Assembly: GCF_014306625.1 (NCBI RefSeq)
Contig: NZ_JACRYL010000003.1
Span: 203,119-267,118 of the forward strand
DNA length: 64,000 nucleotides
Reading direction: 5' to 3'
Origin: Pedobacter fastidiosus
GTDB lineage: Bacteria; Bacteroidota; Bacteroidia; Sphingobacteriales; Sphingobacteriaceae
The notes beneath the pieces are model-generated. The model made no database searches, was not told where the DNA came from, and was given only the letters and a program-made list of their open reading frames with translations. This document shows positions 1 through 64,000 of the stretch, one piece after another; within the stretch, counting starts at the first letter, position 1, and each line of letters opens with the position of its first letter. A program made the translations under genes and the position numbers.

Positions 1-756
1 CTTTTACTCTTGAGCCTTGGTTCGTGTCTTCACGAACCACTAAACCAATTTCGTTTCGTGGAGACACGAAACCGAGGCGATCTCTATCTCTGGTATTAAT
101 AGCAAATAAAAACCACACCAAATCCGTGTTTATCTGTGTGCATCTGTGGTTGAAACCTTTTACTCTTGAGCCTTGGCTCGTGTCTCCACAACCACTAAAC
201 CAATTTCGTTTCGTGGAGACACGAAACGAAAACCACACCAAATCCGCGTTTATCTATGTGCATCTGTGGTTGAAACCTTTTACTCTTGAGCCATGGTTCG
301 TGTCTCCACGAACCACTAAACCAATTTCGTTTCGTGGAGACACGAAACCGAGGCCATCTCTATCTCTGGTATTAGTAGCAAATAAAAATCACACCAAATC
401 CGTGTTTATCTGTGTGCATCTGTGGTTGAAACTTTTTACTCTTGAGCCTTGGCTCGTGTCTCCACGAACCACTAAACCAATTTCGTTTCGTGGAGACACG
501 AAACCGAGGCCATCTCTATCTCTGGTATTAGTAGCAAATAAAAATCACACCAAATCCGTGTTTATCTGTGTGCGTCTGTGGTCAAAAACTTTTTACTCTC
601 TGAGCTTTGGTTCGTGTCTCCACGAATCACTAAACCAATTTCGTTTCGTGGAGACACGAAACCGAGGCGATCTCTATCTCTGGTATTAGTAGCAAATAAA
701 AACCACACCAAATCCGTGTTTATCTGTGTGCATCTGTGGTTGAAACCTTTTACTCT
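1..756. repeat. Tandem array of five ~155-bp intergenic repeat units
   Basis: Five head-to-tail units start at about 1, 157, 277, 432 and 589, and a sixth is cut off at 747-756. Four units are 155-158 bp. The second is 120 bp because it lacks the stretch between the hairpin and the ACCACACCAAATCCG part. Each unit carries a hairpin with arms TTCGTGTCTCCACGAA and TTCGTGGAGACACGAA, at 21-70, 177-225, 297-346, 453-502 and 611-660. This is followed by a spacer and by a segment ending in GTGCATCTGTGGTTGAAAC. The array ends 3 bp from the dctA stop codon and continues off the left edge. An open frame runs through most of it, but it is a by-product of the repetition. The units abut without unique spacers, so this is not a CRISPR array. 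Confidence 0.9.
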
Positions 757-759
757 ACA

Positions 760-2028
760 TTAACCTTCCTCATTTTTCTCAATCATAGCTGGTTGAATGG
801 CCTTCAAATACTTCGCTTCATCAAATTGATTTTCGCTTTTAGCAATTACAATTGTTGCGATTCCATTTCCGATTACGTTAGTTATGGCTCTTGCTTCACT
901 CATAAAACGATCTACTCCAATTAAAATTGAGATGTGCTCAATCGGCATAATTTTTAAAGCGGTTAATGTTGAAACCAAAACGATAAAACCACTTCCAGTT
1001 ACACCAGCAGCGCCTTTAGACGTTACCATGAGTATAGCCAAAATGGTTAATTGTTGCCCAATGGATAAATCGACATGAAAAACCTGACAAAGAAAAATAA
1101 CCGCCATGGCTAAATAAATTGCTGTTCCGTCCAGATTAAAAGAATATCCCGTCGGTATTACCAAGCCAACAACAGATTTATCACAACCGATGGCCTCCAT
1201 TTTTTGCATCATACTTGGCAAAGCAGATTCTGATGAAGAAGTTCCTAATACGATTAAAATTTCCTGACGGATATATTTAAGGTATTGCCAAAGACTAAAT
1301 TTATAATACCTGCAGATTCCGTTTAAAACAACAAAAATAAAAAGAATACAGGTTAAATAAACCGACCCCATTAGTTTTGCCATCCCAATTATACTCTGCA
1401 ATCCATGTGTACCTATACTAAAAGCCATTCCGCCGAAAGCACCAATTGGCGCTAAGCGCATTACCACTTTCATAATTTTAAAAAGCACCTTAGAAATCTT
1501 ATCAAAAGCATTTAAAACTGAAGCTCCTTCGCCGCCCAGCTTATTTAAGCCATAACCGAATAGAATTGCAAAAAACAGGATCTGTAAAATATTCCCTTCA
1601 GCGAAAGATGCGATTACATTATGCGGAATAATATGAAGAAAAAATTCTGCCCAATTCATCTCTTTTGCCTGCTCCGCATAACCCGCAATTTTCGTAGCGT
1701 CGCCACCACCAGTTTCCATTCCAACTCCAGGCTTAAGAATATTTGCAACTAATAAGCCGATTGCAATTGCAACTGTACTTACAATTTCGAAGTACAAAAG
1801 TGCTTTCCCTCCTACCCGGCCAACCTTTTTCATATCGCCCATATGTGCAATACCCAAAACGATGGTAAAGAAAATAATTGGTGCGATTAGCATGCTAATC
1901 ATATTGATAAAGCCTTGACTAATTAATTTTGCTGTTGGAGCAAAACCAGGAAAGTAAGCGCCAACTAAGATTCCGACCGTAATGGCGACAAGAACCTGAA
2001 AAGTTAAATTGGATAGGATTGATTTCAT
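760..2028 (-). CDS. dctA: Dicarboxylate/amino acid:cation symporter, DctA type
   Basis: This inner-membrane secondary transporter of the DAACS family takes up C4-dicarboxylates such as succinate, malate or aspartate with H+ or Na+. The 422 residues are hydrophobic throughout, as expected for eight membrane helices and two re-entrant loops. Family signatures are the serine-rich hairpin TSSSESALP at about 263-271, PTGYSFNLDGT at about 292-302 and VDRFMSEARAITNVIGN at about 362-378. The last motif is closer to DctA than to GltP. The gene lies downstream of the isoaspartyl peptidase/cyanophycinase pair on the same strand, behind a terminator, so it is probably transcribed separately. Aspartate released by those enzymes would be a sensible substrate, but that link is inference. 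Its stop codon almost touches the repeat array. Confidence 0.9.
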   Translation of the reverse strand: MKSILSNLTFQVLVAITVGILVGAYFPGFAPTAKLISQGFINMISMLIAPIIFFTIVLGIAHMGDMKKVGRVGGKALLYFEIVSTVAIAIGLLVANILKPGVGMETGGGDATKIAGYAEQAKEMNWAEFFLHIIPHNVIASFAEGNILQILFFAILFGYGLNKLGGEGASVLNAFDKISKVLFKIMKVVMRLAPIGAFGGMAFSIGTHGLQSIIGMAKLMGSVYLTCILFIFVVLNGICRYYKFSLWQYLKYIRQEILIVLGTSSSESALPSMMQKMEAIGCDKSVVGLVIPTGYSFNLDGTAIYLAMAVIFLCQVFHVDLSIGQQLTILAILMVTSKGAAGVTGSGFIVLVSTLTALKIMPIEHISILIGVDRFMSEARAITNVIGNGIATIVIAKSENQFDEAKYLKAIQPAMIEKNEEG

Positions 2029-2100
2029 TAAATCAGTTTTGAAGACTGAAATATAGATTAATTTTTCCTTTGCCTAAAATTTAGATCGAGAAACTCTTGA

Positions 2101-2138
2101 AAATAAAAAAACCTGTTTCAATTTCTTAAAACAGGTTT
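2101..2138 (-). terminator. Rho-independent terminator of the cyanophycinase operon
   Basis: Inverted arms AAACCTGTTT (2109-2118) and AAACAGGTTT (2129-2138) pair perfectly across a 10-nt loop. Read on the minus strand, the hairpin is followed by a run of T. It lies just past the cyanophycinase stop codon at 2160 and separates that operon from dctA. Confidence 0.85.
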
Positions 2139-2159
2139 CAAAATATGAGATTGTTAATA

Positions 2160-3002
2160 CTATGGCTTAATATCGATTACATCGCCCGCGGTAAAAATTC
2201 CGAATTCGGCCTGATTAAACTTTAATAAGCCTTTTTCGGTCGATTTTAAATTCTTCGGACTTGCCAAGCGAATCACTTGCGAATCGCCAGCAACTGTTGC
2301 CTTATTTCCATGGACTATGATTGCTGTACTTTCATCAATCCCCACACAAACCAAATCTGGATGAGAAGCCAATGCAGAAATTAATCGATTATAGCGATTG
2401 CGCTTTAAAAAATGTTGATCGATAATTGTATTTTGAAGTAAACCCATCCCTTCGGCAAATTCGATATTTTTATCCAGAAGTTTATTAAAGGTTTCTTTAT
2501 ATACCGAATCCAGAAGTTGTTTTCCTGTTATCATGTATTTACTCATCACGGCTGCGCCAGCGCTTGTGCCTGCAATGGTAGAACCATTTTGATATGCCTT
2601 ATGAATTGCATTATACACTGGAGTATTCAAAACAGACTTCATAAATCGGGTTTGATCGCCACCCAAAATATAAATCAGCTTTGCTCCAGCTAAAGAATCG
2701 ACCCATTTTTTATCATTAACATCGTGCTTACTAAAGTTGAAATTTCTAATCGCAACGCTAGTTTGCAGTTTAAGCTGGGCAGAAATATATTTAAATCCAG
2801 TATCTGGAACTTCGCTCGCCATTGGCAAAATAATGATGTAATCGTTCGCCTTTAAATCCGCAGTTGATACCAGTTGTTTAATCAAAGCATCAGATCGATC
2901 GCCTCCTCCAATTATAAACAAATTGCCCTTAGCAGTGTTGTTTTGAGCTTTTAATCCGATTGATAAAGCGATGGTAAATAGAAATAATAAGGCTGTTTTC
3001 AT
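2160..3002 (-). CDS. Cyanophycinase-like serine peptidase (family S51), secreted
   Basis: The product belongs to peptidase family S51. Members hydrolyse cyanophycin (multi-L-arginyl-poly-L-aspartate) to beta-Asp-Arg dipeptides or cut related Asp-containing peptides. Residues 1-20 form a signal peptide ending in GLKAQ, so the enzyme is exported. GGGDRSD lies at about 32-38, YILGGDQTRF at about 111-120, and the nucleophile elbow GTSAGAA at 145-151 with predicted catalytic Ser147. DQHF and RNRYNRL motifs follow, as in cyanophycinases. The length of 280 residues is normal. The start codon overlaps the stop of the upstream isoaspartyl peptidase by one base (TAATG), which indicates translational coupling. 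An alpha-aspartyl dipeptidase-like role cannot be excluded, but the neighbour favours cyanophycin or isoaspartyl-peptide use. Confidence 0.85.
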   Translation of the reverse strand: MKTALLFLFTIALSIGLKAQNNTAKGNLFIIGGGDRSDALIKQLVSTADLKANDYIIILPMASEVPDTGFKYISAQLKLQTSVAIRNFNFSKHDVNDKKWVDSLAGAKLIYILGGDQTRFMKSVLNTPVYNAIHKAYQNGSTIAGTSAGAAVMSKYMITGKQLLDSVYKETFNKLLDKNIEFAEGMGLLQNTIIDQHFLKRNRYNRLISALASHPDLVCVGIDESTAIIVHGNKATVAGDSQVIRLASPKNLKSTEKGLLKFNQAEFGIFTAGDVIDIKP

Positions 3003-4027
3003 TATTTATAAATGTTAACTTCTATTTTACCATCAGCAGTAACCGTACCTCTGTACATTCCCTCTGTATTAAATGGCATGGCTACATTTCCCTTTTTATC
3101 CAAAGCAATTAAGCCACCATCGCCTCCCATTTTGCCAACTTTATCCAATACAATTTTAGAGGCATCAGCTACTGATAAACCTTTATATTCCATTAAATCT
3201 GAAATGGTTTTGGCCACTACATTACGAATATAAAATTCGCCCCAGCCCGTACAAGAAATACCTGCTGTTTCGTTATTGCAATAAGTTCCGGCACCAATAA
3301 TTGGCGAATCGCCAACACGTCCGTATTTTTTATTCGTCATGCCGCCGGTTGATGTTCCCGCAGCTAAGTTTCCGGCCTTATCTAATGCGACACATCCAAC
3401 GGTACCAAATTTATAATCGTGATTAATGGTTCCTAAAAGTGAAGATTTTTTACTTCCATGATCTAAAACGGCTTTGGTAGAATCTTCTTTTATCGCATCC
3501 TGCAAACCATCCCAACGTTCTTTTGTCCAAAAATATTTAGGATCAACGATTTCTAAACCTACTTCTTTGGCAAATTTATCAGCTCCATCACCAAACATCA
3601 TTACGTGTTCAGATTTTTCCATTACGGCACGAGCAGCAGAGATTGGATTTTTGATTGTTGTTACGCCTGCAACTGCACCAGCCATTAAGGTTTTTCCATC
3701 CATAATTGCAGCATCCAATTCATTGCGACCATCATGTGTAAAAACTGCGCCCTTACCTGCATTAAAATGAGGATCGTTTTCTAAAACATGAATGGTTGCT
3801 TCAACGGCATCCAAACTTGTTTTGCCTGCCTTAATTTCTGCATAACCGGCATTTAAAGCTGCAGTTAACGCAGCAACATAAGCCGCTTCCTTTTCTGGTG
3901 TCATATTCTTTTTAAGAATTGTACCCGCACCGCCATGAATTACCATGACATATTTTTTCTGCTGTGCAGAAACATTTAAAGCAGATATAAAAAAAAATAG
4001 TAAAGCAAATAGTTTTAAAGATTTCAT
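3002..4027 (-). CDS. Isoaspartyl peptidase / plant-type L-asparaginase (Ntn hydrolase)
   Basis: This threonine-type Ntn hydrolase (family T2) cleaves beta-aspartyl dipeptides and asparagine. It is made as a precursor that cuts itself before the catalytic threonine. The new N-terminus is visible in FGTVGCVALD at about 207-216, with Thr209 as nucleophile. Substrate-binding motifs follow in GRVGDSPIIGAGTYC and in TGWGEFYIR. HGGAGTI near residue 31 is the usual start of the alpha subunit. Residues 1-22 are a signal peptide ending in VSAQQ, so it should work in the periplasm. It is the first gene of a two-gene operon with the cyanophycinase. The expected pathway is polymer to beta-Asp-Arg dipeptide to aspartate plus arginine. 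The family is certain, and the natural substrate is inferred. Confidence 0.9.
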   Translation of the reverse strand: MKSLKLFALLFFFISALNVSAQQKKYVMVIHGGAGTILKKNMTPEKEAAYVAALTAALNAGYAEIKAGKTSLDAVEATIHVLENDPHFNAGKGAVFTHDGRNELDAAIMDGKTLMAGAVAGVTTIKNPISAARAVMEKSEHVMMFGDGADKFAKEVGLEIVDPKYFWTKERWDGLQDAIKEDSTKAVLDHGSKKSSLLGTINHDYKFGTVGCVALDKAGNLAAGTSTGGMTNKKYGRVGDSPIIGAGTYCNNETAGISCTGWGEFYIRNVVAKTISDLMEYKGLSVADASKIVLDKVGKMGGDGGLIALDKKGNVAMPFNTEGMYRGTVTADGKIEVNIYK

Positions 4028-4084
4028 CTTCGAATTGAGTTTAAGAAGATGTCAATTTAAGAAATTAATCGAAAAAAATAAGAT

Positions 4085-5857
4085 TTAAGAACTTTTGGCA
4101 ATCCCCTCTGATGAGAATTGGAGGTCGTAAAGCTTTTTATAATAGCCGTTTATCTTTAATAACTGCTGATGGGTTCCTCGCTCTTTAATTTCGCCCTTAT
4201 CCAGAACAATAATTTGATCGGCCTTTTGAATCGTAGATAAACGGTGTGCAATTACAATTGATGTTCTACCTTCCATTAAACTATCTATCGCCTTTTGAAT
4301 TAACAGTTCCGTTTCGGTATCTACGGATGAAGTTGCCTCATCTAAAACTAAAATTGCTGGATTATGAACCAGTGCTCGAATAAAAGAAATTAACTGCGCC
4401 TGACCAGCAGAAAGGGTTGCACCTCTTTCCATTACATTGTATTGATAACCGCCAGGCAAACGCTCAATAAATTCGTGAGCGCCAACTTTTTTAGCCGCGT
4501 TAACAACCTCTTCAAGTGTAATTTCTGGATTATTTAGAGTGATGTTATTTAAAATCGTATCCGAAAACAAAAATACATCCTGCAGTACCGTTGCAATATG
4601 GCTGCGCAAATAATCAAGTTCCAAATCTTCAATATCAATGCCGTCAACAGTAATTTCTCCCTTTTTAACTTCGTAAAAGCGATTTAGAATATTAATTGTA
4701 GATGATTTTCCTGCTCCTGTTGCGCCAACCAAGGCAATGGTTTGTCCGGCCTTTACCTCAAAAGATAAATCTTTCAATACATAATTATCGTCATTATATG
4801 CAAACCAAACATTTTTAAACTGAATGTTTCCTTCTAGTTTTTCGGGTTTTTGTGTGCCTAAATTTGGGGTACTTTCATCAGTATCCAAAACTTTAAATAC
4901 ACGTTCTGCACCAACCATTCCCATTTGAAGGGTATTAAATTTATCAGCCAGCTGGCGAATTGGCGTAAAAACCATTCCCAAATACATAATAAACTGGGTT
5001 ATAGTTCCGGGAGTAACATCAAGCGGTTTAGCCAAAATACTTTTCGAGCCATACCAAACCAATAAACCCAAAGACATTGCCGAAATTAATTCGACTACGG
5101 GGAAAAAGATAGAGTAATACCAATTGGAACGAATATTTGCATCACGATAGCGTTTATTAATCGCATTAAATTTTCTATATTCCTGCTTCTCTCTTGCAAA
5201 ATACTGTACAATTGAAACGCCTGTAATATGCTCTTGCAAGAAGGTATTTAAATTTGATACTTCGTTCCTGATTTCCTGAAAAGAAACCTTAATTGCTTTT
5301 TGAAATTTTCGAGTTGCGATAATCAGAAGCGGAATAGGCAAAAGCACAACCAAACTCAATTCCCAATCGGTATAAAGCATTACTCCAATAATTACAATAA
5401 CCTGGAGTGTATCGCCAATCATAGAAATTAATCCCTCCGAAAAAATATCGGCAATGGTTTCCAAATCAGAAACTGTTCGCGTAATTAATTGACCAATTGG
5501 CGTTTTATCGAAGTATTTAAGTCGGAGTTTAGTAATATGGTTAAATACATTTATTCTTAAATCGCGAATAACAGATTGCCCCAAAGTATTGGTTAAAAGC
5601 GTGTGGTTATATTGAATTAAAGTTTGAAGAATCAACATAAAAACCATCAGCATGGTCATATTTACCAAACCAGAATATTTGCCTGTTAAGATGTAATGAT
5701 CTAGCGTGTATTTAATTAAAAACGGACGAACGGGAGAAATTGCAGCAAGTAAAATGGTTAAAATTACCGACCAAATAAAAACGGAACGATAAGGCTTTAC
5801 GTATTGAAAAATACGTCTCAGTAATCCTGTGTTATATACGTCGCCTGTTACTGCCAT
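4085..5857 (-). CDS. ABC transporter, fused permease and ATPase (MsbA/exporter type)
   Basis: This is a half-size ABC exporter that should work as a homodimer in the inner membrane. Residues about 25-320 carry the six-helix transmembrane domain. Residues about 345-575 carry the nucleotide-binding domain: Walker A GATGAGKSS at 378-386, signature LSAGQ at 482-486, Walker B ILVLDEATSSVD at about 502-513 and the H-loop histidine at 538. At 590 residues it has normal length for the MsbA/multidrug exporter group. The signature is LSAGQ rather than LSGGQ, a tolerated variant. No partner half-transporter lies nearby and the substrate is not predictable. Lipid or drug export are the usual guesses. It ends 58 bp before the isoaspartyl peptidase start on the same strand. 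Confidence 0.9.
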   Translation of the reverse strand: MAVTGDVYNTGLLRRIFQYVKPYRSVFIWSVILTILLAAISPVRPFLIKYTLDHYILTGKYSGLVNMTMLMVFMLILQTLIQYNHTLLTNTLGQSVIRDLRINVFNHITKLRLKYFDKTPIGQLITRTVSDLETIADIFSEGLISMIGDTLQVIVIIGVMLYTDWELSLVVLLPIPLLIIATRKFQKAIKVSFQEIRNEVSNLNTFLQEHITGVSIVQYFAREKQEYRKFNAINKRYRDANIRSNWYYSIFFPVVELISAMSLGLLVWYGSKSILAKPLDVTPGTITQFIMYLGMVFTPIRQLADKFNTLQMGMVGAERVFKVLDTDESTPNLGTQKPEKLEGNIQFKNVWFAYNDDNYVLKDLSFEVKAGQTIALVGATGAGKSSTINILNRFYEVKKGEITVDGIDIEDLELDYLRSHIATVLQDVFLFSDTILNNITLNNPEITLEEVVNAAKKVGAHEFIERLPGGYQYNVMERGATLSAGQAQLISFIRALVHNPAILVLDEATSSVDTETELLIQKAIDSLMEGRTSIVIAHRLSTIQKADQIIVLDKGEIKERGTHQQLLKINGYYKKLYDLQFSSEGIAKSS

Positions 5858-5865
5858 TATCGTGT

Positions 5866-5945
5866 TTAACTGTTTAAATTGTATAAATTGGTTAATTGCG
5901 CTGTAGGTAATTCATTAATTAACCAGTTAAACAATTCACCGATTA
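5866..5945. repeat. AT-rich imperfect inverted repeat between truA and the ABC exporter
   Basis: The gap contains GTTTAACTGTTTAAATTG on the left and TTAACCAGTTAAACAATT on the right, along with GGTTAATT (5890-5897) facing AATTAACC (5917-5924). It can fold into a long imperfect hairpin. It looks like one of the intergenic repeats of this genome. It could also act as an mRNA end, but it has no clear T-run. Confidence 0.5.
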
Positions 5946-5951
5946 AGCTAA

Positions 5952-6704
5952 TTAACCCAAATAAGGATATTTAACTTTTACTAAATATAAGCCACAAGCA
6001 GGAACTGATTGACCAGCCTTACTTCGGTTTTTACTTTCTATTATGGCTTTAAAATCGTCTAAATCTATTTCGCGTTTCCCTACTCTAACCAAAGTTCCCA
6101 TTATTGCCCGCACCATGTTTCTTAAAAAGCGATCGGCTTGAATGGTAAAAACCAATCCATTTTCTACCTCTTCAAAAACTGCCTTGGTTACTTTGCAATT
6201 ATTGGTAAAGGTTTGTGTGTTGGATTTACTAAAGCAAGAAAAATCGGTATAATTTAACAACTGTTCGGCTGCATTGTTCATTAAATCAACATCCAATTTA
6301 TCTTTAAGCAGCCAAGATCGATTGAATTTAAAAGGATCTTTGTCAAAATGGATATAATATTTATATGCTCTAGCAATGGCATCAAAACGTGCATGCGCCT
6401 CATTGCTTACAGGAATTACAGTTTTTGTTGCAATTTGATACGGCAACATGGCATTAATTCCAGCTACCGATTTTATAACCTTTTCCTCCTCAATATTTTC
6501 AACATCAAAGTGCGCATAAAAATCAGTAGCGTGTACACCGGCATCGGTTCTACCACAGCCTAAGGTTTCTATAGTTTGCCTAAAATAAGTAGACATTGCC
6601 TTATCTAACAACTCCTGAACCGTTATTGCGTTAGGCTGAATTTGCCAGCCATGGTATAAGCTGCCATCATAAGAAAGCTGTATGAAATATCTTTTTTTAC
6701 TCAA
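5952..6704 (-). CDS. truA: tRNA pseudouridine synthase A
   Basis: TruA converts uridines 38-40 of the tRNA anticodon stem to pseudouridine. The N-terminal KRYFIQLSYDG, the catalytic loop GCGRTDAGVHA with its invariant aspartate, and RFLRNMVRAIMGTLVRVG near the C-terminus are all characteristic. No ATG lies just before the conserved start. An upstream in-frame ATG at 6806 would add about 34 non-conserved residues and overlap the divergent gene at 6789. I therefore prefer the TTG at 6704, which gives MSKKRYFIQL and a normal length of 250 residues. A -7-like TATTTTTG lies on this strand at 6719-6712, consistent with a very short leader. The function is secure and the start is inferred. Confidence 0.93.
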   Translation of the reverse strand: MSKKRYFIQLSYDGSLYHGWQIQPNAITVQELLDKAMSTYFRQTIETLGCGRTDAGVHATDFYAHFDVENIEEEKVIKSVAGINAMLPYQIATKTVIPVSNEAHARFDAIARAYKYYIHFDKDPFKFNRSWLLKDKLDVDLMNNAAEQLLNYTDFSCFSKSNTQTFTNNCKVTKAVFEEVENGLVFTIQADRFLRNMVRAIMGTLVRVGKREIDLDDFKAIIESKNRSKAGQSVPACGLYLVKVKYPYLG

Positions 6705-6742
6705 AGCGATGCAAAAATACTTTTTTCTTTGTATTTGATGAG

Positions 6743-6769
6743 TTGATATATTGCTTTTAAATATATTTG
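6743..6769 (+). promoter_or_regulatory. Candidate Bacteroidota promoter for the DUF4293 gene
   Basis: TATATTTG at 6762-6769 fits the Bacteroidota -7 consensus TAnnTTTG and lies 19 bp before the ATG at 6789. A TTG at 6743-6745 could serve as a weak -33 element, but the gap of 16 bp is shorter than usual. Confidence 0.4.
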
Positions 6770-6788
6770 CTTCAATTATTAAATTAAC

Positions 6789-7256
6789 ATGATACAAAGA
6801 ATACAATCTATCTGGCTTTTTTTAGCAACTCTTACGCTGATTTTAATGTTGGTTTTACCAATCGCAACAAAAGAAATTAATGGGGCTAAATCGGAAATAT
6901 ATACAAATGGCTTACATCAAAAATTTGAAGACAATAATATGTCAAGCTTAAGTGTACAGCCCTTTTTCCCATTGCTCATTACAAATATTGCCGTTGCTGC
7001 ACTGGCTTTTATTAATATTTTCAACTTCAAGAGAAGAAGTCTTCAAAAGCGAATCATCATTTTTAATATTGCAGCTATCGGTGGTTTTGCATTTTGGTGT
7101 AGTATTTATGCAAAAAAAATCCCAGGAGGTTTAGATGGAGCAAGTTTTGGAGTCGGCGCCTATTTACCAGCATTGGCAATCTTATTCTGTGTATTGGCCA
7201 TTTTTGGCATCAATAAAGATGAAAGGTTAATTCGTTCGGCTGAAAGGCTGAGGTAA
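6789..7256 (+). CDS. DUF4293 family membrane protein
   Basis: This 155-residue integral membrane protein matches the DUF4293 family, which is found in Bacteroidota and has no known function. It begins MIQRIQSIWLFLA, the typical family start. Four membrane segments are visible at about 7-27, 57-76, 86-104 and 120-139. A short extracytoplasmic loop at about 28-56 carries polar residues. The gene is divergent from truA and is followed after 26 bp by the RluA-like gene on the same strand. Confidence 0.85.
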   Translation: MIQRIQSIWLFLATLTLILMLVLPIATKEINGAKSEIYTNGLHQKFEDNNMSSLSVQPFFPLLITNIAVAALAFINIFNFKRRSLQKRIIIFNIAAIGGFAFWCSIYAKKIPGGLDGASFGVGAYLPALAILFCVLAIFGINKDERLIRSAERLR

Positions 7257-7282
7257 GTTTTCTGCCTATTATACTCAAAGTA

Positions 7283-8071
7283 ATGTCCCAATCTCCAATA
7301 GACCCATTTTTTACCTACTTTAATGAAGACCTAAACGACATTTCTATTCCAGATTATCTCAGTTTGATGGTTGAAAAGCCGCATCAACTATGTTTGTTGG
7401 CCGCCAAACAATTGCAAAGTTATTTAACTAATCAAACCGATTGGACACATAATTTTGGCTTATCAGATCAGGATAACGGTGCTATTATTGGTAAAATGTT
7501 CGGGGTTCTTGTGGTTCAAAATCAAAATAACGAAATTGGATTTCTATCTGCCTTTTCTGGCAAATTAGCGGGAAGCAATCAACACGCAAACTTTGTTCCG
7601 CCTGTTTTCGATCTGCTTACTGAAAACAGCTTTCTAAATATTGGAATGGAAGCCCTCAGCGAAATGAATCTGAAAATAAAGAGTTTAGAAGAACAAAATA
7701 ATCCAGACTTAAAAGATCAAATCCATCAATTAAAAATAGCTAGAAGAAATTATTCAGTAGTGCTTCAAAACAAAATTTTTGAACATTACCATTTTCTTAA
7801 TCAGGCTGGTGAAGAAAAAAACCTAATTGAAATTTTTAAAGATATCGGTCATAAAAACCCGCCTGCAGGGGCTGGAGAATGCGCAGCGCCAAAACTTTTA
7901 CAGTATTCTTTTTTGCATAAAATGAAGCCGATTGCGATGGCAGAATTCTGGTGGGGACAATCGCCAAAATCCAATTTCTGGAAACATGGAGATTTTTATG
8001 CCTGTTGCAAAGAAAAATGCGAACCTATTTTTAGGCACATGTTTAAAGGAATTGCCATCCAAAAAGTTTAA
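7283..8071 (+). CDS. Orphan N-terminal domain of a long RluA-family pseudouridine synthase
   Basis: The 262 residues resemble the N-terminal half of the long (about 550 residue) RluA-type RNA pseudouridine synthases of Bacteroidota and gammaproteobacteria. Recognisable parts are DWTHNFGLSD, IGKMFGVLVVQNQ, GFLSAFSGKLAGSN and FVPPVFDLLTEN early on, then a charged coiled-coil at about 120-170. Next come PPAGAGECAAPKLLQY and PIAMAEFWWGQSPKS, then a cysteine cluster in FYACCKEKCEPIFRHMF. In full-length relatives the catalytic domain (NKPAG... and RLDxxTSG motifs) follows this point. Here a stop follows within seven residues, and no catalytic remnant exists in the 148 bp before the helicase gene. 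It is either a truncated relic or a stand-alone RNA-binding domain. The family assignment comes from memory of conserved motifs. Confidence 0.65.
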   Translation: MSQSPIDPFFTYFNEDLNDISIPDYLSLMVEKPHQLCLLAAKQLQSYLTNQTDWTHNFGLSDQDNGAIIGKMFGVLVVQNQNNEIGFLSAFSGKLAGSNQHANFVPPVFDLLTENSFLNIGMEALSEMNLKIKSLEEQNNPDLKDQIHQLKIARRNYSVVLQNKIFEHYHFLNQAGEEKNLIEIFKDIGHKNPPAGAGECAAPKLLQYSFLHKMKPIAMAEFWWGQSPKSNFWKHGDFYACCKEKCEPIFRHMFKGIAIQKV

Positions 8072-8185
8072 TTGAGGCACCTCACTCCACTAATCCATCT
8101 ATAAAAAAGCTTAAGCCCTAATTTTCAAATCATTACGATTAAAAACTATTTAGTTAACTATCAGTAAAATACGGATTATTAACCT

Positions 8186-8193
8186 TACCTTTG
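8186..8193 (+). promoter_or_regulatory. -7 box upstream of the DEAD-box helicase
   Basis: TACCTTTG fits TAnnTTTG exactly and lies 27 bp before the helicase ATG at 8220, giving a leader of about 20 nt. No convincing -33 TTTG is visible upstream. Confidence 0.45.
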
Positions 8194-8219
8194 CGGCTCA
8201 ATTAAAAAATAAAAGACGA

Positions 8220-10136
8220 ATGACAAACCCATTTAAATTATTGGGGATAAGTGATGACGTCGTTAATGCCGTAAAGGACCTTGGATTTGAAACTCCAACT
8301 CCTATTCAGGAACAAAGTATTCCTGTACTGTTAGAAGGCACTAATGATTTTGTTGGTTTGGCCCAAACAGGAACAGGAAAAACAGCCGCATTTGGTTTGC
8401 CGCTGTTAGAACTAATTGATTTTAAAAGTAATAAGCCACAGGCACTAATTTTGTGTCCAACTCGTGAGCTTTGCCTACAAATCACTAACGACCTTAAAAA
8501 CTTTTCTAAAAACGTTGCTAATGCTCATGTTGTTGCCGTTTACGGTGGCGCTAACATTATGCAACAACTACGCGAAATACGCCAAGGCGTACAAATTGTA
8601 GTGGCCACGCCCGGCCGTATGTTGGATATCATTGGCCGTAAGGCAATTGATTTTTCTGCAGTTAAATTTGTTGTGCTTGATGAAGCTGACGAAATGTTAA
8701 ACATGGGTTTCCAGGATGACATTAACGACATTTTATCAACTACTCCTGATGACAAAAAAACCTGGTTGTTCTCGGCTACAATGCCAGCAGAAGTTCGCCG
8801 TATAGCTAAGAACTATATGGATAACCCTGTAGAATTAACAATGGGCACAAAAAACACGGGTAACGTAAACATCGAACACGAATATTATATCGTTCGTGCT
8901 CGTGATAAATACGCGGCCTTAAAACGTATTGTTGATTTCAACCCTGAAATTTTTGCAGTAGTATTTTGTAAAACCAAATTGGATACACAAGATGTTGCAG
9001 AGCATTTAATTAAAGATGGTTACAATGCTGATGCTTTACACGGCGATTTATCGCAACAACAACGTGATAAAGTAATGCAACGTTTCCGTGAGCGTAACAT
9101 GCAATTGTTAATCGCTACTGATGTTGCTGCTCGTGGTATCGATGTAAGTGGTGTTACACACGTAATTAACTACTCTTTACCTGATGAGATTGAAAGTTAT
9201 ACTCACCGTTCTGGCCGTACCGGTCGTGCTGGTAAAACTGGTATTTCAATCTGTATCATCAACTCTAAAGAAGTTGGAAAAATCCGTCAGTTGGAACGCA
9301 TTATTGGTAAACAATTTACTAAAGCTGAGTTACCTACAGGATTTGATGTTTGTGAAAAACAATTATTCTCTTTAGTACATAAAGTACATAATGTAGAAGT
9401 TAATGTTGAGCAAATAGATCAATACATTCCTCGGATAATGGATGAGTTTAAGGATTTATCCAAAGAAGATGTTATTAAACGTTTTGCATCATTAGAATTC
9501 AACCGTTTCTTAGATTACTATTCTAAAGCTCCTGATTTAAACGCTGCAGTTGGCGATGATCGTGGTGAAAGAGGCGAGCGTGGCGAAAGAGGTGGACGTG
9601 GACGTGGTAGCGAAGGTTACACTCGTTTGTTCATCAATTTAGGTTCTGTAGATGAATTTACACGTGGCGATATGTTATCATTTATCTGTAACAACGGAAA
9701 AATTGCTGGCAAAAGCGTTGGAAAAATCGATTTGAAAGGTGTTTTCTCTTTCTTTGAAGTAGAAGATGATGTTGCTGATAAAGTTTTCGAAGGATTTAAA
9801 TCTGTAGAATTCAACGGTCGTAGTGTTCGTATCGAAAAAAGCGGAGATAGCCCACGTGAAGGCGGTGGCGAAAGACGCGGTGGTGGTGAAAGAAGATCTG
9901 GTGGCGGTGGTTTCGGCGGCGAGAGAAGAAGTGGCGGAGGCGGCGGTGGTTACCGCGGCGGAGGCGAAAGAAGATCTGGCGGTGGCGAAAGACGTGAAGG
10001 TGGAAACGGCGGTGGCGGTTTCAGAGATTTCTCTGGACGTAGCCGTGATGACAAAGGTGGCAACACTGGCGGAAGTGGACGCAGAGAAGGTGGAAGTCGT
10101 GAAGGCGGAAGTGGCGAACGCAGAAAAAAATGGTAA
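8220..10136 (+). CDS. DEAD-box ATP-dependent RNA helicase with DbpA domain and Gly/Arg-rich tail
   Basis: This RNA helicase probably remodels rRNA or mRNA structure during ribosome assembly or in the cold. Motifs in order are: Q motif TPTPIQEQ, Walker A AQTGTGKT at 48-55, PTRELCLQ, TPGRMLD, DEAD at 154-157, SAT, ARGIDV and HRSGRTGRAG. Residues about 466-541 fit the DbpA RNA-binding domain, seen in YTRLFINLGSVDEFTRGDML. The last ~95 residues are a low-complexity tail rich in Gly, Arg and Glu (repeated GGGERR), typical of CsdA/DeaD-like proteins that bind RNA non-specifically. At 638 residues it is complete. A strong terminator follows, so the gene is probably a single transcription unit. Confidence 0.93.
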   Translation: MTNPFKLLGISDDVVNAVKDLGFETPTPIQEQSIPVLLEGTNDFVGLAQTGTGKTAAFGLPLLELIDFKSNKPQALILCPTRELCLQITNDLKNFSKNVANAHVVAVYGGANIMQQLREIRQGVQIVVATPGRMLDIIGRKAIDFSAVKFVVLDEADEMLNMGFQDDINDILSTTPDDKKTWLFSATMPAEVRRIAKNYMDNPVELTMGTKNTGNVNIEHEYYIVRARDKYAALKRIVDFNPEIFAVVFCKTKLDTQDVAEHLIKDGYNADALHGDLSQQQRDKVMQRFRERNMQLLIATDVAARGIDVSGVTHVINYSLPDEIESYTHRSGRTGRAGKTGISICIINSKEVGKIRQLERIIGKQFTKAELPTGFDVCEKQLFSLVHKVHNVEVNVEQIDQYIPRIMDEFKDLSKEDVIKRFASLEFNRFLDYYSKAPDLNAAVGDDRGERGERGERGGRGRGSEGYTRLFINLGSVDEFTRGDMLSFICNNGKIAGKSVGKIDLKGVFSFFEVEDDVADKVFEGFKSVEFNGRSVRIEKSGDSPREGGGERRGGGERRSGGGGFGGERRSGGGGGGYRGGGERRSGGGERREGGNGGGGFRDFSGRSRDDKGGNTGGSGRREGGSREGGSGERRKKW

Positions 10137-10158
10137 ATCACTAAACCAAATATTTTAT

Positions 10159-10194
10159 AGCCGTTCTGATGATCAATCAGGACGGCTTTTTTGT
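10159..10194 (+). terminator. Rho-independent terminator after the helicase gene
   Basis: AGCCGTTCTGA (10159-10169) pairs with TCAGGACGGCT (10177-10187), with one G-U pair. A run of seven T follows. It lies 22 bp after the helicase stop codon. Confidence 0.9.
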
Positions 10195-10244
10195 TTAATA
10201 TCGTTCGTAATATATTTAGTACTATATTTAAAAAACTATATATA

Positions 10245-10976
10245 ATGCTCCGAATAAAAACAACCAAAGTGATATTGATGGTGATGATATTCACTTCAAA
10301 CACAATAGCATTTGCTCAAGGACAAATTAAACTTTATCCAACAAAAATAGCCGATAATGTTATTCCAAAAATTGATGCTAACTATTTCTTACTTGGCACC
10401 TTAAGCGATTATATAAGTCAATTTTACGCCGTTAAAAGAGAAAAACAGATTGACAAATATTATCCTAATGAAAAACCTGCCATAGAGTTCTTATCCAAAT
10501 TTATAAAAGAAAAATTAAACGTTACTGTAGATACTTCTTTTAATGAAATGTATTCGCCCGAACTTTCTAAAACTTTGAACAATTATTACGGAATAAACGA
10601 CGAGCTGCCAGACAGTATATTCAAAACCGATGAGCAGATTTATTCTTTTCTTTTAGGTAATTATTATCGTTATGGAATAAAGTTATCAGATTCGATCTAT
10701 AGCATCCGTTTAGTAAATTCCGCTAAACCTAAACTAATTTCTAAATTACTCGTTAAAATAAATTGTGATAAAATTATATATAGACACTATGATAACCTCC
10801 CAGCATCAAGCATATTTTACTTTGAAGCTCCGCCGAAATTGAAAAAATATATCGATTTAATAGAAACTGAAAAAATAAAGCTCGATCAGTCTACAAAACC
10901 ATACCCACTAAACGACGGAGAGGCCAAAAAGCGTTTATTAGATAAATTTAATGCTGTTTTTAATGGTTTTATATAG
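10245..10976 (+). CDS. Secreted protein of unknown function
   Basis: The 243-residue product starts with a signal peptide (MLRIKTTKVILMVMIF ... AFAQ) that should be cut after AFAQ at about residue 25. The mature part is polar, rich in Lys, Tyr, Asn and Asp, and has no cysteine, no further membrane segment and no motif I recognise. I chose the ATG at 10245. An earlier ATG at 10191 lies inside the helicase terminator and would put charged residues ahead of the signal peptide. The gene is convergent with the TonB receptor gene, and both share the hairpin at 11021-11060. AT content is like that of the neighbours. It may be lineage-specific. Confidence 0.7.
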   Translation: MLRIKTTKVILMVMIFTSNTIAFAQGQIKLYPTKIADNVIPKIDANYFLLGTLSDYISQFYAVKREKQIDKYYPNEKPAIEFLSKFIKEKLNVTVDTSFNEMYSPELSKTLNNYYGINDELPDSIFKTDEQIYSFLLGNYYRYGIKLSDSIYSIRLVNSAKPKLISKLLVKINCDKIIYRHYDNLPASSIFYFEAPPKLKKYIDLIETEKIKLDQSTKPYPLNDGEAKKRLLDKFNAVFNGFI

Positions 10977-11020
10977 GATATAAAAACCCTTAAGAAAATC
11001 AAAAGCCAAAATCTATTTGC

Positions 11021-11060
11021 AAAAAAAATCCGAAAGCTATTAAGCCTTCGGATTTTTTTA
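11021..11060. terminator. Bidirectional terminator between convergent genes
   Basis: AATCCGAA (11027-11034) pairs with TTCGGATT (11047-11054) around a 12-nt loop. Eight A precede the stem and a T-run follows it, so it can end transcription from both the secreted-protein gene and the TonB receptor gene. Confidence 0.85.
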
Positions 11061-11073
11061 TTTCCATTTTACT

Positions 11074-13848
11074 TTAGAAATTAAAATTCACACGGGTAAA
11101 TACATAACGACCCAAGAAACCGAATTGTGGTGCTTGGTTCGGATATAAAATACCTGATGTTCCTTGGCTACCTAATAAAAGTTCTGCTGGATACACATCA
11201 AAAATGTTGTTAGCACCTACTGTAAGTTTTAAGCTTTTGGTTAAGTTATAACCTAAGCCCAAATCTGTGATTACGCGACCCGGTAATTCTTGTTGGTTTA
11301 CAACTGTATTTGTTGGTTGCGAAACTTTACCAAAATAAACATTACGCAAAAACACATTAAATTTATCAATACTGTAATCGAAAGTTAAATTCGCTTTAAG
11401 GCGAGGCACAACCTTAGTTAATAAAATTATACTAGCATCATCTAAATAAATACTTTCCTTTCCAGCTAAAAGCGGCGATGTATTAATCCCACCAACTAAT
11501 GAAGTTTTAGAAATTGTTCCGGCAAGATCTGTCCTTAAAGTACCCTTACCCAAACTTGTAGAATATGAAACAACTGCATCTACGCCTTTAGTTTCTGTAT
11601 TTACTGCATTTGCAAAGAAACGTGCTGTACTTGCATTTGCCTGACGTAAGATATTGTAGATTTCTTTATCCTGTGCAGATGCACTTGCAGCGTTACTACC
11701 AGTAAAACCACCTGTATAAATTACACGGTTATCAATACGGATTAAATATCCATCTACCGTAATTTTAATCTTACCCAAGTTTGAAGTGAAACCAGCGCTA
11801 TAACTGTTAGATGTTTCCTCTTTTAATTTTGGAATACCTAAAAGTTGAGCTACACGACTATCATTGGCAAAAGTTCCAGATTCAGTGAAAATACCATCTG
11901 TAAACACAGTAGATGTTGCATTAAAATAACGTTGTTGTAAAGATGGTGCTCTAAAGCCCGTACTAACGGCACCACGGAGCAAAAATTTATCAGAAAATTT
12001 ATATCGGCCAGCAATTTTAAAGTTAAGTGTTGATCCAAAATCTGAATAGTTTTCGAAACGAATTGCTCCATCAACTAAAAATTTTTCAGTGAAGTTAACT
12101 TCAATATCTCCATAACCAGCTACAGAAGAACGGCTTACATTCGTTGCATTATCTGCACTAAAACCAGGAAAACCTTGTGCTCCACCAGTGTAGGCAGCGC
12201 CATTAGCTGCAAAACGAGTGGAAATATTTCCTTTAAAATTTGGAATTAAAATAGGATTTGCAGTAGTTCCTACATTAATTGCATTTCCATAATTGGCATA
12301 CGATGCTTCTTCTCCCGCTATAATTTTATAATTTTCATAACGGTGTTCTGCCCCAAAAGCAACGTTTATACCACTCAAAGTATTTTTAAAGAAGCGAGTA
12401 AAATCCAGATTGGTCGTATTTTGAACAAAATCATAACCACCGGCATCAAATGATGTTGGTGATGCCGTTAACATTGAAGCATTAAGCGTATTTGCAGTTG
12501 TGAAATTGATCTGGTTACGACCGTAAGTATTACTGAAATCTGTTTTCCATTCTCCTAATTTTCCACGAATACCAATGGCTAAAGATTGATCGCTGTTATC
12601 AGTCACAATCTGAGGCAAAAATCCATTCGGGTAAATAGTAGCATTGGTTTGAGTTAATTGTCTTGGTGTTCTATAAAATGCAGTCGAAGTTCCATTTCTA
12701 GAATTTAAACCCCCAAATGCGTATATCTCCGCATGATCAGCTACCGGAACAACTGCATTAAAGAATAATGCGCCACCACGGTTTTTACTTTGTCCGATAT
12801 TTGGAACAAAATCAGCACGAGTTAAGCCTCTTCTTACCAATTCAGCATCTGTTATATTAACGCCTGTTGGTGTTGGATATAATGTTGGATTATTGTAATC
12901 TGTAAAAATCACACCGCTATATGGTGTAGTACGAGATGCAAAGTCGCGATAATCAAATGAGCCTGTTAAATTTAAAAACCCACCTTTATCATTTAATTTA
13001 ACGCCATAATTAACATTGGCCTGAGCAGTTTGCCCATCTAAACCATCAGAATGCTTACCGGCAAAACCACCTCCAGTAATACTTGCCGTAAGTTTGTTCA
13101 CATCTTCATTTAAAATAATATTGATAACACCAGCAATTGCATCCGATCCATATTGGGCTGCAGCGCCATCACGTAAAACTTCTATTCTTTTAATGGCTGC
13201 GGTTGGAATTGCATTTAAATCCGTACCTACAGAGCCTTTCCCTAAGCTTCCATTAATGTTAATTAACGAGGAAGTATGGCGGCGTTTACCATTAATTAAA
13301 ACTAAAACCTGATCAGGGCCCAATCCTCTTAAGGATGCTGGATCGATGTGATCTGTCCCATCTGTTAAATTGGCAACATTAGATGTAAATGAAGGAGCTA
13401 CATAATTTAAAATCTGGCTCAAAGAAACTTGAGGTGCATTCTGCGCAATCTTTCTAACATCGACTAAATCTACTGGAACCGCTGTTTCTAATTGAGATCG
13501 AGGTGCGCTTCTTGAGCCAATTACCACAATTCCGTCCAAATCGTTTTTATTTTCTAAGAGGGTAAAGTTTAACTCCTTAGTTTCACCTTCACCAACTTTA
13601 ACTTGTTTCTGTTGCGTTTGGTAACCTAAATAGCTTGCCGTAACCGAATAAGTTCCAGCGGATGAAAGTTTGATTTGATAGGCACCTTGCGCATTAGTAG
13701 CAGATTTTAAACCCTGACCGCTAACGGTAATGGTTGCGCCAATAATGGTTTGGAGCGAATCGCTAACAACACCTTTAATAGTTTGTGCTTGTAAACTGAA
13801 AGAAAATAAAATGAGGGATGTAAGAATAGGGTAAAGTTTTTTACGCAT
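11074..13848 (-). CDS. TonB-dependent outer-membrane receptor with carboxypeptidase-like N-domain
   Basis: This is a 924-residue outer-membrane active transporter driven by TonB-ExbBD. Residues 1-22 are a signal peptide ending in LQAQ. A CarboxypepD_reg-like beta-sandwich (about 23-105) has the usual TIKGVVSDS and GATITVSGQ start. The plug domain (about 120-255) contains LRGLGPDQVLVLINGKRRH and RIEVLRDGAAAQYGSDAIAG. The beta-barrel follows and ends in FTRVNFNF with a terminal aromatic residue, as needed for barrel insertion. It is not a SusC-type protein and has no SusD partner nearby. The plug resembles receptors for siderophores and other small ligands. The ligand cannot be named from sequence. 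A 183-bp AT-rich gap separates it from the divergent bshC. Confidence 0.88.
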   Translation of the reverse strand: MRKKLYPILTSLILFSFSLQAQTIKGVVSDSLQTIIGATITVSGQGLKSATNAQGAYQIKLSSAGTYSVTASYLGYQTQQKQVKVGEGETKELNFTLLENKNDLDGIVVIGSRSAPRSQLETAVPVDLVDVRKIAQNAPQVSLSQILNYVAPSFTSNVANLTDGTDHIDPASLRGLGPDQVLVLINGKRRHTSSLININGSLGKGSVGTDLNAIPTAAIKRIEVLRDGAAAQYGSDAIAGVINIILNEDVNKLTASITGGGFAGKHSDGLDGQTAQANVNYGVKLNDKGGFLNLTGSFDYRDFASRTTPYSGVIFTDYNNPTLYPTPTGVNITDAELVRRGLTRADFVPNIGQSKNRGGALFFNAVVPVADHAEIYAFGGLNSRNGTSTAFYRTPRQLTQTNATIYPNGFLPQIVTDNSDQSLAIGIRGKLGEWKTDFSNTYGRNQINFTTANTLNASMLTASPTSFDAGGYDFVQNTTNLDFTRFFKNTLSGINVAFGAEHRYENYKIIAGEEASYANYGNAINVGTTANPILIPNFKGNISTRFAANGAAYTGGAQGFPGFSADNATNVSRSSVAGYGDIEVNFTEKFLVDGAIRFENYSDFGSTLNFKIAGRYKFSDKFLLRGAVSTGFRAPSLQQRYFNATSTVFTDGIFTESGTFANDSRVAQLLGIPKLKEETSNSYSAGFTSNLGKIKITVDGYLIRIDNRVIYTGGFTGSNAASASAQDKEIYNILRQANASTARFFANAVNTETKGVDAVVSYSTSLGKGTLRTDLAGTISKTSLVGGINTSPLLAGKESIYLDDASIILLTKVVPRLKANLTFDYSIDKFNVFLRNVYFGKVSQPTNTVVNQQELPGRVITDLGLGYNLTKSLKLTVGANNIFDVYPAELLLGSQGTSGILYPNQAPQFGFLGRYVFTRVNFNF

Positions 13849-14031
13849 ACGTTGTTATTTGTTTAAGTGAATTTATTATCCAAATATAGAAAATAAAACA
13901 AATAGACGACTATTTAAGTAGTATTTAACTTTTTAGTGACAATACGTTTTAGTGCTAAATTATTATTTACTAAATGTAAAATATAGACATCAAAAAATAT
14001 TTGTTCCTAAATTGCCTTACTTTAGCGAATT

Positions 14032-15618
14032 ATGCAGGCAAAATATATTTCATATCAAGAAACCGGTTCTTTTTCTAAATTGGTTTTAGATTATATAAAT
14101 AACCAAGAAGACCTTTCGGCCTTTTATAGTTTTCGTCCTGATATGGATGGCTTGGCAAAAGCAATAGAAAACAGACATTTTATTGGCAATAGAAAAACTT
14201 TGTCTGACGTATTACTTCAGCAATACGAGCATCTTAAGCCTAATAAATCGGTTATTAAAAATATTGAGTTATTAACGCTCGATAATACATTTACAGTTAC
14301 AACTGGCCATCAGCTAAATCTCTTTACCGGGCCATTATATTTTATTTATAAAATTGTTACCACAATAAATCTTGCCATAGAATTAAAGATGGCGCATCCA
14401 GATAAAAACTTTATTCCTGTTTATTGGATGGCTACTGAGGATCATGATTTTGACGAAATAAATCATGTAAGCGTTGATGAAAAAAACATCAGCTGGATTC
14501 AGCAAACCAATGGCGCAACCGGAAGATTAAGTACCAAAACCGTGGCCGCAGCCGTTCTTGCTTATAAAGGTTATTTAGGTATTTCTAAAAATGGTAAAAG
14601 AATCGCCAAATTGGTTGAACAGGCTTATTTAGAGCATGATAATTTAGCTGATGCAACCAGATTTTTGGTAAACAATCTTTTTGAAAGATATGGCTTGGTG
14701 ATTGTTAACGCCGATGATGCCAGATTGAAAAAGCAGTTCGCAAATATCATTACTAAAGATATAATTGAAGAAAACAGCTCGAGAATTATTGAGGAGACTT
14801 CTAAAAAACTAGAAGAAAACGGCTATAAATCTCAAGTAAACGGACGCGATATTAATTTCTTTTATTTAAAAGATAATCTTCGTGAACGGATTATTTTGAA
14901 GGATGAAAAATATACTGTAAACCACACCGAGATCAGTTTTACGGAAGCAGAGATTAAAACGGAAATAGATACCCATCCAGAACGTTTTAGTCCGAATGTA
15001 GTGATGCGCCCCATGTATCAAGAGGTAATTTTACCGAACATCGCTTACATTGGTGGTGGTGCTGAAGTTGCTTATTGGATGCAATTAAAAGCTAATTTCG
15101 ATTTTTATAAAGTAGATTTTCCTGTATTACTTTTACGCAACTCGGCTTTATTAATTGATAAAAGAAGCGCTCAAAATATTTACAGTTTAGGTTTTGAACT
15201 AGAAGATTTTTTCCTTTCTGCAGAAGAACTGAAAAATATTTGGGTGAGAAAAAATTCTACCGCACAACTGATTTTAGCCGATGAAACAAGGGCGATTAAC
15301 AGCATATTCGACCAGATAAAATTAAATGCTTACAAGATAGATAAAACGCTTTCCGTTTCTACCGATACAGCAAAGCAGAAAACCAATCACCTTTTGGCGA
15401 ATTTGGAAAAGAAGTTATTTAGGGCCGAGAAACGGAAACATGAAGTGGCTTTGCTTCAAATTGATAATGTTAAAAAGAGGCTTTTCCCTAACGGAACCTT
15501 ACAAGAAAGAATTTTAAATATTGCACCCATGTATGTAAATTATGGGGAAGATTTTCTTTCTTCGTGCATAGAAAACTTTGAACCTTTAGGTGGCGATTTC
15601 ACTTTGTTATTGCCTTAA
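14032..15618 (+). CDS. bshC: Bacillithiol biosynthesis cysteine-adding enzyme BshC
   Basis: BshC is thought to add cysteine to glucosaminyl-malate in the last step of bacillithiol synthesis, the low-molecular-weight thiol of Firmicutes and many Bacteroidota. The 528 residues match the family in length. Diagnostic parts are VTTGHQLNLFTGPLYFIYK at about 93-111, PVYWMATEDHDFDEINH at about 130-146 and VVMRPMYQEVILPNIAYIGG in the middle. A coiled-coil (about 445-490) follows, and a C-terminal segment around PNGTLQERILN. bshA and bshB are not in the window. The gene is divergent from the TonB receptor and is followed by a palindromic repeat and an Ldh-type dehydrogenase on the same strand. Confidence 0.92.
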   Translation: MQAKYISYQETGSFSKLVLDYINNQEDLSAFYSFRPDMDGLAKAIENRHFIGNRKTLSDVLLQQYEHLKPNKSVIKNIELLTLDNTFTVTTGHQLNLFTGPLYFIYKIVTTINLAIELKMAHPDKNFIPVYWMATEDHDFDEINHVSVDEKNISWIQQTNGATGRLSTKTVAAAVLAYKGYLGISKNGKRIAKLVEQAYLEHDNLADATRFLVNNLFERYGLVIVNADDARLKKQFANIITKDIIEENSSRIIEETSKKLEENGYKSQVNGRDINFFYLKDNLRERIILKDEKYTVNHTEISFTEAEIKTEIDTHPERFSPNVVMRPMYQEVILPNIAYIGGGAEVAYWMQLKANFDFYKVDFPVLLLRNSALLIDKRSAQNIYSLGFELEDFFLSAEELKNIWVRKNSTAQLILADETRAINSIFDQIKLNAYKIDKTLSVSTDTAKQKTNHLLANLEKKLFRAEKRKHEVALLQIDNVKKRLFPNGTLQERILNIAPMYVNYGEDFLSSCIENFEPLGGDFTLLLP

Positions 15619-15626
15619 CTTAATCG

Positions 15627-15683
15627 TCCTTGCGAGGTACGAAGCAATCGCTTCAAATAACATTGCTTTGTACCTCGCAAGGA
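15627..15683. repeat. Palindromic intergenic repeat, type A
   Basis: Two 22-bp arms (15627-15648 and 15662-15683) pair with one mismatch. The left one begins TCCTTGCGAGGTACGAAGC. The same element type occurs at 51215-51293 and 56426-56506. It lies between bshC and the dehydrogenase and could stabilise or end the bshC mRNA. Confidence 0.85.
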
Positions 15684-15698
15684 TGGAAAATAAAAAAA

Positions 15699-16784
15699 AT
15701 GAACTTCATAACTTTTACCGAAAACACACTTCGAACTTTTACCTATAACGTCTTCAAAAAAATGGGCTGTTCTGATGAAGACGCTGCCCTAGCAACTGAT
15801 GTTCTAATCCGTTCTGATTTACGTGGAATTGATTCGCATGGCGTTGCACGTTTAAGTGGTTATGTTCGCCTTTGGGAAAAGAAACGGATTAATGCCAATC
15901 CAAATATCAAAATTGTACATGAAACGCCGACTACAGCAACAGTTGACGGTGATGCAGGTTTGGGGCTGGTTGTTGCGCCTTTTGCGATGAAAATAGCCAT
16001 AGAAAAAGCAGAAAAATATGGAAGTGGCTGGGTATCTGTTAAAAATTCAAATCATTTTGGTATTGCAGGTTATCATGCATTGATGGCTGTAGAGCAAGAT
16101 ATGATTGGCATCAGCATGACTAATGCAAGTCCGCTTGTAGCACCCACTTACTCAAGCGAAAGATTATTGGGAACCAACCCTATGTGTTACGCTTTCCCAG
16201 CTGGAAAATATCCTCCGGTAATTATTGATATGGCAACTGCGGCAGCTGCAAATGGAAAATTAGAAATTGCTCAACGAGCAAATAAGAGCATTCCTGATGG
16301 ATGGGTTCAAGATAAAAATGGAGTAAGCTCAACCGATCCTAACGAATTGAAAAGTGGTGGTTCGTTATTACCTCTAGGAAGTGATAAAGATCATGGAAGC
16401 CATAAAGGTTACGGATTAGGTGCAACTGTAGATATTTTATCGGCTGTGCTTTCTGGTGCAAATTACGGACCTTGGGTGCCTCCTTTTGTTGCTTTCTTAG
16501 AACCATCAGCAAATCCTGTTGGAGAAGGTTTGGGTCATTTTTTAGGCGCCATGCGAGTTGATGGTTTCCGCCCAAAAGAAGATTTTAAAAGCCATTTAGA
16601 TAATTGGATAGAACGCTTCAAAAGTGCTGAAACTATTGATCCTAATAAGAAAGTTATTATTCCGGGAGAGCCAGAACATGAATTTGAATTGGAAAGAAAA
16701 GTTAGCGGCATTCCAATTATTGATGTTGTGGTTAAGGATTTGAATGAATTGGCAGAAAAACTTGGAATTGAAGGTTTAGTTTAA
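15699..16784 (+). CDS. Ldh family oxidoreductase (malate/L-lactate dehydrogenase-like)
   Basis: This NAD(P)-dependent 2-hydroxyacid dehydrogenase belongs to the type-2 malate/L-lactate/sulfolactate (Ldh_2) family and is cytoplasmic. Visible features are SDLRGIDSHGVARLSGY with the conserved Asp-Ser-His near residue 45, VKNSNHFGIAGYHAL, ISMTNASPLVAPTYS, LLGTNPMCYAFPAG and DHGSHKGYGLG. The length of 361 residues is usual. The ATG at 15699 is preferred over one at 15630, because the 23 extra residues would be encoded by the palindromic repeat. The substrate is not predictable within this family. It is convergent with the susCD operon, and hairpins lie between them. Confidence 0.88.
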   Translation: MNFITFTENTLRTFTYNVFKKMGCSDEDAALATDVLIRSDLRGIDSHGVARLSGYVRLWEKKRINANPNIKIVHETPTTATVDGDAGLGLVVAPFAMKIAIEKAEKYGSGWVSVKNSNHFGIAGYHALMAVEQDMIGISMTNASPLVAPTYSSERLLGTNPMCYAFPAGKYPPVIIDMATAAAANGKLEIAQRANKSIPDGWVQDKNGVSSTDPNELKSGGSLLPLGSDKDHGSHKGYGLGATVDILSAVLSGANYGPWVPPFVAFLEPSANPVGEGLGHFLGAMRVDGFRPKEDFKSHLDNWIERFKSAETIDPNKKVIIPGEPEHEFELERKVSGIPIIDVVVKDLNELAEKLGIEGLV

Positions 16785-16801
16785 CGCAAAAGCATCCATG
16801 T

Positions 16802-16836
16802 AAAAAGCCGCAGATTTAACCAGAATCTACGGCTTA
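16802..16836 (-). terminator. Terminator hairpin downstream of susD
   Basis: AAGCCGCAGATT and AATCTACGGCTT form a stem with one mismatch. On the minus strand it is followed by five T. It could also end transcription from the convergent dehydrogenase gene. Confidence 0.65.
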
Positions 16837-16895
16837 ACTAACATATATGGTTATAACCCACCATACTGGGCTGAGAATTCCATTTTGGTGATTGT

Positions 16896-16929
16896 GCAGT
16901 ATTCGCTAGTTTAAACTAACAAATACTGC
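16896..16929. repeat. Nested palindrome just after the susD stop codon
   Basis: GCAGTATT (16896-16903) pairs with AATACTGC (16922-16929) around the perfect 12-bp palindrome TAGTTTAAACTA (16907-16918). No T-run follows on the minus strand, so it is more likely an mRNA 3' stabilising stem or a protein site than a terminator. Confidence 0.6.
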
Positions 16930-16937
16930 ATCGGTTT

Positions 16938-18749
16938 TTATTGTTTATCCCACCAAATTCTTCCTTTTGTATCTTGCGCGTTAATTCCATAAGCTGCATC
17001 TTTTGCAATCATTGCTTGGATTGCCGCTGCATAATTTGCAGAATTAAGGTTAGAACCAGAACTTAAATCCAAAGAATTTCGTCTTGGAATAAGCAAATTC
17101 TGACTACCATCATAAAGACTTTCTAAATAAGCGATTGATGATGTTCCGATTAAACCATTATTTCCTGGTCTCACGTCTGTAAACTGAGGATAACCTGTTC
17201 TTTTCCACATTGCCCAAGATTCTTCTGGCTGCATTAAATAATTAACCCATGCTTGAGAGTAGATGCTTGGCAAGCCTAAAAATGGTAGAGTTGTTGCAAA
17301 ATTTCCAATAGTAATGTTTGCAGCATTTGGAACATTTGTGGAAATAGCAGCTGCTTTGTAAGCATCGAAGGATGCTTGAACGCCCGCATAAAACCATTGA
17401 GAAGCCGATTTTCCTAAGCCATTACCTCCTTTTTGAGCAATCTCTGCCATCATAAAGCAAGTTTCAGCATAGGTTAAATAAGGAGTCCGCATTTTTACGG
17501 TTGCACCATCAACAAATGGCTCATCATCATGTAATAAATCTTTTGATGAACGAGCATCGAAGCCTCCGAAGCCACCATTCTTAATAAATAGTCTACTTTG
17601 TATTGCAGATAAAAACCCTAAAGTTTGAGTACCACCAGTAATGGTAAAAGTTTTGAAACGATCGCCACCTGTCGAACCATAGGTAGTGCTTGCAGAAGCT
17701 GGAAAGGTATGTTTACCCCAATAACGCACCTGATTTTCGGGCTGCAATAAAGCGGCTTGCGCTGCTGCATCGCCCTTTTGCTGTACTACTAAATAGTTTT
17801 TATAGTTGGCTCCAAAATCATTCTGACGAACCATAAACCCGATTCGTGGATCATTGGTAGATTTTAAGTACTCTACAAAAGGAAAGGCCGCATTGTAAGA
17901 AAATAGGATTACATTGATATCATCCACATTGTTGTTCCAATCGCGGGTTTGGTTATACCCAAAAGACGCATCGTTTGAAGATATAATATTGCCTGCAAAA
18001 TTATTAGCAATATCTGTTAATACTGCGGTTAATTGAGCTGGGTCACGCTTCTCGTAACGTTGAGCAATTTTAATTCTTAACGTATTAGCAAAAGAAAGCC
18101 ATTTGGCATAATCACCATTATAAAAGAAATCTTGAGCACCCAAAGCAAACTGACCGGTACTGTTTTTCAATAATATCGCTGCATCTTTTAATTGGGTATC
18201 GAAGGTTTTATAAAGGTTAAAATCAAAATCATAAGCTGGTAGCGGATATTGAACATCATTAAATGCCTGAGTGTAAGGAAGTGCTCCAAAAACATCAGCA
18301 ACTTTCCACGCTTGGTAAGTATTTATGATTGAACAAATTGCTTTTAAACTTTGATAGGTACTTTTTTGAGCATCAGGCAAAGAATTAATTTTCGCAATAA
18401 TGCGATTCATATCACGTCCGTTTCCAGTAAAGTAATCATTGTAGTAAGGGAAGCCTGGATTTGGACCAATGGGTTTTGTTGGATTCCAATAACTTCCTGC
18501 TAAACCATTCGCATCAACGCCATCAGCAACGATATACTGCATATACGTCATGGTAGATGCGTATTTCTGTGCAGTATTTCCTCTGGATGTTAAATTAAAA
18601 TCTGCCGTAGCGCCTGTAAATAAAAATTCAGGATTGGCATCACTTAACGTTTTAGGATTGGTATTGGTATCTATTAATTCTTTTTTGCAGGATTGGCTTA
18701 CAGTAGCTAAAGCAATCAATCCTAGTATGTATTTATTTATCGTTTTCAT
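16938..18749 (-). CDS. SusD/RagB-family nutrient-binding outer-membrane lipoprotein
   Basis: This surface lipoprotein forms the lid of the SusC channel below and binds the nutrient, typically a glycan or peptide. The start at 18749 gives a classical lipoprotein signal MKTINKYILGLIALATVSQSC, with the lipid-modified Cys at about 21. An alternative ATG at 18767 adds six residues and overlaps the susC stop by one base (TAATG). The 603 residues fit the 'SusD-like 2' group, with NTNPKTLSDANPEFLFTGA near the N-terminus, TPR-like helices in the middle, and YLMQPEESWAMWKRTGYP near the C-terminus. No glycosidase is in this operon, so the substrate is unknown. Confidence 0.9.
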   Translation of the reverse strand: MKTINKYILGLIALATVSQSCKKELIDTNTNPKTLSDANPEFLFTGATADFNLTSRGNTAQKYASTMTYMQYIVADGVDANGLAGSYWNPTKPIGPNPGFPYYNDYFTGNGRDMNRIIAKINSLPDAQKSTYQSLKAICSIINTYQAWKVADVFGALPYTQAFNDVQYPLPAYDFDFNLYKTFDTQLKDAAILLKNSTGQFALGAQDFFYNGDYAKWLSFANTLRIKIAQRYEKRDPAQLTAVLTDIANNFAGNIISSNDASFGYNQTRDWNNNVDDINVILFSYNAAFPFVEYLKSTNDPRIGFMVRQNDFGANYKNYLVVQQKGDAAAQAALLQPENQVRYWGKHTFPASASTTYGSTGGDRFKTFTITGGTQTLGFLSAIQSRLFIKNGGFGGFDARSSKDLLHDDEPFVDGATVKMRTPYLTYAETCFMMAEIAQKGGNGLGKSASQWFYAGVQASFDAYKAAAISTNVPNAANITIGNFATTLPFLGLPSIYSQAWVNYLMQPEESWAMWKRTGYPQFTDVRPGNNGLIGTSSIAYLESLYDGSQNLLIPRRNSLDLSSGSNLNSANYAAAIQAMIAKDAAYGINAQDTKGRIWWDKQ

Positions 18750-18766
18750 TTTTCTAAGGATTTGCA

Positions 18767-21700
18767 TTATAAAGTAATGTTTAAGCTAACCGAATAATTT
18801 CTGTAAAACGGCACACCGCCAGTAATATATGGTCTAAATGGATCGTTACTTTGGATAGATTCTGGATTTTGACCTCCACTTAATGTTCTGTATAAATAAC
18901 CAATGTTGCGAGCAGAAACACTTAATCTAGCACCTTTAATATGAACTTTATCCAATAGAGAACTTGGTAAACGGTAACCTAAAGTAATTTCGCGTAACAT
19001 AATCCACGAATTTTTAGAGGCCGTTTCGTTACCATTAATATTTGTTCCCCATCCGTAGAAAGTGTTGTAATAAAGTGAAGCTTTCCATGGTTCAACCAAA
19101 CCTTGATCGTAAGCTTGTCTGAAAGTCATCCCTCCTATACTTATACCTGGCTTTAATGGACTCATCTGACCTGCATCGAAAACTGCATCAGGAATAACAC
19201 CATCATATCTAGTTTGGCCAGTGTAAGAATCTTTACGAGCCACCCCACCATGTTCTTGATCTCGGAAGTTTAAAGTATTTGCAGATGTACCTTGACCAGA
19301 AGCATAACTTAAAGATTCTGAATAAACGTAACCTCCAAAACGACCATCAACCTGAGCAAATAAACTTAAGTTTTTATAGCGCAAAGTTGTGCTAATTCCA
19401 CCAGTTAAATCAGGCTCAATTTTACCAATGTTAATTCTTTTCTGATCATCAGAATAATCAGGATTAACGATTGCATAATCTGCGATATCATATTTTACCG
19501 TTGGATTAGTATTGGTTTGGCGACTGCTCACTTGAATAATCGGGAAGCCTGTTGCTGGATCCTTTTTAGATGCAGCCCAAGTTTCAGCAGTTAACACACC
19601 AAATTCTCCACCTTCGTAAGCATAAACGTTGGCACCATCGTAACCACCGCTTAATTCCCATTCTTTTATACCGTTTCCAAACTCGATAACTTTACTTTTA
19701 TTGCGGGCTAAGTTTACGGCAAAATTTAAGTTCCAATCTTTACTGCGGATTGGCGTTACGTTAATTAACAACTCCAAACCCTTATTCTGAATGTTACCTG
19801 CGTTAAGGAAATTTCTGCTAAAACCAGTTTCAATAACTCCAGGAACATATAGTAACTGATCGAAAGTATTTGTTTTATACCATGCAAAATCAACATTAAC
19901 AAGTTCCTTAAATAATCCAAAGTTTGTACCCAATTCTATTGAACGTTGTCTTTGAGGTTTTAAATCTAAGTTTGGTTTAATATCTGCGTTGATTTGCGAG
20001 GCACTTCCAATAGTTTGGTTGTTATTGTTAAAAATTGTACCTGGAGCATAACCTGCGCCAGTTGCATAAGGACCAGCAACACCGGCATTACCAACATAAG
20101 CTAATGATGCCCGCAATCTTCCGCTTGATAACCAAGCTGGCATATCCGCTTTTAAATGATCGTAAAAACCATAGGATAAATTAACCGAAGGATAAAATAC
20201 CGAATAGTTATTTGCTCCTGCTACCGCGTATGGGTAAGTTAAGGTTGATAACCAATCGTTACGGCCAGTAATTTCTAAATTTAAATATTCCTTATAATTT
20301 AAGTTTAACACCGCACCCAAACCAATGGTTTTAGTATTGGCCGTACGCGATCCTGGATAATTTACACCGTTATAACTGTAATTGTAATAATAGTTTCTTT
20401 GAATATCATTAACAGAGTTTGCAGGAAAAAACTGATTGGGTACTGCCAATCCACCGTTTGTACTCACGCCATAGTTTTCTGATAAACCGTTGCCATAAAT
20501 TTCATTTAGTAATCTTAAATCAATATTTAAATCATCATTAAGTACCTTCTTAGCTGCGTGAGCCATAAATAATAAGGTATAATCTGTCGAATAATTTCCT
20601 CTACTCGCATATTCACCTCCCGCATTATTTTTATCGTTACCGTAGTTTTTGGTCTCTTCGTAAATTTTAAGGAAGTTAACATTGGCTCTACCAGATAAAT
20701 CCAACCATGGTGTAACCTGTGCTTTTAACTGCGCATAACCTAAAAATGAATTTTCGTTTTTGCGATAATTGTTTTTATCGAAAACAGAAAATGCTGCCGT
20801 AACACTACTTAAATTTCCGAAAACACCCGCACTATTAATGGAGTTATCTGCATTACGATACGTTGCACGCCAATCGTTATAATCCAAATTACGAGGTAGG
20901 TAATAAGTGTTAAATGCTAAATTCGATCCGCCACCATAAGCATATCTACCTTGATTAAAGTAGTTTGATGTAGCTGTATTTGCGTAATTGATTCCGATTT
21001 CGGTTGAGAAAACTTTGTTTAAATCGCCACCTACTTTAATATCGAAAGCATTTCTTTTTAAACCGTTATTGGGTAGCATACCTTTACTCGAGTTATTTGA
21101 GTAAGATAAACGATAGTTAAATTTATCGTTAGCGCCACTTAATGAAATGTTGTTATTAATAAAATTACCATCCTGATAAAAAGCTTTCCAGTTATCCGGT
21201 TGAGCCACGTAAGGTGTCATTCTAGAATGATCGTAGATTACAGGGTGTAATGTTCCATCAAAAGCAGGACCCCAACTACCAACGGTATTTGCCTGAGTTC
21301 CATCTGGCGCAAAATTACCTTCTCTAGTTAGCGCACTTCCTTGTCCATAGGTGTTTTGAAACTCCATTGGGCTTTTATAAATATTAGAAGTTTGATAAGT
21401 AGAATTAAGTTCAATTCCTAAACCATTGCCAGTCTTGCCTTTTTTAGTGGTAATCACAATTGCTCCATTTAAACCACGAGAACCATATAACGAAGTTGCT
21501 GCTGCACCTTTTAATACCGTGATTGATTCATAATCATCTGGATTTAAATTCTTTAATTGAGATCCACCATCTGTATCATCTGCACTTACAATATTGTTTT
21601 GAAGTACGTTTCCATCAACCACAAAAATTGGCTGATTGTTGGCCTGACCAGGAGTAGAGCCCAAAACCTTTGCGCCACGGATCTGGATAAATGGAGAGGT

Positions 21701-22183
21701 TTGAACACCTGCTGCACTCATTACATTTACGTTTACACCGGCAACTTTTCCTTGTAAAGCTGTAATCGGGTTAACTGTATTGGTTCTTGTAATATCTTCG
21801 CCCTTTACGGTTGTTACAGCATAACCAAGATTTTTATTTTCTTTGATGATACCCAATGCCCCAACTACACTTACCTCTGTAAGTTCATTTGCATTATCTT
21901 TTAAGGTGATGTTGATTGAAGATTGATCGCCAACTGAAACCTCCTGCTTTGCAAAACCAATGGCCGAGAAAACCAGCACTTCATTGGTATTTGCTGAAAC
22001 AGAAAACTTTCCATTTGCATCAGTTTGAGTACCCCTTGTTGTTCCCTTAACGGAAACACTTACACCTGGAAGGGGGCCAGATGCTTCCCTTACCGTTCCG
22101 GTAATGGTTTTTTGTGCAAAAGCTGTTATTGTTAAAAAAGTTAACAACAATATACTTAAACACTTTAAGTACATTTTTTTCAT
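18767..22183 (-). CDS. SusC/RagA-family TonB-linked outer-membrane protein
   Basis: This 1138-residue TonB-dependent channel is partner of the SusD-like lipoprotein. Order of parts: a signal peptide ending in TAFAQ (about 24), a CarboxypepD_reg-like domain with GTVREASGPLPGVSVSVKGT, the SusC connector LGIIKENKNLGYAVTTVKGED, and a plug domain with PITALQGKVAGVNV, FVVDGNVL and ITVLKGAAATSLYGSRG. A large barrel follows, ending in RNYSVSLNITL. The length is normal. It is first in the pair, and a ROK regulator gene ends 91 bp upstream on the same strand. That suggests sugar-dependent control, which is an inference from position. Confidence 0.93.
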   Translation of the reverse strand: MKKMYLKCLSILLLTFLTITAFAQKTITGTVREASGPLPGVSVSVKGTTRGTQTDANGKFSVSANTNEVLVFSAIGFAKQEVSVGDQSSINITLKDNANELTEVSVVGALGIIKENKNLGYAVTTVKGEDITRTNTVNPITALQGKVAGVNVNVMSAAGVQTSPFIQIRGAKVLGSTPGQANNQPIFVVDGNVLQNNIVSADDTDGGSQLKNLNPDDYESITVLKGAAATSLYGSRGLNGAIVITTKKGKTGNGLGIELNSTYQTSNIYKSPMEFQNTYGQGSALTREGNFAPDGTQANTVGSWGPAFDGTLHPVIYDHSRMTPYVAQPDNWKAFYQDGNFINNNISLSGANDKFNYRLSYSNNSSKGMLPNNGLKRNAFDIKVGGDLNKVFSTEIGINYANTATSNYFNQGRYAYGGGSNLAFNTYYLPRNLDYNDWRATYRNADNSINSAGVFGNLSSVTAAFSVFDKNNYRKNENSFLGYAQLKAQVTPWLDLSGRANVNFLKIYEETKNYGNDKNNAGGEYASRGNYSTDYTLLFMAHAAKKVLNDDLNIDLRLLNEIYGNGLSENYGVSTNGGLAVPNQFFPANSVNDIQRNYYYNYSYNGVNYPGSRTANTKTIGLGAVLNLNYKEYLNLEITGRNDWLSTLTYPYAVAGANNYSVFYPSVNLSYGFYDHLKADMPAWLSSGRLRASLAYVGNAGVAGPYATGAGYAPGTIFNNNNQTIGSASQINADIKPNLDLKPQRQRSIELGTNFGLFKELVNVDFAWYKTNTFDQLLYVPGVIETGFSRNFLNAGNIQNKGLELLINVTPIRSKDWNLNFAVNLARNKSKVIEFGNGIKEWELSGGYDGANVYAYEGGEFGVLTAETWAASKKDPATGFPIIQVSSRQTNTNPTVKYDIADYAIVNPDYSDDQKRINIGKIEPDLTGGISTTLRYKNLSLFAQVDGRFGGYVYSESLSYASGQGTSANTLNFRDQEHGGVARKDSYTGQTRYDGVIPDAVFDAGQMSPLKPGISIGGMTFRQAYDQGLVEPWKASLYYNTFYGWGTNINGNETASKNSWIMLREITLGYRLPSSLLDKVHIKGARLSVSARNIGYLYRTLSGGQNPESIQSNDPFRPYITGGVPFYRNYSVSLNITL

Positions 22184-22274
22184 AATTTTTTTAGTTTAGT
22201 ATTGATTAGTTGTTTATTTGAGGGATTTTGATTTTTTAATTTTATTTTTCCATAGGTTATGGGTTAGGTTTAGT

Positions 22275-23465
22275 TTATTCGAATTGGCTATGTTCTAACA
22301 TTAAACTTGCAGCAGCCAAAAGCTCGGCATCATTTGCAAGTGTTGATAATTTTATGGTGGTTTGTTCTGCAATTCTAGGAATGCAGAATTCGTTAATGGC
22401 TTGCTGGATGGGTGGCAATAACATTTTTCCAGCCTTTGCACCTCGGCCACTGAGCACAATACTTTCTGGATTTAAAATGTGAATTAATGTTGCTAATCCT
22501 TTTCCAATTTGAAAGGCCGCGTTCGATAATATGGAAATAGCTAAAGGATCTCGGCTGATCACTGCATCTAAAAAATGATCTCCAGGGTGTTTGCTTTTAT
22601 CTTTAAAAAGCTCTTGCATGCTAGATTCTGCGCCGTCAGCCACTGCTTTTTCAGCCTTTTGAGCCATTACTAAAAGCGAAGTATCTACTTCTAAGCAACC
22701 GCGTTTACCGCAGGAACATAAATTATTGCTATCCGATAATGGAATGTGACTAAATTCACCTGCATAACCGCTACTTCCACGATAAAGCTTACCATTAACA
22801 ATCATTCCCAAACCTGTACCCCAACCAATATTAACAACCATTACATCTTTTAAATCCATGGCTTCGCCAAAGTTGAGTTCGGCCAAGGCAATTAAACTAG
22901 AGTCGTTATCGATGTAAACAGGTAAATCCATTTTCAATGATAAATAGGATTGTAGTGTGGCTCCGCCTTCTACTTTTAAATATGAATAATTGATACCTTC
23001 CTCTGCATTAACAAAACCCGGCATACCAATTCCAATCCCAATAATATCATCTTTAGAAAGGCCAGAAATGCCAATGCTTTTATTAATAAACTGAATTAAA
23101 ACATCCGCATTGTTCTCCTCATTAGTCATGTCAAAATCTAACAGCTGAATCGGAATTACCGTGCTTCTTGACAGATCGTAAATTGTTAATCGGGTAATTA
23201 ACTGGTCCATAGCAACAGCTACGATATATTTTTTATGTTGTGGATTTAGCAAATAGGTTAATGCTCTTCTACCACCTGTTGATGGTGCCAATCCTTGCTC
23301 TAAGATGTAACCCTCAGTGATTAATCCATTAACTACCGATGTAACTAATGGTAAGCTTTTTTGAGTAAGCTTACTCAAATCGGTTAGCGATAATACTTTT
23401 TTATAGTATAGGTGCTTAATAATATCCGCTCTCAAACGTTGACCTTTTTCTACTATTATCGACAT
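22275..23465 (-). CDS. ROK family transcriptional regulator with N-terminal HTH
   Basis: NagC/XylR-type regulators bind DNA through an N-terminal winged helix and sense a sugar or sugar phosphate through a kinase-like ROK domain. The HTH lies at about 20-65 (LTDLSKLTQKSLPLVTSVVN). The ROK part shows DNDSSLIALAELNFGEA, NIGWGTGLGMIVNGKLYRG and GYAGEFSHIPL. The zinc site is CSCGKRGCLE, and a second glycine-rich region is VLSGRGAKAG. At 396 residues it is full length. It is directly upstream of susC on the same strand, so it may regulate that operon and itself. A sugar-kinase activity is less likely because of the HTH. Confidence 0.88.
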   Translation of the reverse strand: MSIIVEKGQRLRADIIKHLYYKKVLSLTDLSKLTQKSLPLVTSVVNGLITEGYILEQGLAPSTGGRRALTYLLNPQHKKYIVAVAMDQLITRLTIYDLSRSTVIPIQLLDFDMTNEENNADVLIQFINKSIGISGLSKDDIIGIGIGMPGFVNAEEGINYSYLKVEGGATLQSYLSLKMDLPVYIDNDSSLIALAELNFGEAMDLKDVMVVNIGWGTGLGMIVNGKLYRGSSGYAGEFSHIPLSDSNNLCSCGKRGCLEVDTSLLVMAQKAEKAVADGAESSMQELFKDKSKHPGDHFLDAVISRDPLAISILSNAAFQIGKGLATLIHILNPESIVLSGRGAKAGKMLLPPIQQAINEFCIPRIAEQTTIKLSTLANDAELLAAASLMLEHSQFE

Positions 23466-23551
23466 GTTTATTTGATTATTAAAACAAACTTAAAAAATAA
23501 TTTCAAAACATTACGCAACTTATTAATTTTTTTTAAAAGTATTTTTTCAAC

Positions 23552-23584
23552 AAAAAAAGGCCTGCATCTCTGCAAGCCTTTTAT
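23552..23584 (-). terminator. Terminator of the parA-parB-dapB-lepB cluster
   Basis: AAAAGGC-TGCA and TGCA-GCCTTTT arms form a stem with one internal mismatch and a four-base loop. On the minus strand a T-run follows. It lies 18 bp after the lepB stop codon. Confidence 0.85.
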
Positions 23585-23601
23585 TTATAGATTATAATCT
23601 C

Positions 23602-24789
23602 TTAATGAATACCCCTGAACAACCTACTCCAGCGAATTTTGCTAAAGAAAGAGCCATCTCCATTCCAACTCATCCAGATAAATAATGCTTTACCTACAAC
23701 ATGATCTTCGGGCACAAATCCCCAATAACGAGAATCTGCAGATTGATGTCTGTTATCACCCATCATCCAATAGTAATTCATTTTGAAGGTATAAGAAGTG
23801 GCTATTTTATCATTAATATACCAATCGTTCCCTTTTTTCTCTACTTTATTACCTTCATACGTTCTAATTGCTCTGTAATATAACGGCATTGTATTGCTGT
23901 CGATTTGAACCGTCCATCCTTTTGCCGGAATTTTAATCGGGCCAAAATTATCTACATTCCAAACTCGTTTAGGATCGTGAGGAAACAAACCGCCATCAGA
24001 ACCCGCAACTTCAGGCGCCATTGTTATAGACTTTACAAAATCTAATTTTTTAACTTCTTCCGCAATCTCTGGAGATGAATTTGCAATATAAGTATCCGCA
24101 GAAACCTGTTGCATATCTGCAGTTTTCAACCCTAAATCCTCAAAAACACTGAAGTTAACATTTGGCGTTTTCAATTCGATTTTATAAGGCATCATGCCTG
24201 TACTTTTAATCGGCTCATCTTTACCATTTACATTAGCTACACCATTTTTCATACTAATTACATCACCAGCAATCCCAATACAGCGTTTAATGTAATTCTC
24301 GCGTTTATCAACTGGCCTACTCGTAACATGATACTGAGTATTAATGGCTTCTCTTCCGCTCTGTCTAACTAAATCATAATAGCTTGGATTTTGGTTTTCC
24401 AATGCTACGGTATCTCCTTCTGGAAAGTTGAAAACAACTACATCATTTCTTTTAATTTCAGATAAGCCAGGTAAGCGGTGATATTTCCATTGAACGCCAT
24501 CCCAATAGGCTTTTGTACCTGTAATGGGCATAGTATGGTGTGCAAAAGGAAAAGCAACTGGCGTCATAGGAATCCGAGCGCCATAATTTACTTTACTCAC
24601 AAAAAGAAAATCCCCTACCAATAAAGATCTTTCCATAGATCCAGATGGAATGGTGTAAGCCTCAATAAAGAAAACACGGATAATTGTTGCAGCAACAACG
24701 GCAAATACAATTGCATCTACCCACTCACGAGTTTTAGTTTTTTTCTTCTTTTCGGCATTATTTTTCTTCTGCCAGAATTTGTAATTCAT
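23602..24789 (-). CDS. lepB: Signal peptidase I
   Basis: The membrane-bound Ser/Lys protease removes signal peptides from secreted proteins. A basic N-terminus is followed by one membrane helix (about 24-43). The catalytic Ser51 sits in IPSGSMERSLLVGD and the catalytic Lys168 in ENYIKRCIGIAGD. Box E is seen in MMGDNRHQSADSRYWGFVP. At 395 residues it is the long form common in Bacteroidota, with an insertion between the lysine box and box E that contains much of residues 185-320. It ends the gene cluster that starts with parA. Confidence 0.93.
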   Translation of the reverse strand: MNYKFWQKKNNAEKKKKTKTREWVDAIVFAVVAATIIRVFFIEAYTIPSGSMERSLLVGDFLFVSKVNYGARIPMTPVAFPFAHHTMPITGTKAYWDGVQWKYHRLPGLSEIKRNDVVVFNFPEGDTVALENQNPSYYDLVRQSGREAINTQYHVTSRPVDKRENYIKRCIGIAGDVISMKNGVANVNGKDEPIKSTGMMPYKIELKTPNVNFSVFEDLGLKTADMQQVSADTYIANSSPEIAEEVKKLDFVKSITMAPEVAGSDGGLFPHDPKRVWNVDNFGPIKIPAKGWTVQIDSNTMPLYYRAIRTYEGNKVEKKGNDWYINDKIATSYTFKMNYYWMMGDNRHQSADSRYWGFVPEDHVVGKALFIWMSWNGDGSFFSKIRWSRLFRGIH

Positions 24790-24805
24790 ATTTTTTATTT
24801 AGTTT

Positions 24806-24840
24806 GCCTCACCCCAGCCCTCTCCCAAGGAGAGGGAGCG
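24806..24840. repeat. Short palindromic intergenic repeat between dapB and lepB
   Basis: CCCTCTCC faces GGAGAGGG three bases apart at 24819-24837, inside a CCTCACCCCAG context. This GC-rich block stands out from its AT-rich surroundings. Confidence 0.65.
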
Positions 24841-24881
24841 CAAAGCGTTAATATCTAGTGCCTGTTATATCTTTCAGCTTT

Positions 24882-25616
24882 TTACTCAAATATATCAGTT
24901 ATACTGAAAAATCCTTTTTTATTTTGAAGCCATTCTGCAGCAACCACTGCGCCCAACGCGAAGCCTGCTCTGCTGTGTGCAGTATGTTTAATTTCAATTT
25001 CATCAACTTCACTGCTATAAATTACGGTATGTGTTCCAGGAATATTTTCAATCCTATGCGATTCGATTAACAATTGATCCGCTTTTGGAACTAAATCTAC
25101 ATCTGTACCTACAACTTCATTTAGCCATTCATTCTTACGATCCAAATTATCAACTATCCCTTCAGCAAGCGTTATCGCTGTTCCACTTGGCGAATCTAAC
25201 TTCTGTGTATGGTGAATTTCTTCTACCTGAACCTCGTAAGCTGGATAATTATTCATCAGCTTTGCCAAAGTTTGGTTTATCTTAAAGAATAAATTAACGC
25301 CAATACTAAAGTTAGACCCATACAGCAAAGTATTGTTACTGCTGTTACACTCATTTTTAACTTCTTGAAGTTTGCCATACCAGCCCGTTGTACCCACAAC
25401 AATAGGAACGCCTGCATCAAAACAAGTATCAATATTATTAAGAACAGAATCTGGAGTGCTGAAATCTATCGCCACGTCGGCATTTTTTAGATTTTGACGG
25501 GTTAAATCTTCCTGATTATCTATTGAGATTTTTAAAACGATTTCGTGACCACGTTCAAGGGCAAATTTTTCGATAATTTGTCCCATTTTACCATAACCTA
25601 AAAGCGCAATTTTCAT
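24882..25616 (-). CDS. dapB: 4-hydroxy-tetrahydrodipicolinate reductase
   Basis: DapB reduces 4-hydroxy-tetrahydrodipicolinate with NAD(P)H in the lysine/diaminopimelate pathway. The dinucleotide-binding start is IALLGYGKMG. VVGTTGW and GSNFSIGVNLFF follow. The substrate-binding and catalytic region is EIHHTQKLDSPSGTA, with the His pair and the Lys needed for catalysis, and HTAHSRAGFALGAV lies near the end. The 244 residues match the short Bacteroidota form. It lies 9 bp downstream of the DUF5683 gene, in the same direction as parA-parB. Confidence 0.93.
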   Translation of the reverse strand: MKIALLGYGKMGQIIEKFALERGHEIVLKISIDNQEDLTRQNLKNADVAIDFSTPDSVLNNIDTCFDAGVPIVVGTTGWYGKLQEVKNECNSSNNTLLYGSNFSIGVNLFFKINQTLAKLMNNYPAYEVQVEEIHHTQKLDSPSGTAITLAEGIVDNLDRKNEWLNEVVGTDVDLVPKADQLLIESHRIENIPGTHTVIYSSEVDEIEIKHTAHSRAGFALGAVVAAEWLQNKKGFFSITDIFE

Positions 25617-25625
25617 GGTTTATAA

Positions 25626-26333
25626 TTAAAATGTTAGGGATAGTTTTAGCGCTGGTGTTGCATTAAAACCGTACATAGTATTAGAGTTGATCATTGATGG
25701 CAGCACTTTAAAAGAAAGCTTATCATCAATATTAAAGAAATGCAAACGGGCTGCAACATAAGCATCAATAATATTTGCAGCGTAGAGCAAACCATAAGAG
25801 AATAATACGATTTGGCCGTTACGGTTAAAAGTACTTTTATTGGCAACTACACCCGCATCAGAATATCTTGCTAAATCTGGGTTACCAGTTGCAGTTTTAT
25901 TTCCTGCGCTTCTTTCTGCTCTAAATTGTGCTTCTTTTAAAAAGATATTGTAATTCTTTCTACTGTCTATATAAGAAACGGTTAGCGCAGTAAAACCGCC
26001 ATAAATAGCTACTATTTTACCAATGGTATATACTTTTTGGAAAGCTTGACTTTTGCCTGCTCTAGTTCCATAACCATCGTTAAGCAATTGAATATTATAA
26101 ATTTGACCTAAGCCTGGAAAAATCATCGACCTAAAAACTGCTTTACGCCCTGCAACCTTACCCGGATTAACATATTTGGCTTTCATCGAATCTTGCCTAG
26201 TCATAGGTGCTTTTACCTTAGTTTTGGCGGTATCAACTGGCTTTAATACAGAATCCTTAACCTGGGCTGATGCCAGATTTACAAGGAAAAATGTGAACAA
26301 AGAAAGCAGTATTAAAAATTTGCCCTTTTGCAT
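25626..26333 (-). CDS. DUF5683 domain protein, exported
   Basis: The 235-residue protein has a signal peptide (MQKGKFLILLSLFTFFLVNLASAQ, shown by its hydrophobic core and the ASAQ cleavage site). A low-complexity Lys/Thr/Pro stretch follows, then the DUF5683 core beginning AVFRSMIFPGLGQIYN. This PGLGQ motif and two later hydrophobic segments suggest an envelope membrane protein. The function is unknown. The gene is squeezed between parB (one-base overlap) and dapB (9 bp), an order that I recall as common in Bacteroidota. Co-expression with the chromosome-partitioning genes is likely, but a shared function is not established. Confidence 0.8.
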   Translation of the reverse strand: MQKGKFLILLSLFTFFLVNLASAQVKDSVLKPVDTAKTKVKAPMTRQDSMKAKYVNPGKVAGRKAVFRSMIFPGLGQIYNIQLLNDGYGTRAGKSQAFQKVYTIGKIVAIYGGFTALTVSYIDSRKNYNIFLKEAQFRAERSAGNKTATGNPDLARYSDAGVVANKSTFNRNGQIVLFSYGLLYAANIIDAYVAARLHFFNIDDKLSFKVLPSMINSNTMYGFNATPALKLSLTF

Positions 26334-27241
26334 TACCAGTCTAATAATTCTAAAATTCTGTTCAAGTCATCATCACTCATAAAAGGAATTTCTATTGCTC
26401 CTTTACCGTTCTGGCTAACCTTTAACTTAACACGAGTTGCAAATTTAGATGCCAAATCATCTTGCAATTTTTGATATTGAAAAGAAACACCTTTTACTTT
26501 AGGTTTGTCTTCAGCTTTTAAAGGAGCATGCTGTAAATTACGAACCAGCTCCTCTACTTTGCGTACCGATAAACCTTTATCTAAAATCTCTTGGTGAATA
26601 AACAATTGCTTATCAACACCATCAACATTAATTAAAGCACGAGCATGGCCCATAGAAATTCTTGTATCGCGAATAGATGCCTGGATTGCTGGCGGCAATT
26701 TTAACAAGCGCAAATAATTGGTAACCGTTGTGCGGTTTTTACCAACACGTTCGCCCAACTGTTCTTGTTTTAAGCCTACTTCATCAATCATTCTCTGAAA
26801 ACTTAGGGCAACCTCAATTGCGTTTAAATTTTCTCGTTGAATGTTTTCAATCAGTGCCATTTCCAACATTTGTTGGTCGTTCGCACTGCGAATATATGCC
26901 GGAATTTGAGTTAAGCCAGCAAGTTTAGATGCCCTAAACCTACGCTCACCAGAAATTAGCTGATATTTATTGGCACCTATTTTCCTAACCGTTATCGGCT
27001 GAATAAGACCCTGCACTTTTATCGAATCTGCAAGTTCGTTTAAAGCAACTTGGTCAAACTCGGTACGTGGCTGGTATGGATTGGTTTCAACTTCAGTTAA
27101 ACTTACGTGACTGATGTTGCCAATCTGCTCGGTTTCGCTTAAGTGATTTACACTTTGCTTAGGCGGATGAGCAGAATCGCTATCATCTAAAAGCGCACTT
27201 AAACCCCTTCCTAAACCTGTTTTTCGCTGAAAAGATGTCAT
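26333..27241 (-). CDS. parB: Chromosome-partitioning protein ParB (Spo0J/Noc family)
   Basis: ParB is a CTP-dependent DNA clamp that loads at parS sites near the origin and works with ParA in chromosome segregation. The N-terminus carries KTGLGRGLSALLDD, which stimulates the ParA ATPase. The ParB/sulfiredoxin-like domain (about 45-140) has NPYQPRTEF and the CTP-binding GERRFRASKLAGL. The HTH (about 150-215) contains QEQLGERVGKNRTTVTNYLRLL. A C-terminal dimerisation region follows. The length of 302 residues is normal. It lies 8 bp downstream of parA. I could not see a parS consensus in the window by eye. Confidence 0.93.
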   Translation of the reverse strand: MTSFQRKTGLGRGLSALLDDSDSAHPPKQSVNHLSETEQIGNISHVSLTEVETNPYQPRTEFDQVALNELADSIKVQGLIQPITVRKIGANKYQLISGERRFRASKLAGLTQIPAYIRSANDQQMLEMALIENIQRENLNAIEVALSFQRMIDEVGLKQEQLGERVGKNRTTVTNYLRLLKLPPAIQASIRDTRISMGHARALINVDGVDKQLFIHQEILDKGLSVRKVEELVRNLQHAPLKAEDKPKVKGVSFQYQKLQDDLASKFATRVKLKVSQNGKGAIEIPFMSDDDLNRILELLDW

Positions 27242-27249
27242 CTATAAAT

Positions 27250-28053
27250 TTATAATGTTGCTGTATCTATGTTTTCTTCCTCTTTCAACAAGCCGTTTTT
27301 CTTTACAATTTCTCGGGCAAGATTTAAATAATTTATGGCGCCTTTGCAATTTGCATCGTGCATAATTACCGAAACGCCATAACTCGGCGCCTCACTTAAA
27401 CGTGTATTCCGTTGAATAATCGTATCAAAAACCAACTCGTGGAAATGTGTTCTAACCTCTTCTACAACTTGGTTCGATAAACGCAAACGTACATCGTACA
27501 TGGTTAACAATATACCTTCAATTTCCAAGTCAGGATTTAAACGGTTCTGCACAATTTTAATTGTGTTTAGCAATTTACCCAAACCTTCCAAAGCGAAATA
27601 CTCACACTGAACAGGGATGATTACAGAATCTGCAGCCGTTAAAGCATTAATGGTAATTAAGCCTAAAGATGGAGAACAATCGATGATAATAAAATCATAC
27701 TGATCTTTAATTTTCTCCAAAACCGCCTTCATTTTATACTCGCGGTTATTCAGGTTTATCATCTCTATTTCCGCACCCACTAAATCGATGTGTGCTGGCA
27801 ATAAATCTAAATTCGGAGTATCTGTTTTCTGAATGGCCTGTAAAGGATCGATATCGTTAATGATACATTCGTAGATGCTATCTTTTATATTTCTGGGATC
27901 AAAACCGATACCTGAAGTCGAATTTGCCTGAGGATCAGCATCTACCAATAAAGTTTTATATTCTAATACGGCCAAACTCGCAGCCAGGTTTATAGATGAA
28001 GTTGTTTTACCAACACCACCTTTTTGATTTGCTAATGCAATTATTTTGCTCAT
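27250..28053 (-). CDS. parA: Chromosome-partitioning ATPase ParA/Soj
   Basis: This MinD/ParA-type ATPase drives origin segregation together with ParB. It begins MSKIIALANQKGGVGKTTSS with the deviant Walker A (KGGVGKTT). The switch region is DADPQANSTSGIG, Walker B is FIIIDCSPSLGLITINAL, and the helix CEYFALEGLGKL follows. The 267 residues are standard for Soj. It is the first gene of the five-gene cluster ending in lepB, and its promoter must lie in the 180-bp gap shared with the divergent flavin reductase gene. Confidence 0.94.
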   Translation of the reverse strand: MSKIIALANQKGGVGKTTSSINLAASLAVLEYKTLLVDADPQANSTSGIGFDPRNIKDSIYECIINDIDPLQAIQKTDTPNLDLLPAHIDLVGAEIEMINLNNREYKMKAVLEKIKDQYDFIIIDCSPSLGLITINALTAADSVIIPVQCEYFALEGLGKLLNTIKIVQNRLNPDLEIEGILLTMYDVRLRLSNQVVEEVRTHFHELVFDTIIQRNTRLSEAPSYGVSVIMHDANCKGAINYLNLAREIVKKNGLLKEEENIDTATL

Positions 28054-28233
28054 CTATATCTCCGAAATTTACTTAACGTTTATTTGGGTTGTGTAATTTA
28101 TGCCTTTTAATTGGCAAAAAGTTCTATTTTTGCGTTGTTTACGCCCTTTTTCTCAATCAGCTAAGATACAAACTATATGGCAATTTTAGCAAAAAGGGCA
28201 TTCGGGTTTTAAACATCTTATTAACAATTACGC

Positions 28234-28755
28234 ATGGTTACAATTATAGCCGCTACCAATAGGCCCAATAGCAATACGCTAAAAGTTGCTAAATATTACC
28301 AACAACAGCTTAAATTAAAAGGTGTAGAAGCCGGCTTATTTAGCTTGGAGCATTTACCAATTGATGTTTTAAATACCGATATGTATGGTAAAAGATCGGC
28401 TGAATTTCAAAAAATTCAAGATCTGATTAATGAGACTACCAAGTTCTTATTTATAATGCCAGAATATAACGGAAGCTACCCAGGAGTTTTAAAAGTGCTT
28501 ATCGATGCTTGCAATTTCCCAGATAGTTTTTACGATAAAAAGGCGGCTTTGGTTGGCGTTTCCTCTGGCAAATACGGCAACATTCGTGGCGTAGATCATT
28601 TTACGGGCGTTTGTCATTATGTGCATTTGAATGTTTTACCACTTCGTTTGCACATCCCAAACATTAAAAGCGAGCTTGATGCCAATGGCAATTTAATTCA
28701 ACCAGACACCATAAAATTTACCAACGAACAAATTGATAAGTTTATTAAGTTTTAA
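28234..28755 (+). CDS. NAD(P)H-dependent FMN reductase family protein
   Basis: This flavodoxin-fold reductase probably transfers electrons from NAD(P)H to FMN, quinones or azo compounds. The FMN-phosphate loop ATNRPNSNTLKVA is at about 6-18. The second flavin loop MPEYNGSYPGVLKVLIDA is at about 71-88, and GVSSGKYGNIRGVDHF follows. The 173 residues are normal for the family. The gene is divergent from parA. The physiological acceptor is not predictable. Confidence 0.87.
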   Translation: MVTIIAATNRPNSNTLKVAKYYQQQLKLKGVEAGLFSLEHLPIDVLNTDMYGKRSAEFQKIQDLINETTKFLFIMPEYNGSYPGVLKVLIDACNFPDSFYDKKAALVGVSSGKYGNIRGVDHFTGVCHYVHLNVLPLRLHIPNIKSELDANGNLIQPDTIKFTNEQIDKFIKF

Positions 28756-28867
28756 ATAAGAATTTTCGGATTTTAAGATTTGAACACTTCGATTTGATCA
28801 GCGTTTTTTATCTGCTAAAATCTACGGGAGAATTTAGACTATTAAATTGTCAAAAGTTAAATGCTGA

Positions 28868-28927
28868 GAACGTGGGGATTGCTTCACCCCACTACATACC
28901 TTCCTCTTCTGTTCGCAATGACGAGTA
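28868..28927. repeat. Degenerate type-A intergenic repeat
   Basis: GGGGATTGCTTCACCCC and TCGCAATGACGAG resemble the two ends of the type-A palindromes elsewhere, but they no longer pair well. Short open frames on both strands here (within 28794-29058) look like products of the repeat. Confidence 0.5.
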
Positions 28928-28975
28928 TGGTTCAGTTGGCTTCCCCTCAAAGTTAGAAAAAAATTTAAGTCGTTA

Positions 28976-29428
28976 TTAAGCTCCAAATCTAATCCACTTA
29001 TCACCTTCATGCCCAAAAATAAAAGAACCAGGATGTAACATTTCAGCAATATCCTCAATTAAAGAAACTGCATTTTCGGCTGTTATGGTTCGATTAACAT
29101 CATCATTTAATAAGATAATTCTGTTGTTTTGAACCGCTTGCCAATCAGGATCCAAAACTGTGGGAACTTCCCTCATCAAATCCGTTAAGGTTTTCCCTGG
29201 TTGATAATAAATGATAAATACTGCACTCAAAGCATCAGATTCGATCATTCCGCCAGCTTGAGCAATTTCTTCTGAAAGAAAATAACTTGGGTAATTACTA
29301 ACATCTAAACAAGCCACGGGCATTTTATCCATAAACTTAATTTTATGCTCTACCAGATCTAAACGTTCCTGTAATTCTTCTTGCTCGGTGGCATCAAGGC
29401 CAATAAATAAATCGTTTAAAAAAGACAT
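28976..29428 (-). CDS. Small TroA/BtuF-like protein without signal peptide
   Basis: The 150-residue product recalls one half of a helical-backbone metal- or cobalamin-binding protein. PVACLDVSNYPSYFLSEEIAQAGG resembles the middle strand and helix (only its first residues are needed to see it). DPDWQAVQNNRIILLNDD resembles the segment where such proteins say that a residue pair 'must be larger by run X'. The end IAEMLHP is the usual closing helix. There is no signal peptide or lipobox, so it is probably cytoplasmic and cannot act as a classical binding protein. I chose the ATG at 29428, since a start at 29464 adds 12 hydrophobic residues of little sense. It is divergent from the oligopeptide-binding lipoprotein gene. 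Assignment is by resemblance only. Confidence 0.55.
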   Translation of the reverse strand: MSFLNDLFIGLDATEQEELQERLDLVEHKIKFMDKMPVACLDVSNYPSYFLSEEIAQAGGMIESDALSAVFIIYYQPGKTLTDLMREVPTVLDPDWQAVQNNRIILLNDDVNRTITAENAVSLIEDIAEMLHPGSFIFGHEGDKWIRFGA

Positions 29429-29474
29429 CTGCATTAAATTTATTAATTTGTGCAAAAATAACATTCCTTAACTC

Positions 29475-31109
29475 ATGCGAGGCTCAATTATATATATATT
29501 TTGGTTTTTCTGCGCTATTGTCCTAATTTCCTGCAAAGAAGAATCGGATCATAATGACAAAAAAACATTTAATATTAATCTAGATCAAGGCTTAACTTCC
29601 ATAGATCCGGCTTTTGCCCGAAACCAAAATGCAATTTGGATGACGAACCAGATTTTTAATGGTTTGGTTCAGATAGATTCTACTTTACAAACCATTCCAT
29701 GTATTGCAAAAACCTGGCAGATATCTGAAGATGCTTTGACCTACACTTTTAATCTACGCAACGATGTTTACTTTCACGATGACCCAATTTTTAAAAACGG
29801 CAAAGGTAGAAAAGTAACTGCTGCCGATTTTGCATATAGTTTTTATCGATTAATCGATCCAAAAATCGCCTCTTCTGGTGGCTGGATTTTTAGCGACAAA
29901 GTAAAAGACCAGAAAAATTTTATCGCCTTAAACGATTCTACTTTTCAAATTAAACTGGTTCGCCCCTTCCCGCCATTTATGAGCTTACTCACTACTCAAT
30001 ATTGTTCCGTAGTTCCAAGAGAAGTGGTAGAACATTATGGAAAGGATTTTAGAAGTCACCCGGTTGGCACCGGACCTTTTAAATTTAAGTATTGGAAAGA
30101 AGGTGAAATTTTAGTCCTTTTAAAAAACGAACACTATTTCGAAAAGGATAATAAAGGCGTACAGTTGCCCTATCTTGATGCTTTAAAAGCTTCCTTCATT
30201 ACCGATAAGCAAAGTGGTTTTATGAGTTTCTTAAAAAAGGATCTCGATTTTTATTACAATGTTGATGGAAGCTATCGTGATGATATTCTAACCAAAAGTG
30301 GTAAGATGGCTTCTAAATACAAAGGGAAATTTACCCTCACAAAAAGCCCTTATTTGTGTACAGAATATGTGGGCATTTTGGTAGATTCCTCATTAAGCAT
30401 TGTAAAAAATTCTCCGTTAAGATTTAAAAAGGTTAGGCAGGCCATTAATTATTCTATTGATCGGGATAAGCTGATTAAATACCTCCGAAACGGGATCGGA
30501 ATTGCAGCAACGTCTGGTTTTATCCCAAAAGGAATGCCCGGATTTGATAGCTTGGCGGTTAAAGGTTATCCCTACAACCCTAAGTTAGCCGCGAAATTAT
30601 TAGCCGAAGCTGGCTTCCCTGAAGGTAAAGGTTTAACCGAAATTACTCTAAACACCACTACAACTTATAAAGATTTAATAGAATTTATTCAGGGCGAATT
30701 AAATGCAATTGGAATGAAAACAAAAATAGATGTGAGCCCAAGTTCTAGTTTGCGAGATTTAATGTCTAAGAACAATGTAAATTTCTTCCGTGGTTCTTGG
30801 TTAGCCGATTATGCTGATGGCGAAAATTTCCTTTCTATGTTTTATTCAAAAAACAAAGTTCCATACGGGCCAAACTATACAGCCTTTTACAATAATGATT
30901 TCGATAAGCTTTTCGAAAAAAGTTATTACGAGCCAGATAATGAAAAAAGATTTAAGCTTTATCGCCAAATGGATCAAATGGTAATGGATTACTCGCCAGT
31001 TGTTCCTTTATTCTATGATCAATCGGTTGTGATGTTACAGAATAACATTTCTGGCTATGCTTTTAATCCGCTAAGCTTAATGATTTTAAAAAGAATCAAA
31101 AAAGGGTAA
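29475..31109 (+). CDS. Family 5 (peptide/nickel type) substrate-binding lipoprotein
   Basis: This is a solute-binding protein of the OppA/DppA class. The N-terminus is a lipoprotein signal with lipobox LISC and lipidated Cys at about 20. The family core is evident in TSIDPAFARNQNAIWMTNQI, TWQISEDALTYTFNLRNDV and DFAYSFYRL. HPVGTGPFKFKYWKEGE and RQAINYSIDRDKLI follow, then the C-terminal PVVPLFYDQSV. At 544 residues it is full length. No permease or ATPase gene of an Opp/Dpp system is adjacent, so the transporter core must be elsewhere or the protein has another use. Confidence 0.88.
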   Translation: MRGSIIYIFWFFCAIVLISCKEESDHNDKKTFNINLDQGLTSIDPAFARNQNAIWMTNQIFNGLVQIDSTLQTIPCIAKTWQISEDALTYTFNLRNDVYFHDDPIFKNGKGRKVTAADFAYSFYRLIDPKIASSGGWIFSDKVKDQKNFIALNDSTFQIKLVRPFPPFMSLLTTQYCSVVPREVVEHYGKDFRSHPVGTGPFKFKYWKEGEILVLLKNEHYFEKDNKGVQLPYLDALKASFITDKQSGFMSFLKKDLDFYYNVDGSYRDDILTKSGKMASKYKGKFTLTKSPYLCTEYVGILVDSSLSIVKNSPLRFKKVRQAINYSIDRDKLIKYLRNGIGIAATSGFIPKGMPGFDSLAVKGYPYNPKLAAKLLAEAGFPEGKGLTEITLNTTTTYKDLIEFIQGELNAIGMKTKIDVSPSSSLRDLMSKNNVNFFRGSWLADYADGENFLSMFYSKNKVPYGPNYTAFYNNDFDKLFEKSYYEPDNEKRFKLYRQMDQMVMDYSPVVPLFYDQSVVMLQNNISGYAFNPLSLMILKRIKKG

Positions 31110-31140
31110 TGACAATCTACCAAGTTTGATTTGCATTAAT

Positions 31141-31235
31141 GATAGAAGTGGCATCCTTTTTGGTTTTTCTACCAAAAAGATACAACGGATAGCCCCAAAG
31201 GGGTGGCTTTGCCGCGTGTAAAACGCCCAAATAAT
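31141..31235. repeat. Intergenic repeat element with hairpin after the binding-protein gene
   Basis: CTTTTTGG (31156-31163) pairs with CCAAAAAG (31172-31179) and can act as a terminator for the + strand gene. Next come AGCCCCAAAGGGGTGGCT, itself an inverted repeat, and GCCGCGTGTAAAACG. The block is richer in GC than its surroundings and looks like a dispersed repeat. Confidence 0.55.
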
Positions 31236-31278
31236 TAATTAAAGATTGCGTGTTAAATGTAGGTTAATGAAATTAGCC

Positions 31279-32745
31279 CTATTTATCCATCAGTTTTCGT
31301 TTCAGAAATTCGGCAGTTGCTTCACTTACTTTTAAACCATTAGAAAATTTCATCCAATGGTGTGTATCATCAGGAATGGCCAAAAACTCAAATTCGAACT
31401 TTTTATCTTCAAACCGTTTGGCCAAGTCTACGCTTTGACTGTAAGCAACATTGCGGTCATCATCAGCATGAATGATTAAAGTTGGAGAAGTCCAGGTATT
31501 TAAATAACTCATTGGCGATGATTCCGCAGCGAGTTTGGCAGCCAAATCGGCATCAGGAGCAATCTCTTTCCCTTCAGCACTAAAATTACTAAAACGATTG
31601 TTAACCCCATGAATATCAACCCCAGCAGCGAAAATTTTTGAATCTTTCCCCAATGCCAAAGCCGTTAAATAACCGCCATATGAGCCTCCATAAATTCCGA
31701 TTTTCTTATGATCAACATTTGGCTGATTGGCTAACCATTCTCCTGAGGCTTTAACATCTTGATACTCTGAAGCACCTTGGGCACCAGCATTTGCAGGTTT
31801 GTGAAAATCGTAACCATAACCTAAGCCTAAACGATAATTAACAGACAAAACGGTAAAACCCAAATTAACCAGATACTGATTTAAGGCATAATCTATAGAA
31901 TAGTAATCCATCGGATTCCAGCCTAAAAACATTTGTCGTTGTGGACCACCATGAACATATACGATTGCTGGGGATTTTCCAGTAGATTTTTTTGGCGTAA
32001 ATAACTGTCCGTAAATGGTTTTGCCATCTGCAGCTTTAAAGCTTATATGTTTGGGCACTACCAATTGCTTTGCAGGAAAATCAGCTGGAATGAGCTCCTC
32101 ACCGACAAGTTGAAGTGACTTTTTATTTGTTAAAACCGCCGGCAAAAGTGGTCTTTGTGCAGTAGAGCTTAAGCAAACTACGGTTTCATTATCGGCTAAA
32201 ATTACTGGATAAGCTTCGATACCTTTCCCAATACTTAAAGCTTGTTTATCTGCCTGATTTACCGAAACTTTATAAATATGTCTTCTATCCAAATCATCGG
32301 CATCAGCACCTGTGTTTTTACCCTGCAAGACATTAACTAGATTTGGCTGATGATTAAAATTTAAATCAGCAGAATTTACGGTTTGAGCAGCATAACCTAA
32401 AGATTTTGCTTGCCTTGTTATACCTAAAGCTGTAGAGATCGTCACTTCTTCTAACTGTTTAGAATCTGAAACGAGCGCCACATTAATTGTTGTTTTGTCT
32501 CCAACATTAACCTCTTTTGGAGCAAAACCCAAAAGACTAATTATAATTGTTGCGTTATTTTGTGGTATCTGAAGAGAGAAATTTCCATTTGAATCTGTGG
32601 AAGTTCCTGCTGTTGTACCTTTCACTTTTATGCTAGCACCTGGTAAGGGTAAACCATAATCTGATGAAGTGATTTTTCCATTTATTGTTTACTTGGGCCA
32701 TTGTGGTAATGCCCATAAGTAAAAGAAAAAAATGGTTATAAAAAT
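31279..32745 (-). pseudogene. Decayed chimera: SusC N-terminus fused to the C-terminal part of an S9 peptidase
   Basis: The main reading frame (31279-32625, 448 codons) has two unrelated parts. Residues 1 to about 104 are the CarboxypepD_reg domain and connector of a SusC-type receptor (KGTTAGTSTDSNGNFSLQI, LGITRQAKSLGYAAQ, NLVNVLQGK). After about residue 105 it turns into a prolyl-oligopeptidase-family S9 protein: the end of the beta-propeller from DADDLDRRHIYKVSV, then a full hydrolase domain with GGSYGGY, DDDRNV and DDTHHW, i.e. an intact Ser-Asp-His triad. Upstream, on the same strand, a receptor signal peptide remnant (FFLLLMGITTMAQV) lies in another frame. Its start codon is gone (an in-frame stop precedes it), and one extra base in the AATAAATGG stretch breaks the frame. 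The junction is at about 32305-32320. A deletion joining two genes fits best. Confidence 0.8.
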
Positions 32746-33036
32746 TTTATAACAGCCTATTTATTAGGTTATTAATTAAATGAAATATATTTTTTTTTAG
32801 TAGATACATTTTCGCCTAAACTCTTTTCTTCTGGCCAAATCAGTATTAAATTTTTCATTTAGCACCATGCAGGTTTTGTCGGGAATTTAAATTTATTACA
32901 ATCTTTTCCATAAAAAAGTCGCAAAATTCTGCAAGACTAAAACCCATATTAAAGCGCTTAAAAACTATGTATCTTTTGTATTACAATTATTTTTTTTATC
33001 TTTAAACGCGTCCCAAAATCCTAATCATTCTATACA

Positions 33037-34455
33037 ATGCTTTATCAATTTTATTGGGACGACTTAATCCCTATCTTTACTATTGGCGCACTTTTAATTG
33101 TCGCCATTTACCACATTAACTTGTTTTATTTTAACAGGACAATGTTGCTTGGCAATTACAGTTTATACCTGTGGGTAAGCCTTTGTTTTTTGTTACAGGC
33201 AACTGGAACACTTAATGGAAAGATAGATACGACGCCGATTTTTCCCTATATTCTGTGTACCTCAACACTTTGGTCATCCTATCTTATTTACTTAAATTTT
33301 ATTTTATCAACTTTAAGACTTCGAAATAAACACCAATCATTTTTAATTACTTATACCAGAAAAAACTGGATTATTTTCCCCATTTGTGTGCTAATTCATT
33401 CGGCGAAATACATTGTACGGGATGATCTTAAACAAACTGTTTCCATTCTTACTTTAGTATTCGATTCGGTTATTTTGTTATCAAGTATTATGATTTTATT
33501 TACGCTCTACAAAGAAAAACGAAATGTATTTAATACATACATTTTGTGGGGCGCTTTTTGTACCGTTTTCTTCAATATTTTTACCGCTGTTTCTGTTTAT
33601 AATGGAGGATATTTATTTCATCTTACCAGCTTAACCTTCATTTCTTTGGGTTTCTTTGTTCAAATTATTTTCTTTTCGTTGGCAATTAGCTACAAAATGA
33701 AAATGGATACTGAAGAAAAATATGCCGCGTTAAAAAATGCCAATTTAAAAACAATCGCCTTAGAAGCTGAAAAGATCCGAGCCTCAGAAATATTGCTTAC
33801 ACAAGATTTTAACCTTAAAAACGAACGTACAAAAGCAGTTACAGAGCAAAGGATAATTATTGGGCGAAAACTTCATGATGATTTAAGCGGTAGTTTAGTT
33901 TCTCTCCGTTACCTAATTAGTGATTATAAACGAAAAGCAGGTTCTGAAAATGAAAGAAAAGGTTTTAGTGAGGTTGAACTAGAGGTGGAAAGTTTATATG
34001 TGCAAACTCGAGATTACAGTCACCAATTATCAAGTCCGTTAAAAAGCTCAGAAGATCGCCTTTCTTATAATTTATCGGATTATCTCCATAAAATTGGAAT
34101 TCAGTTTTTGGAAAGCGGCTTACTTAAAATATACCCCGAATTTAATGAGTTCGAAATCAGTACTAGACTGTCTCCAAATCAATCTCAGCATATATATTTT
34201 TGGTTGAAAGAGTGTTTTGTAAATACCATTAAGCACGCGGAAGCAAGTAATATCTGGATTAAAATTTATTTTACCGAGTTAGATTGTACTATTAGCTTTA
34301 AAGATGATGGCAAGGGATTTAAAGTAAGTGAAAATAGCAAAGGCATGGGTTTAAAAAACCTTCAAAACCGAACCGACGAGCTAAATGGCCGTTTGGATAT
34401 TCTGAGTGATTTAAACGGAACTAAATTAACATTAGCCTTTAAGGCTGATTTTTAA
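33037..34455 (+). CDS. Orphan sensor histidine kinase with seven membrane helices (NarL-type core)
   Basis: The 472-residue protein has seven hydrophobic segments in residues 8-215, a 7TM sensor arrangement. A coiled-coil (about 218-265) precedes a HisKA_3-like dimerisation region with RKLHDDLSGSL, in which the His should be phosphorylated. The ATPase domain has the N-box ECFVNTIKHAEA, the G1 box FKDDGKGF and the G2 box KGMGLKNLQNR. Such kinases normally pair with LuxR/NarL-type response regulators, but none is adjacent, so its partner is unknown. The 290 bp upstream, to the chimeric pseudogene, are AT-rich and show no other feature than T-runs. Confidence 0.87.
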   Translation: MLYQFYWDDLIPIFTIGALLIVAIYHINLFYFNRTMLLGNYSLYLWVSLCFLLQATGTLNGKIDTTPIFPYILCTSTLWSSYLIYLNFILSTLRLRNKHQSFLITYTRKNWIIFPICVLIHSAKYIVRDDLKQTVSILTLVFDSVILLSSIMILFTLYKEKRNVFNTYILWGAFCTVFFNIFTAVSVYNGGYLFHLTSLTFISLGFFVQIIFFSLAISYKMKMDTEEKYAALKNANLKTIALEAEKIRASEILLTQDFNLKNERTKAVTEQRIIIGRKLHDDLSGSLVSLRYLISDYKRKAGSENERKGFSEVELEVESLYVQTRDYSHQLSSPLKSSEDRLSYNLSDYLHKIGIQFLESGLLKIYPEFNEFEISTRLSPNQSQHIYFWLKECFVNTIKHAEASNIWIKIYFTELDCTISFKDDGKGFKVSENSKGMGLKNLQNRTDELNGRLDILSDLNGTKLTLAFKADF

Positions 34456-34586
34456 TTTTAAGCATATACAAAACGAAGCTTTCTACTAATAGTCAAAGTG
34501 AGAAATTAAAAAGAGAAAAACAAAGGTAGAGGATATTTGAGAAAATTAATCCTTATAAATTGATAAGAAAAAATAAGTTTAAGTAT

Positions 34587-34610
34587 TAGTCGCAACGGTT
34601 GTTGCGACTA
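34587..34610. repeat. Perfect hairpin TAGTCGCAAC / GTTGCGACTA
   Basis: Ten-base arms (34587-34596 and 34601-34610) pair perfectly over the loop GGTT, 17 bp after the stop of the 63-codon gene on the minus strand. A similar hairpin with the same core occurs at 56525-56555 after the GH97 gene. It is probably a terminator or mRNA-end element shared between loci, although the T-run on the minus strand is weak. Confidence 0.65.
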
Positions 34611-34627
34611 ACTATATGATAAACGAC

Positions 34628-34819
34628 TTATAATAAACCGTATAATCCGTGCGCATAAGAGCGTAATGAGGCAGAAACAGAGTTCATCTTTTCTGGAGAC
34701 GGTCCTTTCACTTTATATGCTTCTGGATGTAAATCAAATGTTTGATCGTTTTGAGTTTCTGGAGTGTTTTTATTGGTTAGTGTAGCGTTTTGTTGTAAGT
34801 TTAAATCTAATGGGGCCAT
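34628..34819 (-). CDS. Small protein of unknown function (63 residues)
   Basis: The product begins MAPLDLNLQQNATLTNK, is rich in Asn, Gln, Pro and Ser, and ends in SLRSYAHGLYGLL. It has no signal peptide, membrane segment, cysteine or recognised motif. Support for it being real: an ATG start, a hairpin just after the stop, no overlap with other genes, and ordinary codon use by eye. The polar start and amphipathic end recall small regulatory proteins or peptide precursors, but no modifying enzyme is nearby. It is convergent with the orphan histidine kinase and 83 bp upstream of GDPD. Confidence 0.5.
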   Translation of the reverse strand: MAPLDLNLQQNATLTNKNTPETQNDQTFDLHPEAYKVKGPSPEKMNSVSASLRSYAHGLYGLL

Positions 34820-34902
34820 GTTCTAATATTTTATATAACTATAAACAGGATTGCATTAAATTAGTTTGTTAAAAATTGGTCAAAATGAAATTATTTTCGG
34901 GA

Positions 34903-35799
34903 TTACTTATGAAGCTTTTTTCCTCTTAAATAAAGTATAAGATCAATAGGTCGATCACTTTGTAAAATTGTAGCTTTTTTATCAATTAACCAGCCCCAGC
35001 TTTCGTCTTTCTTGTTTTCCTCCACTGCAGTATCATCATCATGTCCACCATTTAAAGATGGCCATAAACTGTTAAGCCAAATCACTTGATCTTTTGAAAT
35101 TTTTGGCAACTCGCTTATTGCTGGGTAATTATCCTGATCAAAAATAGGCTGGATAATCGCTCTCTTATTAGCCTTATAACTTGCTATAACCGATAAGGCA
35201 TCATCATTTTTCATCCCAACAACAACCATCAAATATGCGCCTTCCGGAATGTTGTTTTCTGCTTTTAGTTTATCGTATTGCGTATTATCCGTAACATTTA
35301 CAATCGCTTGATCCATTGTATTCGTTTGCTTTAAAACTTCGAAAACCTGTGGCAAATAGGTGTTTCCCTTATCAACATTAATTAATATCTTACCTTTCGC
35401 GGCTTCCATCATTTCTAAAAAAGTAGGGATTGCATTGGTTGTTACCCTACCTAAACCATTCTTCAACCTAAATACTTTAATCTGATCAAAAGTATAATCA
35501 GAAATCTTCCCCTTTGCATTTGTTGTTCTATCTAGCGTATTATCGTGCATCACCACTAAAACGCTATCTTTCGTCATCTTCAAATCGAGCTCAACAAGAT
35601 CAATTCCTTTTTGAATGCAGTTCTGTAATCCCCTTAAAGAATTTTCTGGTTCATTTCGCCAATCCCCACGATGTGCAGCAACCAAAATTTCTTTATTATT
35701 TTTATCAAAGAGCGAAACGAGTTTTTGCTGGGGCGTTTGGGCATTACCAGTAAAACCAAAAACTACAAAGGCAACAAACAGTAGGGTGATCTTTTTCAT
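34903..35799 (-). CDS. Glycerophosphodiester phosphodiesterase family protein, secreted
   Basis: GDPD enzymes hydrolyse glycerophosphodiesters to glycerol-3-phosphate and an alcohol in a metal-dependent TIM barrel. Catalytic features are AAHRGDWRNEPENSL with the first His-Arg, then VELDLKMTKDSVLVVMHD with the metal-binding Glu-Asp and the second His. The ATG at 35799 gives a clear signal peptide (MKKITLLFVAFVVFGFTGNAQ-like), and an ATG at 35826 would add nine charged residues. The mature enzyme should be periplasmic. The stop of the GH92 gene is only 2 bp upstream, so the two are co-transcribed and probably coupled. The specific substrate is unknown. Confidence 0.88.
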   Translation of the reverse strand: MKKITLLFVAFVVFGFTGNAQTPQQKLVSLFDKNNKEILVAAHRGDWRNEPENSLRGLQNCIQKGIDLVELDLKMTKDSVLVVMHDNTLDRTTNAKGKISDYTFDQIKVFRLKNGLGRVTTNAIPTFLEMMEAAKGKILINVDKGNTYLPQVFEVLKQTNTMDQAIVNVTDNTQYDKLKAENNIPEGAYLMVVVGMKNDDALSVIASYKANKRAIIQPIFDQDNYPAISELPKISKDQVIWLNSLWPSLNGGHDDDTAVEENKKDESWGWLIDKKATILQSDRPIDLILYLRGKKLHK

Positions 35800-35801
35800 A
35801 A

Positions 35802-37895
35802 TTATTTTGTGATGCTTGAAATCCAATTTTCAGTATCTGAAGTTTTTACAGGAATGGCAGAAGCAACAATTTTTAAAATGCCTCCATTGTTTATATCCTC
35901 TTGTGTGATGTAATTTTTCTTAAATATCTTCCCATTTAGGAACACATTTTTAATGTATTTATTTTTCAGATTAAAGTTTTCAACCTCAACTTTAAAAGTT
36001 TTTCCTTTTGGTAATTGGTAGGTAATCGATGGAAATAATGGAACATTTAAGTAATAAACCGGCCAGCCCACGCAAGCTGGAGAAAACCCACTAGCAGCGA
36101 AAATATACCAAGCGCTCATTGCGCCTGCATCATCATCCATGGTGCGCAAATAGGCATGTGGCTGGTTTCTGTAAATTTTACCAATGTAACTTCCTATTCC
36201 ACGACTGTTATCATTAAAATAATTTTGAATCACCGTATCTGCAGCAATCTGATGCACCCAATATTGAGATTTGTAGCTTTCTTTAGTTACATTATACATC
36301 AATGGAACTTGTAAATCGGGTTCATTGGCGTGGTTGTATAAATCCCTTTCAAAAAATTCATCAAGGTTTGCCAAGTAAGATTGTTCTCCCCCATCCAGCT
36401 CAATTAATCCCTTAAAATCATAAGGAACAAACCATCTATATTGCCAAATCGTACCTTGATATAATCCTCTGGCCTGCATTTGATCGACATCTCTCTTTGT
36501 AAGATCTTTAAAATCCTTGTTCCAGTATTTTTTATAATCTAAAGCTTTATCTCTATAAAAATCTGCCTTTTCTTTGTTTTTAAGTATCCCGAAAATTTCA
36601 GAAAGTGCCCAATTATCGTAGCTAGATTCTAAGGCTTTATCAGGCGATTTATAATCCAATCCATTCACTTCCTTAACCAAAGAATCGGTTATTTTTGTAA
36701 AATCTACTGGATAACCTTTTCGGTAAGCATCAAGCAAAACCACAATTGCGTGTTCTGTACGAACCGTATTTGATGGTTCAGTTTGTGTTGCATAATCCTT
36801 CTTACCGGAATTGTATAAATCAGCGATGGAATTAACCATTCCAGCATAACGATCTTGAGCAACAATAGATAGCAATGGCAATTGAGTACGATAATTATCC
36901 CATATTGCCCAGCCATTGTAACGCACGTCCTTACTTTGTTGCAACTCTCCTTTTGTATTTCTATAGTCTCCGTTAGCCTCCGAAATTACGTAAGGCGATT
37001 GCATGGTGCGATATAATAATGAGTAGAACAATTTTGCATCTTCTAAATTTCCTTCGACAGCAATTTTGCTTAAATTATTATTCCAATCGATACTACTTTG
37101 AGTCTTTACATTTTCGTAAGCCGATTTGTTTAATGATGCCTTCGCAGCCTCAACACTTACAGAAGAAAATGCAATATTAATTCCAGCAGTGGTGGCGTCA
37201 TCGGCCAAACTCGCAATTAACTTATGGTCTTGCAATGGTTTCCACTCAGAATTTCCCTCAATTTCTAAGTAGAAATAAATACGATATTTACCAGCTCCAC
37301 AGGTTGTTTTAGAATCAACTCGACCACCAATAGCATTCTTATTAATTTGATGTTCTTCGGATACAAACGCACCATTAAAGGCATATCCTAAATCTAAATA
37401 GAATCCTTTTTTACCCTTAGGAAATTGATAAAAATGTTTACCTGCATTTCCTAAAACAGCAAATTTAGCTTTAATTTTATTTTCAAAACCTACTTCATAA
37501 AAACCTGGACCAGCATTTTCTGATGATTTAATTAGAATTGATTTTTCAGGATCATCGCCTAAAAATGGTTTGATTAAAATATTTCCGCCAGAACCTTGGC
37601 AACCCACGCCTTCGAAACGATTGTGCGTAAAACCTAAAAACTTCTTAGCCAAAAATTCGTAGCCCGTGTGTGTTTTAGGGTAAGTTTGCGGACCAATGCT
37701 CAACATGCTAAATGGATAAGATGCCGCTGGCGACATTTGTCCGTGATCTGCAGATGAACCCAAAAAAACATTTACCAAACTTACAGGCTTGGTATTTTTA
37801 ATAGAAAAATTGCTGTCTTGTTTTTGGCCGTAAACACCAAGATTGGTTATTAAAAGTAAGAAGAGTATTATTTTATTAATTGTATTGTGATTCAT
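35802..37895 (-). CDS. Glycoside hydrolase family 92 (calcium-dependent alpha-mannosidase)
   Basis: GH92 enzymes are exo-alpha-mannosidases, mostly alpha-1,2, that trim mannans and N-glycans. The N-terminal sandwich starts after a signal peptide ending in GVYGQ. It contains VNVFLGSSADHGQMSPAASY and FLGFTHNRFEGVGC. The (alpha/alpha)6 catalytic domain shows NGWAIWDNYRTQLPLL, NEPDLQVPLMYN with the catalytic-acid Glu region, and TMDDDAGAMSAWYIFAASGF in place of the common GNDDxGxMSAWYV. At 697 residues it is a little shorter than many members. It is the first gene of a pair with GDPD. Periplasmic glycan degradation is the likely role. Confidence 0.9.
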   Translation of the reverse strand: MNHNTINKIILFLLLITNLGVYGQKQDSNFSIKNTKPVSLVNVFLGSSADHGQMSPAASYPFSMLSIGPQTYPKTHTGYEFLAKKFLGFTHNRFEGVGCQGSGGNILIKPFLGDDPEKSILIKSSENAGPGFYEVGFENKIKAKFAVLGNAGKHFYQFPKGKKGFYLDLGYAFNGAFVSEEHQINKNAIGGRVDSKTTCGAGKYRIYFYLEIEGNSEWKPLQDHKLIASLADDATTAGINIAFSSVSVEAAKASLNKSAYENVKTQSSIDWNNNLSKIAVEGNLEDAKLFYSLLYRTMQSPYVISEANGDYRNTKGELQQSKDVRYNGWAIWDNYRTQLPLLSIVAQDRYAGMVNSIADLYNSGKKDYATQTEPSNTVRTEHAIVVLLDAYRKGYPVDFTKITDSLVKEVNGLDYKSPDKALESSYDNWALSEIFGILKNKEKADFYRDKALDYKKYWNKDFKDLTKRDVDQMQARGLYQGTIWQYRWFVPYDFKGLIELDGGEQSYLANLDEFFERDLYNHANEPDLQVPLMYNVTKESYKSQYWVHQIAADTVIQNYFNDNSRGIGSYIGKIYRNQPHAYLRTMDDDAGAMSAWYIFAASGFSPACVGWPVYYLNVPLFPSITYQLPKGKTFKVEVENFNLKNKYIKNVFLNGKIFKKNYITQEDINNGGILKIVASAIPVKTSDTENWISSITK

Positions 37896-38082
37896 TAGAT
37901 TTAGGGAGATTGTGTGGTTTTATAAATCAGCCTAAATTAAATATTTTAAGATTAAGAATTTGTTATGTTTTATGTTCTTTACACACGGAAAATTAAAGCA
38001 CATTGGAGTTTAAAGGATTAAAAAAATACTTAGCTTAATAAAGACGGGATTGCAAATCCAGACTAGCAATCACAATAAAAAG

Positions 38083-38120
38083 CACAAAAAAAGCCTTTCA
38101 AATTAACTGGAAGGCTTTTG
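38083..38120 (-). terminator. Terminator after the DUF2911 gene
   Basis: AAAAGCCTT (38089-38097) pairs with AAGGCTTTT (38111-38119). On the minus strand it is followed by seven T. It ends the operon that starts at the PIG-L gene. Confidence 0.88.
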
Positions 38121-38138
38121 AAATGATTAAATTTATAA

Positions 38139-38660
38139 TTATTTAATAGAAACTGGAACAGAAATTTTATCCCATTCTAAAGAAAATCCACTTTTAGTTA
38201 TTTTATAAACTAATCTTTCTTGTGTTGCTTTTAAAGGTTTGGTTTTAACATCAACTCTTAATTGATCTTTCGCTTCTTCATATTTGTAAGCACCCCATTG
38301 TTTTGGCTCTTTGTTAAAAACTGCAGTCCAAGTACCACTTTCTTTAGGGATTAGGAAGAAACTATATTTACCTGCCGGAAGTGTTTTTCCCTCTACGTTA
38401 AGGTCTTTATCGGTTTCGAAAGTAGTTGCTTCGTTAGCACCTGCACGCCAAACTTTATCCCAAGCTTCTAACCCACCCCAAATTTTACGTCCTTTAACAG
38501 CTGGGCTGCTGTAATTAATTGTAATCGTTGCGCCTTTTACTTTTCCTGTAGCTACAGCTGCAGGGCTCGGTTTTGGCTGTGCAGCATCTTGCGCAAATGC
38601 GCTTACCGAAATGGTAATTGCTGTAAAAAGCAGAGCGATAGATTTGATCATCGTTTTCAT
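38139..38660 (-). CDS. DUF2911 domain protein, secreted
   Basis: The 173-residue protein has a signal peptide ending in VSAFAQ at about residue 24. It then follows the DUF2911 pattern: [48 protein letters not shown] and [13 protein letters not shown]. The family is widespread in Bacteroidota and is probably a periplasmic beta-sandwich of unknown function. It starts 34 bp downstream of the sodium symporter gene and may be co-transcribed with it. Confidence 0.87.
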
Positions 38661-38694
38661 AGTTTATATTTTTATCTGTTTTGTGTTTTTGATT

Positions 38695-40386
38695 TTACGA
38701 ATTTAAAGCTTTGGGACGATAAAACAATAAGCCCATACCCGAAAATAAGATCACTGCAAAGGCTCCAATTACATTTAACCAAAGAAATGACACTATATCG
38801 AACTTATAAACGGTAATTACTGCAATTTCTGATAGCACTGCAGAAATAAATACCAAAGAGCCATCTATCTTTTTAAAATAAAAAGCCACCAAAAAAATTC
38901 CCAAAATTGGCCCATAAAATAATGAACCCAATACGTTTACAGCTTCAATTAAAGACCCCATTTGAGTGGCAAACATGGCAACCGCGATAGAGAAAATCCC
39001 CCAAGCCAAAGTATGCAATCGGCTATATCTTAATTCCTGCTGATCATTTGGTTTTTCCTTACTAAAAATAAGATGAACATCTTTTAACGAACACGCAGCC
39101 AAAGAATTTAATGCAGCAGAAATAGATCCCCAACTGGCCAAAAAGATTACAGCAAAAAGCAAACCGATCATTCCAACAGGCAATGTGTTCTTAACAAAAT
39201 ATAGAAAAATGTAATTGGTATCCGTTTTTTCTGCGTTGTAATTCGATTTATTAATCGCCTCCTCCACTTTGGTGTGCAATAAAGCAACCTGTTTTTGTGT
39301 AGTTTTAAAATTATCAATCGAAGCGTTTAACTGCGTTGAAGAATTATCTTTCTCTGCCAGAATTTGTTTCGATTGCTCATTAAATTTTTGTTGCAACGCC
39401 TGATGCTCCTGTTCAAAAATGGCAGCTCTCTTGGGTTGAGTTTCTTTTAAATGTTCGTAAGATCGTTCATTGAAATAAATAGGTGCTGGCTTTAAAGAGA
39501 AGAAAGCAAAAAGTAAAGCACCAATAAGTAAAATCGCAAACTGCATCGGTATTTTAACCATTCCATTTAGCAATAAACCCATTTTGGCATTGGTATTATC
39601 TTTGGCTGTAATGTATCGCCCAACCTGACTTTGATCGGTACCAAAGTAGGATAAGGCTAGAAAAAAACCTCCAATAATTCCACTCCAAATGTTGTATTTA
39701 TCCTTCCAATCGAAATCAGTTGTTATCACATTTAACTTGCCAGATTTTCCGGCGAGATACAATGCATCTTTAAAACCGATCCCATTGGGCATATTTTGCA
39801 CCAAGAGATAACCTGCAAAAGCCATAGTTCCTAAAATAATTAGAAACTGAAGTTTTTGAGTGTGTGCAATTGCCTTTGCACCACCAACATAAGTGTAAAT
39901 TAAAAGGATTCCGCCTGTTAAAATATTAGTTAAATAGATATTCCAATTGAGTACGCTCGATAGGATTATACTTGGCGCATAAATGCTTATTCCGGTTGAT
40001 AATCCTCTGGAAAATAAAAAAAGCAACGAGGTTAAAACTCTTGTTTTTTTATCAAAACGTTGCTCTAAATATTCGTAAGCGGTATAAACATTTAATCGCT
40101 GGAAAATTGGAATAAACGTAATGCAGATTACAATCATTGCCAATGGCAAACCGAAATAATACTGAACAAAACGCATTCCATCAGTATATGCCTGTCCAGG
40201 AGCAGATAAAAATGTAATTGCACTGGCTTGAGTGGCCATAATGCCTAACAGTACTATGTACCATGGCATTTTGTTATCGGCTTTTAAATATGACTCGTTA
40301 CTTTTTTGCCCACGACCGATAAAAACGCCATAAGCAACCACAGCAAAAAGGGTAAAAATGAGTACAAACCAATCGATATTACTCAT
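38695..40386 (-). CDS. Sodium:solute symporter (SSS family)
   Basis: The 563-residue membrane protein has the LeuT-like fold of SSS transporters and should import an organic solute with Na+. Visible signatures include NESYLKADNKMPWYIVLLGI and ASAITFLSAPGQAYTDGMRF. ALSYFGTDQSQVGRYITAKD follows, the family pattern around the sodium site. About 100 polar residues (about 300-385), with coiled-coil character, are inserted between two helices. The substrate is unknown. Related Bacteroidota proteins are annotated for sialic acid, other sugars or proline. Its ATG overlaps the stop of the 34-codon gene by four bases (ATGA), so the two are translationally coupled. Confidence 0.88.
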   Translation of the reverse strand: MSNIDWFVLIFTLFAVVAYGVFIGRGQKSNESYLKADNKMPWYIVLLGIMATQASAITFLSAPGQAYTDGMRFVQYYFGLPLAMIVICITFIPIFQRLNVYTAYEYLEQRFDKKTRVLTSLLFLFSRGLSTGISIYAPSIILSSVLNWNIYLTNILTGGILLIYTYVGGAKAIAHTQKLQFLIILGTMAFAGYLLVQNMPNGIGFKDALYLAGKSGKLNVITTDFDWKDKYNIWSGIIGGFFLALSYFGTDQSQVGRYITAKDNTNAKMGLLLNGMVKIPMQFAILLIGALLFAFFSLKPAPIYFNERSYEHLKETQPKRAAIFEQEHQALQQKFNEQSKQILAEKDNSSTQLNASIDNFKTTQKQVALLHTKVEEAINKSNYNAEKTDTNYIFLYFVKNTLPVGMIGLLFAVIFLASWGSISAALNSLAACSLKDVHLIFSKEKPNDQQELRYSRLHTLAWGIFSIAVAMFATQMGSLIEAVNVLGSLFYGPILGIFLVAFYFKKIDGSLVFISAVLSEIAVITVYKFDIVSFLWLNVIGAFAVILFSGMGLLFYRPKALNS

Positions 40387-40487
40387 GCCCAGTGCTTAGT
40401 AAATAAATAATAAAAAAAGATTTGAGCAACCAAAGCCAAGCCCAGAAGAATGTACCAAGTATTCCAGTTTTTAACAACTTTTCTCAT
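40383..40487 (-). CDS. 34-residue membrane peptide coupled to the symporter
   Basis: This short gene encodes MRKVVKNWNTWYILLGLALV followed by 14 more residues, ending in FTKHWA. It has a basic N-terminus and a single hydrophobic helix (about 11-29), so it should insert in the inner membrane with the N-terminus inside. Its ATG shares one base with the stop of the PIG-L gene (TAATG), and its stop overlaps the symporter start (ATGA). Such double coupling strongly suggests a real gene and a fixed dose relative to the symporter. Small accessory peptides are known beside some sodium:solute symporters. This one fits that idea in size, topology and place. The function is inferred. Confidence 0.75.
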   Translation of the reverse strand: MRKVVKNWNTWYILLGLALVAQIFFYYLFTKHWA

Positions 40488-42961
40488 TATTTACTGGCTG
40501 ATAAAAAGTTGAAAAACAATCTGGCAGCACCAACATTTCCGGCAGGCAATTGTCTGAAAAATGCTAAAGGTGTATAAATGAAATTACCTTTCCCATATTT
40601 CGTGTAAAGTGTAGATCCTTGCAAGGGTTCCTCTCCAGTATCGTGCATTTCGAAAAGTGGCTGGTAATTTTTATCCCATTTATCTGGAAAATAAGCACCA
40701 CGTTCCTGCACCCAACCTTTAAAATCTTCAGCCGTAATTTTATTAGGATAATTTAAAAGGCGCTGATCTGGATTTAATATTTTAACCTCGGCATTTTCTT
40801 CAGTTACTCTTTTACCGCCAATACTTAATGGATAAACTCCAAAATCTTGCAAAGCCATATCCTGTGTGGTATTATATTGCATTACGATTGTGCCCCCATT
40901 TTCTACGTAAGAACGCAATGCAACTTGCCAATTTTTTATTCTCTTTTCTGTATTGATTACCCGAACGCCTGTTACTACGGCATCATAAGTAGCCAATTTT
41001 GCAGGATTTAAAATTTCTGTTTCGCTTAATACATCAACCTGTAAACCCGCTTGCCTTAAAAACTCTGGAATAAGATCTCCAGCCCCCGGAATATAGCCAA
41101 TTTTCTTAGCTGTTACTTTAAGATCTCCTTTGAGCAACCAAGCCGTAGCAGGCACAAAATATTGCAATACAGGTAGGTGAGCATACTGGATAACCTGTTG
41201 ACTTTTACTATATACACCAGTTTCAGTTGCTAAAGAAGCTTGTACAACAGATCGATTTAACTTGATTTTTAATAAAAGATCCTTGCTTATTGGTACACTA
41301 ATATTGGTGATCTCGTTCGCTTTTAAATTGATATGATCTACAGACATGGATTGAGTCAACTCATTACCAAATTTCAAAATTATCTTTCCGTTGGTTACAT
41401 CTTTATTTGCTCGGACTCGAAGTTTAACAGTTAAATCTTCTTTATCATTCGCGAAATAAACGGATTCAGCAAATTTAATTTCCACCGCAGGAACAATTCT
41501 TAGAGGCTCAACAACATCACCTTTTACTGGGTCTAATTTTTTGTAGGATAAAGGCAGATTAACTTCCAATCTCTCTGCTCCAATTTTAAGCAAAATCTTT
41601 ACCATTAATGGCGATTCTGCTTCGGGCAATCCGATAAGGGTATCGTTGGTTACACTAAAAGTTGCTGGATTTTTAGCGGGTTTTTCCATCCAATAAGGCT
41701 CGGTTAAACTTGCATTATTGGGGATTTGGATTTTATGTTCAATGGTAATCAAAGAATCGTTCGATAATTTTCTGTTAATAGATTCAGATGTGTTCAACCA
41801 ATTTATCTTTTCAACAACAACATCATCCGTTGCTCTAGAAATCAGGTTTAACCTAAAATTATAATTGTCTCCAGCAACAGCTTCAGCCTGATTGGTAACC
41901 ACCTCACCCATAAAACCTGCACAACTTAAAATAATATTGTCTATAGATTTGAGCTTGTCTTTTTTCAAATTTGCATCCTTCAAAAGGGCAATCTTTTTTC
42001 TTACCGCAAGTAAAGCAGGCAGGCTTAAATCGGGTTTGTTAAAGTCAAAAGCTGAAACGATTTTACTTAAAGCCAAATCAATTTCTGGAACACCTTTACT
42101 CGTCCAGTTTTTAGCTAAACCATAAAACAGTGAAGTTTTAGCAGGTTCGCCAGCAACATGAGTAAAGTATTCACTTCTTATCCCGGCCACAGATTGTGTA
42201 CCCGCACCTTGACTTTTATGCAAACTTCTGCTTAAACCCGCAAGCTCACCATAGCCCATTCCAAGTTGTGCATCGTACTGGCCAACAGTAACTTTTAGCT
42301 GATTTTCGGCAGTCGTATTTACAGATCCAAATCTGAAGGTATTCCACAACAATCTTTTTGGTTGCCAAATGCTTACATATTTTAGTTGATTGGGAAACAT
42401 ATTTTTATCACCCGCAGCTTTAAAAGCTTTTTCGGCAACTACAGCGGATGCTGCATGTTGCCCATGCCCTGCAGCCGCTGTTGGCGGAAAACGACAGATA
42501 ATTACATCAGGTCTAAATTTTCGAATTGCCCAAACCACATCAGCAGTTATACTATCGGCATCCCATTGTTTAAAAGTATCGTCTGTATTTTTCGAAAAGC
42601 CAAAGTCAATTGCTCGCGTAAAAAACTGTTGTGCACCATCTAATTTTCTGGCTTCCAAAAGTTCATGTGTTCTAATTAAACCTAAAGCGGCACCTTGTTC
42701 TGTACCCAAAAGATTCTGCCCACCATCACCTCTGGTTAAAGATAAATAAGCAGTTTCTACATTTTCTTCGTTAACTAACCATGATAATAAACCTGTATTT
42801 TCATCATCGGGATGTGCAGCGAGATATAAAACTTTAGGGAGGTGTTGCAGTGTTTTTAGTTCCCTAAAAATTTCTGATGATTTTGCCGGCCTTACCTGTT
42901 GGGCGGAACAAAAAATCACGGAAAATCCTAAGAAAAGTATTGTGGTTAGTCTCTTAAACAT
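40487..42961 (-). CDS. Secreted PIG-L (LmbE-like) deacetylase with large C-terminal region
   Basis: PIG-L enzymes are zinc N-deacetylases acting on acetylated amino sugars. After a signal peptide ending in FCSAQ, the motif LYLAAHPDDENTGLLSWL (about 45-62) supplies two zinc ligands and the catalytic Asp. TRGDGGQNLLGTEQG and RTHELLEARKLDGA follow. The catalytic domain covers about 40-300. The remaining ~500 residues are beta-rich, with a segment near the end (YDAVVTGVRVINTE, GGTIVMQYNTT) resembling a glutamine-amidotransferase-like fold. At 824 residues it is far longer than BshB, the bacillithiol deacetylase, and it is exported, so it is not that enzyme. It leads the operon with the 34-residue peptide, the symporter and DUF2911. 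A role in freeing and importing an amino sugar is plausible but unproven. Confidence 0.85.
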   Translation of the reverse strand: MFKRLTTILFLGFSVIFCSAQQVRPAKSSEIFRELKTLQHLPKVLYLAAHPDDENTGLLSWLVNEENVETAYLSLTRGDGGQNLLGTEQGAALGLIRTHELLEARKLDGAQQFFTRAIDFGFSKNTDDTFKQWDADSITADVVWAIRKFRPDVIICRFPPTAAAGHGQHAASAVVAEKAFKAAGDKNMFPNQLKYVSIWQPKRLLWNTFRFGSVNTTAENQLKVTVGQYDAQLGMGYGELAGLSRSLHKSQGAGTQSVAGIRSEYFTHVAGEPAKTSLFYGLAKNWTSKGVPEIDLALSKIVSAFDFNKPDLSLPALLAVRKKIALLKDANLKKDKLKSIDNIILSCAGFMGEVVTNQAEAVAGDNYNFRLNLISRATDDVVVEKINWLNTSESINRKLSNDSLITIEHKIQIPNNASLTEPYWMEKPAKNPATFSVTNDTLIGLPEAESPLMVKILLKIGAERLEVNLPLSYKKLDPVKGDVVEPLRIVPAVEIKFAESVYFANDKEDLTVKLRVRANKDVTNGKIILKFGNELTQSMSVDHINLKANEITNISVPISKDLLLKIKLNRSVVQASLATETGVYSKSQQVIQYAHLPVLQYFVPATAWLLKGDLKVTAKKIGYIPGAGDLIPEFLRQAGLQVDVLSETEILNPAKLATYDAVVTGVRVINTEKRIKNWQVALRSYVENGGTIVMQYNTTQDMALQDFGVYPLSIGGKRVTEENAEVKILNPDQRLLNYPNKITAEDFKGWVQERGAYFPDKWDKNYQPLFEMHDTGEEPLQGSTLYTKYGKGNFIYTPLAFFRQLPAGNVGAARLFFNFLSASK

Positions 42962-43117
42962 AAATTTTGCTTTGCGTATCCAAATATGATCAATTTGCTT
43001 TTATTTTGATGCTTTGGAAACGAAAAAGGTACAGGATAATTTGATGGAAATTTTTATAAATTTTTAAAGATTTATTGTTTGGTTTGTTTAGGTGGGACTA
43101 TAGTATTAAGTAAAATT

Positions 43118-43417
43118 TTAAACTTCTCTCTTTCGATTGGGGTTTAAATAAGTATTAAAAACATGGAGAATGTAAATTAATCCCTTTTCGGGTATCAATT
43201 CGTAAACTATGACATATGGAAATTTTGGAACTACGTATTCTCTAAAAGTGCCAAGTTTAAGAGGAAAGGCTTCTGGATATTTTGAAATTGCTTGTATAGA
43301 ACTTTCGATTATATTTAGGAATCGCTCTCCCAAATTTGATTTTTGCTCTTCGTACCAATCGTAAGATTGTTGTATTTCTGCTTCTACCGAAGACGAGAAT
43401 ATAATAATGTAATTCAA
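43118..43417 (-). CDS. RelE/ParE-family toxin
   Basis: The 99-residue protein has the ParE pattern: SVEAEIQQSYDWYEEQKSNLG near the start, NIIESSIQAISKYPEAFP in the middle, and the strand pair YVVPKFPYVIVYEL before a final HVFNTYLNP. ParE toxins usually inhibit gyrase and RelE toxins cut mRNA. The sequence is nearer to ParE. The start appears to be TTG at 43417, since no in-frame ATG is near. It lies 10 bp downstream of the antitoxin gene, the normal antitoxin-toxin order. Confidence 0.85.
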   Translation of the reverse strand: MNYIIIFSSSVEAEIQQSYDWYEEQKSNLGERFLNIIESSIQAISKYPEAFPLKLGTFREYVVPKFPYVIVYELIPEKGLIYILHVFNTYLNPNRKREV

Positions 43418-43427
43418 TTTAAAGAGA

Positions 43428-43658
43428 TTACTTATTCAAGAGTTTATTCTTAATATCTGTAAAAGAAAGTCCATTATCAACTCCACTTTTTAAATTCTCA
43501 GAACGATTATTTAATTTATTGATTACTTCTTGATCTGCCCACCAAGAGTAAGTTTTTTCTGTTAAATCAACAGAGTAATCCAATCCCATATTGTCTAAAA
43601 AATCAATTATAGCTTTCTCTGATTTTGAATCATCAATATTGATTGTTAAGGTTCTCAT
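43428..43658 (-). CDS. Antitoxin of the ParE-type module
   Basis: The 76-residue product begins MRTLTINIDDSKSEKAIIDFL, a beta strand plus helix often found in small Bacteroidota antitoxins. It ends in a Lys/Asn-rich, probably disordered toxin-binding tail (NGLSFTDIKNKLLNK). An ATG at 43697 would add 13 residues, but it lies in a palindrome that looks like the operator, so the ATG at 43658 is preferred. It precedes the toxin gene by 10 bp. Such antitoxins usually repress their own promoter. Confidence 0.8.
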   Translation of the reverse strand: MRTLTINIDDSKSEKAIIDFLDNMGLDYSVDLTEKTYSWWADQEVINKLNNRSENLKSGVDNGLSFTDIKNKLLNK

Positions 43659-43688
43659 ACTCAAATTTACCTTTTTATTTTGAAACAT

Positions 43689-43707
43689 TAAATTCAATTT
43701 GAATTTA
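43689..43707. promoter_or_regulatory. Perfect palindrome, candidate operator of the toxin-antitoxin module
   Basis: TAAATTCAA and TTGAATTTA are perfect 9-bp arms around a central T. The site lies 30 bp upstream of the antitoxin ATG and 53 bp before the response-regulator ATG, in their shared divergent gap. A partial copy (AATTCAATTTAAA) overlaps the toxin start at 43411-43423. Position and symmetry suit autoregulation by the antitoxin. It could also affect the response-regulator gene. Confidence 0.55.
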
Positions 43708-43759
43708 CTAAAAATAGAATCATTTTTTTATTCTTAATATTGCCACATAAATTAAACCT

Positions 43760-45097
43760 ATGAACGGGATTGTCCTCATCATTGATGATGAAAAGAAAAT
43801 TTGCAGTTTACTTTCAAGAATTATAGAACTCGAAGGTTTTAAAACTTTACAAGCCAATACAGGCAAAGAAGGCATTAAACTACTAAAAACTAACGACGTA
43901 AGCTTGGTGATTAGCGATGTAAAATTACCGGATGTTAATGGCGTTGCACTTGTTAAGGACATTAAAGCCATTAAGCCTTTTGTAGAAATTATTAATTTAA
44001 CCGCATACGGGACAATTGCTGATGGCGTTTTGGCTATTAAAAACGGGGCTTTCGATTACCTTGTAAAAGGCGATGACAACGATAAAATAATTCCTCTGCT
44101 TTACAAGGCAATGGACAAATCAAATCTCCAAAAGCGGGTTTTTGATCTCGAAAATAAAATCACCAAAAAACATAGTTTCAGTACCATCATTGGTCAATCC
44201 AAAGCTTTAAAAGAAGCAATAGATTTAGCAAAAAAAGTAAGCCAAACCGATACAACAGTTTTACTTTTGGGCGAAACAGGTACAGGAAAAGAAGTTTTTG
44301 CCCAATCCATCCATTACGAAAGTCCGAGGGCATTAAAACCATTTGTTGCCTTAAATTGTAGCGGATTTAGTCCTGAATTACTGGAAAGCGAATTATTTGG
44401 CTATAAAGCAGGTGCCTTTACTGGCGCAAATAAAGATAAAAAAGGACTATTGGAAGAAGCCAATGGCGGAACTTTGTTTTTGGATGAAATTGGAGAAATG
44501 AACCTCGATCTGCAAGCTAAGCTATTGCGGGTTTTAGAAAATCAAAGCTTTATTAAAGTTGGCGATACCTTAACTCAACAAGTAAATGTTCGCATTCTTG
44601 CAGCCACCAATAAAGATTTAAAGGCAGATGCGGCTTCAGGTAAATTCCGTTCCGATTTATATTATCGTTTATCAGTGTTTACGATTATTCTTCCTCCGTT
44701 GAGAGAGAGAAAAAGTGATATTCCTGCGTTGGCCAAACATTATTTAACTGAATTTTCGGATAAGGTAAACCGAAAAGAATTGAATTTGGATGATAAAATT
44801 TTATCCATTTTTACAGAACACAGTTGGAAAGGAAATATCCGCGAGTTGAAAAATGTAATAGAACGTTTGGTTATTCTTTCTGATGGTGAAACCTTGAATA
44901 CTTCGGCTTTGCCACCAGAGTTTTTTGAATTTACCCCACTAGCGAACGATTATAATTTACAGCAAATAGAAAAACAGCACATTCAAAAAGTGTTGATTCA
45001 TACCAAGGGCAACAAAACCGAAACCTCAAGATTATTGGGCATTGGTTTAACCACGCTTTATAGAAAAATTGAGGAATACGGGATTAAGGAAGTTTAA
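43760..45097 (+). CDS. NtrC-family sigma-54-dependent response regulator
   Basis: The 445-residue protein has three parts. A receiver domain (about 1-120) contains the acidic pair in IIDDE and the phosphorylation site Asp53 in [11 protein letters not shown]. An AAA+ domain (about 145-370) has Walker A GETGTGKE at 171-178, the sigma-54-contacting GAFTGA loop at 218-223, and Walker [13 protein letters not shown] Fis-type HTH (about 405-443) contains [22 protein letters not shown]. It therefore activates promoters read by sigma-54 RNA polymerase. No kinase is adjacent. The nearest are the split KdpD and the histidine kinase downstream of kdpC, so this is the best candidate for the KdpE role. That pairing is inferred from position. 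Confidence 0.92.
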
Positions 45098-45116
45098 GTA
45101 GGTATATGTTGAGAAA

Positions 45117-46157
45117 TTAAAAATAATTTTTTACTGCGAAAGTATATTGTTCAATGAAAATTCTTTTAAACACACTGATGTTATTTAGCTCATAAAAAAC
45201 CAACATTGCCTCTTTATATGTAATCGAATCGATGGTTCGAAATGAAATGGGGCAATATCCAGAAGCGAATAGCACACCATTACTTACAATCCTTGCAGTT
45301 CTTTTATTTCCATCAGCAAATGCCTGAATATAGGAAAGTAGGACCAACGTTAAAAGCGCTTTTTCTAAAACATTTTTTTTCGCATTTATAACGGAACACA
45401 TCTCACGTAGTGCTTCTCTAATTTGATATTCATTATCAAGCGGAGTATAATTAGTGCCCGTAATACCAACTCTTCCTCTACGTATATTCCTATCAACATC
45501 TAAATCCTTAATAAGCAAACTGTGAATGTCTTCAATTCCTCTTATCGTAATCGGAACAATATAATCTGAATGCTCAATGATAAAATTTAATGCCTCTTTA
45601 TGATTTAAAAGCATAATTGCATCTTGTTTAGGTTTACCTGGAGCCGTTTCTTTTTCTTTTAACAATAATTCAGTTTCCAGAAGAGAGTATGTATTTCCTT
45701 CAATTTGCGAAGATTTCCAGCTTAAATCTATCGCTAGCCTTTCCATCTCTTTATTATATTCTGTTTTAGAAAGCTTGGATATTTTCTCCTTGAAAAAATC
45801 ATGTAATTCTTCTAAAGATTCTTGTTCTTTTACCGTAAAAAGCTGGGATTCACTCAGCACTTCTGTGATCAGATTGAAATTGAAATTATTTTTGATTTCC
45901 CTTTCATCCTGTTCCTTTTTAAAATATTCTCGCAAATCTATCTCTTTCAATAATTGAAAAGAAGGACTCAATTCATATTTAGTGGCTCTAGCTTTACCTT
46001 TAGATAGTATAATCCCATCAGCTTCAAGATTGGACAATATTCTTTTAACTGTAGCAAGGCTTTGAGAATCCGTTAAAGCCTGAAATATCTCATTTGATGA
46101 AAGTGTACCTCGACTTTCTAAAATTGAAATTATTTCGTTTTTATTTTCGGTTTTCAT
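45117..46157 (-). CDS. Fic-domain protein with N-terminal winged helix; catalytic His replaced by Gln
   Basis: The 346-residue protein starts with a winged-helix DNA-binding domain (about 1-62: ILESRGTLSSNEIFQAL, SLATVKRILSNLEADGII). It continues with a class II Fic domain. The N-terminal inhibitory helix has the motif S149-xxx-E153-G154 within SSQIEGN. The Fic core at 278-289 reads QAFADGNKRTAR. In canonical HPFxDGNxRxxR enzymes the first residue is the catalytic His, and here it is Gln278, with Ala279 for Pro. Transfer of AMP by the usual mechanism is therefore doubtful. The phosphate-binding Asp282, Gly283, Asn284, Arg286 and Arg289 are kept, so nucleotide binding is plausible. Six copies of a short motif lie directly upstream, pointing to autoregulation. 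Confidence 0.88.
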   Translation of the reverse strand: MKTENKNEIISILESRGTLSSNEIFQALTDSQSLATVKRILSNLEADGIILSKGKARATKYELSPSFQLLKEIDLREYFKKEQDEREIKNNFNFNLITEVLSESQLFTVKEQESLEELHDFFKEKISKLSKTEYNKEMERLAIDLSWKSSQIEGNTYSLLETELLLKEKETAPGKPKQDAIMLLNHKEALNFIIEHSDYIVPITIRGIEDIHSLLIKDLDVDRNIRRGRVGITGTNYTPLDNEYQIREALREMCSVINAKKNVLEKALLTLVLLSYIQAFADGNKRTARIVSNGVLFASGYCPISFRTIDSITYKEAMLVFYELNNISVFKRIFIEQYTFAVKNYF

Positions 46158-46158
46158 T

Positions 46159-46295
46159 ATCAGCTCAATTGTAAATTAAATATAGCTTATTTTGAGCCAA
46201 TAAATTCACAAAAACTTAAATCAGCTCACTTTAATTAATAAATCAGCTCAAATTGAAAGTTTTTTGAGCCGATATTGAATAGTTATTGAGCTAAT
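46159..46295. promoter_or_regulatory. Operator-like array: six copies of ATCAGCTCAA in both orientations
   Basis: The 10-bp motif ATCAGCTCAA, or its reverse complement with at most two changes, occurs at 46159-46168 (forward), 46192-46201 (TTGAGCCAAT, reverse), 46220-46229 (ATCAGCTCAC, forward), 46242-46251 (forward), 46264-46273 (TTGAGCCGAT, reverse) and 46286-46295 (TTGAGCTAAT, reverse). The last four start exactly 22 bp apart, two turns of B-DNA, so they lie on one face of the helix. The first copy abuts the Fic start codon. This is the arrangement expected for cooperative binding of a dimeric winged-helix protein. The Fic/winged-helix product is the obvious candidate. Confidence 0.75.
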
Positions 46296-46358
46296 AATAC
46301 TACTTATTTTCTAGTAGAAGAATTTCCAATAATTAATTAGTCCACCCAAATCGATAAA

Positions 46359-46381
46359 AACCCTTCCAAAACGGAAGGGTT
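46359..46381. terminator. Bidirectional terminator between the Fic operator array and kdp
   Basis: AACCCTTCC (46359-46367) and GGAAGGGTT (46373-46381) pair perfectly over five bases. T-runs occur on both strands. No annotated gene ends here, so it either insulates kdp from rightward transcription starting in the Fic control region or ends a short untranslated RNA. Confidence 0.8.
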
Positions 46382-46426
46382 TTTTTATGTTTAAAAATTT
46401 TAAAATTGAAATATTTAGAATCAAAC

Positions 46427-46441
46427 AACTGAAAATCAGTT
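46427..46441. promoter_or_regulatory. Palindrome upstream of kdp, possible activator site
   Basis: AACTGA and TCAGTT are perfect 6-bp arms three bases apart. The site lies 25 bp before the sigma-54-like element at 46466. This could be a binding site for the NtrC-type regulator. Activator sites usually lie further upstream (80-150 bp), so this is a weak candidate. Confidence 0.3.
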
Positions 46442-46465
46442 CATTAAAAATAAAACAATTATAAT

Positions 46466-46482
46466 GGTACAACAGTTGGCAA
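46466..46482 (+). promoter_or_regulatory. Possible sigma-54 promoter of the kdp operon
   Basis: TGGTACAACAGTTGGCA resembles the -24/-12 consensus TGGCAC-N5-TTGCA, but has one changed base in the -24 part and GG (or a GC shifted by one) at -12. A start about 12 bp downstream would leave a leader of roughly 16 nt before the 26-codon gene at 46509. The presence of a sigma-54 activator gene next door raises its plausibility. Confidence 0.4.
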
Positions 46483-46508
46483 TAGGCATTTCATAAATCA
46501 TTACAATT

Positions 46509-46589
46509 ATGACAATTATCCTATCTCTAATTATTCTCCTGCTCTGCTGGGCAACTTACAAATCAATCGATTGGTTCGAAAAAATTTAA
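46509..46589 (+). CDS. 26-residue membrane peptide at the head of the kdp operon
   Basis: The open frame encodes MTIILSLIILLLCWATYKSI followed by DWFEKI. It is one hydrophobic helix (about 3-16) with a short charged C-terminal end. Its stop lies 4 bp before the kdpF ATG, and both are followed by kdpA. Size and place suggest a small subunit or regulator of the Kdp pump besides KdpF. I know of no named family, although KdpF itself shows that such peptides matter for complex stability. Evidence is the close spacing, the clean start and the helix. Confidence 0.6.
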   Translation: MTIILSLIILLLCWATYKSIDWFEKI

Positions 46590-46593
46590 AAAC

Positions 46594-46671
46594 ATGGTAG
46601 CACTATTCATCATTTCTATCGCCGTATTTATCTATATGATTTACGTGTTGATTAAACCCGAAAAATTTTAA
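46594..46671 (+). CDS. kdpF: KdpF, small subunit of the potassium-transporting ATPase
   Basis: The 25-residue peptide is one membrane helix followed by YVLIKPEKF, close to the LLRPEKF ending typical of KdpF. KdpF stabilises the KdpABC complex in the inner membrane. The gene lies 37 bp before kdpA, the usual order. It is too short for standard gene finders, but the C-terminal motif makes the call firm. Confidence 0.88.
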   Translation: MVALFIISIAVFIYMIYVLIKPEKF

Positions 46672-46708
46672 CCCCTAATTTCTACAGGGAAATTCAAAAA
46701 ACAAAAAA

Positions 46709-48427
46709 ATGAACACTGAATTAATCGGCATCATCGCCACATTCCTGCTCACCTTAATTATTGCTATCCCCTTGGGTAAATATTTAGCAAAGGTATTTGC
46801 AGGAGAAAAAGTTTGGACAGACTTTTTAAAACCGCTCGAAACCGGAATTTATAAACTTTCTGGCATTAACATAAAAGAGCAAATGAACTGGAAACAGCAG
46901 CTAAAAGCGTTACTTACTATTAATATTTTATGGTTGGTTTACGGCTTTTTTGTGTTGATTTTTCAGGATAAACTTCCATTTAATCCGGATGGAAACCCAG
47001 GCATGACGCCTGATTTAGCCTTTAACACCATAATTAGCTTTGTAGCCAACTGTAATCTTCAACATTATTCTGGCGAAAGTGGTGTGAGTTATTTAACACA
47101 GCAATTCGTGCTAATGTTTCTTCAATTTGTAAGCGCAGCCACTGGTATTGCAGCGGCCGTTGTGTTGTTTAAAGCTTTTAGAGATAAAACAACTACACAA
47201 CTTGGAAATTTTTGGGAGTTTTTTGTAAGAGCAATTACCCGATTATTATTGCCCTTATCAATAGTAATTGCCTTAGTTTTAACTTTTAACGGCACGCCAG
47301 CAAGTTACGAAGGAAAAGATCAGTTTATCTCCGTTCAAGGCGATACAGTTCATGTTTCTCGCGGTCCGGCGGCACAGATGATTGCCATAAAACACTTGGG
47401 AACGAATGGTGGTGGGTATTTTGGTGCAAATTCTGCCCATCCATTCGAAAACCCAAGTTACTTTACCAATATGGTCGAAATGATTGCGCAAGTAATTATT
47501 CCCATAGCCATGATTATCGCTTTTGGATATTTCATCCGTAGAAAAAAATTAGCTTGGACCATTTTTGGTGTAATGACTATCGGTTTGTTTATGTTGATGA
47601 TTCCTACGCTCAGTTCCGAATTGGGTGGAAATCCTGCTTTAGCTAAAATGGGAATTGCCCAAACAACTGGTGCAATGGAAGGAAAAGAAGTTCGATTCGG
47701 CCCTGCTGCAACAGCTTATTGGAGTACATTAACAACCGTAATTTCTACAGGCTCGGTAAATGGAATGCACGATAGTACAATGCCTTTAACCGGTTTATGG
47801 CAATTATTAGCCATGATGATTAATGCGTTTTATGGTGGCTGTGGTGTGGGATTGCTTAACTATTTCATCTACTTAATTATTGCCGTTTTCATCTCTGGAT
47901 TAATGGTTGGTAGAACGCCAGAATTTTTAGGACACAAGGTAGAGGCAAGAGAAATTAAAATTGCAGCGATTATCACGCTTTTAAGTCCGTTTTTAATCTT
48001 GGCAGGAACAGCAATTTCAAGTTATGTTTTCACCAATCATGGTGGCGCAGCTTGGGCAGTTCAGCCTAAAAACTGGTTAAATAATCCAGGTTTCCATGGG
48101 TTTTCCGAAATGCTTTATGAGGTTACTTCATCAAATGCAAACAATGGTTCTGGTTTTGAAGGCTTAGGCGATAACAATGTTTTCTGGAACGTTTTAACCG
48201 GGATAATCATTTTCTTAGGTCGCTTTTTACCCATTATCGGTCCGGTTGCAATTGCAGGTTTATTAGGTGCTAAAAAATTCATTCCAGAATCGGCAGGTAC
48301 TTTAAAAACTGATACCAAAACCTTCGCCCTGATGACTTTCGCAGTAATCTTAGTGTTAAATGCACTTTCATATTTCCCTGCCTTGGCGTTAGGTCCATTA
48401 GCAGAATACTTTACGATGTTAAAATAG
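46709..48427 (+). CDS. kdpA: Potassium-transporting ATPase subunit A
   Basis: KdpA is the channel-like subunit that selects and takes up K+ in the KdpFABC pump, used under potassium limitation. At 572 residues it is full length. It carries the four filter regions of the family, including CNLQHYSGESG and TNGGGYFGANSAHPFENP. Ten or so hydrophobic segments are visible. A palindromic repeat separates it from kdpB. Confidence 0.96.
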   Translation: MNTELIGIIATFLLTLIIAIPLGKYLAKVFAGEKVWTDFLKPLETGIYKLSGINIKEQMNWKQQLKALLTINILWLVYGFFVLIFQDKLPFNPDGNPGMTPDLAFNTIISFVANCNLQHYSGESGVSYLTQQFVLMFLQFVSAATGIAAAVVLFKAFRDKTTTQLGNFWEFFVRAITRLLLPLSIVIALVLTFNGTPASYEGKDQFISVQGDTVHVSRGPAAQMIAIKHLGTNGGGYFGANSAHPFENPSYFTNMVEMIAQVIIPIAMIIAFGYFIRRKKLAWTIFGVMTIGLFMLMIPTLSSELGGNPALAKMGIAQTTGAMEGKEVRFGPAATAYWSTLTTVISTGSVNGMHDSTMPLTGLWQLLAMMINAFYGGCGVGLLNYFIYLIIAVFISGLMVGRTPEFLGHKVEAREIKIAAIITLLSPFLILAGTAISSYVFTNHGGAAWAVQPKNWLNNPGFHGFSEMLYEVTSSNANNGSGFEGLGDNNVFWNVLTGIIIFLGRFLPIIGPVAIAGLLGAKKFIPESAGTLKTDTKTFALMTFAVILVLNALSYFPALALGPLAEYFTMLK

Positions 48428-48430
48428 AAC

Positions 48431-48487
48431 TGTCACATTGAGCTTGTCGAAATGCTTTGTAAATCCTTCGACAAGCTTAGGATGACA
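48431..48487. repeat. Palindromic intergenic repeat, type B, between kdpA and kdpB
   Basis: Two 21-bp arms (48431-48451 starting TGTCACATTGAGCTTG, and 48467-48487 ending GGATGACA) pair with few mismatches. The same type recurs between kdpB and kdpC at 50534-50591. It lies within the operon, so it will be transcribed and fold in the mRNA. Confidence 0.85.
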
Positions 48488-48502
48488 ACTAAATCAAGAA
48501 AA

Positions 48503-50527
48503 ATGAAATCAAATAAATTATTCGAACCTGCTTTAGTGCAAACTGCATTAAAACAATCATTTATCAAACTCGATCCTCGGGTTATGGTTCGCAACCCAGT
48601 TATGTTTACCGTAGAAATTGGCACATTGGTAATGGCTTATGTTACGGTTTATTCTTTCAGCCATAGCGGACAAGGATCGCCGATATACAATTTCTTCATC
48701 TTTTTAGTGCTGTTTCTCACTGTTTTATTTGCCAATTTTGCCGAAGCAATTGCCGAAGCAAGAGGTAAAGCACAAGCAGATAGTTTACGTAAAACCAGAG
48801 AAGAAACACCAGCCAAAGTACTTTTAGACAATGGAACAATAGAAATCCGTTCTTCTAATCAACTTAAAAAAGGTGATGTTTTTGTTTGCGAAACCGGCGA
48901 TACGATTCCAACCGATGGAGAAATTATTGAAGGGATTGCAACCATTGATGAATCTGCAATTACGGGAGAATCTGCTCCTGTAATTCGTGAATCTGGAGGT
49001 GATAAATCTTCAGTTACCGGCGGAACAAAAGTATTATCTGATGAAATAAAAGTACAGGTAAGCACCGCTCCTGGCGAAAGCTTTTTAGATAAAATGATTG
49101 CTTTGGTTGAAGGCGCATCTCGTCAGAAAACACCAAACGAAATTGCGCTAACCATTTTACTGGCTAGTTTTACCTTGGTTTTCATAATCGTTTGTGTAAC
49201 CTTAAAACCATTTGCAGATTATGCGAATACACCAATTACAATCGCAGCACTAATCTCACTTTTTGTTTGCTTAATCCCAACAACCATCGGCGGATTATTA
49301 TCTGCCATCGGTATTGCGGGAATGGACAGAGCCTTACGTGCAAATGTAATTACCAAATCGGGGAAAGCTGTAGAAACTGCAGGCGATATTGATGTTCTGC
49401 TTCTAGATAAAACCGGTACAATTACCATAGGAAACCGAAAAGCAACCAATTTTTACCCAACTGCTGGCGTTGTAATTAAAGATTTTACGGATGCCTGTGT
49501 TTTAAGCTCGCTAGCAGATGAAACTCCAGAGGGAAAATCGATTATCGAACTGGCAAATGAACAAGGCTTTAAACCGTTAACCACACCGAAAGATTCTACT
49601 TTCATCAAATTTACTGCAGAAACCCGCTCCAGCGGATTAGATACTGTTGATGGCAGACGCATTAGAAAAGGCGCTTTCGATTCGATCAGAAATATAGTTG
49701 AAAAAGCAGGTAATATATTTCCTTCAGATATTGAAGATCACGTAAAAAGCATTGCCTCAAACGGTGGAACGCCATTAGTGGTTTCTGAAAATGAAAAAGC
49801 TTTGGGCGTAATTGAACTTCAGGATATTATTAAACCAGGCATCAGCGAACGTTTTGAGCGTTTGCGCAAAATGGGCGTTAAAACAGTAATGGTTACTGGT
49901 GATAATCCTTTGACAGCTAAATACATTGCAGAAAAAGCAGGTGTAGATGATTTTATCGCAGAAGCAAAACCTGAGGATAAAATGAATTACATTAAAGATG
50001 AGCAGGCTTTAGGTAAACTGGTTGCCATGATGGGTGATGGAACAAATGATGCCCCTGCCCTTGCACAAGCAGATGTTGGTGTAGCCATGAACAGTGGAAC
50101 CCAAGCCGCGAAAGAAGCGGGTAACATGGTAGATTTAGATAACGATCCAACAAAATTAATCGAGATTGTAGAAATCGGGAAACAGTTGTTAATTACACGT
50201 GGTACACTTACAACTTTCTCTATCGCGAATGATGTGGCGAAGTACTTTGCCATTGTTCCTGCGCTATTTATCGCATCGATTCCTGCATTGCAAAGCTTAA
50301 ATATTATGGGCTTGCATTCTCCAGAAAGCGCAATTATGTCGGCGGTTATTTTTAATGCAATCATTATTCCGATTTTAATTCCACTAGCATTAAAAGGTGT
50401 TGCTTATAAACCAATTGGAGCAACCGCTTTGCTTCGTAGAAACTTGTTTATTTACGGGATTGGTGGAGTTGTAGCGCCATTTATAGGAATCAAATTAATT
50501 GATCTGCTAGTAGGACTATTTGTTTAA
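48503..50527 (+). CDS. kdpB: Potassium-transporting ATPase subunit B (P-type ATPase)
   Basis: KdpB is the ATP-hydrolysing subunit of the Kdp pump. P-type signatures are TGESAPV in the actuator domain, DKTGTIT with the phosphorylated Asp, and [19 protein letters not shown] in the hinge. The start at 48503 gives [20 protein letters not shown] and 674 residues, the usual KdpB length. An upstream ATG at 48452 would add 17 residues encoded entirely by the palindromic repeat and is rejected. The gene is complete. Confidence 0.96.
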
Positions 50528-50533
50528 CCGAGC

Positions 50534-50591
50534 TGTCACGCTGAGCCTGTCGAAACGCTTATAAAAGTTCTTCGACAAGCTCAGAATGACA
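50534..50591. repeat. Palindromic intergenic repeat, type B, between kdpB and kdpC
   Basis: Arms at 50534-50554 (TGTCACGCTGAGCCTGTCG...) and 50571-50591 (...AGCTCAGAATGACA) pair well. It is the second copy of the type found between kdpA and kdpB, in the same relative position. Confidence 0.85.
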
Positions 50592-50643
50592 AGCCTGAAT
50601 CTTTATAATCATTTAAAATCTGTGTAATCACACAAATATCATC

Positions 50644-51204
50644 ATGAAAAATTACATCATACAATCTATACGCTTAACCTTAGTTTTAATCGTATTATTA
50701 TGCATCCTTTATCCACTAGGCATCGCTTTAGCTGGTAAACTTTCTAAAGGAAACGGTGGTGGCGAAAAAATCACTAAAAACGGAAAAGTTGTTGGTTATG
50801 CGTTACTTGGACAATCTTTTACCAAACCCGAATATTTTTGGGGCAGACCATCTGCTGTGGCGTATAATGCAGCAGGTTCTGCAGGTTCTAACAAAGGGCC
50901 ATCAAATCCAGATTATTTAAAAGAAGTTTCCAATAGAATAGATACCCTTTTAAAATACAATCCCGGATTAAAAAAATCAGAAATCCCTGCAGATATGGTT
51001 ACTGCTTCTGGAAGTGGTTTAGATCCAAATATCTCAGAACAAGGTGCAACAATTCAAATTGAAAGAGTTGCTAAAGCCAGAAAATTAGATGAGAAAAAAG
51101 TTAAAGAGCTAGTTGCCATGAATACCTTAAAACCATTTTTGGGTTTGTTTGGCCCATCATCAGTAAATGTTTTGAAACTGAATTTAGCATTGGATAATTT
51201 GTAA
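50644..51204 (+). CDS. kdpC: Potassium-transporting ATPase subunit C
   Basis: KdpC is the single-helix subunit that raises the ATP affinity of KdpB. The N-terminal helix is at about 7-28. The family motifs are LLGQSFTKPEYFWGRPSA, SGLDPNISEQGATIQIERVA and the C-terminal VNVLKLNLALD. The 186 residues match the family. Two repeats separate it from the next gene. Confidence 0.95.
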   Translation: MKNYIIQSIRLTLVLIVLLCILYPLGIALAGKLSKGNGGGEKITKNGKVVGYALLGQSFTKPEYFWGRPSAVAYNAAGSAGSNKGPSNPDYLKEVSNRIDTLLKYNPGLKKSEIPADMVTASGSGLDPNISEQGATIQIERVAKARKLDEKKVKELVAMNTLKPFLGLFGPSSVNVLKLNLALDNL

Positions 51205-51214
51205 GTCTAAATGT

Positions 51215-51293
51215 GGTCGAGACACAAAGCAATCTTAATCCGTTCGCCACTAATGCTTTCGTTGTAGGATTGCTTCGTGCCTCGCAATGACGA
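51215..51293. repeat. Palindromic intergenic repeat, type A, after kdpC
   Basis: The right arm GATTGCTTCGTGCCTCGCA (51268-51286) matches the type-A element at 56426-56506. The left arm (51215-51234, ending CACAAAGCAATC) has diverged. It begins just after the kdpC stop codon. Confidence 0.7.
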
Positions 51294-51325
51294 TCGCCTC
51301 TATGAAATTAATTCTCCGCCAATTC

Positions 51326-51415
51326 CGTCATTTCGACTAGAGCGCAGCGAAACGGAGAAATCTTTGAACCTTTCAAAAATTGTCCAAAGATTTCTCCACT
51401 ACGGCCGAAATGACG
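51326..51415. repeat. Palindromic intergenic repeat, type C, before the beta-barrel gene
   Basis: CGTCATTTCG (51326-51335) pairs with CGAAATGACG (51406-51415), and GGAGAAATCTTTG (51354-51366) with CAAAGATTTCTCC (51385-51397). The result is a long, nearly continuous hairpin. It is the second element type within the 260-bp gap after kdpC. Confidence 0.85.
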
Positions 51416-51465
51416 ACCTCTTTAAACAAAAATTTATAAAATCAGTGCAATCACTTTATCACATC

Positions 51466-52536
51466 ATGAAAAAACTAATCACCCTTATCACAACATTAAC
51501 AGCAACAATAACTGCTTACGCACAAGATCAACCCAAAGTTAAATTTTCGGGCTACTTGGAAACCTACTATGGATACGATTTTAATAAGCCTGAAGACCAT
51601 AATCGCCCGAGTTTTATTTATTCACACAACCGTGCCAATGAAGTTAACTTAAACTTAGGTTTTATTAAAGCCGCCTACGATAGCGGTGCAATTAGAGCAA
51701 ACTTAGCCGTAATGGCCGGAACTTATGCAAACGCAAATCTGTCTGCAGAACCTGGTGTTTTAAAAAATATTTTTGAAGCCAATGCAGGTGTTAAATTATC
51801 AAAATCAGAAAACTTATGGATCGATGCCGGAATATTTTCTTCACACATCGGTTTCGAGGGCGCTGTATCGAAAGATTGCTGGGTCTTAACTCGAAATATA
51901 TCATCAGAAAATACACCTTATTACGAATCTGGCGCTAAACTTTCTTATGGCACCCAAGACGGAAAATTTACCGCGACCCTACTCTACTTAAATGGTTGGC
52001 AAAGAATTACACGCCAAAATGGAAATGACAAACCTGCTGGTGGCTTGCAACTTACATGGAAACCAAACGCTAAATTTACGTTGAATTACAGTAACTATTT
52101 GGGTACCGAAGGCGCAGACTCTGTTCGGGTTAATCGCTTTTATCATAATGTGTATGGCATTTATCAAGTTACAGATAAATTTGGCTTGACTTTAGGTTTT
52201 GATTATGGCACACAACAAAAACAAAAGGGCAATAGCAGTAAAAATGAAGTAATTTCTCCAGTTGCAATTGCTCAATATAAATTCGCTGATAAATGGGCTT
52301 TAGCTGGAAGATTCGAATATTATGAAGACAAGAATGGAATTTTTATTTCTACAGGAACACCAAATGGATTTAAAACTAAAGGTTATTCATTAAATATAGA
52401 TTATGCTCCAATTGCAAATGCAGTGATCCGTTTAGAAGGAAAAACTTATGATAGTAAAGATAAAATTTTTAATCGCGAAGGGAATTTCGTTAATGCAAAT
52501 ACAACTTTAACAGCAAGTATAGCGGTAGCATTCTAA
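51466..52536 (+). CDS. Outer-membrane beta-barrel (porin-like) protein of the kdp locus
   Basis: The start at 51466 gives a signal peptide (MKKLITLITTLTATITAYAQ) and a 356-residue protein of alternating polar and hydrophobic strands ending in ASIAVAF, with a terminal Phe as in barrel proteins. FSGYLETYYGYDFNKPEDHN at the start and IDAGIFSSHIGFEGAV in the middle resemble a Bacteroidota family of putative porins (BBP2-like). An ATG at 51277 is rejected because its extension is encoded by palindromic repeats. Its place between kdpC and kdpD suggests that it lets K+ through the outer membrane or is co-induced at low K+. That role is inference. Confidence 0.82.
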   Translation: MKKLITLITTLTATITAYAQDQPKVKFSGYLETYYGYDFNKPEDHNRPSFIYSHNRANEVNLNLGFIKAAYDSGAIRANLAVMAGTYANANLSAEPGVLKNIFEANAGVKLSKSENLWIDAGIFSSHIGFEGAVSKDCWVLTRNISSENTPYYESGAKLSYGTQDGKFTATLLYLNGWQRITRQNGNDKPAGGLQLTWKPNAKFTLNYSNYLGTEGADSVRVNRFYHNVYGIYQVTDKFGLTLGFDYGTQQKQKGNSSKNEVISPVAIAQYKFADKWALAGRFEYYEDKNGIFISTGTPNGFKTKGYSLNIDYAPIANAVIRLEGKTYDSKDKIFNREGNFVNANTTLTASIAVAF

Positions 52537-52544
52537 AAAATGGA

Positions 52545-52626
52545 TGATGTAAGATGGATGAGGAGGGAGCTTCCATAATCCATATTACATCTTCCGTCTT
52601 ACCTATTACGCATCATTACATTTTAC
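52545..52626. repeat. Intergenic repeat before the KdpD-type gene
   Basis: GATGATGTAAGATGG on the left and a right half with CCATATTACATCTTCCG and TTACGCATCATTACAT form an imperfect inverted repeat. It fills nearly the whole gap between the barrel gene and kdpD. Confidence 0.6.
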
Positions 52627-52630
52627 ATCA

Positions 52631-53755
52631 ATGCAAGAAAAAGACGATTCGGTAAAACATTTCCTTGATTTGGTTCAAAAATCCAGAAGAGGAAAACTCA
52701 AAATTTATATTGGGATGAGTGCCGGTGTGGGTAAAACCTATCGCATGTTGCAAGAATCGCATGCTTTATTGCGTAATGGAATTGATGTTTGCATTGGCTA
52801 TGTAGAAACTCACAAAAGAGCCGAAACAGAAGCATTGGTAGGTGGATTACCAACTATCCCCAGAAAAAATATTTTCTATCGTGGTAAAGAGATAGAGGAA
52901 ATGGATTTACAAGGCATTCTCAACCGCCACCCAGAAATTGTAATCGTTGATGAACTTGCCCACACCAATGCAGAAGGAAGCAAAAACGGCAAACGCTGGC
53001 AAGATGTTTTCGATATTCTAGAAGCTGGCATAAGCGTAATATCAGCAGTAAATATTCAGCATTTAGAAAGCATAAACGAAGAAATAGAGCACATTACGGG
53101 CATCAGCGTTACCGAGCGAATTCCTGATAAAATTTTAGAAATTGCCGATGAAATTGTGAATATAGATTTAACTGCCGATGAACTCGTAACTCGGCTAAAA
53201 GAAGGGAAAATTTATGATCAGTCTAAAATTGCAAGAGCCTTAGAAAACTTTTTCCAATCGGATAAAATATTGCAGTTGAGGGAACTTGCTTTAAAAGAAG
53301 TGGTTCATCAGGTAGAACGGAAAATCCAAACGGAAATTCCAAAATCGATTAAGCTAAGGCCTGAAAGATTTTTAGCTTGCATTTCTTCTAATGCCGAAAC
53401 TGCGGGTGTGGTAATTAGAAAAACTGCTCGATTGGCTTCTTACTATCATTCTCCGTGGATTGTACTTTATATACAAAGTGATAGCGAGAGTTTGGAGCGG
53501 ATTAAACTGGATAAGCAGCGCCATTTAATTAATCATTTTAAACTGGCTACCGAGTTGGGCGCTGAAGTAATTAAAGTAAAAAGCAATCAAATTACCCAAA
53601 GTATAATCAATATGGCAACAGAAAAGGAAATTACCACCATCTGCATTGGCAAACCCCATTTAAATATTTTTCAGGTAATTATGCGAACGGCAATTTTTAA
53701 CCAACTCTTGCGTAATTTAGCAGAAAAGGAAATTGATTTAGTTATACTTTCTTAA
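52631..53755 (+). CDS. KdpD-type sensor protein lacking the histidine kinase part
   Basis: The 374 residues correspond only to the cytoplasmic N-terminal portion of classical KdpD (about 900 residues). The KdpD domain (about 20-230) has Walker A GMSAGVGKT at 28-36, GYVETHKRAETEALV and a Walker B-like EIVIVDELAHTN. A universal-stress-protein-like domain (about 248-374) begins around ERFLACISSNAETAG. There is no membrane helix, HisKA or ATPase domain. The kinase role is probably taken by the separate histidine kinase 122 bp downstream. In enteric KdpD this region binds c-di-AMP or ATP and tunes signalling. Stand-alone forms are known in several bacterial groups. Confidence 0.9.
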   Translation: MQEKDDSVKHFLDLVQKSRRGKLKIYIGMSAGVGKTYRMLQESHALLRNGIDVCIGYVETHKRAETEALVGGLPTIPRKNIFYRGKEIEEMDLQGILNRHPEIVIVDELAHTNAEGSKNGKRWQDVFDILEAGISVISAVNIQHLESINEEIEHITGISVTERIPDKILEIADEIVNIDLTADELVTRLKEGKIYDQSKIARALENFFQSDKILQLRELALKEVVHQVERKIQTEIPKSIKLRPERFLACISSNAETAGVVIRKTARLASYYHSPWIVLYIQSDSESLERIKLDKQRHLINHFKLATELGAEVIKVKSNQITQSIINMATEKEITTICIGKPHLNIFQVIMRTAIFNQLLRNLAEKEIDLVILS

Positions 53756-53759
53756 AATT

Positions 53760-53872
53760 ATTAACCACTGAGTACACAAAGAAATATTCACGGGAAAACA
53801 CAGAGTTGTGTTTTTTAATCTCTTTTTCTCTGTGAAAAACTCAGTGCCCTCTGTGGTAAAAACAAAACAACA
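53760..53872. repeat. Intergenic repeat between the KdpD-type sensor and the kinase
   Basis: ACCACTGAGTACACAAAG at the left and AACTCAGTGCCCTCTGTGGT at the right are imperfect inverted copies, with AACACAGAG and CTCTGTG inside. The right end resembles the ATCTGTGGT part of the tandem array at 1-756. Confidence 0.7.
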
Positions 53873-53877
53873 ACACC

Positions 53878-55626
53878 ATGAAAATTAAAACCAAACTCCG
53901 CCTCGGATTCGGGTTTCTCTTTATAATCGTTTTATCCTTCGGATTGATCGCCTTATTTTATCTAAATGAGCTTTCTGATAAATCTAAAGTGATTTTAAAA
54001 GACAACTACAAATCACTAAAATACGTTTCATCTATGCGCAACGTACTTGATGAAAACAGATTTCCGCTTTCTGTTCTAAGTAAAAATGCTTTTGAAATTA
54101 ATCTTAAAAACGAAGGGAACAACATTACCGAACCTGGCGAGAAAGTAGCTTTTTTAAAATTAAGCGAGCTTTATAAAGCATTTCTAAGTTCTAAATCTGC
54201 TCAAGAAAATGAAAATACCGTGAAAGCGTTAAGAGCAGAGTTGCAAAACATCGAAAACCTTAACATGACGGCCATTTATCATAAAAATGAACTGGCAAAC
54301 GAAGCATCTGGTAGAGCGAATTTATACATTATGATTGCTGCAACGCTGAGTTTTTTAATCCTCTTTACTTTTATCGTAAACTTCCCGGGCTTTGTTGCTA
54401 ACCCATTGGCAGAGTTTAGTTCGGCAATTAGGCAGATTAGTCGTAAAAACTACAAGCAAAGATTGCGTTTTGAAAACGATGATGAATTTACCGAACTCGC
54501 TGATGCATTTAACGGAATGGTTGTTAAGCTAAATGAATGGGAAAACAGTAATCTCTCCAAAATTAAATCAGAAAAATCGAGAATTGAAGCCATAATTGCC
54601 CAAATGCAGGATGCCATTATCGGTTTAAATGAGCAGGGGGAAGTACTCTTTTTAAATCATTTGGCAGCAAAGCTGATTAGCTTGGATGAAGATAAAATTA
54701 TCGGTCAGAATGTAAGCGAGCTGATTAAAAAGAATGAGTTATTAAAACGAATCATCAAACCCGAAACGGATGATAAAACTCTTAAAATTTACGCTGATGA
54801 TAAAGAGTCTTACTTCCTCTTAGAAAGTAGAGAAATCGTTATTCCAAATTATGAAGAACAAGAAGAAAAGACATTAATTGAATCTTCAAAATCTGCAGGA
54901 AGTGTTTATGTATTGAAAAACATCACTCAGTTTAAAGAATTAGATGAAGCCAAAACAAATTTCATTGCCACGGTTTCTCACGAATTAAAGACACCTCTTT
55001 CATCGATAAAAATGAGTTTGAAGCTTTTAAACGACGAACGAGTTGGTGCAATGAATGAGGAACAAAGTCAGTTGGTAAACCACATTAAGGAAGATAGCGA
55101 CCGGCTTTTAAAAATAACCAGCGAACTTTTAGACCTTTCGCAAGCCGAAACAGGTAACTTGAAACTGACATTTGCCATAACAAAACCATTGGAAATTGTT
55201 CAATATGCGGTGGATGCGGTTAAATTCCAGGCAGAACAGAAATCAATAAATTTGGAGCTTAATTGTGATGAACACTTACCTGATGTAAATGCAGATATTC
55301 AAAAAACGGCTTGGGTTTTGGTTAACTTTTTGTCAAATGCTTTGCGCTACAGTTCAGAAAAATCAAAGGTTATTATTGATGTTTTCCAAAAAGACAAATT
55401 CATCCAGTTTTCAGTTCAAGATTATGGAAAGGGAATTGATGAAAAATATCAAAAACGTTTGTTCGATCGGTATTTTCAAGTACCTACCGATGGGCAAAAT
55501 AAATCTGGATCAGGCTTGGGTTTAGCCATATCAAAAGATTTTATCGAAGCGGAACAGGGAAAAATTTGGGTGGTTAGCGCCATTGGAGAAGGAAGTAAAT
55601 TTTGCTTTACCTTACCTGTAGCATAA
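53878..55626 (+). CDS. Transmembrane histidine kinase (HAMP-PAS-HisKA-HATPase), likely KdpD kinase partner
   Basis: The 582-residue kinase has two membrane helices (about 9-29 and 148-172) around a periplasmic helical sensor. A HAMP domain (about 173-225) and a PAS domain (about 235-300, starting ARIEAIIAQMQDAIIGLN-like) follow. Then comes HisKA with the phospho-acceptor in ATVSHELKTPLSSIK. The ATPase domain has the N-box LVNFLSNALRYSS, the G1 box DYGKGID and the G2 box GSGLGLAISKD. It is an intact kinase immediately after the KdpD-type sensor. The NtrC-type regulator at 43760 is the only response regulator in the window. Sensor plus kinase plus regulator would make a complete, rearranged Kdp control system. 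Confidence 0.9.
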   Translation: MKIKTKLRLGFGFLFIIVLSFGLIALFYLNELSDKSKVILKDNYKSLKYVSSMRNVLDENRFPLSVLSKNAFEINLKNEGNNITEPGEKVAFLKLSELYKAFLSSKSAQENENTVKALRAELQNIENLNMTAIYHKNELANEASGRANLYIMIAATLSFLILFTFIVNFPGFVANPLAEFSSAIRQISRKNYKQRLRFENDDEFTELADAFNGMVVKLNEWENSNLSKIKSEKSRIEAIIAQMQDAIIGLNEQGEVLFLNHLAAKLISLDEDKIIGQNVSELIKKNELLKRIIKPETDDKTLKIYADDKESYFLLESREIVIPNYEEQEEKTLIESSKSAGSVYVLKNITQFKELDEAKTNFIATVSHELKTPLSSIKMSLKLLNDERVGAMNEEQSQLVNHIKEDSDRLLKITSELLDLSQAETGNLKLTFAITKPLEIVQYAVDAVKFQAEQKSINLELNCDEHLPDVNADIQKTAWVLVNFLSNALRYSSEKSKVIIDVFQKDKFIQFSVQDYGKGIDEKYQKRLFDRYFQVPTDGQNKSGSGLGLAISKDFIEAEQGKIWVVSAIGEGSKFCFTLPVA

Positions 55627-55841
55627 TATTTTCAGATAGATTAATAACCTAGTTTTAACGAGATGCTACAAAAAGACAAATATAAATCTGCGAGAATCAC
55701 CTTAATTTGCGGGAGATTTAAAGAGTAGTAAGCTTCCCGCCTACGCGTGAAAGATGACATATAGTAAAGCACTTTATTGTTCGATATGTTCCGAAGGGCA
55801 TGTTGAACTTGGGGAAAAAAAGGTTTTGCAAATCTTCACTT

Positions 55842-56318
55842 TTAAACAATATAAGGTTCCATTTCCTTATCTATGCTTTTACGTAATTCCATTAACTTGA
55901 TGGCATAACCATGCATGGCAATTTCTTTTTCATTTTTAGGCTTAAAAGCTGGAATTGGTTTCGGCTGTCCATCATCATCCACCGCGACAAAAACAATAAT
56001 GCAATGGGTATTTTTCACAAAATCTGCCTGTCCTACTGGTTTAGAAAAAGCATCAACAGCAATATGCATACTGGTTTTTCCTGTATAAATAATTCGGGCT
56101 TCCATTTTTACCAAATGCCCAATATGAACAGGATGAAAAAATCGAATTCCACCAACATAAACGGTAACACAGTAAGACTGACTCCATTGTAGCGCACAAG
56201 CAAATGCCGCTTGGTCAATCCATTTCATCATCATTCCTCCATGAACTTTACCGCCATAATTAACATCAGCGGGCTCGCTTAAAAATTGAAGTTCGATGTG
56301 GTTTTTAGTTCTTGCCAT
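55842..56318 (-). CDS. Acyl-CoA thioesterase (hotdog fold, YciA/BFIT type)
   Basis: The 158-residue protein hydrolyses acyl-CoA thioesters. The hotdog motif is NYGGKVHGGMMMKWIDQAAF, with Asp36 as probable catalytic residue, followed by GGIRFFHPVHIGHLVKMEA and a long Lys/Glu-rich C-terminal helix. Its length is typical of cytoplasmic acyl-CoA hydrolases. It is convergent with the histidine kinase. The 215-bp gap between them holds a weak inverted repeat (AAATCTGCG ... TGCGGGAGATTTA, 55684-55720) and nothing else. Confidence 0.88.
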   Translation of the reverse strand: MARTKNHIELQFLSEPADVNYGGKVHGGMMMKWIDQAAFACALQWSQSYCVTVYVGGIRFFHPVHIGHLVKMEARIIYTGKTSMHIAVDAFSKPVGQADFVKNTHCIIVFVAVDDDGQPKPIPAFKPKNEKEIAMHGYAIKLMELRKSIDKEMEPYIV

Positions 56319-56425
56319 GATTGCTGGTATATTTCTTCTTCTGCAGATAAAGAGGATTTACGCAGATTTTATTGATAGCAATATGCAAAAATTATAGTTT
56401 CTGCGGAAATCATTTTTAAAAAGTT

Positions 56426-56506
56426 CGTCATTGCGAGGCACGAAGCAATCCTAATGCAAAAGCTATAACCTATAGTTGTACGATTGCTTCGTGCCTCGCA
56501 ATGACG
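56426..56506. repeat. Palindromic intergenic repeat, type A, perfect 25-bp arms
   Basis: Arms 56426-56450 (starting CGTCATTGCGAGGCACG) and 56482-56506 (ending CGTGCCTCGCAATGACG) are exact reverse complements over 25 bp with a 31-bp loop. It is the best-preserved copy in the window, which suggests recent spread or conversion. Confidence 0.92.
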
Positions 56507-56524
56507 GGCCTCTTTTATAGAGCA

Positions 56525-56555
56525 ATATAGTCGCAACAAAAAGCTGCGACTATAT
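56525..56555 (-). terminator. Hairpin after the GH97 gene
   Basis: ATATAGTCGCA (56525-56535) pairs with TGCGACTATAT (56545-56555) over a 9-nt loop, 26 bp after the GH97 stop. It shares the TAGTCGCA core with the hairpin at 34587-34610. The T-run on the minus strand is poor, so termination is only probable. Confidence 0.6.
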
Positions 56556-56580
56556 AATTTTAAGATTAAAACACATTCGT

Positions 56581-58740
<2,160 letters not shown>

Positions 58741-58790
58741 CTATTTTACTTTGCTATTGGATCAGGGTAACGACCGATTGTCAGTGTCTA

Positions 58791-60044
58791 TCAATCTAAT
58801 AGTAAAGCATCATCCTCATCGTCTGTTAAACTAAGTTGAATGCTATCATTGCCTGCAATACCTTCAATCGAGCCTCGAATATGCGTTGCATTTAACAGCA
58901 CTTTTTCCAACTGCTTCTCTCTTGCTTTCCATAAGCGTTCCATCGCATCACGTTCTCTTTGAATGGATAATTTCATGCTCATAAATCCTTCACGGATGGC
59001 TTTCCATTGCTCAGAAAATTCCGATCCAGTTAAATAATCGTACAGCATATGCATTTTATCACCACGGTTTTCTTGGGATTTAACCGCACTGGCTAATCGT
59101 AAAATCCCATCACGTAAAACATAAGCCACTGCATTAACTTCTTCAAAAGAGCAAATCCAAACGCCATCTCGCTGACCGAAACTATCCATGCCTTTAGGGT
59201 AACATTGACTTACAATTACTGCAACATCAACGCCCATGCTGCGCATATCTTTTTTCAGTTTTTCAATCCAGTCGCCACCAAAATCTTTGGTACGTTTACT
59301 TTCATAAATAATTTTACCGCATTCCTGTCCAAATTGGTTTCTCACTACTTGCACACAATCTGCACCACGAACGCCTTTGCCTACTTCTTCAATCAAATCG
59401 AAAGGAAAATTACTTCTTAGCAATTCTTCCAAAATTAATTCTTGCACCTCGCCTTGCAACTGCATACTTCCTTGTTCAGCTTTTCGCTTCATTTCTTCAG
59501 CAAGCTTTTTCTGGTCGTCGAGCTGTTTTTCAAGCTCCTTTAAGCGCAATTGATGCTCCGTATCTTTTATGCTGTTTTTTTCTGCTTCCTGTTTACGAAT
59601 TTGCTCTACCAAATCATTACGTTGTTCTTGCATTTTACGTTGCATGGAAAGTTCCATTTCCTGCTCTTTTAACAGCAAGCCTTCTTCTCGTTTCAAAAAT
59701 TGAAGTTCCTTTTCACGAGCCAATCTTAATTTTTCGGCATTATCTTTCGCCGAGCCCTCAAGCATTTGAAGTTTGTTTTCGTAATCAGATGCAATGCTTT
59801 TACGCAGATTCTCTTCCAAATCTCCTTTAAGCTTATTTTTTTCCTCTACAAGTTTAGCATCGAACGCTTTCTGTTGCTGTTGTTTTTCACTTTCTAAAGC
59901 AACAAGCTTCCGTTGAAATTCCTCGTCCTTTTGCTTTGTAAAAGAAACCATTTTCTCACGCAACTCTTTCTTATAATCTTCGGCCATAGCTTCTTCCATC
60001 GGAAAAACATGAGCACAGCTTGGGCATTTTATTTCGGTAGGCAT
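58791..60044 (-). CDS. DUF2130 protein: zinc finger, coiled coil and nuclease-like domain
   Basis: The 417-residue protein starts with CPSCAHVFPM, half of a zinc ribbon. A long coiled coil rich in Lys, Glu and Gln (about 20-195) follows. The DUF2130 domain (about 200-385) contains GADCVQVVRNQFG and CGKIIYESKRTK, a D-x(n)-ExK pattern like PD-(D/E)XK nucleases, then WIEKLKKDMRSMGVDVAVIV. Its biological role is not established. Nuclease activity is a prediction from the fold. It has an acidic C-terminal tail (DDEDDALLLD). It lies upstream of GH97 on the same strand with a 74-bp gap, and the two are not obviously linked. Confidence 0.85.
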   Translation of the reverse strand: MPTEIKCPSCAHVFPMEEAMAEDYKKELREKMVSFTKQKDEEFQRKLVALESEKQQQQKAFDAKLVEEKNKLKGDLEENLRKSIASDYENKLQMLEGSAKDNAEKLRLAREKELQFLKREEGLLLKEQEMELSMQRKMQEQRNDLVEQIRKQEAEKNSIKDTEHQLRLKELEKQLDDQKKLAEEMKRKAEQGSMQLQGEVQELILEELLRSNFPFDLIEEVGKGVRGADCVQVVRNQFGQECGKIIYESKRTKDFGGDWIEKLKKDMRSMGVDVAVIVSQCYPKGMDSFGQRDGVWICSFEEVNAVAYVLRDGILRLASAVKSQENRGDKMHMLYDYLTGSEFSEQWKAIREGFMSMKLSIQRERDAMERLWKAREKQLEKVLLNATHIRGSIEGIAGNDSIQLSLTDDEDDALLLD

Positions 60045-60134
60045 AAATAATTTTTTACTTCAGAAAAAACCGAAGCATTACAAAGATATTAAAGCTTTTT
60101 ATGAATGTACAAACGAGTTTTGCACCATTTAAAT

Positions 60135-60515
60135 TTACAATACTTTCGACCTTATTTCGTGGCCAACAGTTAAAATTTTACTCACAGGGCATTTTGAAGC
60201 TATTTGTTCCAATCTTGTTTTTTGCTCCTCTGTTAAAGTGCCTGTGCAGGTAATTTCTTCTAAAAATATCGTCTCGCCGTTTTCAATACCTATGTTTACT
60301 TCAACCTCAATTTTATCAACATCCCATTCTTTTCGATCTAAATACATCCGCAATGTTATGGCTACACACGATGCCAATGAGGCCATTAATAACCCTTTAG
60401 GCGCAAAACCCTTATCTGTTCCGCCCAATTCAAAGGGCTCATCAACCACTATTTCGTGCGAACCATTTGTTACCGAACACGCGTAGTGTTCTTTATTTAT
60501 TGTTGCTTTTACCAT
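60135..60515 (-). CDS. OsmC family protein
   Basis: OsmC/Ohr-type proteins reduce organic hydroperoxides with a cysteine pair. The 126 residues follow the OsmC fold: strands at the start, then GFAPKGLLMASLASCVAITLRMYL on the central helix with the first active Cys, and ASKCPVSKILTV with the second. The pattern is that of the short OsmC subgroup rather than Ohr. The gene is monocistronic by spacing. Confidence 0.88.
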   Translation of the reverse strand: MVKATINKEHYACSVTNGSHEIVVDEPFELGGTDKGFAPKGLLMASLASCVAITLRMYLDRKEWDVDKIEVEVNIGIENGETIFLEEITCTGTLTEEQKTRLEQIASKCPVSKILTVGHEIRSKVL

Positions 60516-61007
60516 ATTAATTCTAAAATATTAAACATACCAAATATTCTATTCAAACCTTAATTTATCATTGTATTACACTATTTTTTGTAAAACAAAG
60601 TCAGCATTCTATGGCTAGTAAAGCCCCGCCATTCGCTAAAGCCCTCATAAAAAATTCGGGGCTATCGCTTCTGTCAGGTTTAGGATAGCAAGGCAAACCG
60701 AAGTAAAATAAACCCGGCAGTAGCGAGCACGAAACCCGATTTAAGCATCTGTCTTTATTTTTTTTAGGTATGCTTGCTTGTTTAACAGGTTTTTTCGGGT
60801 AAGTAAAGCAAATGACGGGACTATCGAAACCGATGAAAACCAGAGCCTGCTTTTCAAATTTAAGCAATGACGGATTTATTAAATCTCTCGGTTGCATCAT
60901 ATCAAGGAATGTTTGGGAGCAACCAAAACACTTCTGTAACTACTTTCCAAAAGCAAAAAAATCAAACTTTATTAACTTGGAATTGTTCCTTTTAAAAGCT
61001 CATTATT
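60516..61007. other. Gene-free 490-bp stretch with a repeat-like GC-richer block at 60601-60900
   Basis: Positions 60601-60780 are richer in GC than the surroundings and contain blocks such as GCCCCGCCATTCGC, CGGGGCTATCGCTTCTGTC and CCCGGCAGTAGCGAGC. They have the look of a dispersed repeat or a decayed element. A 99-codon frame on the minus strand (60601-60900) has an unlikely composition, rich in Pro, Cys and Phe without domain character, and is not called as a gene. The remaining sequence up to YtxH is AT-rich without visible features. Confidence 0.5.
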
Positions 61008-61373
61008 ATGAAATACAGAAAGTTAATCGGAAAATATTTGGCTAAGGAATCACATAGCGACGCTAAAATAGCCATCGCATTGGTTGCAGGCTTGGCCGCT
61101 GGAGCAATAATAAGTGTATTATTTGCACCGGATAGTGGAGAAGGAACTCGAGGAAAAATTGCCAATGGCGCAAAAAATCTTCGCTATGGATTTCAGGATA
61201 AATACAATATTTTGAAAGAAAAGGTTTTTGGAGTAGAAGCCATTGAAGAAGATATTGTGGAACATGAAGTGCCACATTTTAAACATACGGTTGCAAAAAA
61301 ACGTAAATCTGATGTGAAGGATATTTTGGAAGAAGCACATCAAAATGGTCAGGTACAAGAAGGCCAAGGCTAA
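61008..61373 (+). CDS. YtxH domain protein
   Basis: The 121-residue protein has a membrane helix at about 20-41 containing IALVAGLAAGAIISVLFAP, directly followed by DSGEGTRGKIANGAKNLR. This is the YtxH pattern of a glycine-rich helix with a following charged amphipathic region. YtxH proteins are small membrane proteins linked to general stress in Bacillus, and their function in Bacteroidota is unknown. The C-terminus is highly charged and ends in VQEGQG. Confidence 0.85.
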   Translation: MKYRKLIGKYLAKESHSDAKIAIALVAGLAAGAIISVLFAPDSGEGTRGKIANGAKNLRYGFQDKYNILKEKVFGVEAIEEDIVEHEVPHFKHTVAKKRKSDVKDILEEAHQNGQVQEGQG

Positions 61374-61404
61374 TATTGGCTTTTAGGTTAAATTATAAAC
61401 TAAT

Positions 61405-61430
61405 GACTCGCCTGTTTTATACAGCGAGTC
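61405..61430 (+). terminator. Hairpin after the YtxH gene
   Basis: GACTCGC (61405-61411) pairs with GCGAGTC (61424-61430), and TGT with ACA inside after a bulge. T-rich sequence follows only some 15 bp later, so termination is uncertain. Confidence 0.5.
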
Positions 61431-61494
61431 GTTAATTGTTATATTTTTGGAGTGATTATATATTAACATCCAAATTTATACCGTTAACCTGCTC

Positions 61495-62241
61495 ATGTTT
61501 TTTATCCTCTCTAAGATTTTACTCTTTTTAATTAAACCATTATTTTGGATTACTATTCTTTTGATTGTTGCAATCTGCACAAAAAAGCAACCGAGAAGAA
61601 GGAGATTTTTTATAGCAACCATAATTGTATTCTTATTTTTCTCTAATGGTTTTATCGTCGGGAAGATAGCTAACTGGTATGAAGCAGATTATCCTGTTAA
61701 ACAGAAATACGATGTTGGAATTGTTCTAGGTGGCTTCTCTGGAATTAATGAACGCACACATCAAATCGCATTTAATTGGGCAAGTGATCGGTTATTTCAA
61801 GCATTATCACTTTACAAAAAAGGAGAAATAAACAAAATTTTATTGAGTGGTGGAAATGCGAATTTGGTGAACAATAAAATTAAAGAGGCCGATCTAGTTG
61901 TTGATTATCTCAAACTGATTGGAATTCCAGATTCTGCAATTCTTTTCGAAAACCAAAGCAGAAATACTGTTGAAAATGCTAGAAACTGCATTGCGCTGAT
62001 CAAAAAATATAAACCCGATGCCAAGATTTTAGTGATTACCAGCGCTTGGCACATCCCAAGAGCTAAAACAATCTTCGAGAAACAAACCACAAATAAAATA
62101 GATTATTACCCAACAAATTTTATTGGTAAATCCTCTTTTAATTTTGGGGATTTTATAATTCCTGATTTGGGTTCATTTGGAACTTGGGAACTTCTTTTTA
62201 AGGAATGGATTGGCTTGGCAGTGGATCGGATAAGAAGTTAA
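61495..62241 (+). CDS. YdcF/ElyC/SanA family membrane protein (DUF218)
   Basis: The 248-residue protein has two N-terminal membrane helices (about 3-27 and 36-55) and a periplasmic DUF218 domain. Family motifs are YDVGIVLGGFSGINERTH, NKILLSGGNANLV, IPDSAILFENQSRNTVENA and ILVITSAWHIPRAKTIF. Relatives such as ElyC affect peptidoglycan-lipid precursor handling, so an envelope role is likely. The exact reaction is unknown. It is convergent with obgE. The 132-bp gap (62242-62373) holds AT-rich imperfect repeats (CATTAGTTCAGTAGTCATTAG, of which two TCATTAGTTC copies are obvious) and no gene. Confidence 0.86.
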   Translation: MFFILSKILLFLIKPLFWITILLIVAICTKKQPRRRRFFIATIIVFLFFSNGFIVGKIANWYEADYPVKQKYDVGIVLGGFSGINERTHQIAFNWASDRLFQALSLYKKGEINKILLSGGNANLVNNKIKEADLVVDYLKLIGIPDSAILFENQSRNTVENARNCIALIKKYKPDAKILVITSAWHIPRAKTIFEKQTTNKIDYYPTNFIGKSSFNFGDFIIPDLGSFGTWELLFKEWIGLAVDRIRS

Positions 62242-62373
62242 GGTCGTTTCATTAGTTCAGTAGTCATTAGTTCGAAAATAAAAACCCAGCCTAACAGTGC
62301 TACAAATAATGATTAAATCAAGGCAATTTATAACGTACTAATTAAACGATTGAACCAATGACAATTGAACCAA

Positions 62374-63369
62374 TTAGCCTTCAATCGCTTTCCAAAGCAT
62401 ATCTTTAAGTTCTACCAAACCTTTTTCTGCAACAGATGAAATAAATATAGAAGGGATTTTCGGCAAATCTTGCTTCATTTCCTCCATTAATTCTTCATCC
62501 AACATATCAGATTTTGTAATGGCCAAAACATGCGGTTTCTGCATTAATTCTGGATTGTATGTTTCTAATTCTCTTTTAAGAATTTCATATTCTTCTCTAA
62601 TCGTTCTACTTGTATCGGCCGGAACCATAAAAAGCAATACCGAGTTACGCTCTATATGGCGTAAGAAACGATAACCTAAACCTTTTCCTTTTGATGCGCC
62701 TTCAATAATTCCAGGAATATCAGCCATTACGAAAGATTTATTATTTCGATAGCTAACAATACCCAAATTGGGAACAATTGTTGTAAAAGGATAATCGGCA
62801 ATTTCTGGTTTAGCAGCAGAAACAACAGATAGCAAGGTAGATTTCCCTGCGTTTGGAAAACCAACTAAACCAACATCAGCCAAAACTTTTAGTTCAAGAA
62901 TATTCCATATTTCTTGGCCTTGTTCTCCAGGTTGCGCAAAACGAGGCGTTTGTTGAACCGAGTTTTTAAAATGGGCGTTACCCAAACCACCGCGACCACC
63001 AGGCGTTAAAATTTTGGTTTCGCCATCTTTGGTAATTTCGAAAAGAATTTCTCCTGTTTCAGCATCTTTAGCAATGGTTCCCAATGGAACTTCTAAAATC
63101 TCATCTTTACCCTGCTTGCCAAATTTATGAGAGCTTCCACCTGCCAAACCATCTTCAGCGATAATATGCTTGCGGTATTTTAGGTGTAATAATGTCCAGA
63201 TCTGAGTATTTCCTTTAACAATAATGTGGCCTCCACGACCGCCATCACCACCATCAGGACCGCCCATTGATGTTAAAATATCGCGGTGTAAATGTGCAGA
63301 ACCTGCCCCGCCCTTACCAGAACGACAACAAATTTTTACATAATCTACGAAATTCGAACCCTGTGACAT
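62374..63369 (-). CDS. obgE: GTPase Obg (CgtA)
   Basis: This essential GTPase takes part in 50S ribosome assembly and stress control. The glycine-rich Obg fold (about 1-160) contains [14 protein letters not shown] and [14 protein letters not shown]. The G domain follows with G1 [11 protein letters not shown]2 [12 protein letters not shown]3 [10 protein letters not shown]4 TKSD and G5 SSVAEKG. At 331 residues it lacks the C-terminal OCT extension, as in other Bacteroidota. It lies downstream of adk in the same direction, behind the adk terminator and a repeat. Confidence 0.95.
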
Positions 63370-63373
63370 ATTA

Positions 63374-63431
63374 ATTTACGATTTTAGATTTACGTCCCGA
63401 TAGCTATCGGGATTAGATTTACGATTTTAGA
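63374..63431. repeat. 18-bp perfect palindrome flanked by 15-bp direct repeats
   Basis: TCCCGATAGCTATCGGGA (63395-63412) is a perfect palindrome. It is flanked by exact direct copies of ATTTACGATTTTAGA (63374-63388 and 63417-63431). The layout is that of a small inserted element with target duplication, or of an unequal duplication. It lies directly upstream of obgE. Confidence 0.85.
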
Positions 63432-63453
63432 ATGTAAAAATCGCTAAAAACTA

Positions 63454-63493
63454 AACATCCGCAAAAAACAACGGTTGCTTTTTTGCGGATGTT
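63454..63493 (-). terminator. Terminator of adk
   Basis: AACATCCGCAAAAAA (63454-63468) and TTTTTTGCGGATGTT (63479-63493) pair perfectly over a 10-nt loop, directly after the adk stop codon. T-runs occur within the arm and after it on the minus strand. Confidence 0.88.
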
Positions 63494-63514
63494 CTAATTT
63501 AAAAATTATATTAT

Positions 63515-64000
63515 TTAGTATTGATCAATAACAGCGCAAAGATCATTATATACTGTACTTATTTCGCCAATTCCATTTACTTTGTTCAATTTACCCTGTG
63601 CCTCGTAGTATGGCAGAACATGGATCGTTTTATCAAAATATTCTGAAATACGTTTTTTCAACTTTTCAGCATCATCATCTGGTCTACCACTAACTTTATG
63701 GCGCTCAGCGATGCGTTTTGTTAACTCTTCCTGATCCACATCTAAAGCAATAACACCAGCAATTTTACTGCCTTTACGCTCTAAAAATAAATCAAGTTCT
63801 TCTGCTTGAGGAACTGTACGCGGAAAACCATCAAACACAAATCCTTTTGCTTCAGGGTTTTTATCTACCTCTTCTTCAAGCATGGCAATTGTAATTGCAT
63901 CAGGCACTAATTCGCCTTCGGCTAACAATTGACTAACTTTTTTTCCTAATTCGGTTTCGCCCTTTACGTGTGCTCTAAAAAGATCGCCTGTTGAAACGTG
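63515..64000 (-). CDS. adk: Adenylate kinase, partial (5' end beyond the window)
   Basis: Adenylate kinase balances AMP, ADP and ATP. The visible 161 residues run from HVSTGDLFRAHVKGETELGK at the window edge to the stop codon. They include the AMP-binding FVFDGFPRTVPQAEEL and VSGRPDDDAEKLKKRI with the lid arginines. The N-terminal P-loop (about 30 residues) lies outside. The lid region is short and lacks zinc-binding cysteines. The open frame continues without a stop to position 64000, so a start inside the window would be false. Confidence 0.95.
   Translation of the reverse strand, partial: HVSTGDLFRAHVKGETELGKKVSQLLAEGELVPDAITIAMLEEEVDKNPEAKGFVFDGFPRTVPQAEELDLFLERKGSKIAGVIALDVDQEELTKRIAERHKVSGRPDDDAEKLKKRISEYFDKTIHVLPYYEAQGKLNKVNGIGEISTVYNDLCAVIDQY

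What the first reader, a model, noticed from the sequence alone, without database searches (positions are those of the whole stretch)
46159..46295. Six-copy operator array with 22-bp phasing in front of a winged-helix Fic gene
Six copies of ATCAGCTCAA or its complement lie upstream of the Fic gene. Starts at 46220, 46242, 46264 and 46286 are exactly 22 bp apart, and the first two are spaced 33 and 28 bp. Copies are in both orientations. Two helical turns between sites is what cooperative binding by a dimer would need. The Fic protein itself has a winged helix, so a self-regulating switch that senses a nucleotide or protein state through the Fic domain is possible. The array also faces the kdp operon.
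Basis: partly seen in the sequence, partly recalled or inferred. Interest (0 to 1): 0.8.

Follow-up and report, generated by a model that had tools for sequence, protein, structure and literature searches.

The report
Conserved self-operator of a Fic-type regulator
The repeated DNA in front of this Fic gene is a real binding-site array that travels with the gene across many bacteria and matches the gene's own DNA-reading helix, so the protein most likely switches off its own production; its enzyme part lacks the usual catalytic residue and may act as a sensor.

Summary
Four of the six half-sites (46224-46291) form a dyad-symmetric quartet, GCTCA/GCTCA/TGAGC/TGAGC, with 22 bp between like-oriented sites. 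It occurs once in the genome even with 3 mismatches. Searched by DNA alone it occurs in 33 of 395 genomes of the class (reversed control 0). In 24 it lies just 5' of an orthologue (one has an internal stop), in 4 of a fragmentary copy, in 2 of a wHTH relic; 2 show none, 1 is cut by a contig end. The 14 gene-bearing genomes without it have looser GCTCA arrays (6) or other half-sites (8); 12 of 14 beat shuffles. The half-site follows residue 35 of the recognition helix: I/L/V/P with ATCA 10 of 10, others never, 61 of 61, over about 4 changes on the tree.

Best reading: dedicated autoregulatory (repressor) operator of this wHTH-Fic protein. Control of kdp is unsupported. The Fic catalytic His is Gln in 69 of 71 members, so the domain may be a sensor. 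Fic-HTH autorepression (CccR) and a His-to-Gln Fic clade are in print; the quartet and specificity code appear new.

The parts
45117..46157 (-). wHTH-Fic gene (346 aa): N-terminal winged helix (recognition helix residues 34-46), Fic domain, inhibitory motif SSQIEGN (149-155), Fic motif QAFADGNKR (278-286; Gln in place of the catalytic His)
   Evidence: ORF; Pfam Fic 1.8e-12 and sub-threshold Penicillinase_R; AlphaFold2 model mean pLDDT 92.6; alignment to FICD places Q278 on its catalytic His
46220..46229 (+). half-site 3 (outer half-site of the quartet, on the side of the Fic gene)
46242..46251 (+). half-site 4 (inner)
46264..46273 (-). half-site 5 (inner)
46286..46295 (-). half-site 6 (outer half-site, on the kdp side)
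46224..46291 (.). 68-bp dyad-symmetric operator quartet (GCTCA N17 GCTCA N14 TGAGC N17 TGAGC)
   Evidence: only quartet in the whole genome with up to 3 mismatches; same layout at orthologues
46159..46168 (+). half-site 1, adjoining the Fic start codon
46192..46201 (-). half-site 2, convergent partner of half-site 1
46177..46184 (-). candidate -7 box TATATTTA (one base off TAnnTTTG) between half-sites 1 and 2; inference
   Evidence: read; TAnnTTTG is enriched inside the arrays of orthologues; no exact box in the window's own upstream
46356..46384 (+). terminator-like hairpin between the array and the kdp operon
   Evidence: 1 found, 0.2 expected in shuffles

Best explanation
The array is the dedicated operator of the Fic protein itself. 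The N-terminal winged helix binds the half-sites (NTCA core in most members, base N read by residue 35 at the start of the recognition helix). Several protomers bind the dyad-symmetric quartet on one face of the DNA, two turns apart, across the core promoter, and repress the protein's own gene. The Fic domain, which keeps its inhibitory helix and the rest of its motif but has Gln for the catalytic His, most likely gates this binding in response to a small ligand or partner rather than AMPylating a target. Shown here: the array, its conservation, one locus per genome, its place over the promoter, the co-variation with residue 35, the Gln. Inferred: binding, repression (rather than activation), cooperativity, ligand gating.
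For: Quartet unique in the genome. DNA-only search: 33 of 395 genomes hold it, reversed control 0. Protein search of the same 395: 38 genomes have the gene, one copy each. Both: 24, and in all 24 the coordinates put the quartet 5' of the gene, 15-67 bp from the start of the protein match. The other 9 quartet genomes: 4 with fragmentary copies, 2 with wHTH relics, 2 with none seen, 1 whose contig ends 71 bp beyond the quartet (G147). The 14 gene-bearing genomes without the strict quartet: looser GCTCA arrays in 6, other half-sites in 8 (by inspection); a motif-free quartet score is at p 0.01 or less in 12 of 14. Over 71 non-redundant upstreams 109 of 129 same-orientation neighbours are exactly 22 bp apart, and outside the ATCA class 45 of 74 convergent ones exactly 19. 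Half-site versus residue 35: 10/0/0/61, Fisher 2e-12, not corrected for relatedness; on the quick tree the two labels coincide exactly with 4 changes, at least 3 forced; sister pair L048 (I35, ATCGATCA) and L134 (A35, ATCGCTCA), support 99. TAnnTTTG in 66% of upstreams against 9% in shuffles, at preferred places within the array. No recurrent neighbour. A second wHTH-Fic(Gln) family has its own arrays (by eye). Precedent: CccR, a Fic-HTH protein, represses its own promoter (PMC9755527, passages).
Against: No binding or expression data; the sign of regulation is inferred from the overlap with the promoter. 7 of 54 upstreams did not reach 5% against shuffles (L027, L030, L042, L057, L062, L063, L064), though L027, L030, L042 and L057 carry GCTCA copies; many of the 54 are close relatives. 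L119 and L144 did not beat shuffles. In 2 of 33 quartet genomes (G197, G253) no gene or relic was seen. The window lacks an exact -7 box. The covariation rests on 3-4 independent changes; half-site classes were set by word counts plus my reading (L149 was tied and set by hand; L062 and L069 have few copies and no clean quartet).
Confidence: 0.85

Rival explanations
1. The array is the operator of another transcription factor, and the Fic gene is merely its target.
For: Not excluded by position alone; repeated sites over a promoter fit any regulator.
Against: One array locus per genome, at this gene in 24 of 33 and at its remains in 6 more, and no shared neighbour regulator; the half-site changes with the Fic protein's own recognition helix.
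Confidence: 0.07
2. The protein is autoregulated as above but is a class II Fic toxin or defence enzyme (SoFic- or CccR-like) that still modifies a target despite the Gln. This rivals only the sensor part of the best explanation.
For: PADLOC SoFic profile matches at 3e-18; members sit in putative prophage contigs beside late genes; the 2015 survey argued that the Gln clade need not be dead (PMC4454073, one passage); patchy distribution and decaying copies.
Against: Catalytic His is Gln in 69 of 71 members; no antitoxin or partner gene recurs.
Confidence: 0.3
3. The array also controls the kdp operon.
For: The array lies between the divergent genes.
Against: Terminator-like hairpin in between; 414 bp to kdpA; no kdp or other gene recurs next to orthologues.
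Confidence: 0.03
4. The copies are a chance or repeat-driven feature (mobile repeat, RNA hairpin).
For: The sequence is AT-rich and the copies are short.
Against: Exact quartet once in the genome, reversed control 0 in 395 genomes, linked to the gene across genera and, with other half-sites, in contigs of other phyla.
Confidence: 0.01

Closest known systems
CccR of Yersinia pseudotuberculosis (PMC9755527; passages seen)
   Same: Fic domain plus DNA-binding domain in one protein; inhibitory motif SARIEG; represses its own promoter by binding inverted repeats near -35 and -10.
   Different: HTH is C-terminal; His present (H192PF) and AMPylates FtsZ; one pair of 10-bp repeats 26 bp apart, not a 4-site 22-bp array; secreted effector.
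Fic clade D2 with His replaced by Gln, motif Qx[FY]x[DE][GV]NKR (PMC4454073; one passage seen)
   Same: The motif fits both families seen here (QxFxDGNKR and QPFDDVNKR).
   Different: The passage calls its members usually single-domain and mentions no DNA-binding domain or operator; the members aligned here carry an N-terminal wHTH.
CbFic2 of Coxiella burnetii (PMC10628234; passages seen)
   Same: Class II Fic with a winged-type HTH; DNA binding linked to dimer formation.
   Different: Motif HPFDDGNGR with His, C-terminal HTH, tested with random DNA; no operator defined in the passages seen.
SoFic / Sofic (PDB 3eqx, 3zcn; PMC12249575 passages)
   Same: Class II Fic fold; dimer; PADLOC SoFic profile matches.
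   Different: Catalytic His present; additional domain at the C-terminus; AMPylation-dependent toxicity.
Human FICD (top structural match)
   Same: Fic core and inhibitory Glu align; 248 columns, TM-score about 0.6.
   Different: Catalytic His; no DNA-binding domain (recalled).
BlaI/MecI penicillinase repressors (Pfam PF03965)
   Same: Weak profile match of the N-terminal 60 residues (2.5e-4, just below cut-off); direct repression by a wHTH dimer (recalled).
   Different: No Fic domain; TACA/TGTA operators (both recalled).

Membership tests
Fic-HTH autorepressor (CccR kind) | Fic domain and DNA-binding domain in one chain | tested here: met
   Pfam Fic, weak wHTH profile; model with an N-terminal three-helix-plus-strands unit and a Fic fold
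Fic-HTH autorepressor (CccR kind) | Inverted repeats over the gene's own promoter | tested here: met
Fic-HTH autorepressor (CccR kind) | Direct binding and repression shown | not testable with these tools
   needs EMSA, footprint, reporter
Class II Fic AMPylase | Catalytic motif HxFx(D/E)GN(G/K)R with His | tested here: not met
   Gln in 69 of 71 members, 1 gap, 1 Asp in a gene with an internal stop; rest of the motif kept
Class II Fic AMPylase | N-terminal inhibitory motif (S/T)xxxE(G/N) | tested here: met
   SSQIEGN, E153 in 70 of 71
Fic clade D2 (His to Gln) | Motif Qx[FY]x[DE][GV]NKR | tested here: met
   QxFxDGNKR, QPFDDVNKR against the motif quoted
Penicillinase repressor (BlaI/MecI) | Score above Pfam cut-off | tested here: not met
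   21.8 bits against 22.6
SoFic defence system | Catalytic His | tested here: not met
   His absent; profile match 3e-18
SoFic defence system | Antiphage activity | not testable with these tools
   needs phage challenge
FicTA toxin-antitoxin module | Conserved adjacent antitoxin gene | tested here: not met
   largest neighbour cluster 5 of 89 loci, near-identical rumen genomes; only frames of 70 codons or more compared

The most novel reading that the evidence does not exclude
A whole clade of Fic proteins has given up AMPylation (His to Gln, rest of the motif and inhibitory helix kept) and turned into one-gene, one-operator transcriptional switches, in which a ligand bound in the former active site decides whether the wHTH holds the four-site array; protein and operator drift together as an insulated pair, with residue 35 setting the operator, and travel between phyla and on prophages.
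Probability: 0.4. Interest if true: 0.78.

Novelty: new variant of a known kind. Interest (0 to 1): 0.62.

Why it matters
It gives an unstudied group of Fic proteins a testable job, turns the unexplained His-to-Gln clade into a concrete question (is the Fic pocket a sensor?), and offers a natural series of operator and recognition-helix pairs for learning how winged helices change specificity. The operator also marks places where the gene has been lost.

Tried and rejected
kdp control: rejected. A regulon: no second quartet in the window's genome with up to 3 mismatches; 32 of the 33 quartet genomes have one site, G149 has two at the same locus. Looser sites in the genome: 17 convergent pairs RGCTCA N6-28 TGAGCY against 4 in the reversed control; that control contains CG and is a poor one, and apart from the array no pair has the 14-bp gap of the quartet, so I did not pursue them, but weak single-dyad targets are not excluded. 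Direct pairs with 22-bp phase: 2 places besides the array (C1:159123, C11:186364), not examined. Generic 5-mer counting was too weak to prove the arrays and was replaced by the quartet score. NCBIfam gave no family for the Fic protein. The viral structure library gave only general Fic matches among its significant hits. Plasmid records: 1 with a relative; phage records: 2 with distant ones. A careful tree did not finish; the quick tree was used. In one search the column printed is residue 36; the informative residue is 35, used from then on, and the group counts (L149 mislabelled) are replaced. The first neighbour clustering included frames overlapping the Fic gene and was repeated without them. 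Rows left out: of the loci, L009 (the window itself), L015-L018 (distant), L025, L051, L060, L067, L068, L070 (no upstream or truncated) and L073 (no family frame found); from 89 rows, near-copies of 90% or more and rows under 280 residues, leaving 71. The 29 DNA-found loci L086-L114 were used only for adjacency, not for the 71.

Full report
What is there. The window lies in a 5.27-Mb genome held without a name; the nearest named relatives of the protein are from Mucilaginibacter, Sphingobacterium and Pedobacter. The Fic gene runs on the minus strand, 45117-46157, 346 residues. In the frame of the core GCTCA, sites 3 to 6 form a dyad-symmetric quartet, window 46224-46291: GCTCA N17 GCTCA N14 TGAGC N17 TGAGC. 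Sites 1 and 2 make a further convergent pair next to the start codon. Searching the whole genome for the quartet with up to 3 mismatches returns this one place and nothing else.

Conservation. The search for related loci returned 55 loci encoding relatives; one search printed upstream sequence for 48 of them. A quartet score free of any assumed motif beat all of 60 shuffles in 41 of 54 upstreams (window included, many of them close relatives) and reached 5% in 47 of 54; the 7 that did not are L027, L030, L042, L057, L062, L063 and L064, of which L027, L030, L042 and L057 do carry GCTCA copies. Over 71 non-redundant upstreams, 109 of 129 neighbouring same-orientation half-sites are exactly 22 bp apart, and outside the ATCA class 45 of 74 convergent neighbours are exactly 19 bp apart, start to start; 12 more are at 41, that is 19 + 22 with one inner copy missing (half-site word chosen per locus by me). 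11 of 71 upstreams have seven or more copies, for example two full quartets in tandem at L014, L020 and L050. Of the 9 convergent pairs in the ATCA class, four (L064, L065, L066, L147) are at 8-9 instead of 19, about one helical turn shorter, and one (L058) is at 19.

Two-way test. DNA-only search of 395 genomes of the class for the quartet with at most 1 mismatch: 33 positive, reversed control 0. Protein search of the same 395: 38 positive at 1e-70, one copy each. Both: 24, and in all 24 the quartet lies 5' of the gene, 15-67 bp from the start of the protein match, by the coordinates; one of the 24 (G164) has an internal stop. Quartet without such a gene: 9. Of these, L089, L090, L109 and L114 (G286, G285, G328, G406) show fragmentary copies; L087 and L091 (G257, G063) show only an N-terminal wHTH remnant, read by eye and, for L091, at E 0.019; L098 and L101 (G197, G253) show nothing; in G147 the contig ends 71 bp beyond the quartet, so nothing can be said (L150). 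Gene without the strict quartet: 14. Their upstreams (by inspection) hold GCTCA arrays with other spacing or missing copies (L119, L127, L137, L141, L142, L143) or arrays of CGGTCA (L139, L144), CGGACA (L140), CGCTCA with altered copies (L145), CTGCT (L146) and CCTATCA (L147, L148, L149). Against 100 shuffles a motif-free quartet score is at p 0.01 or less in 12 of the 14; L119 (0.12) and L144 (0.38) fail.

Specificity code. Among 71 members under 90% identity, residue 35 is I, L, V or P in exactly the 10 whose half-site has A before TCA, and is A, S, T, K or F in the 61 others. Fisher p is 2e-12, but relatedness inflates it: on the quick tree both labels change 4 times together, at least 3 forced by well supported branches. 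The half-site classes come from word counts and my reading; L149 was tied and set by hand, and L062 and L069 have few copies. The cleanest case is the sister pair L048 (I35; ATCGATCA) and L134 (A35; ATCGCTCA), SH-aLRT 99. Residue 35 is the second residue of helix 34-46, the third helix of the wHTH in the model (mean pLDDT 92.6). In a putative phage contig (L163) K38 is G and the sites read TGAGGAG, 22 bp apart (by eye), so residue 38 may read the neighbouring base; that is a lead only. For a bulky aliphatic residue opposite an A:T pair, contact with the thymine methyl is a natural explanation, from general knowledge.

Promoter. TAnnTTTG, the -7 element of Bacteroidota promoters (the consensus is recalled; one search gave only a listing of papers), occurs within 160 bp in 66% of the 71 upstreams against 9% in mononucleotide shuffles, and in the 35 of 49 upstreams with at least two TGAGC that also hold the box it sits at a few preferred distances from them. 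The array therefore covers the core promoter, which favours repression. The window's own upstream has only a near match, TATATTTA, between sites 1 and 2.

The protein. The Fic motif reads QAFADGNKR. Aligned to human FICD, Q278 takes the place of the catalytic His. Q278 is Gln in 69 of 71 members (1 gap, in truncated L014; 1 Asp in L138, which has an internal stop), while F280, D282, G283, N284, K285, R286 and E153 of the inhibitory motif are each kept in 70. A second family at 32-35% identity, about 460 residues, has YLQPFDDVNKR and SSRLEGN and its own upstream arrays of TGTCGCRA, in most loci extended to TGTCGCRATACT, and complement at the 10 full-length loci looked at (L015-L017, L152-L158; L157 degenerate; by eye, no statistic). 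A 2015 survey had noted a Fic clade with Gln for His, motif Qx[FY]x[DE][GV]NKR, which fits both families, and argued that it need not be catalytically dead (PMC4454073, one passage).

Context. With frames overlapping the gene left out, the largest neighbour cluster covers 5 of 89 loci, all near-identical rumen Bacteroidales. Of 59 genomes in the relatives search, the window's own included, 9 had matches, 3 of them of the second family; the gene is accessory. Of 7 IMG/VR loci found, four (L160, L161, L162, L164) carry 7-9 GCTCA copies in the 230 bp before the gene; flanking genes match tape-measure or head-protease families in three of them (L161, L162, L164), while the large frame upstream in L160 matched nothing. 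So it also rides in putative prophages. One plasmid of Bacteroides finegoldii holds a relative.

Prior work. CccR (PMC9755527, passages) shows that a Fic-HTH protein can repress its own promoter through inverted repeats; the Fido paper (PMC2686095, passages) had suggested that HTH domains fused to Fic may regulate fic expression. I found no report of this operator or of its link to the Gln-type family in the searches, which cover open-licence full texts only, and of whose hits I opened five papers, passages only.

Verdict. Ordinary in kind (autoregulation by a fused DNA-binding domain), unusual in degree: a four-site, two-turn-phased operator found at one locus per genome, a visible protein-DNA code, and an enzyme domain that looks converted. 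Not shown: binding, sign of regulation, ligand, and any enzymatic activity.

Noticed in passing
L015-L017, L152-L158 (upstream of the gene): A second wHTH-Fic family (YLQPFDDVNKR) has its own self-arrays of TGTCGCRA(TACT), directly before the gene.
   Followed up: partly
L160, L161, L162, L164: Family members sit in putative prophage contigs, in three of them beside tape-measure or head-protease genes, with 7-9 operator copies.
   Followed up: partly
L087, L091, L098, L101: Quartets with only a wHTH relic (L087, L091) or no gene (L098, L101): possible operator scars of gene loss.
   Followed up: partly
L101:718-2777: The gene-less quartet lies between a nucleotidyltransferase/HepT pair and another Fic protein with an HTH-like frame before it (Pfam).
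   Followed up: partly
L064-L066, L147: Inner half-site distance 8-9 bp instead of 19, about one helical turn less, with the 22-bp direct spacing kept.
   Followed up: partly
window 43118-43417 (-) and 43428-43697 (-): A ParE-type toxin gene (Pfam 1.5e-8) preceded by a small frame without Pfam match, likely its antitoxin.
   Followed up: partly
window 11-448 (-): GGCTCA recurs at 11, 167, 287 and 443 (steps 156, 120, 156), perhaps a repeated coding unit at the window edge.
   Followed up: no
window 43760-45097 (+): A sigma-54 type response regulator gene ends convergently against the Fic gene.
   Followed up: no
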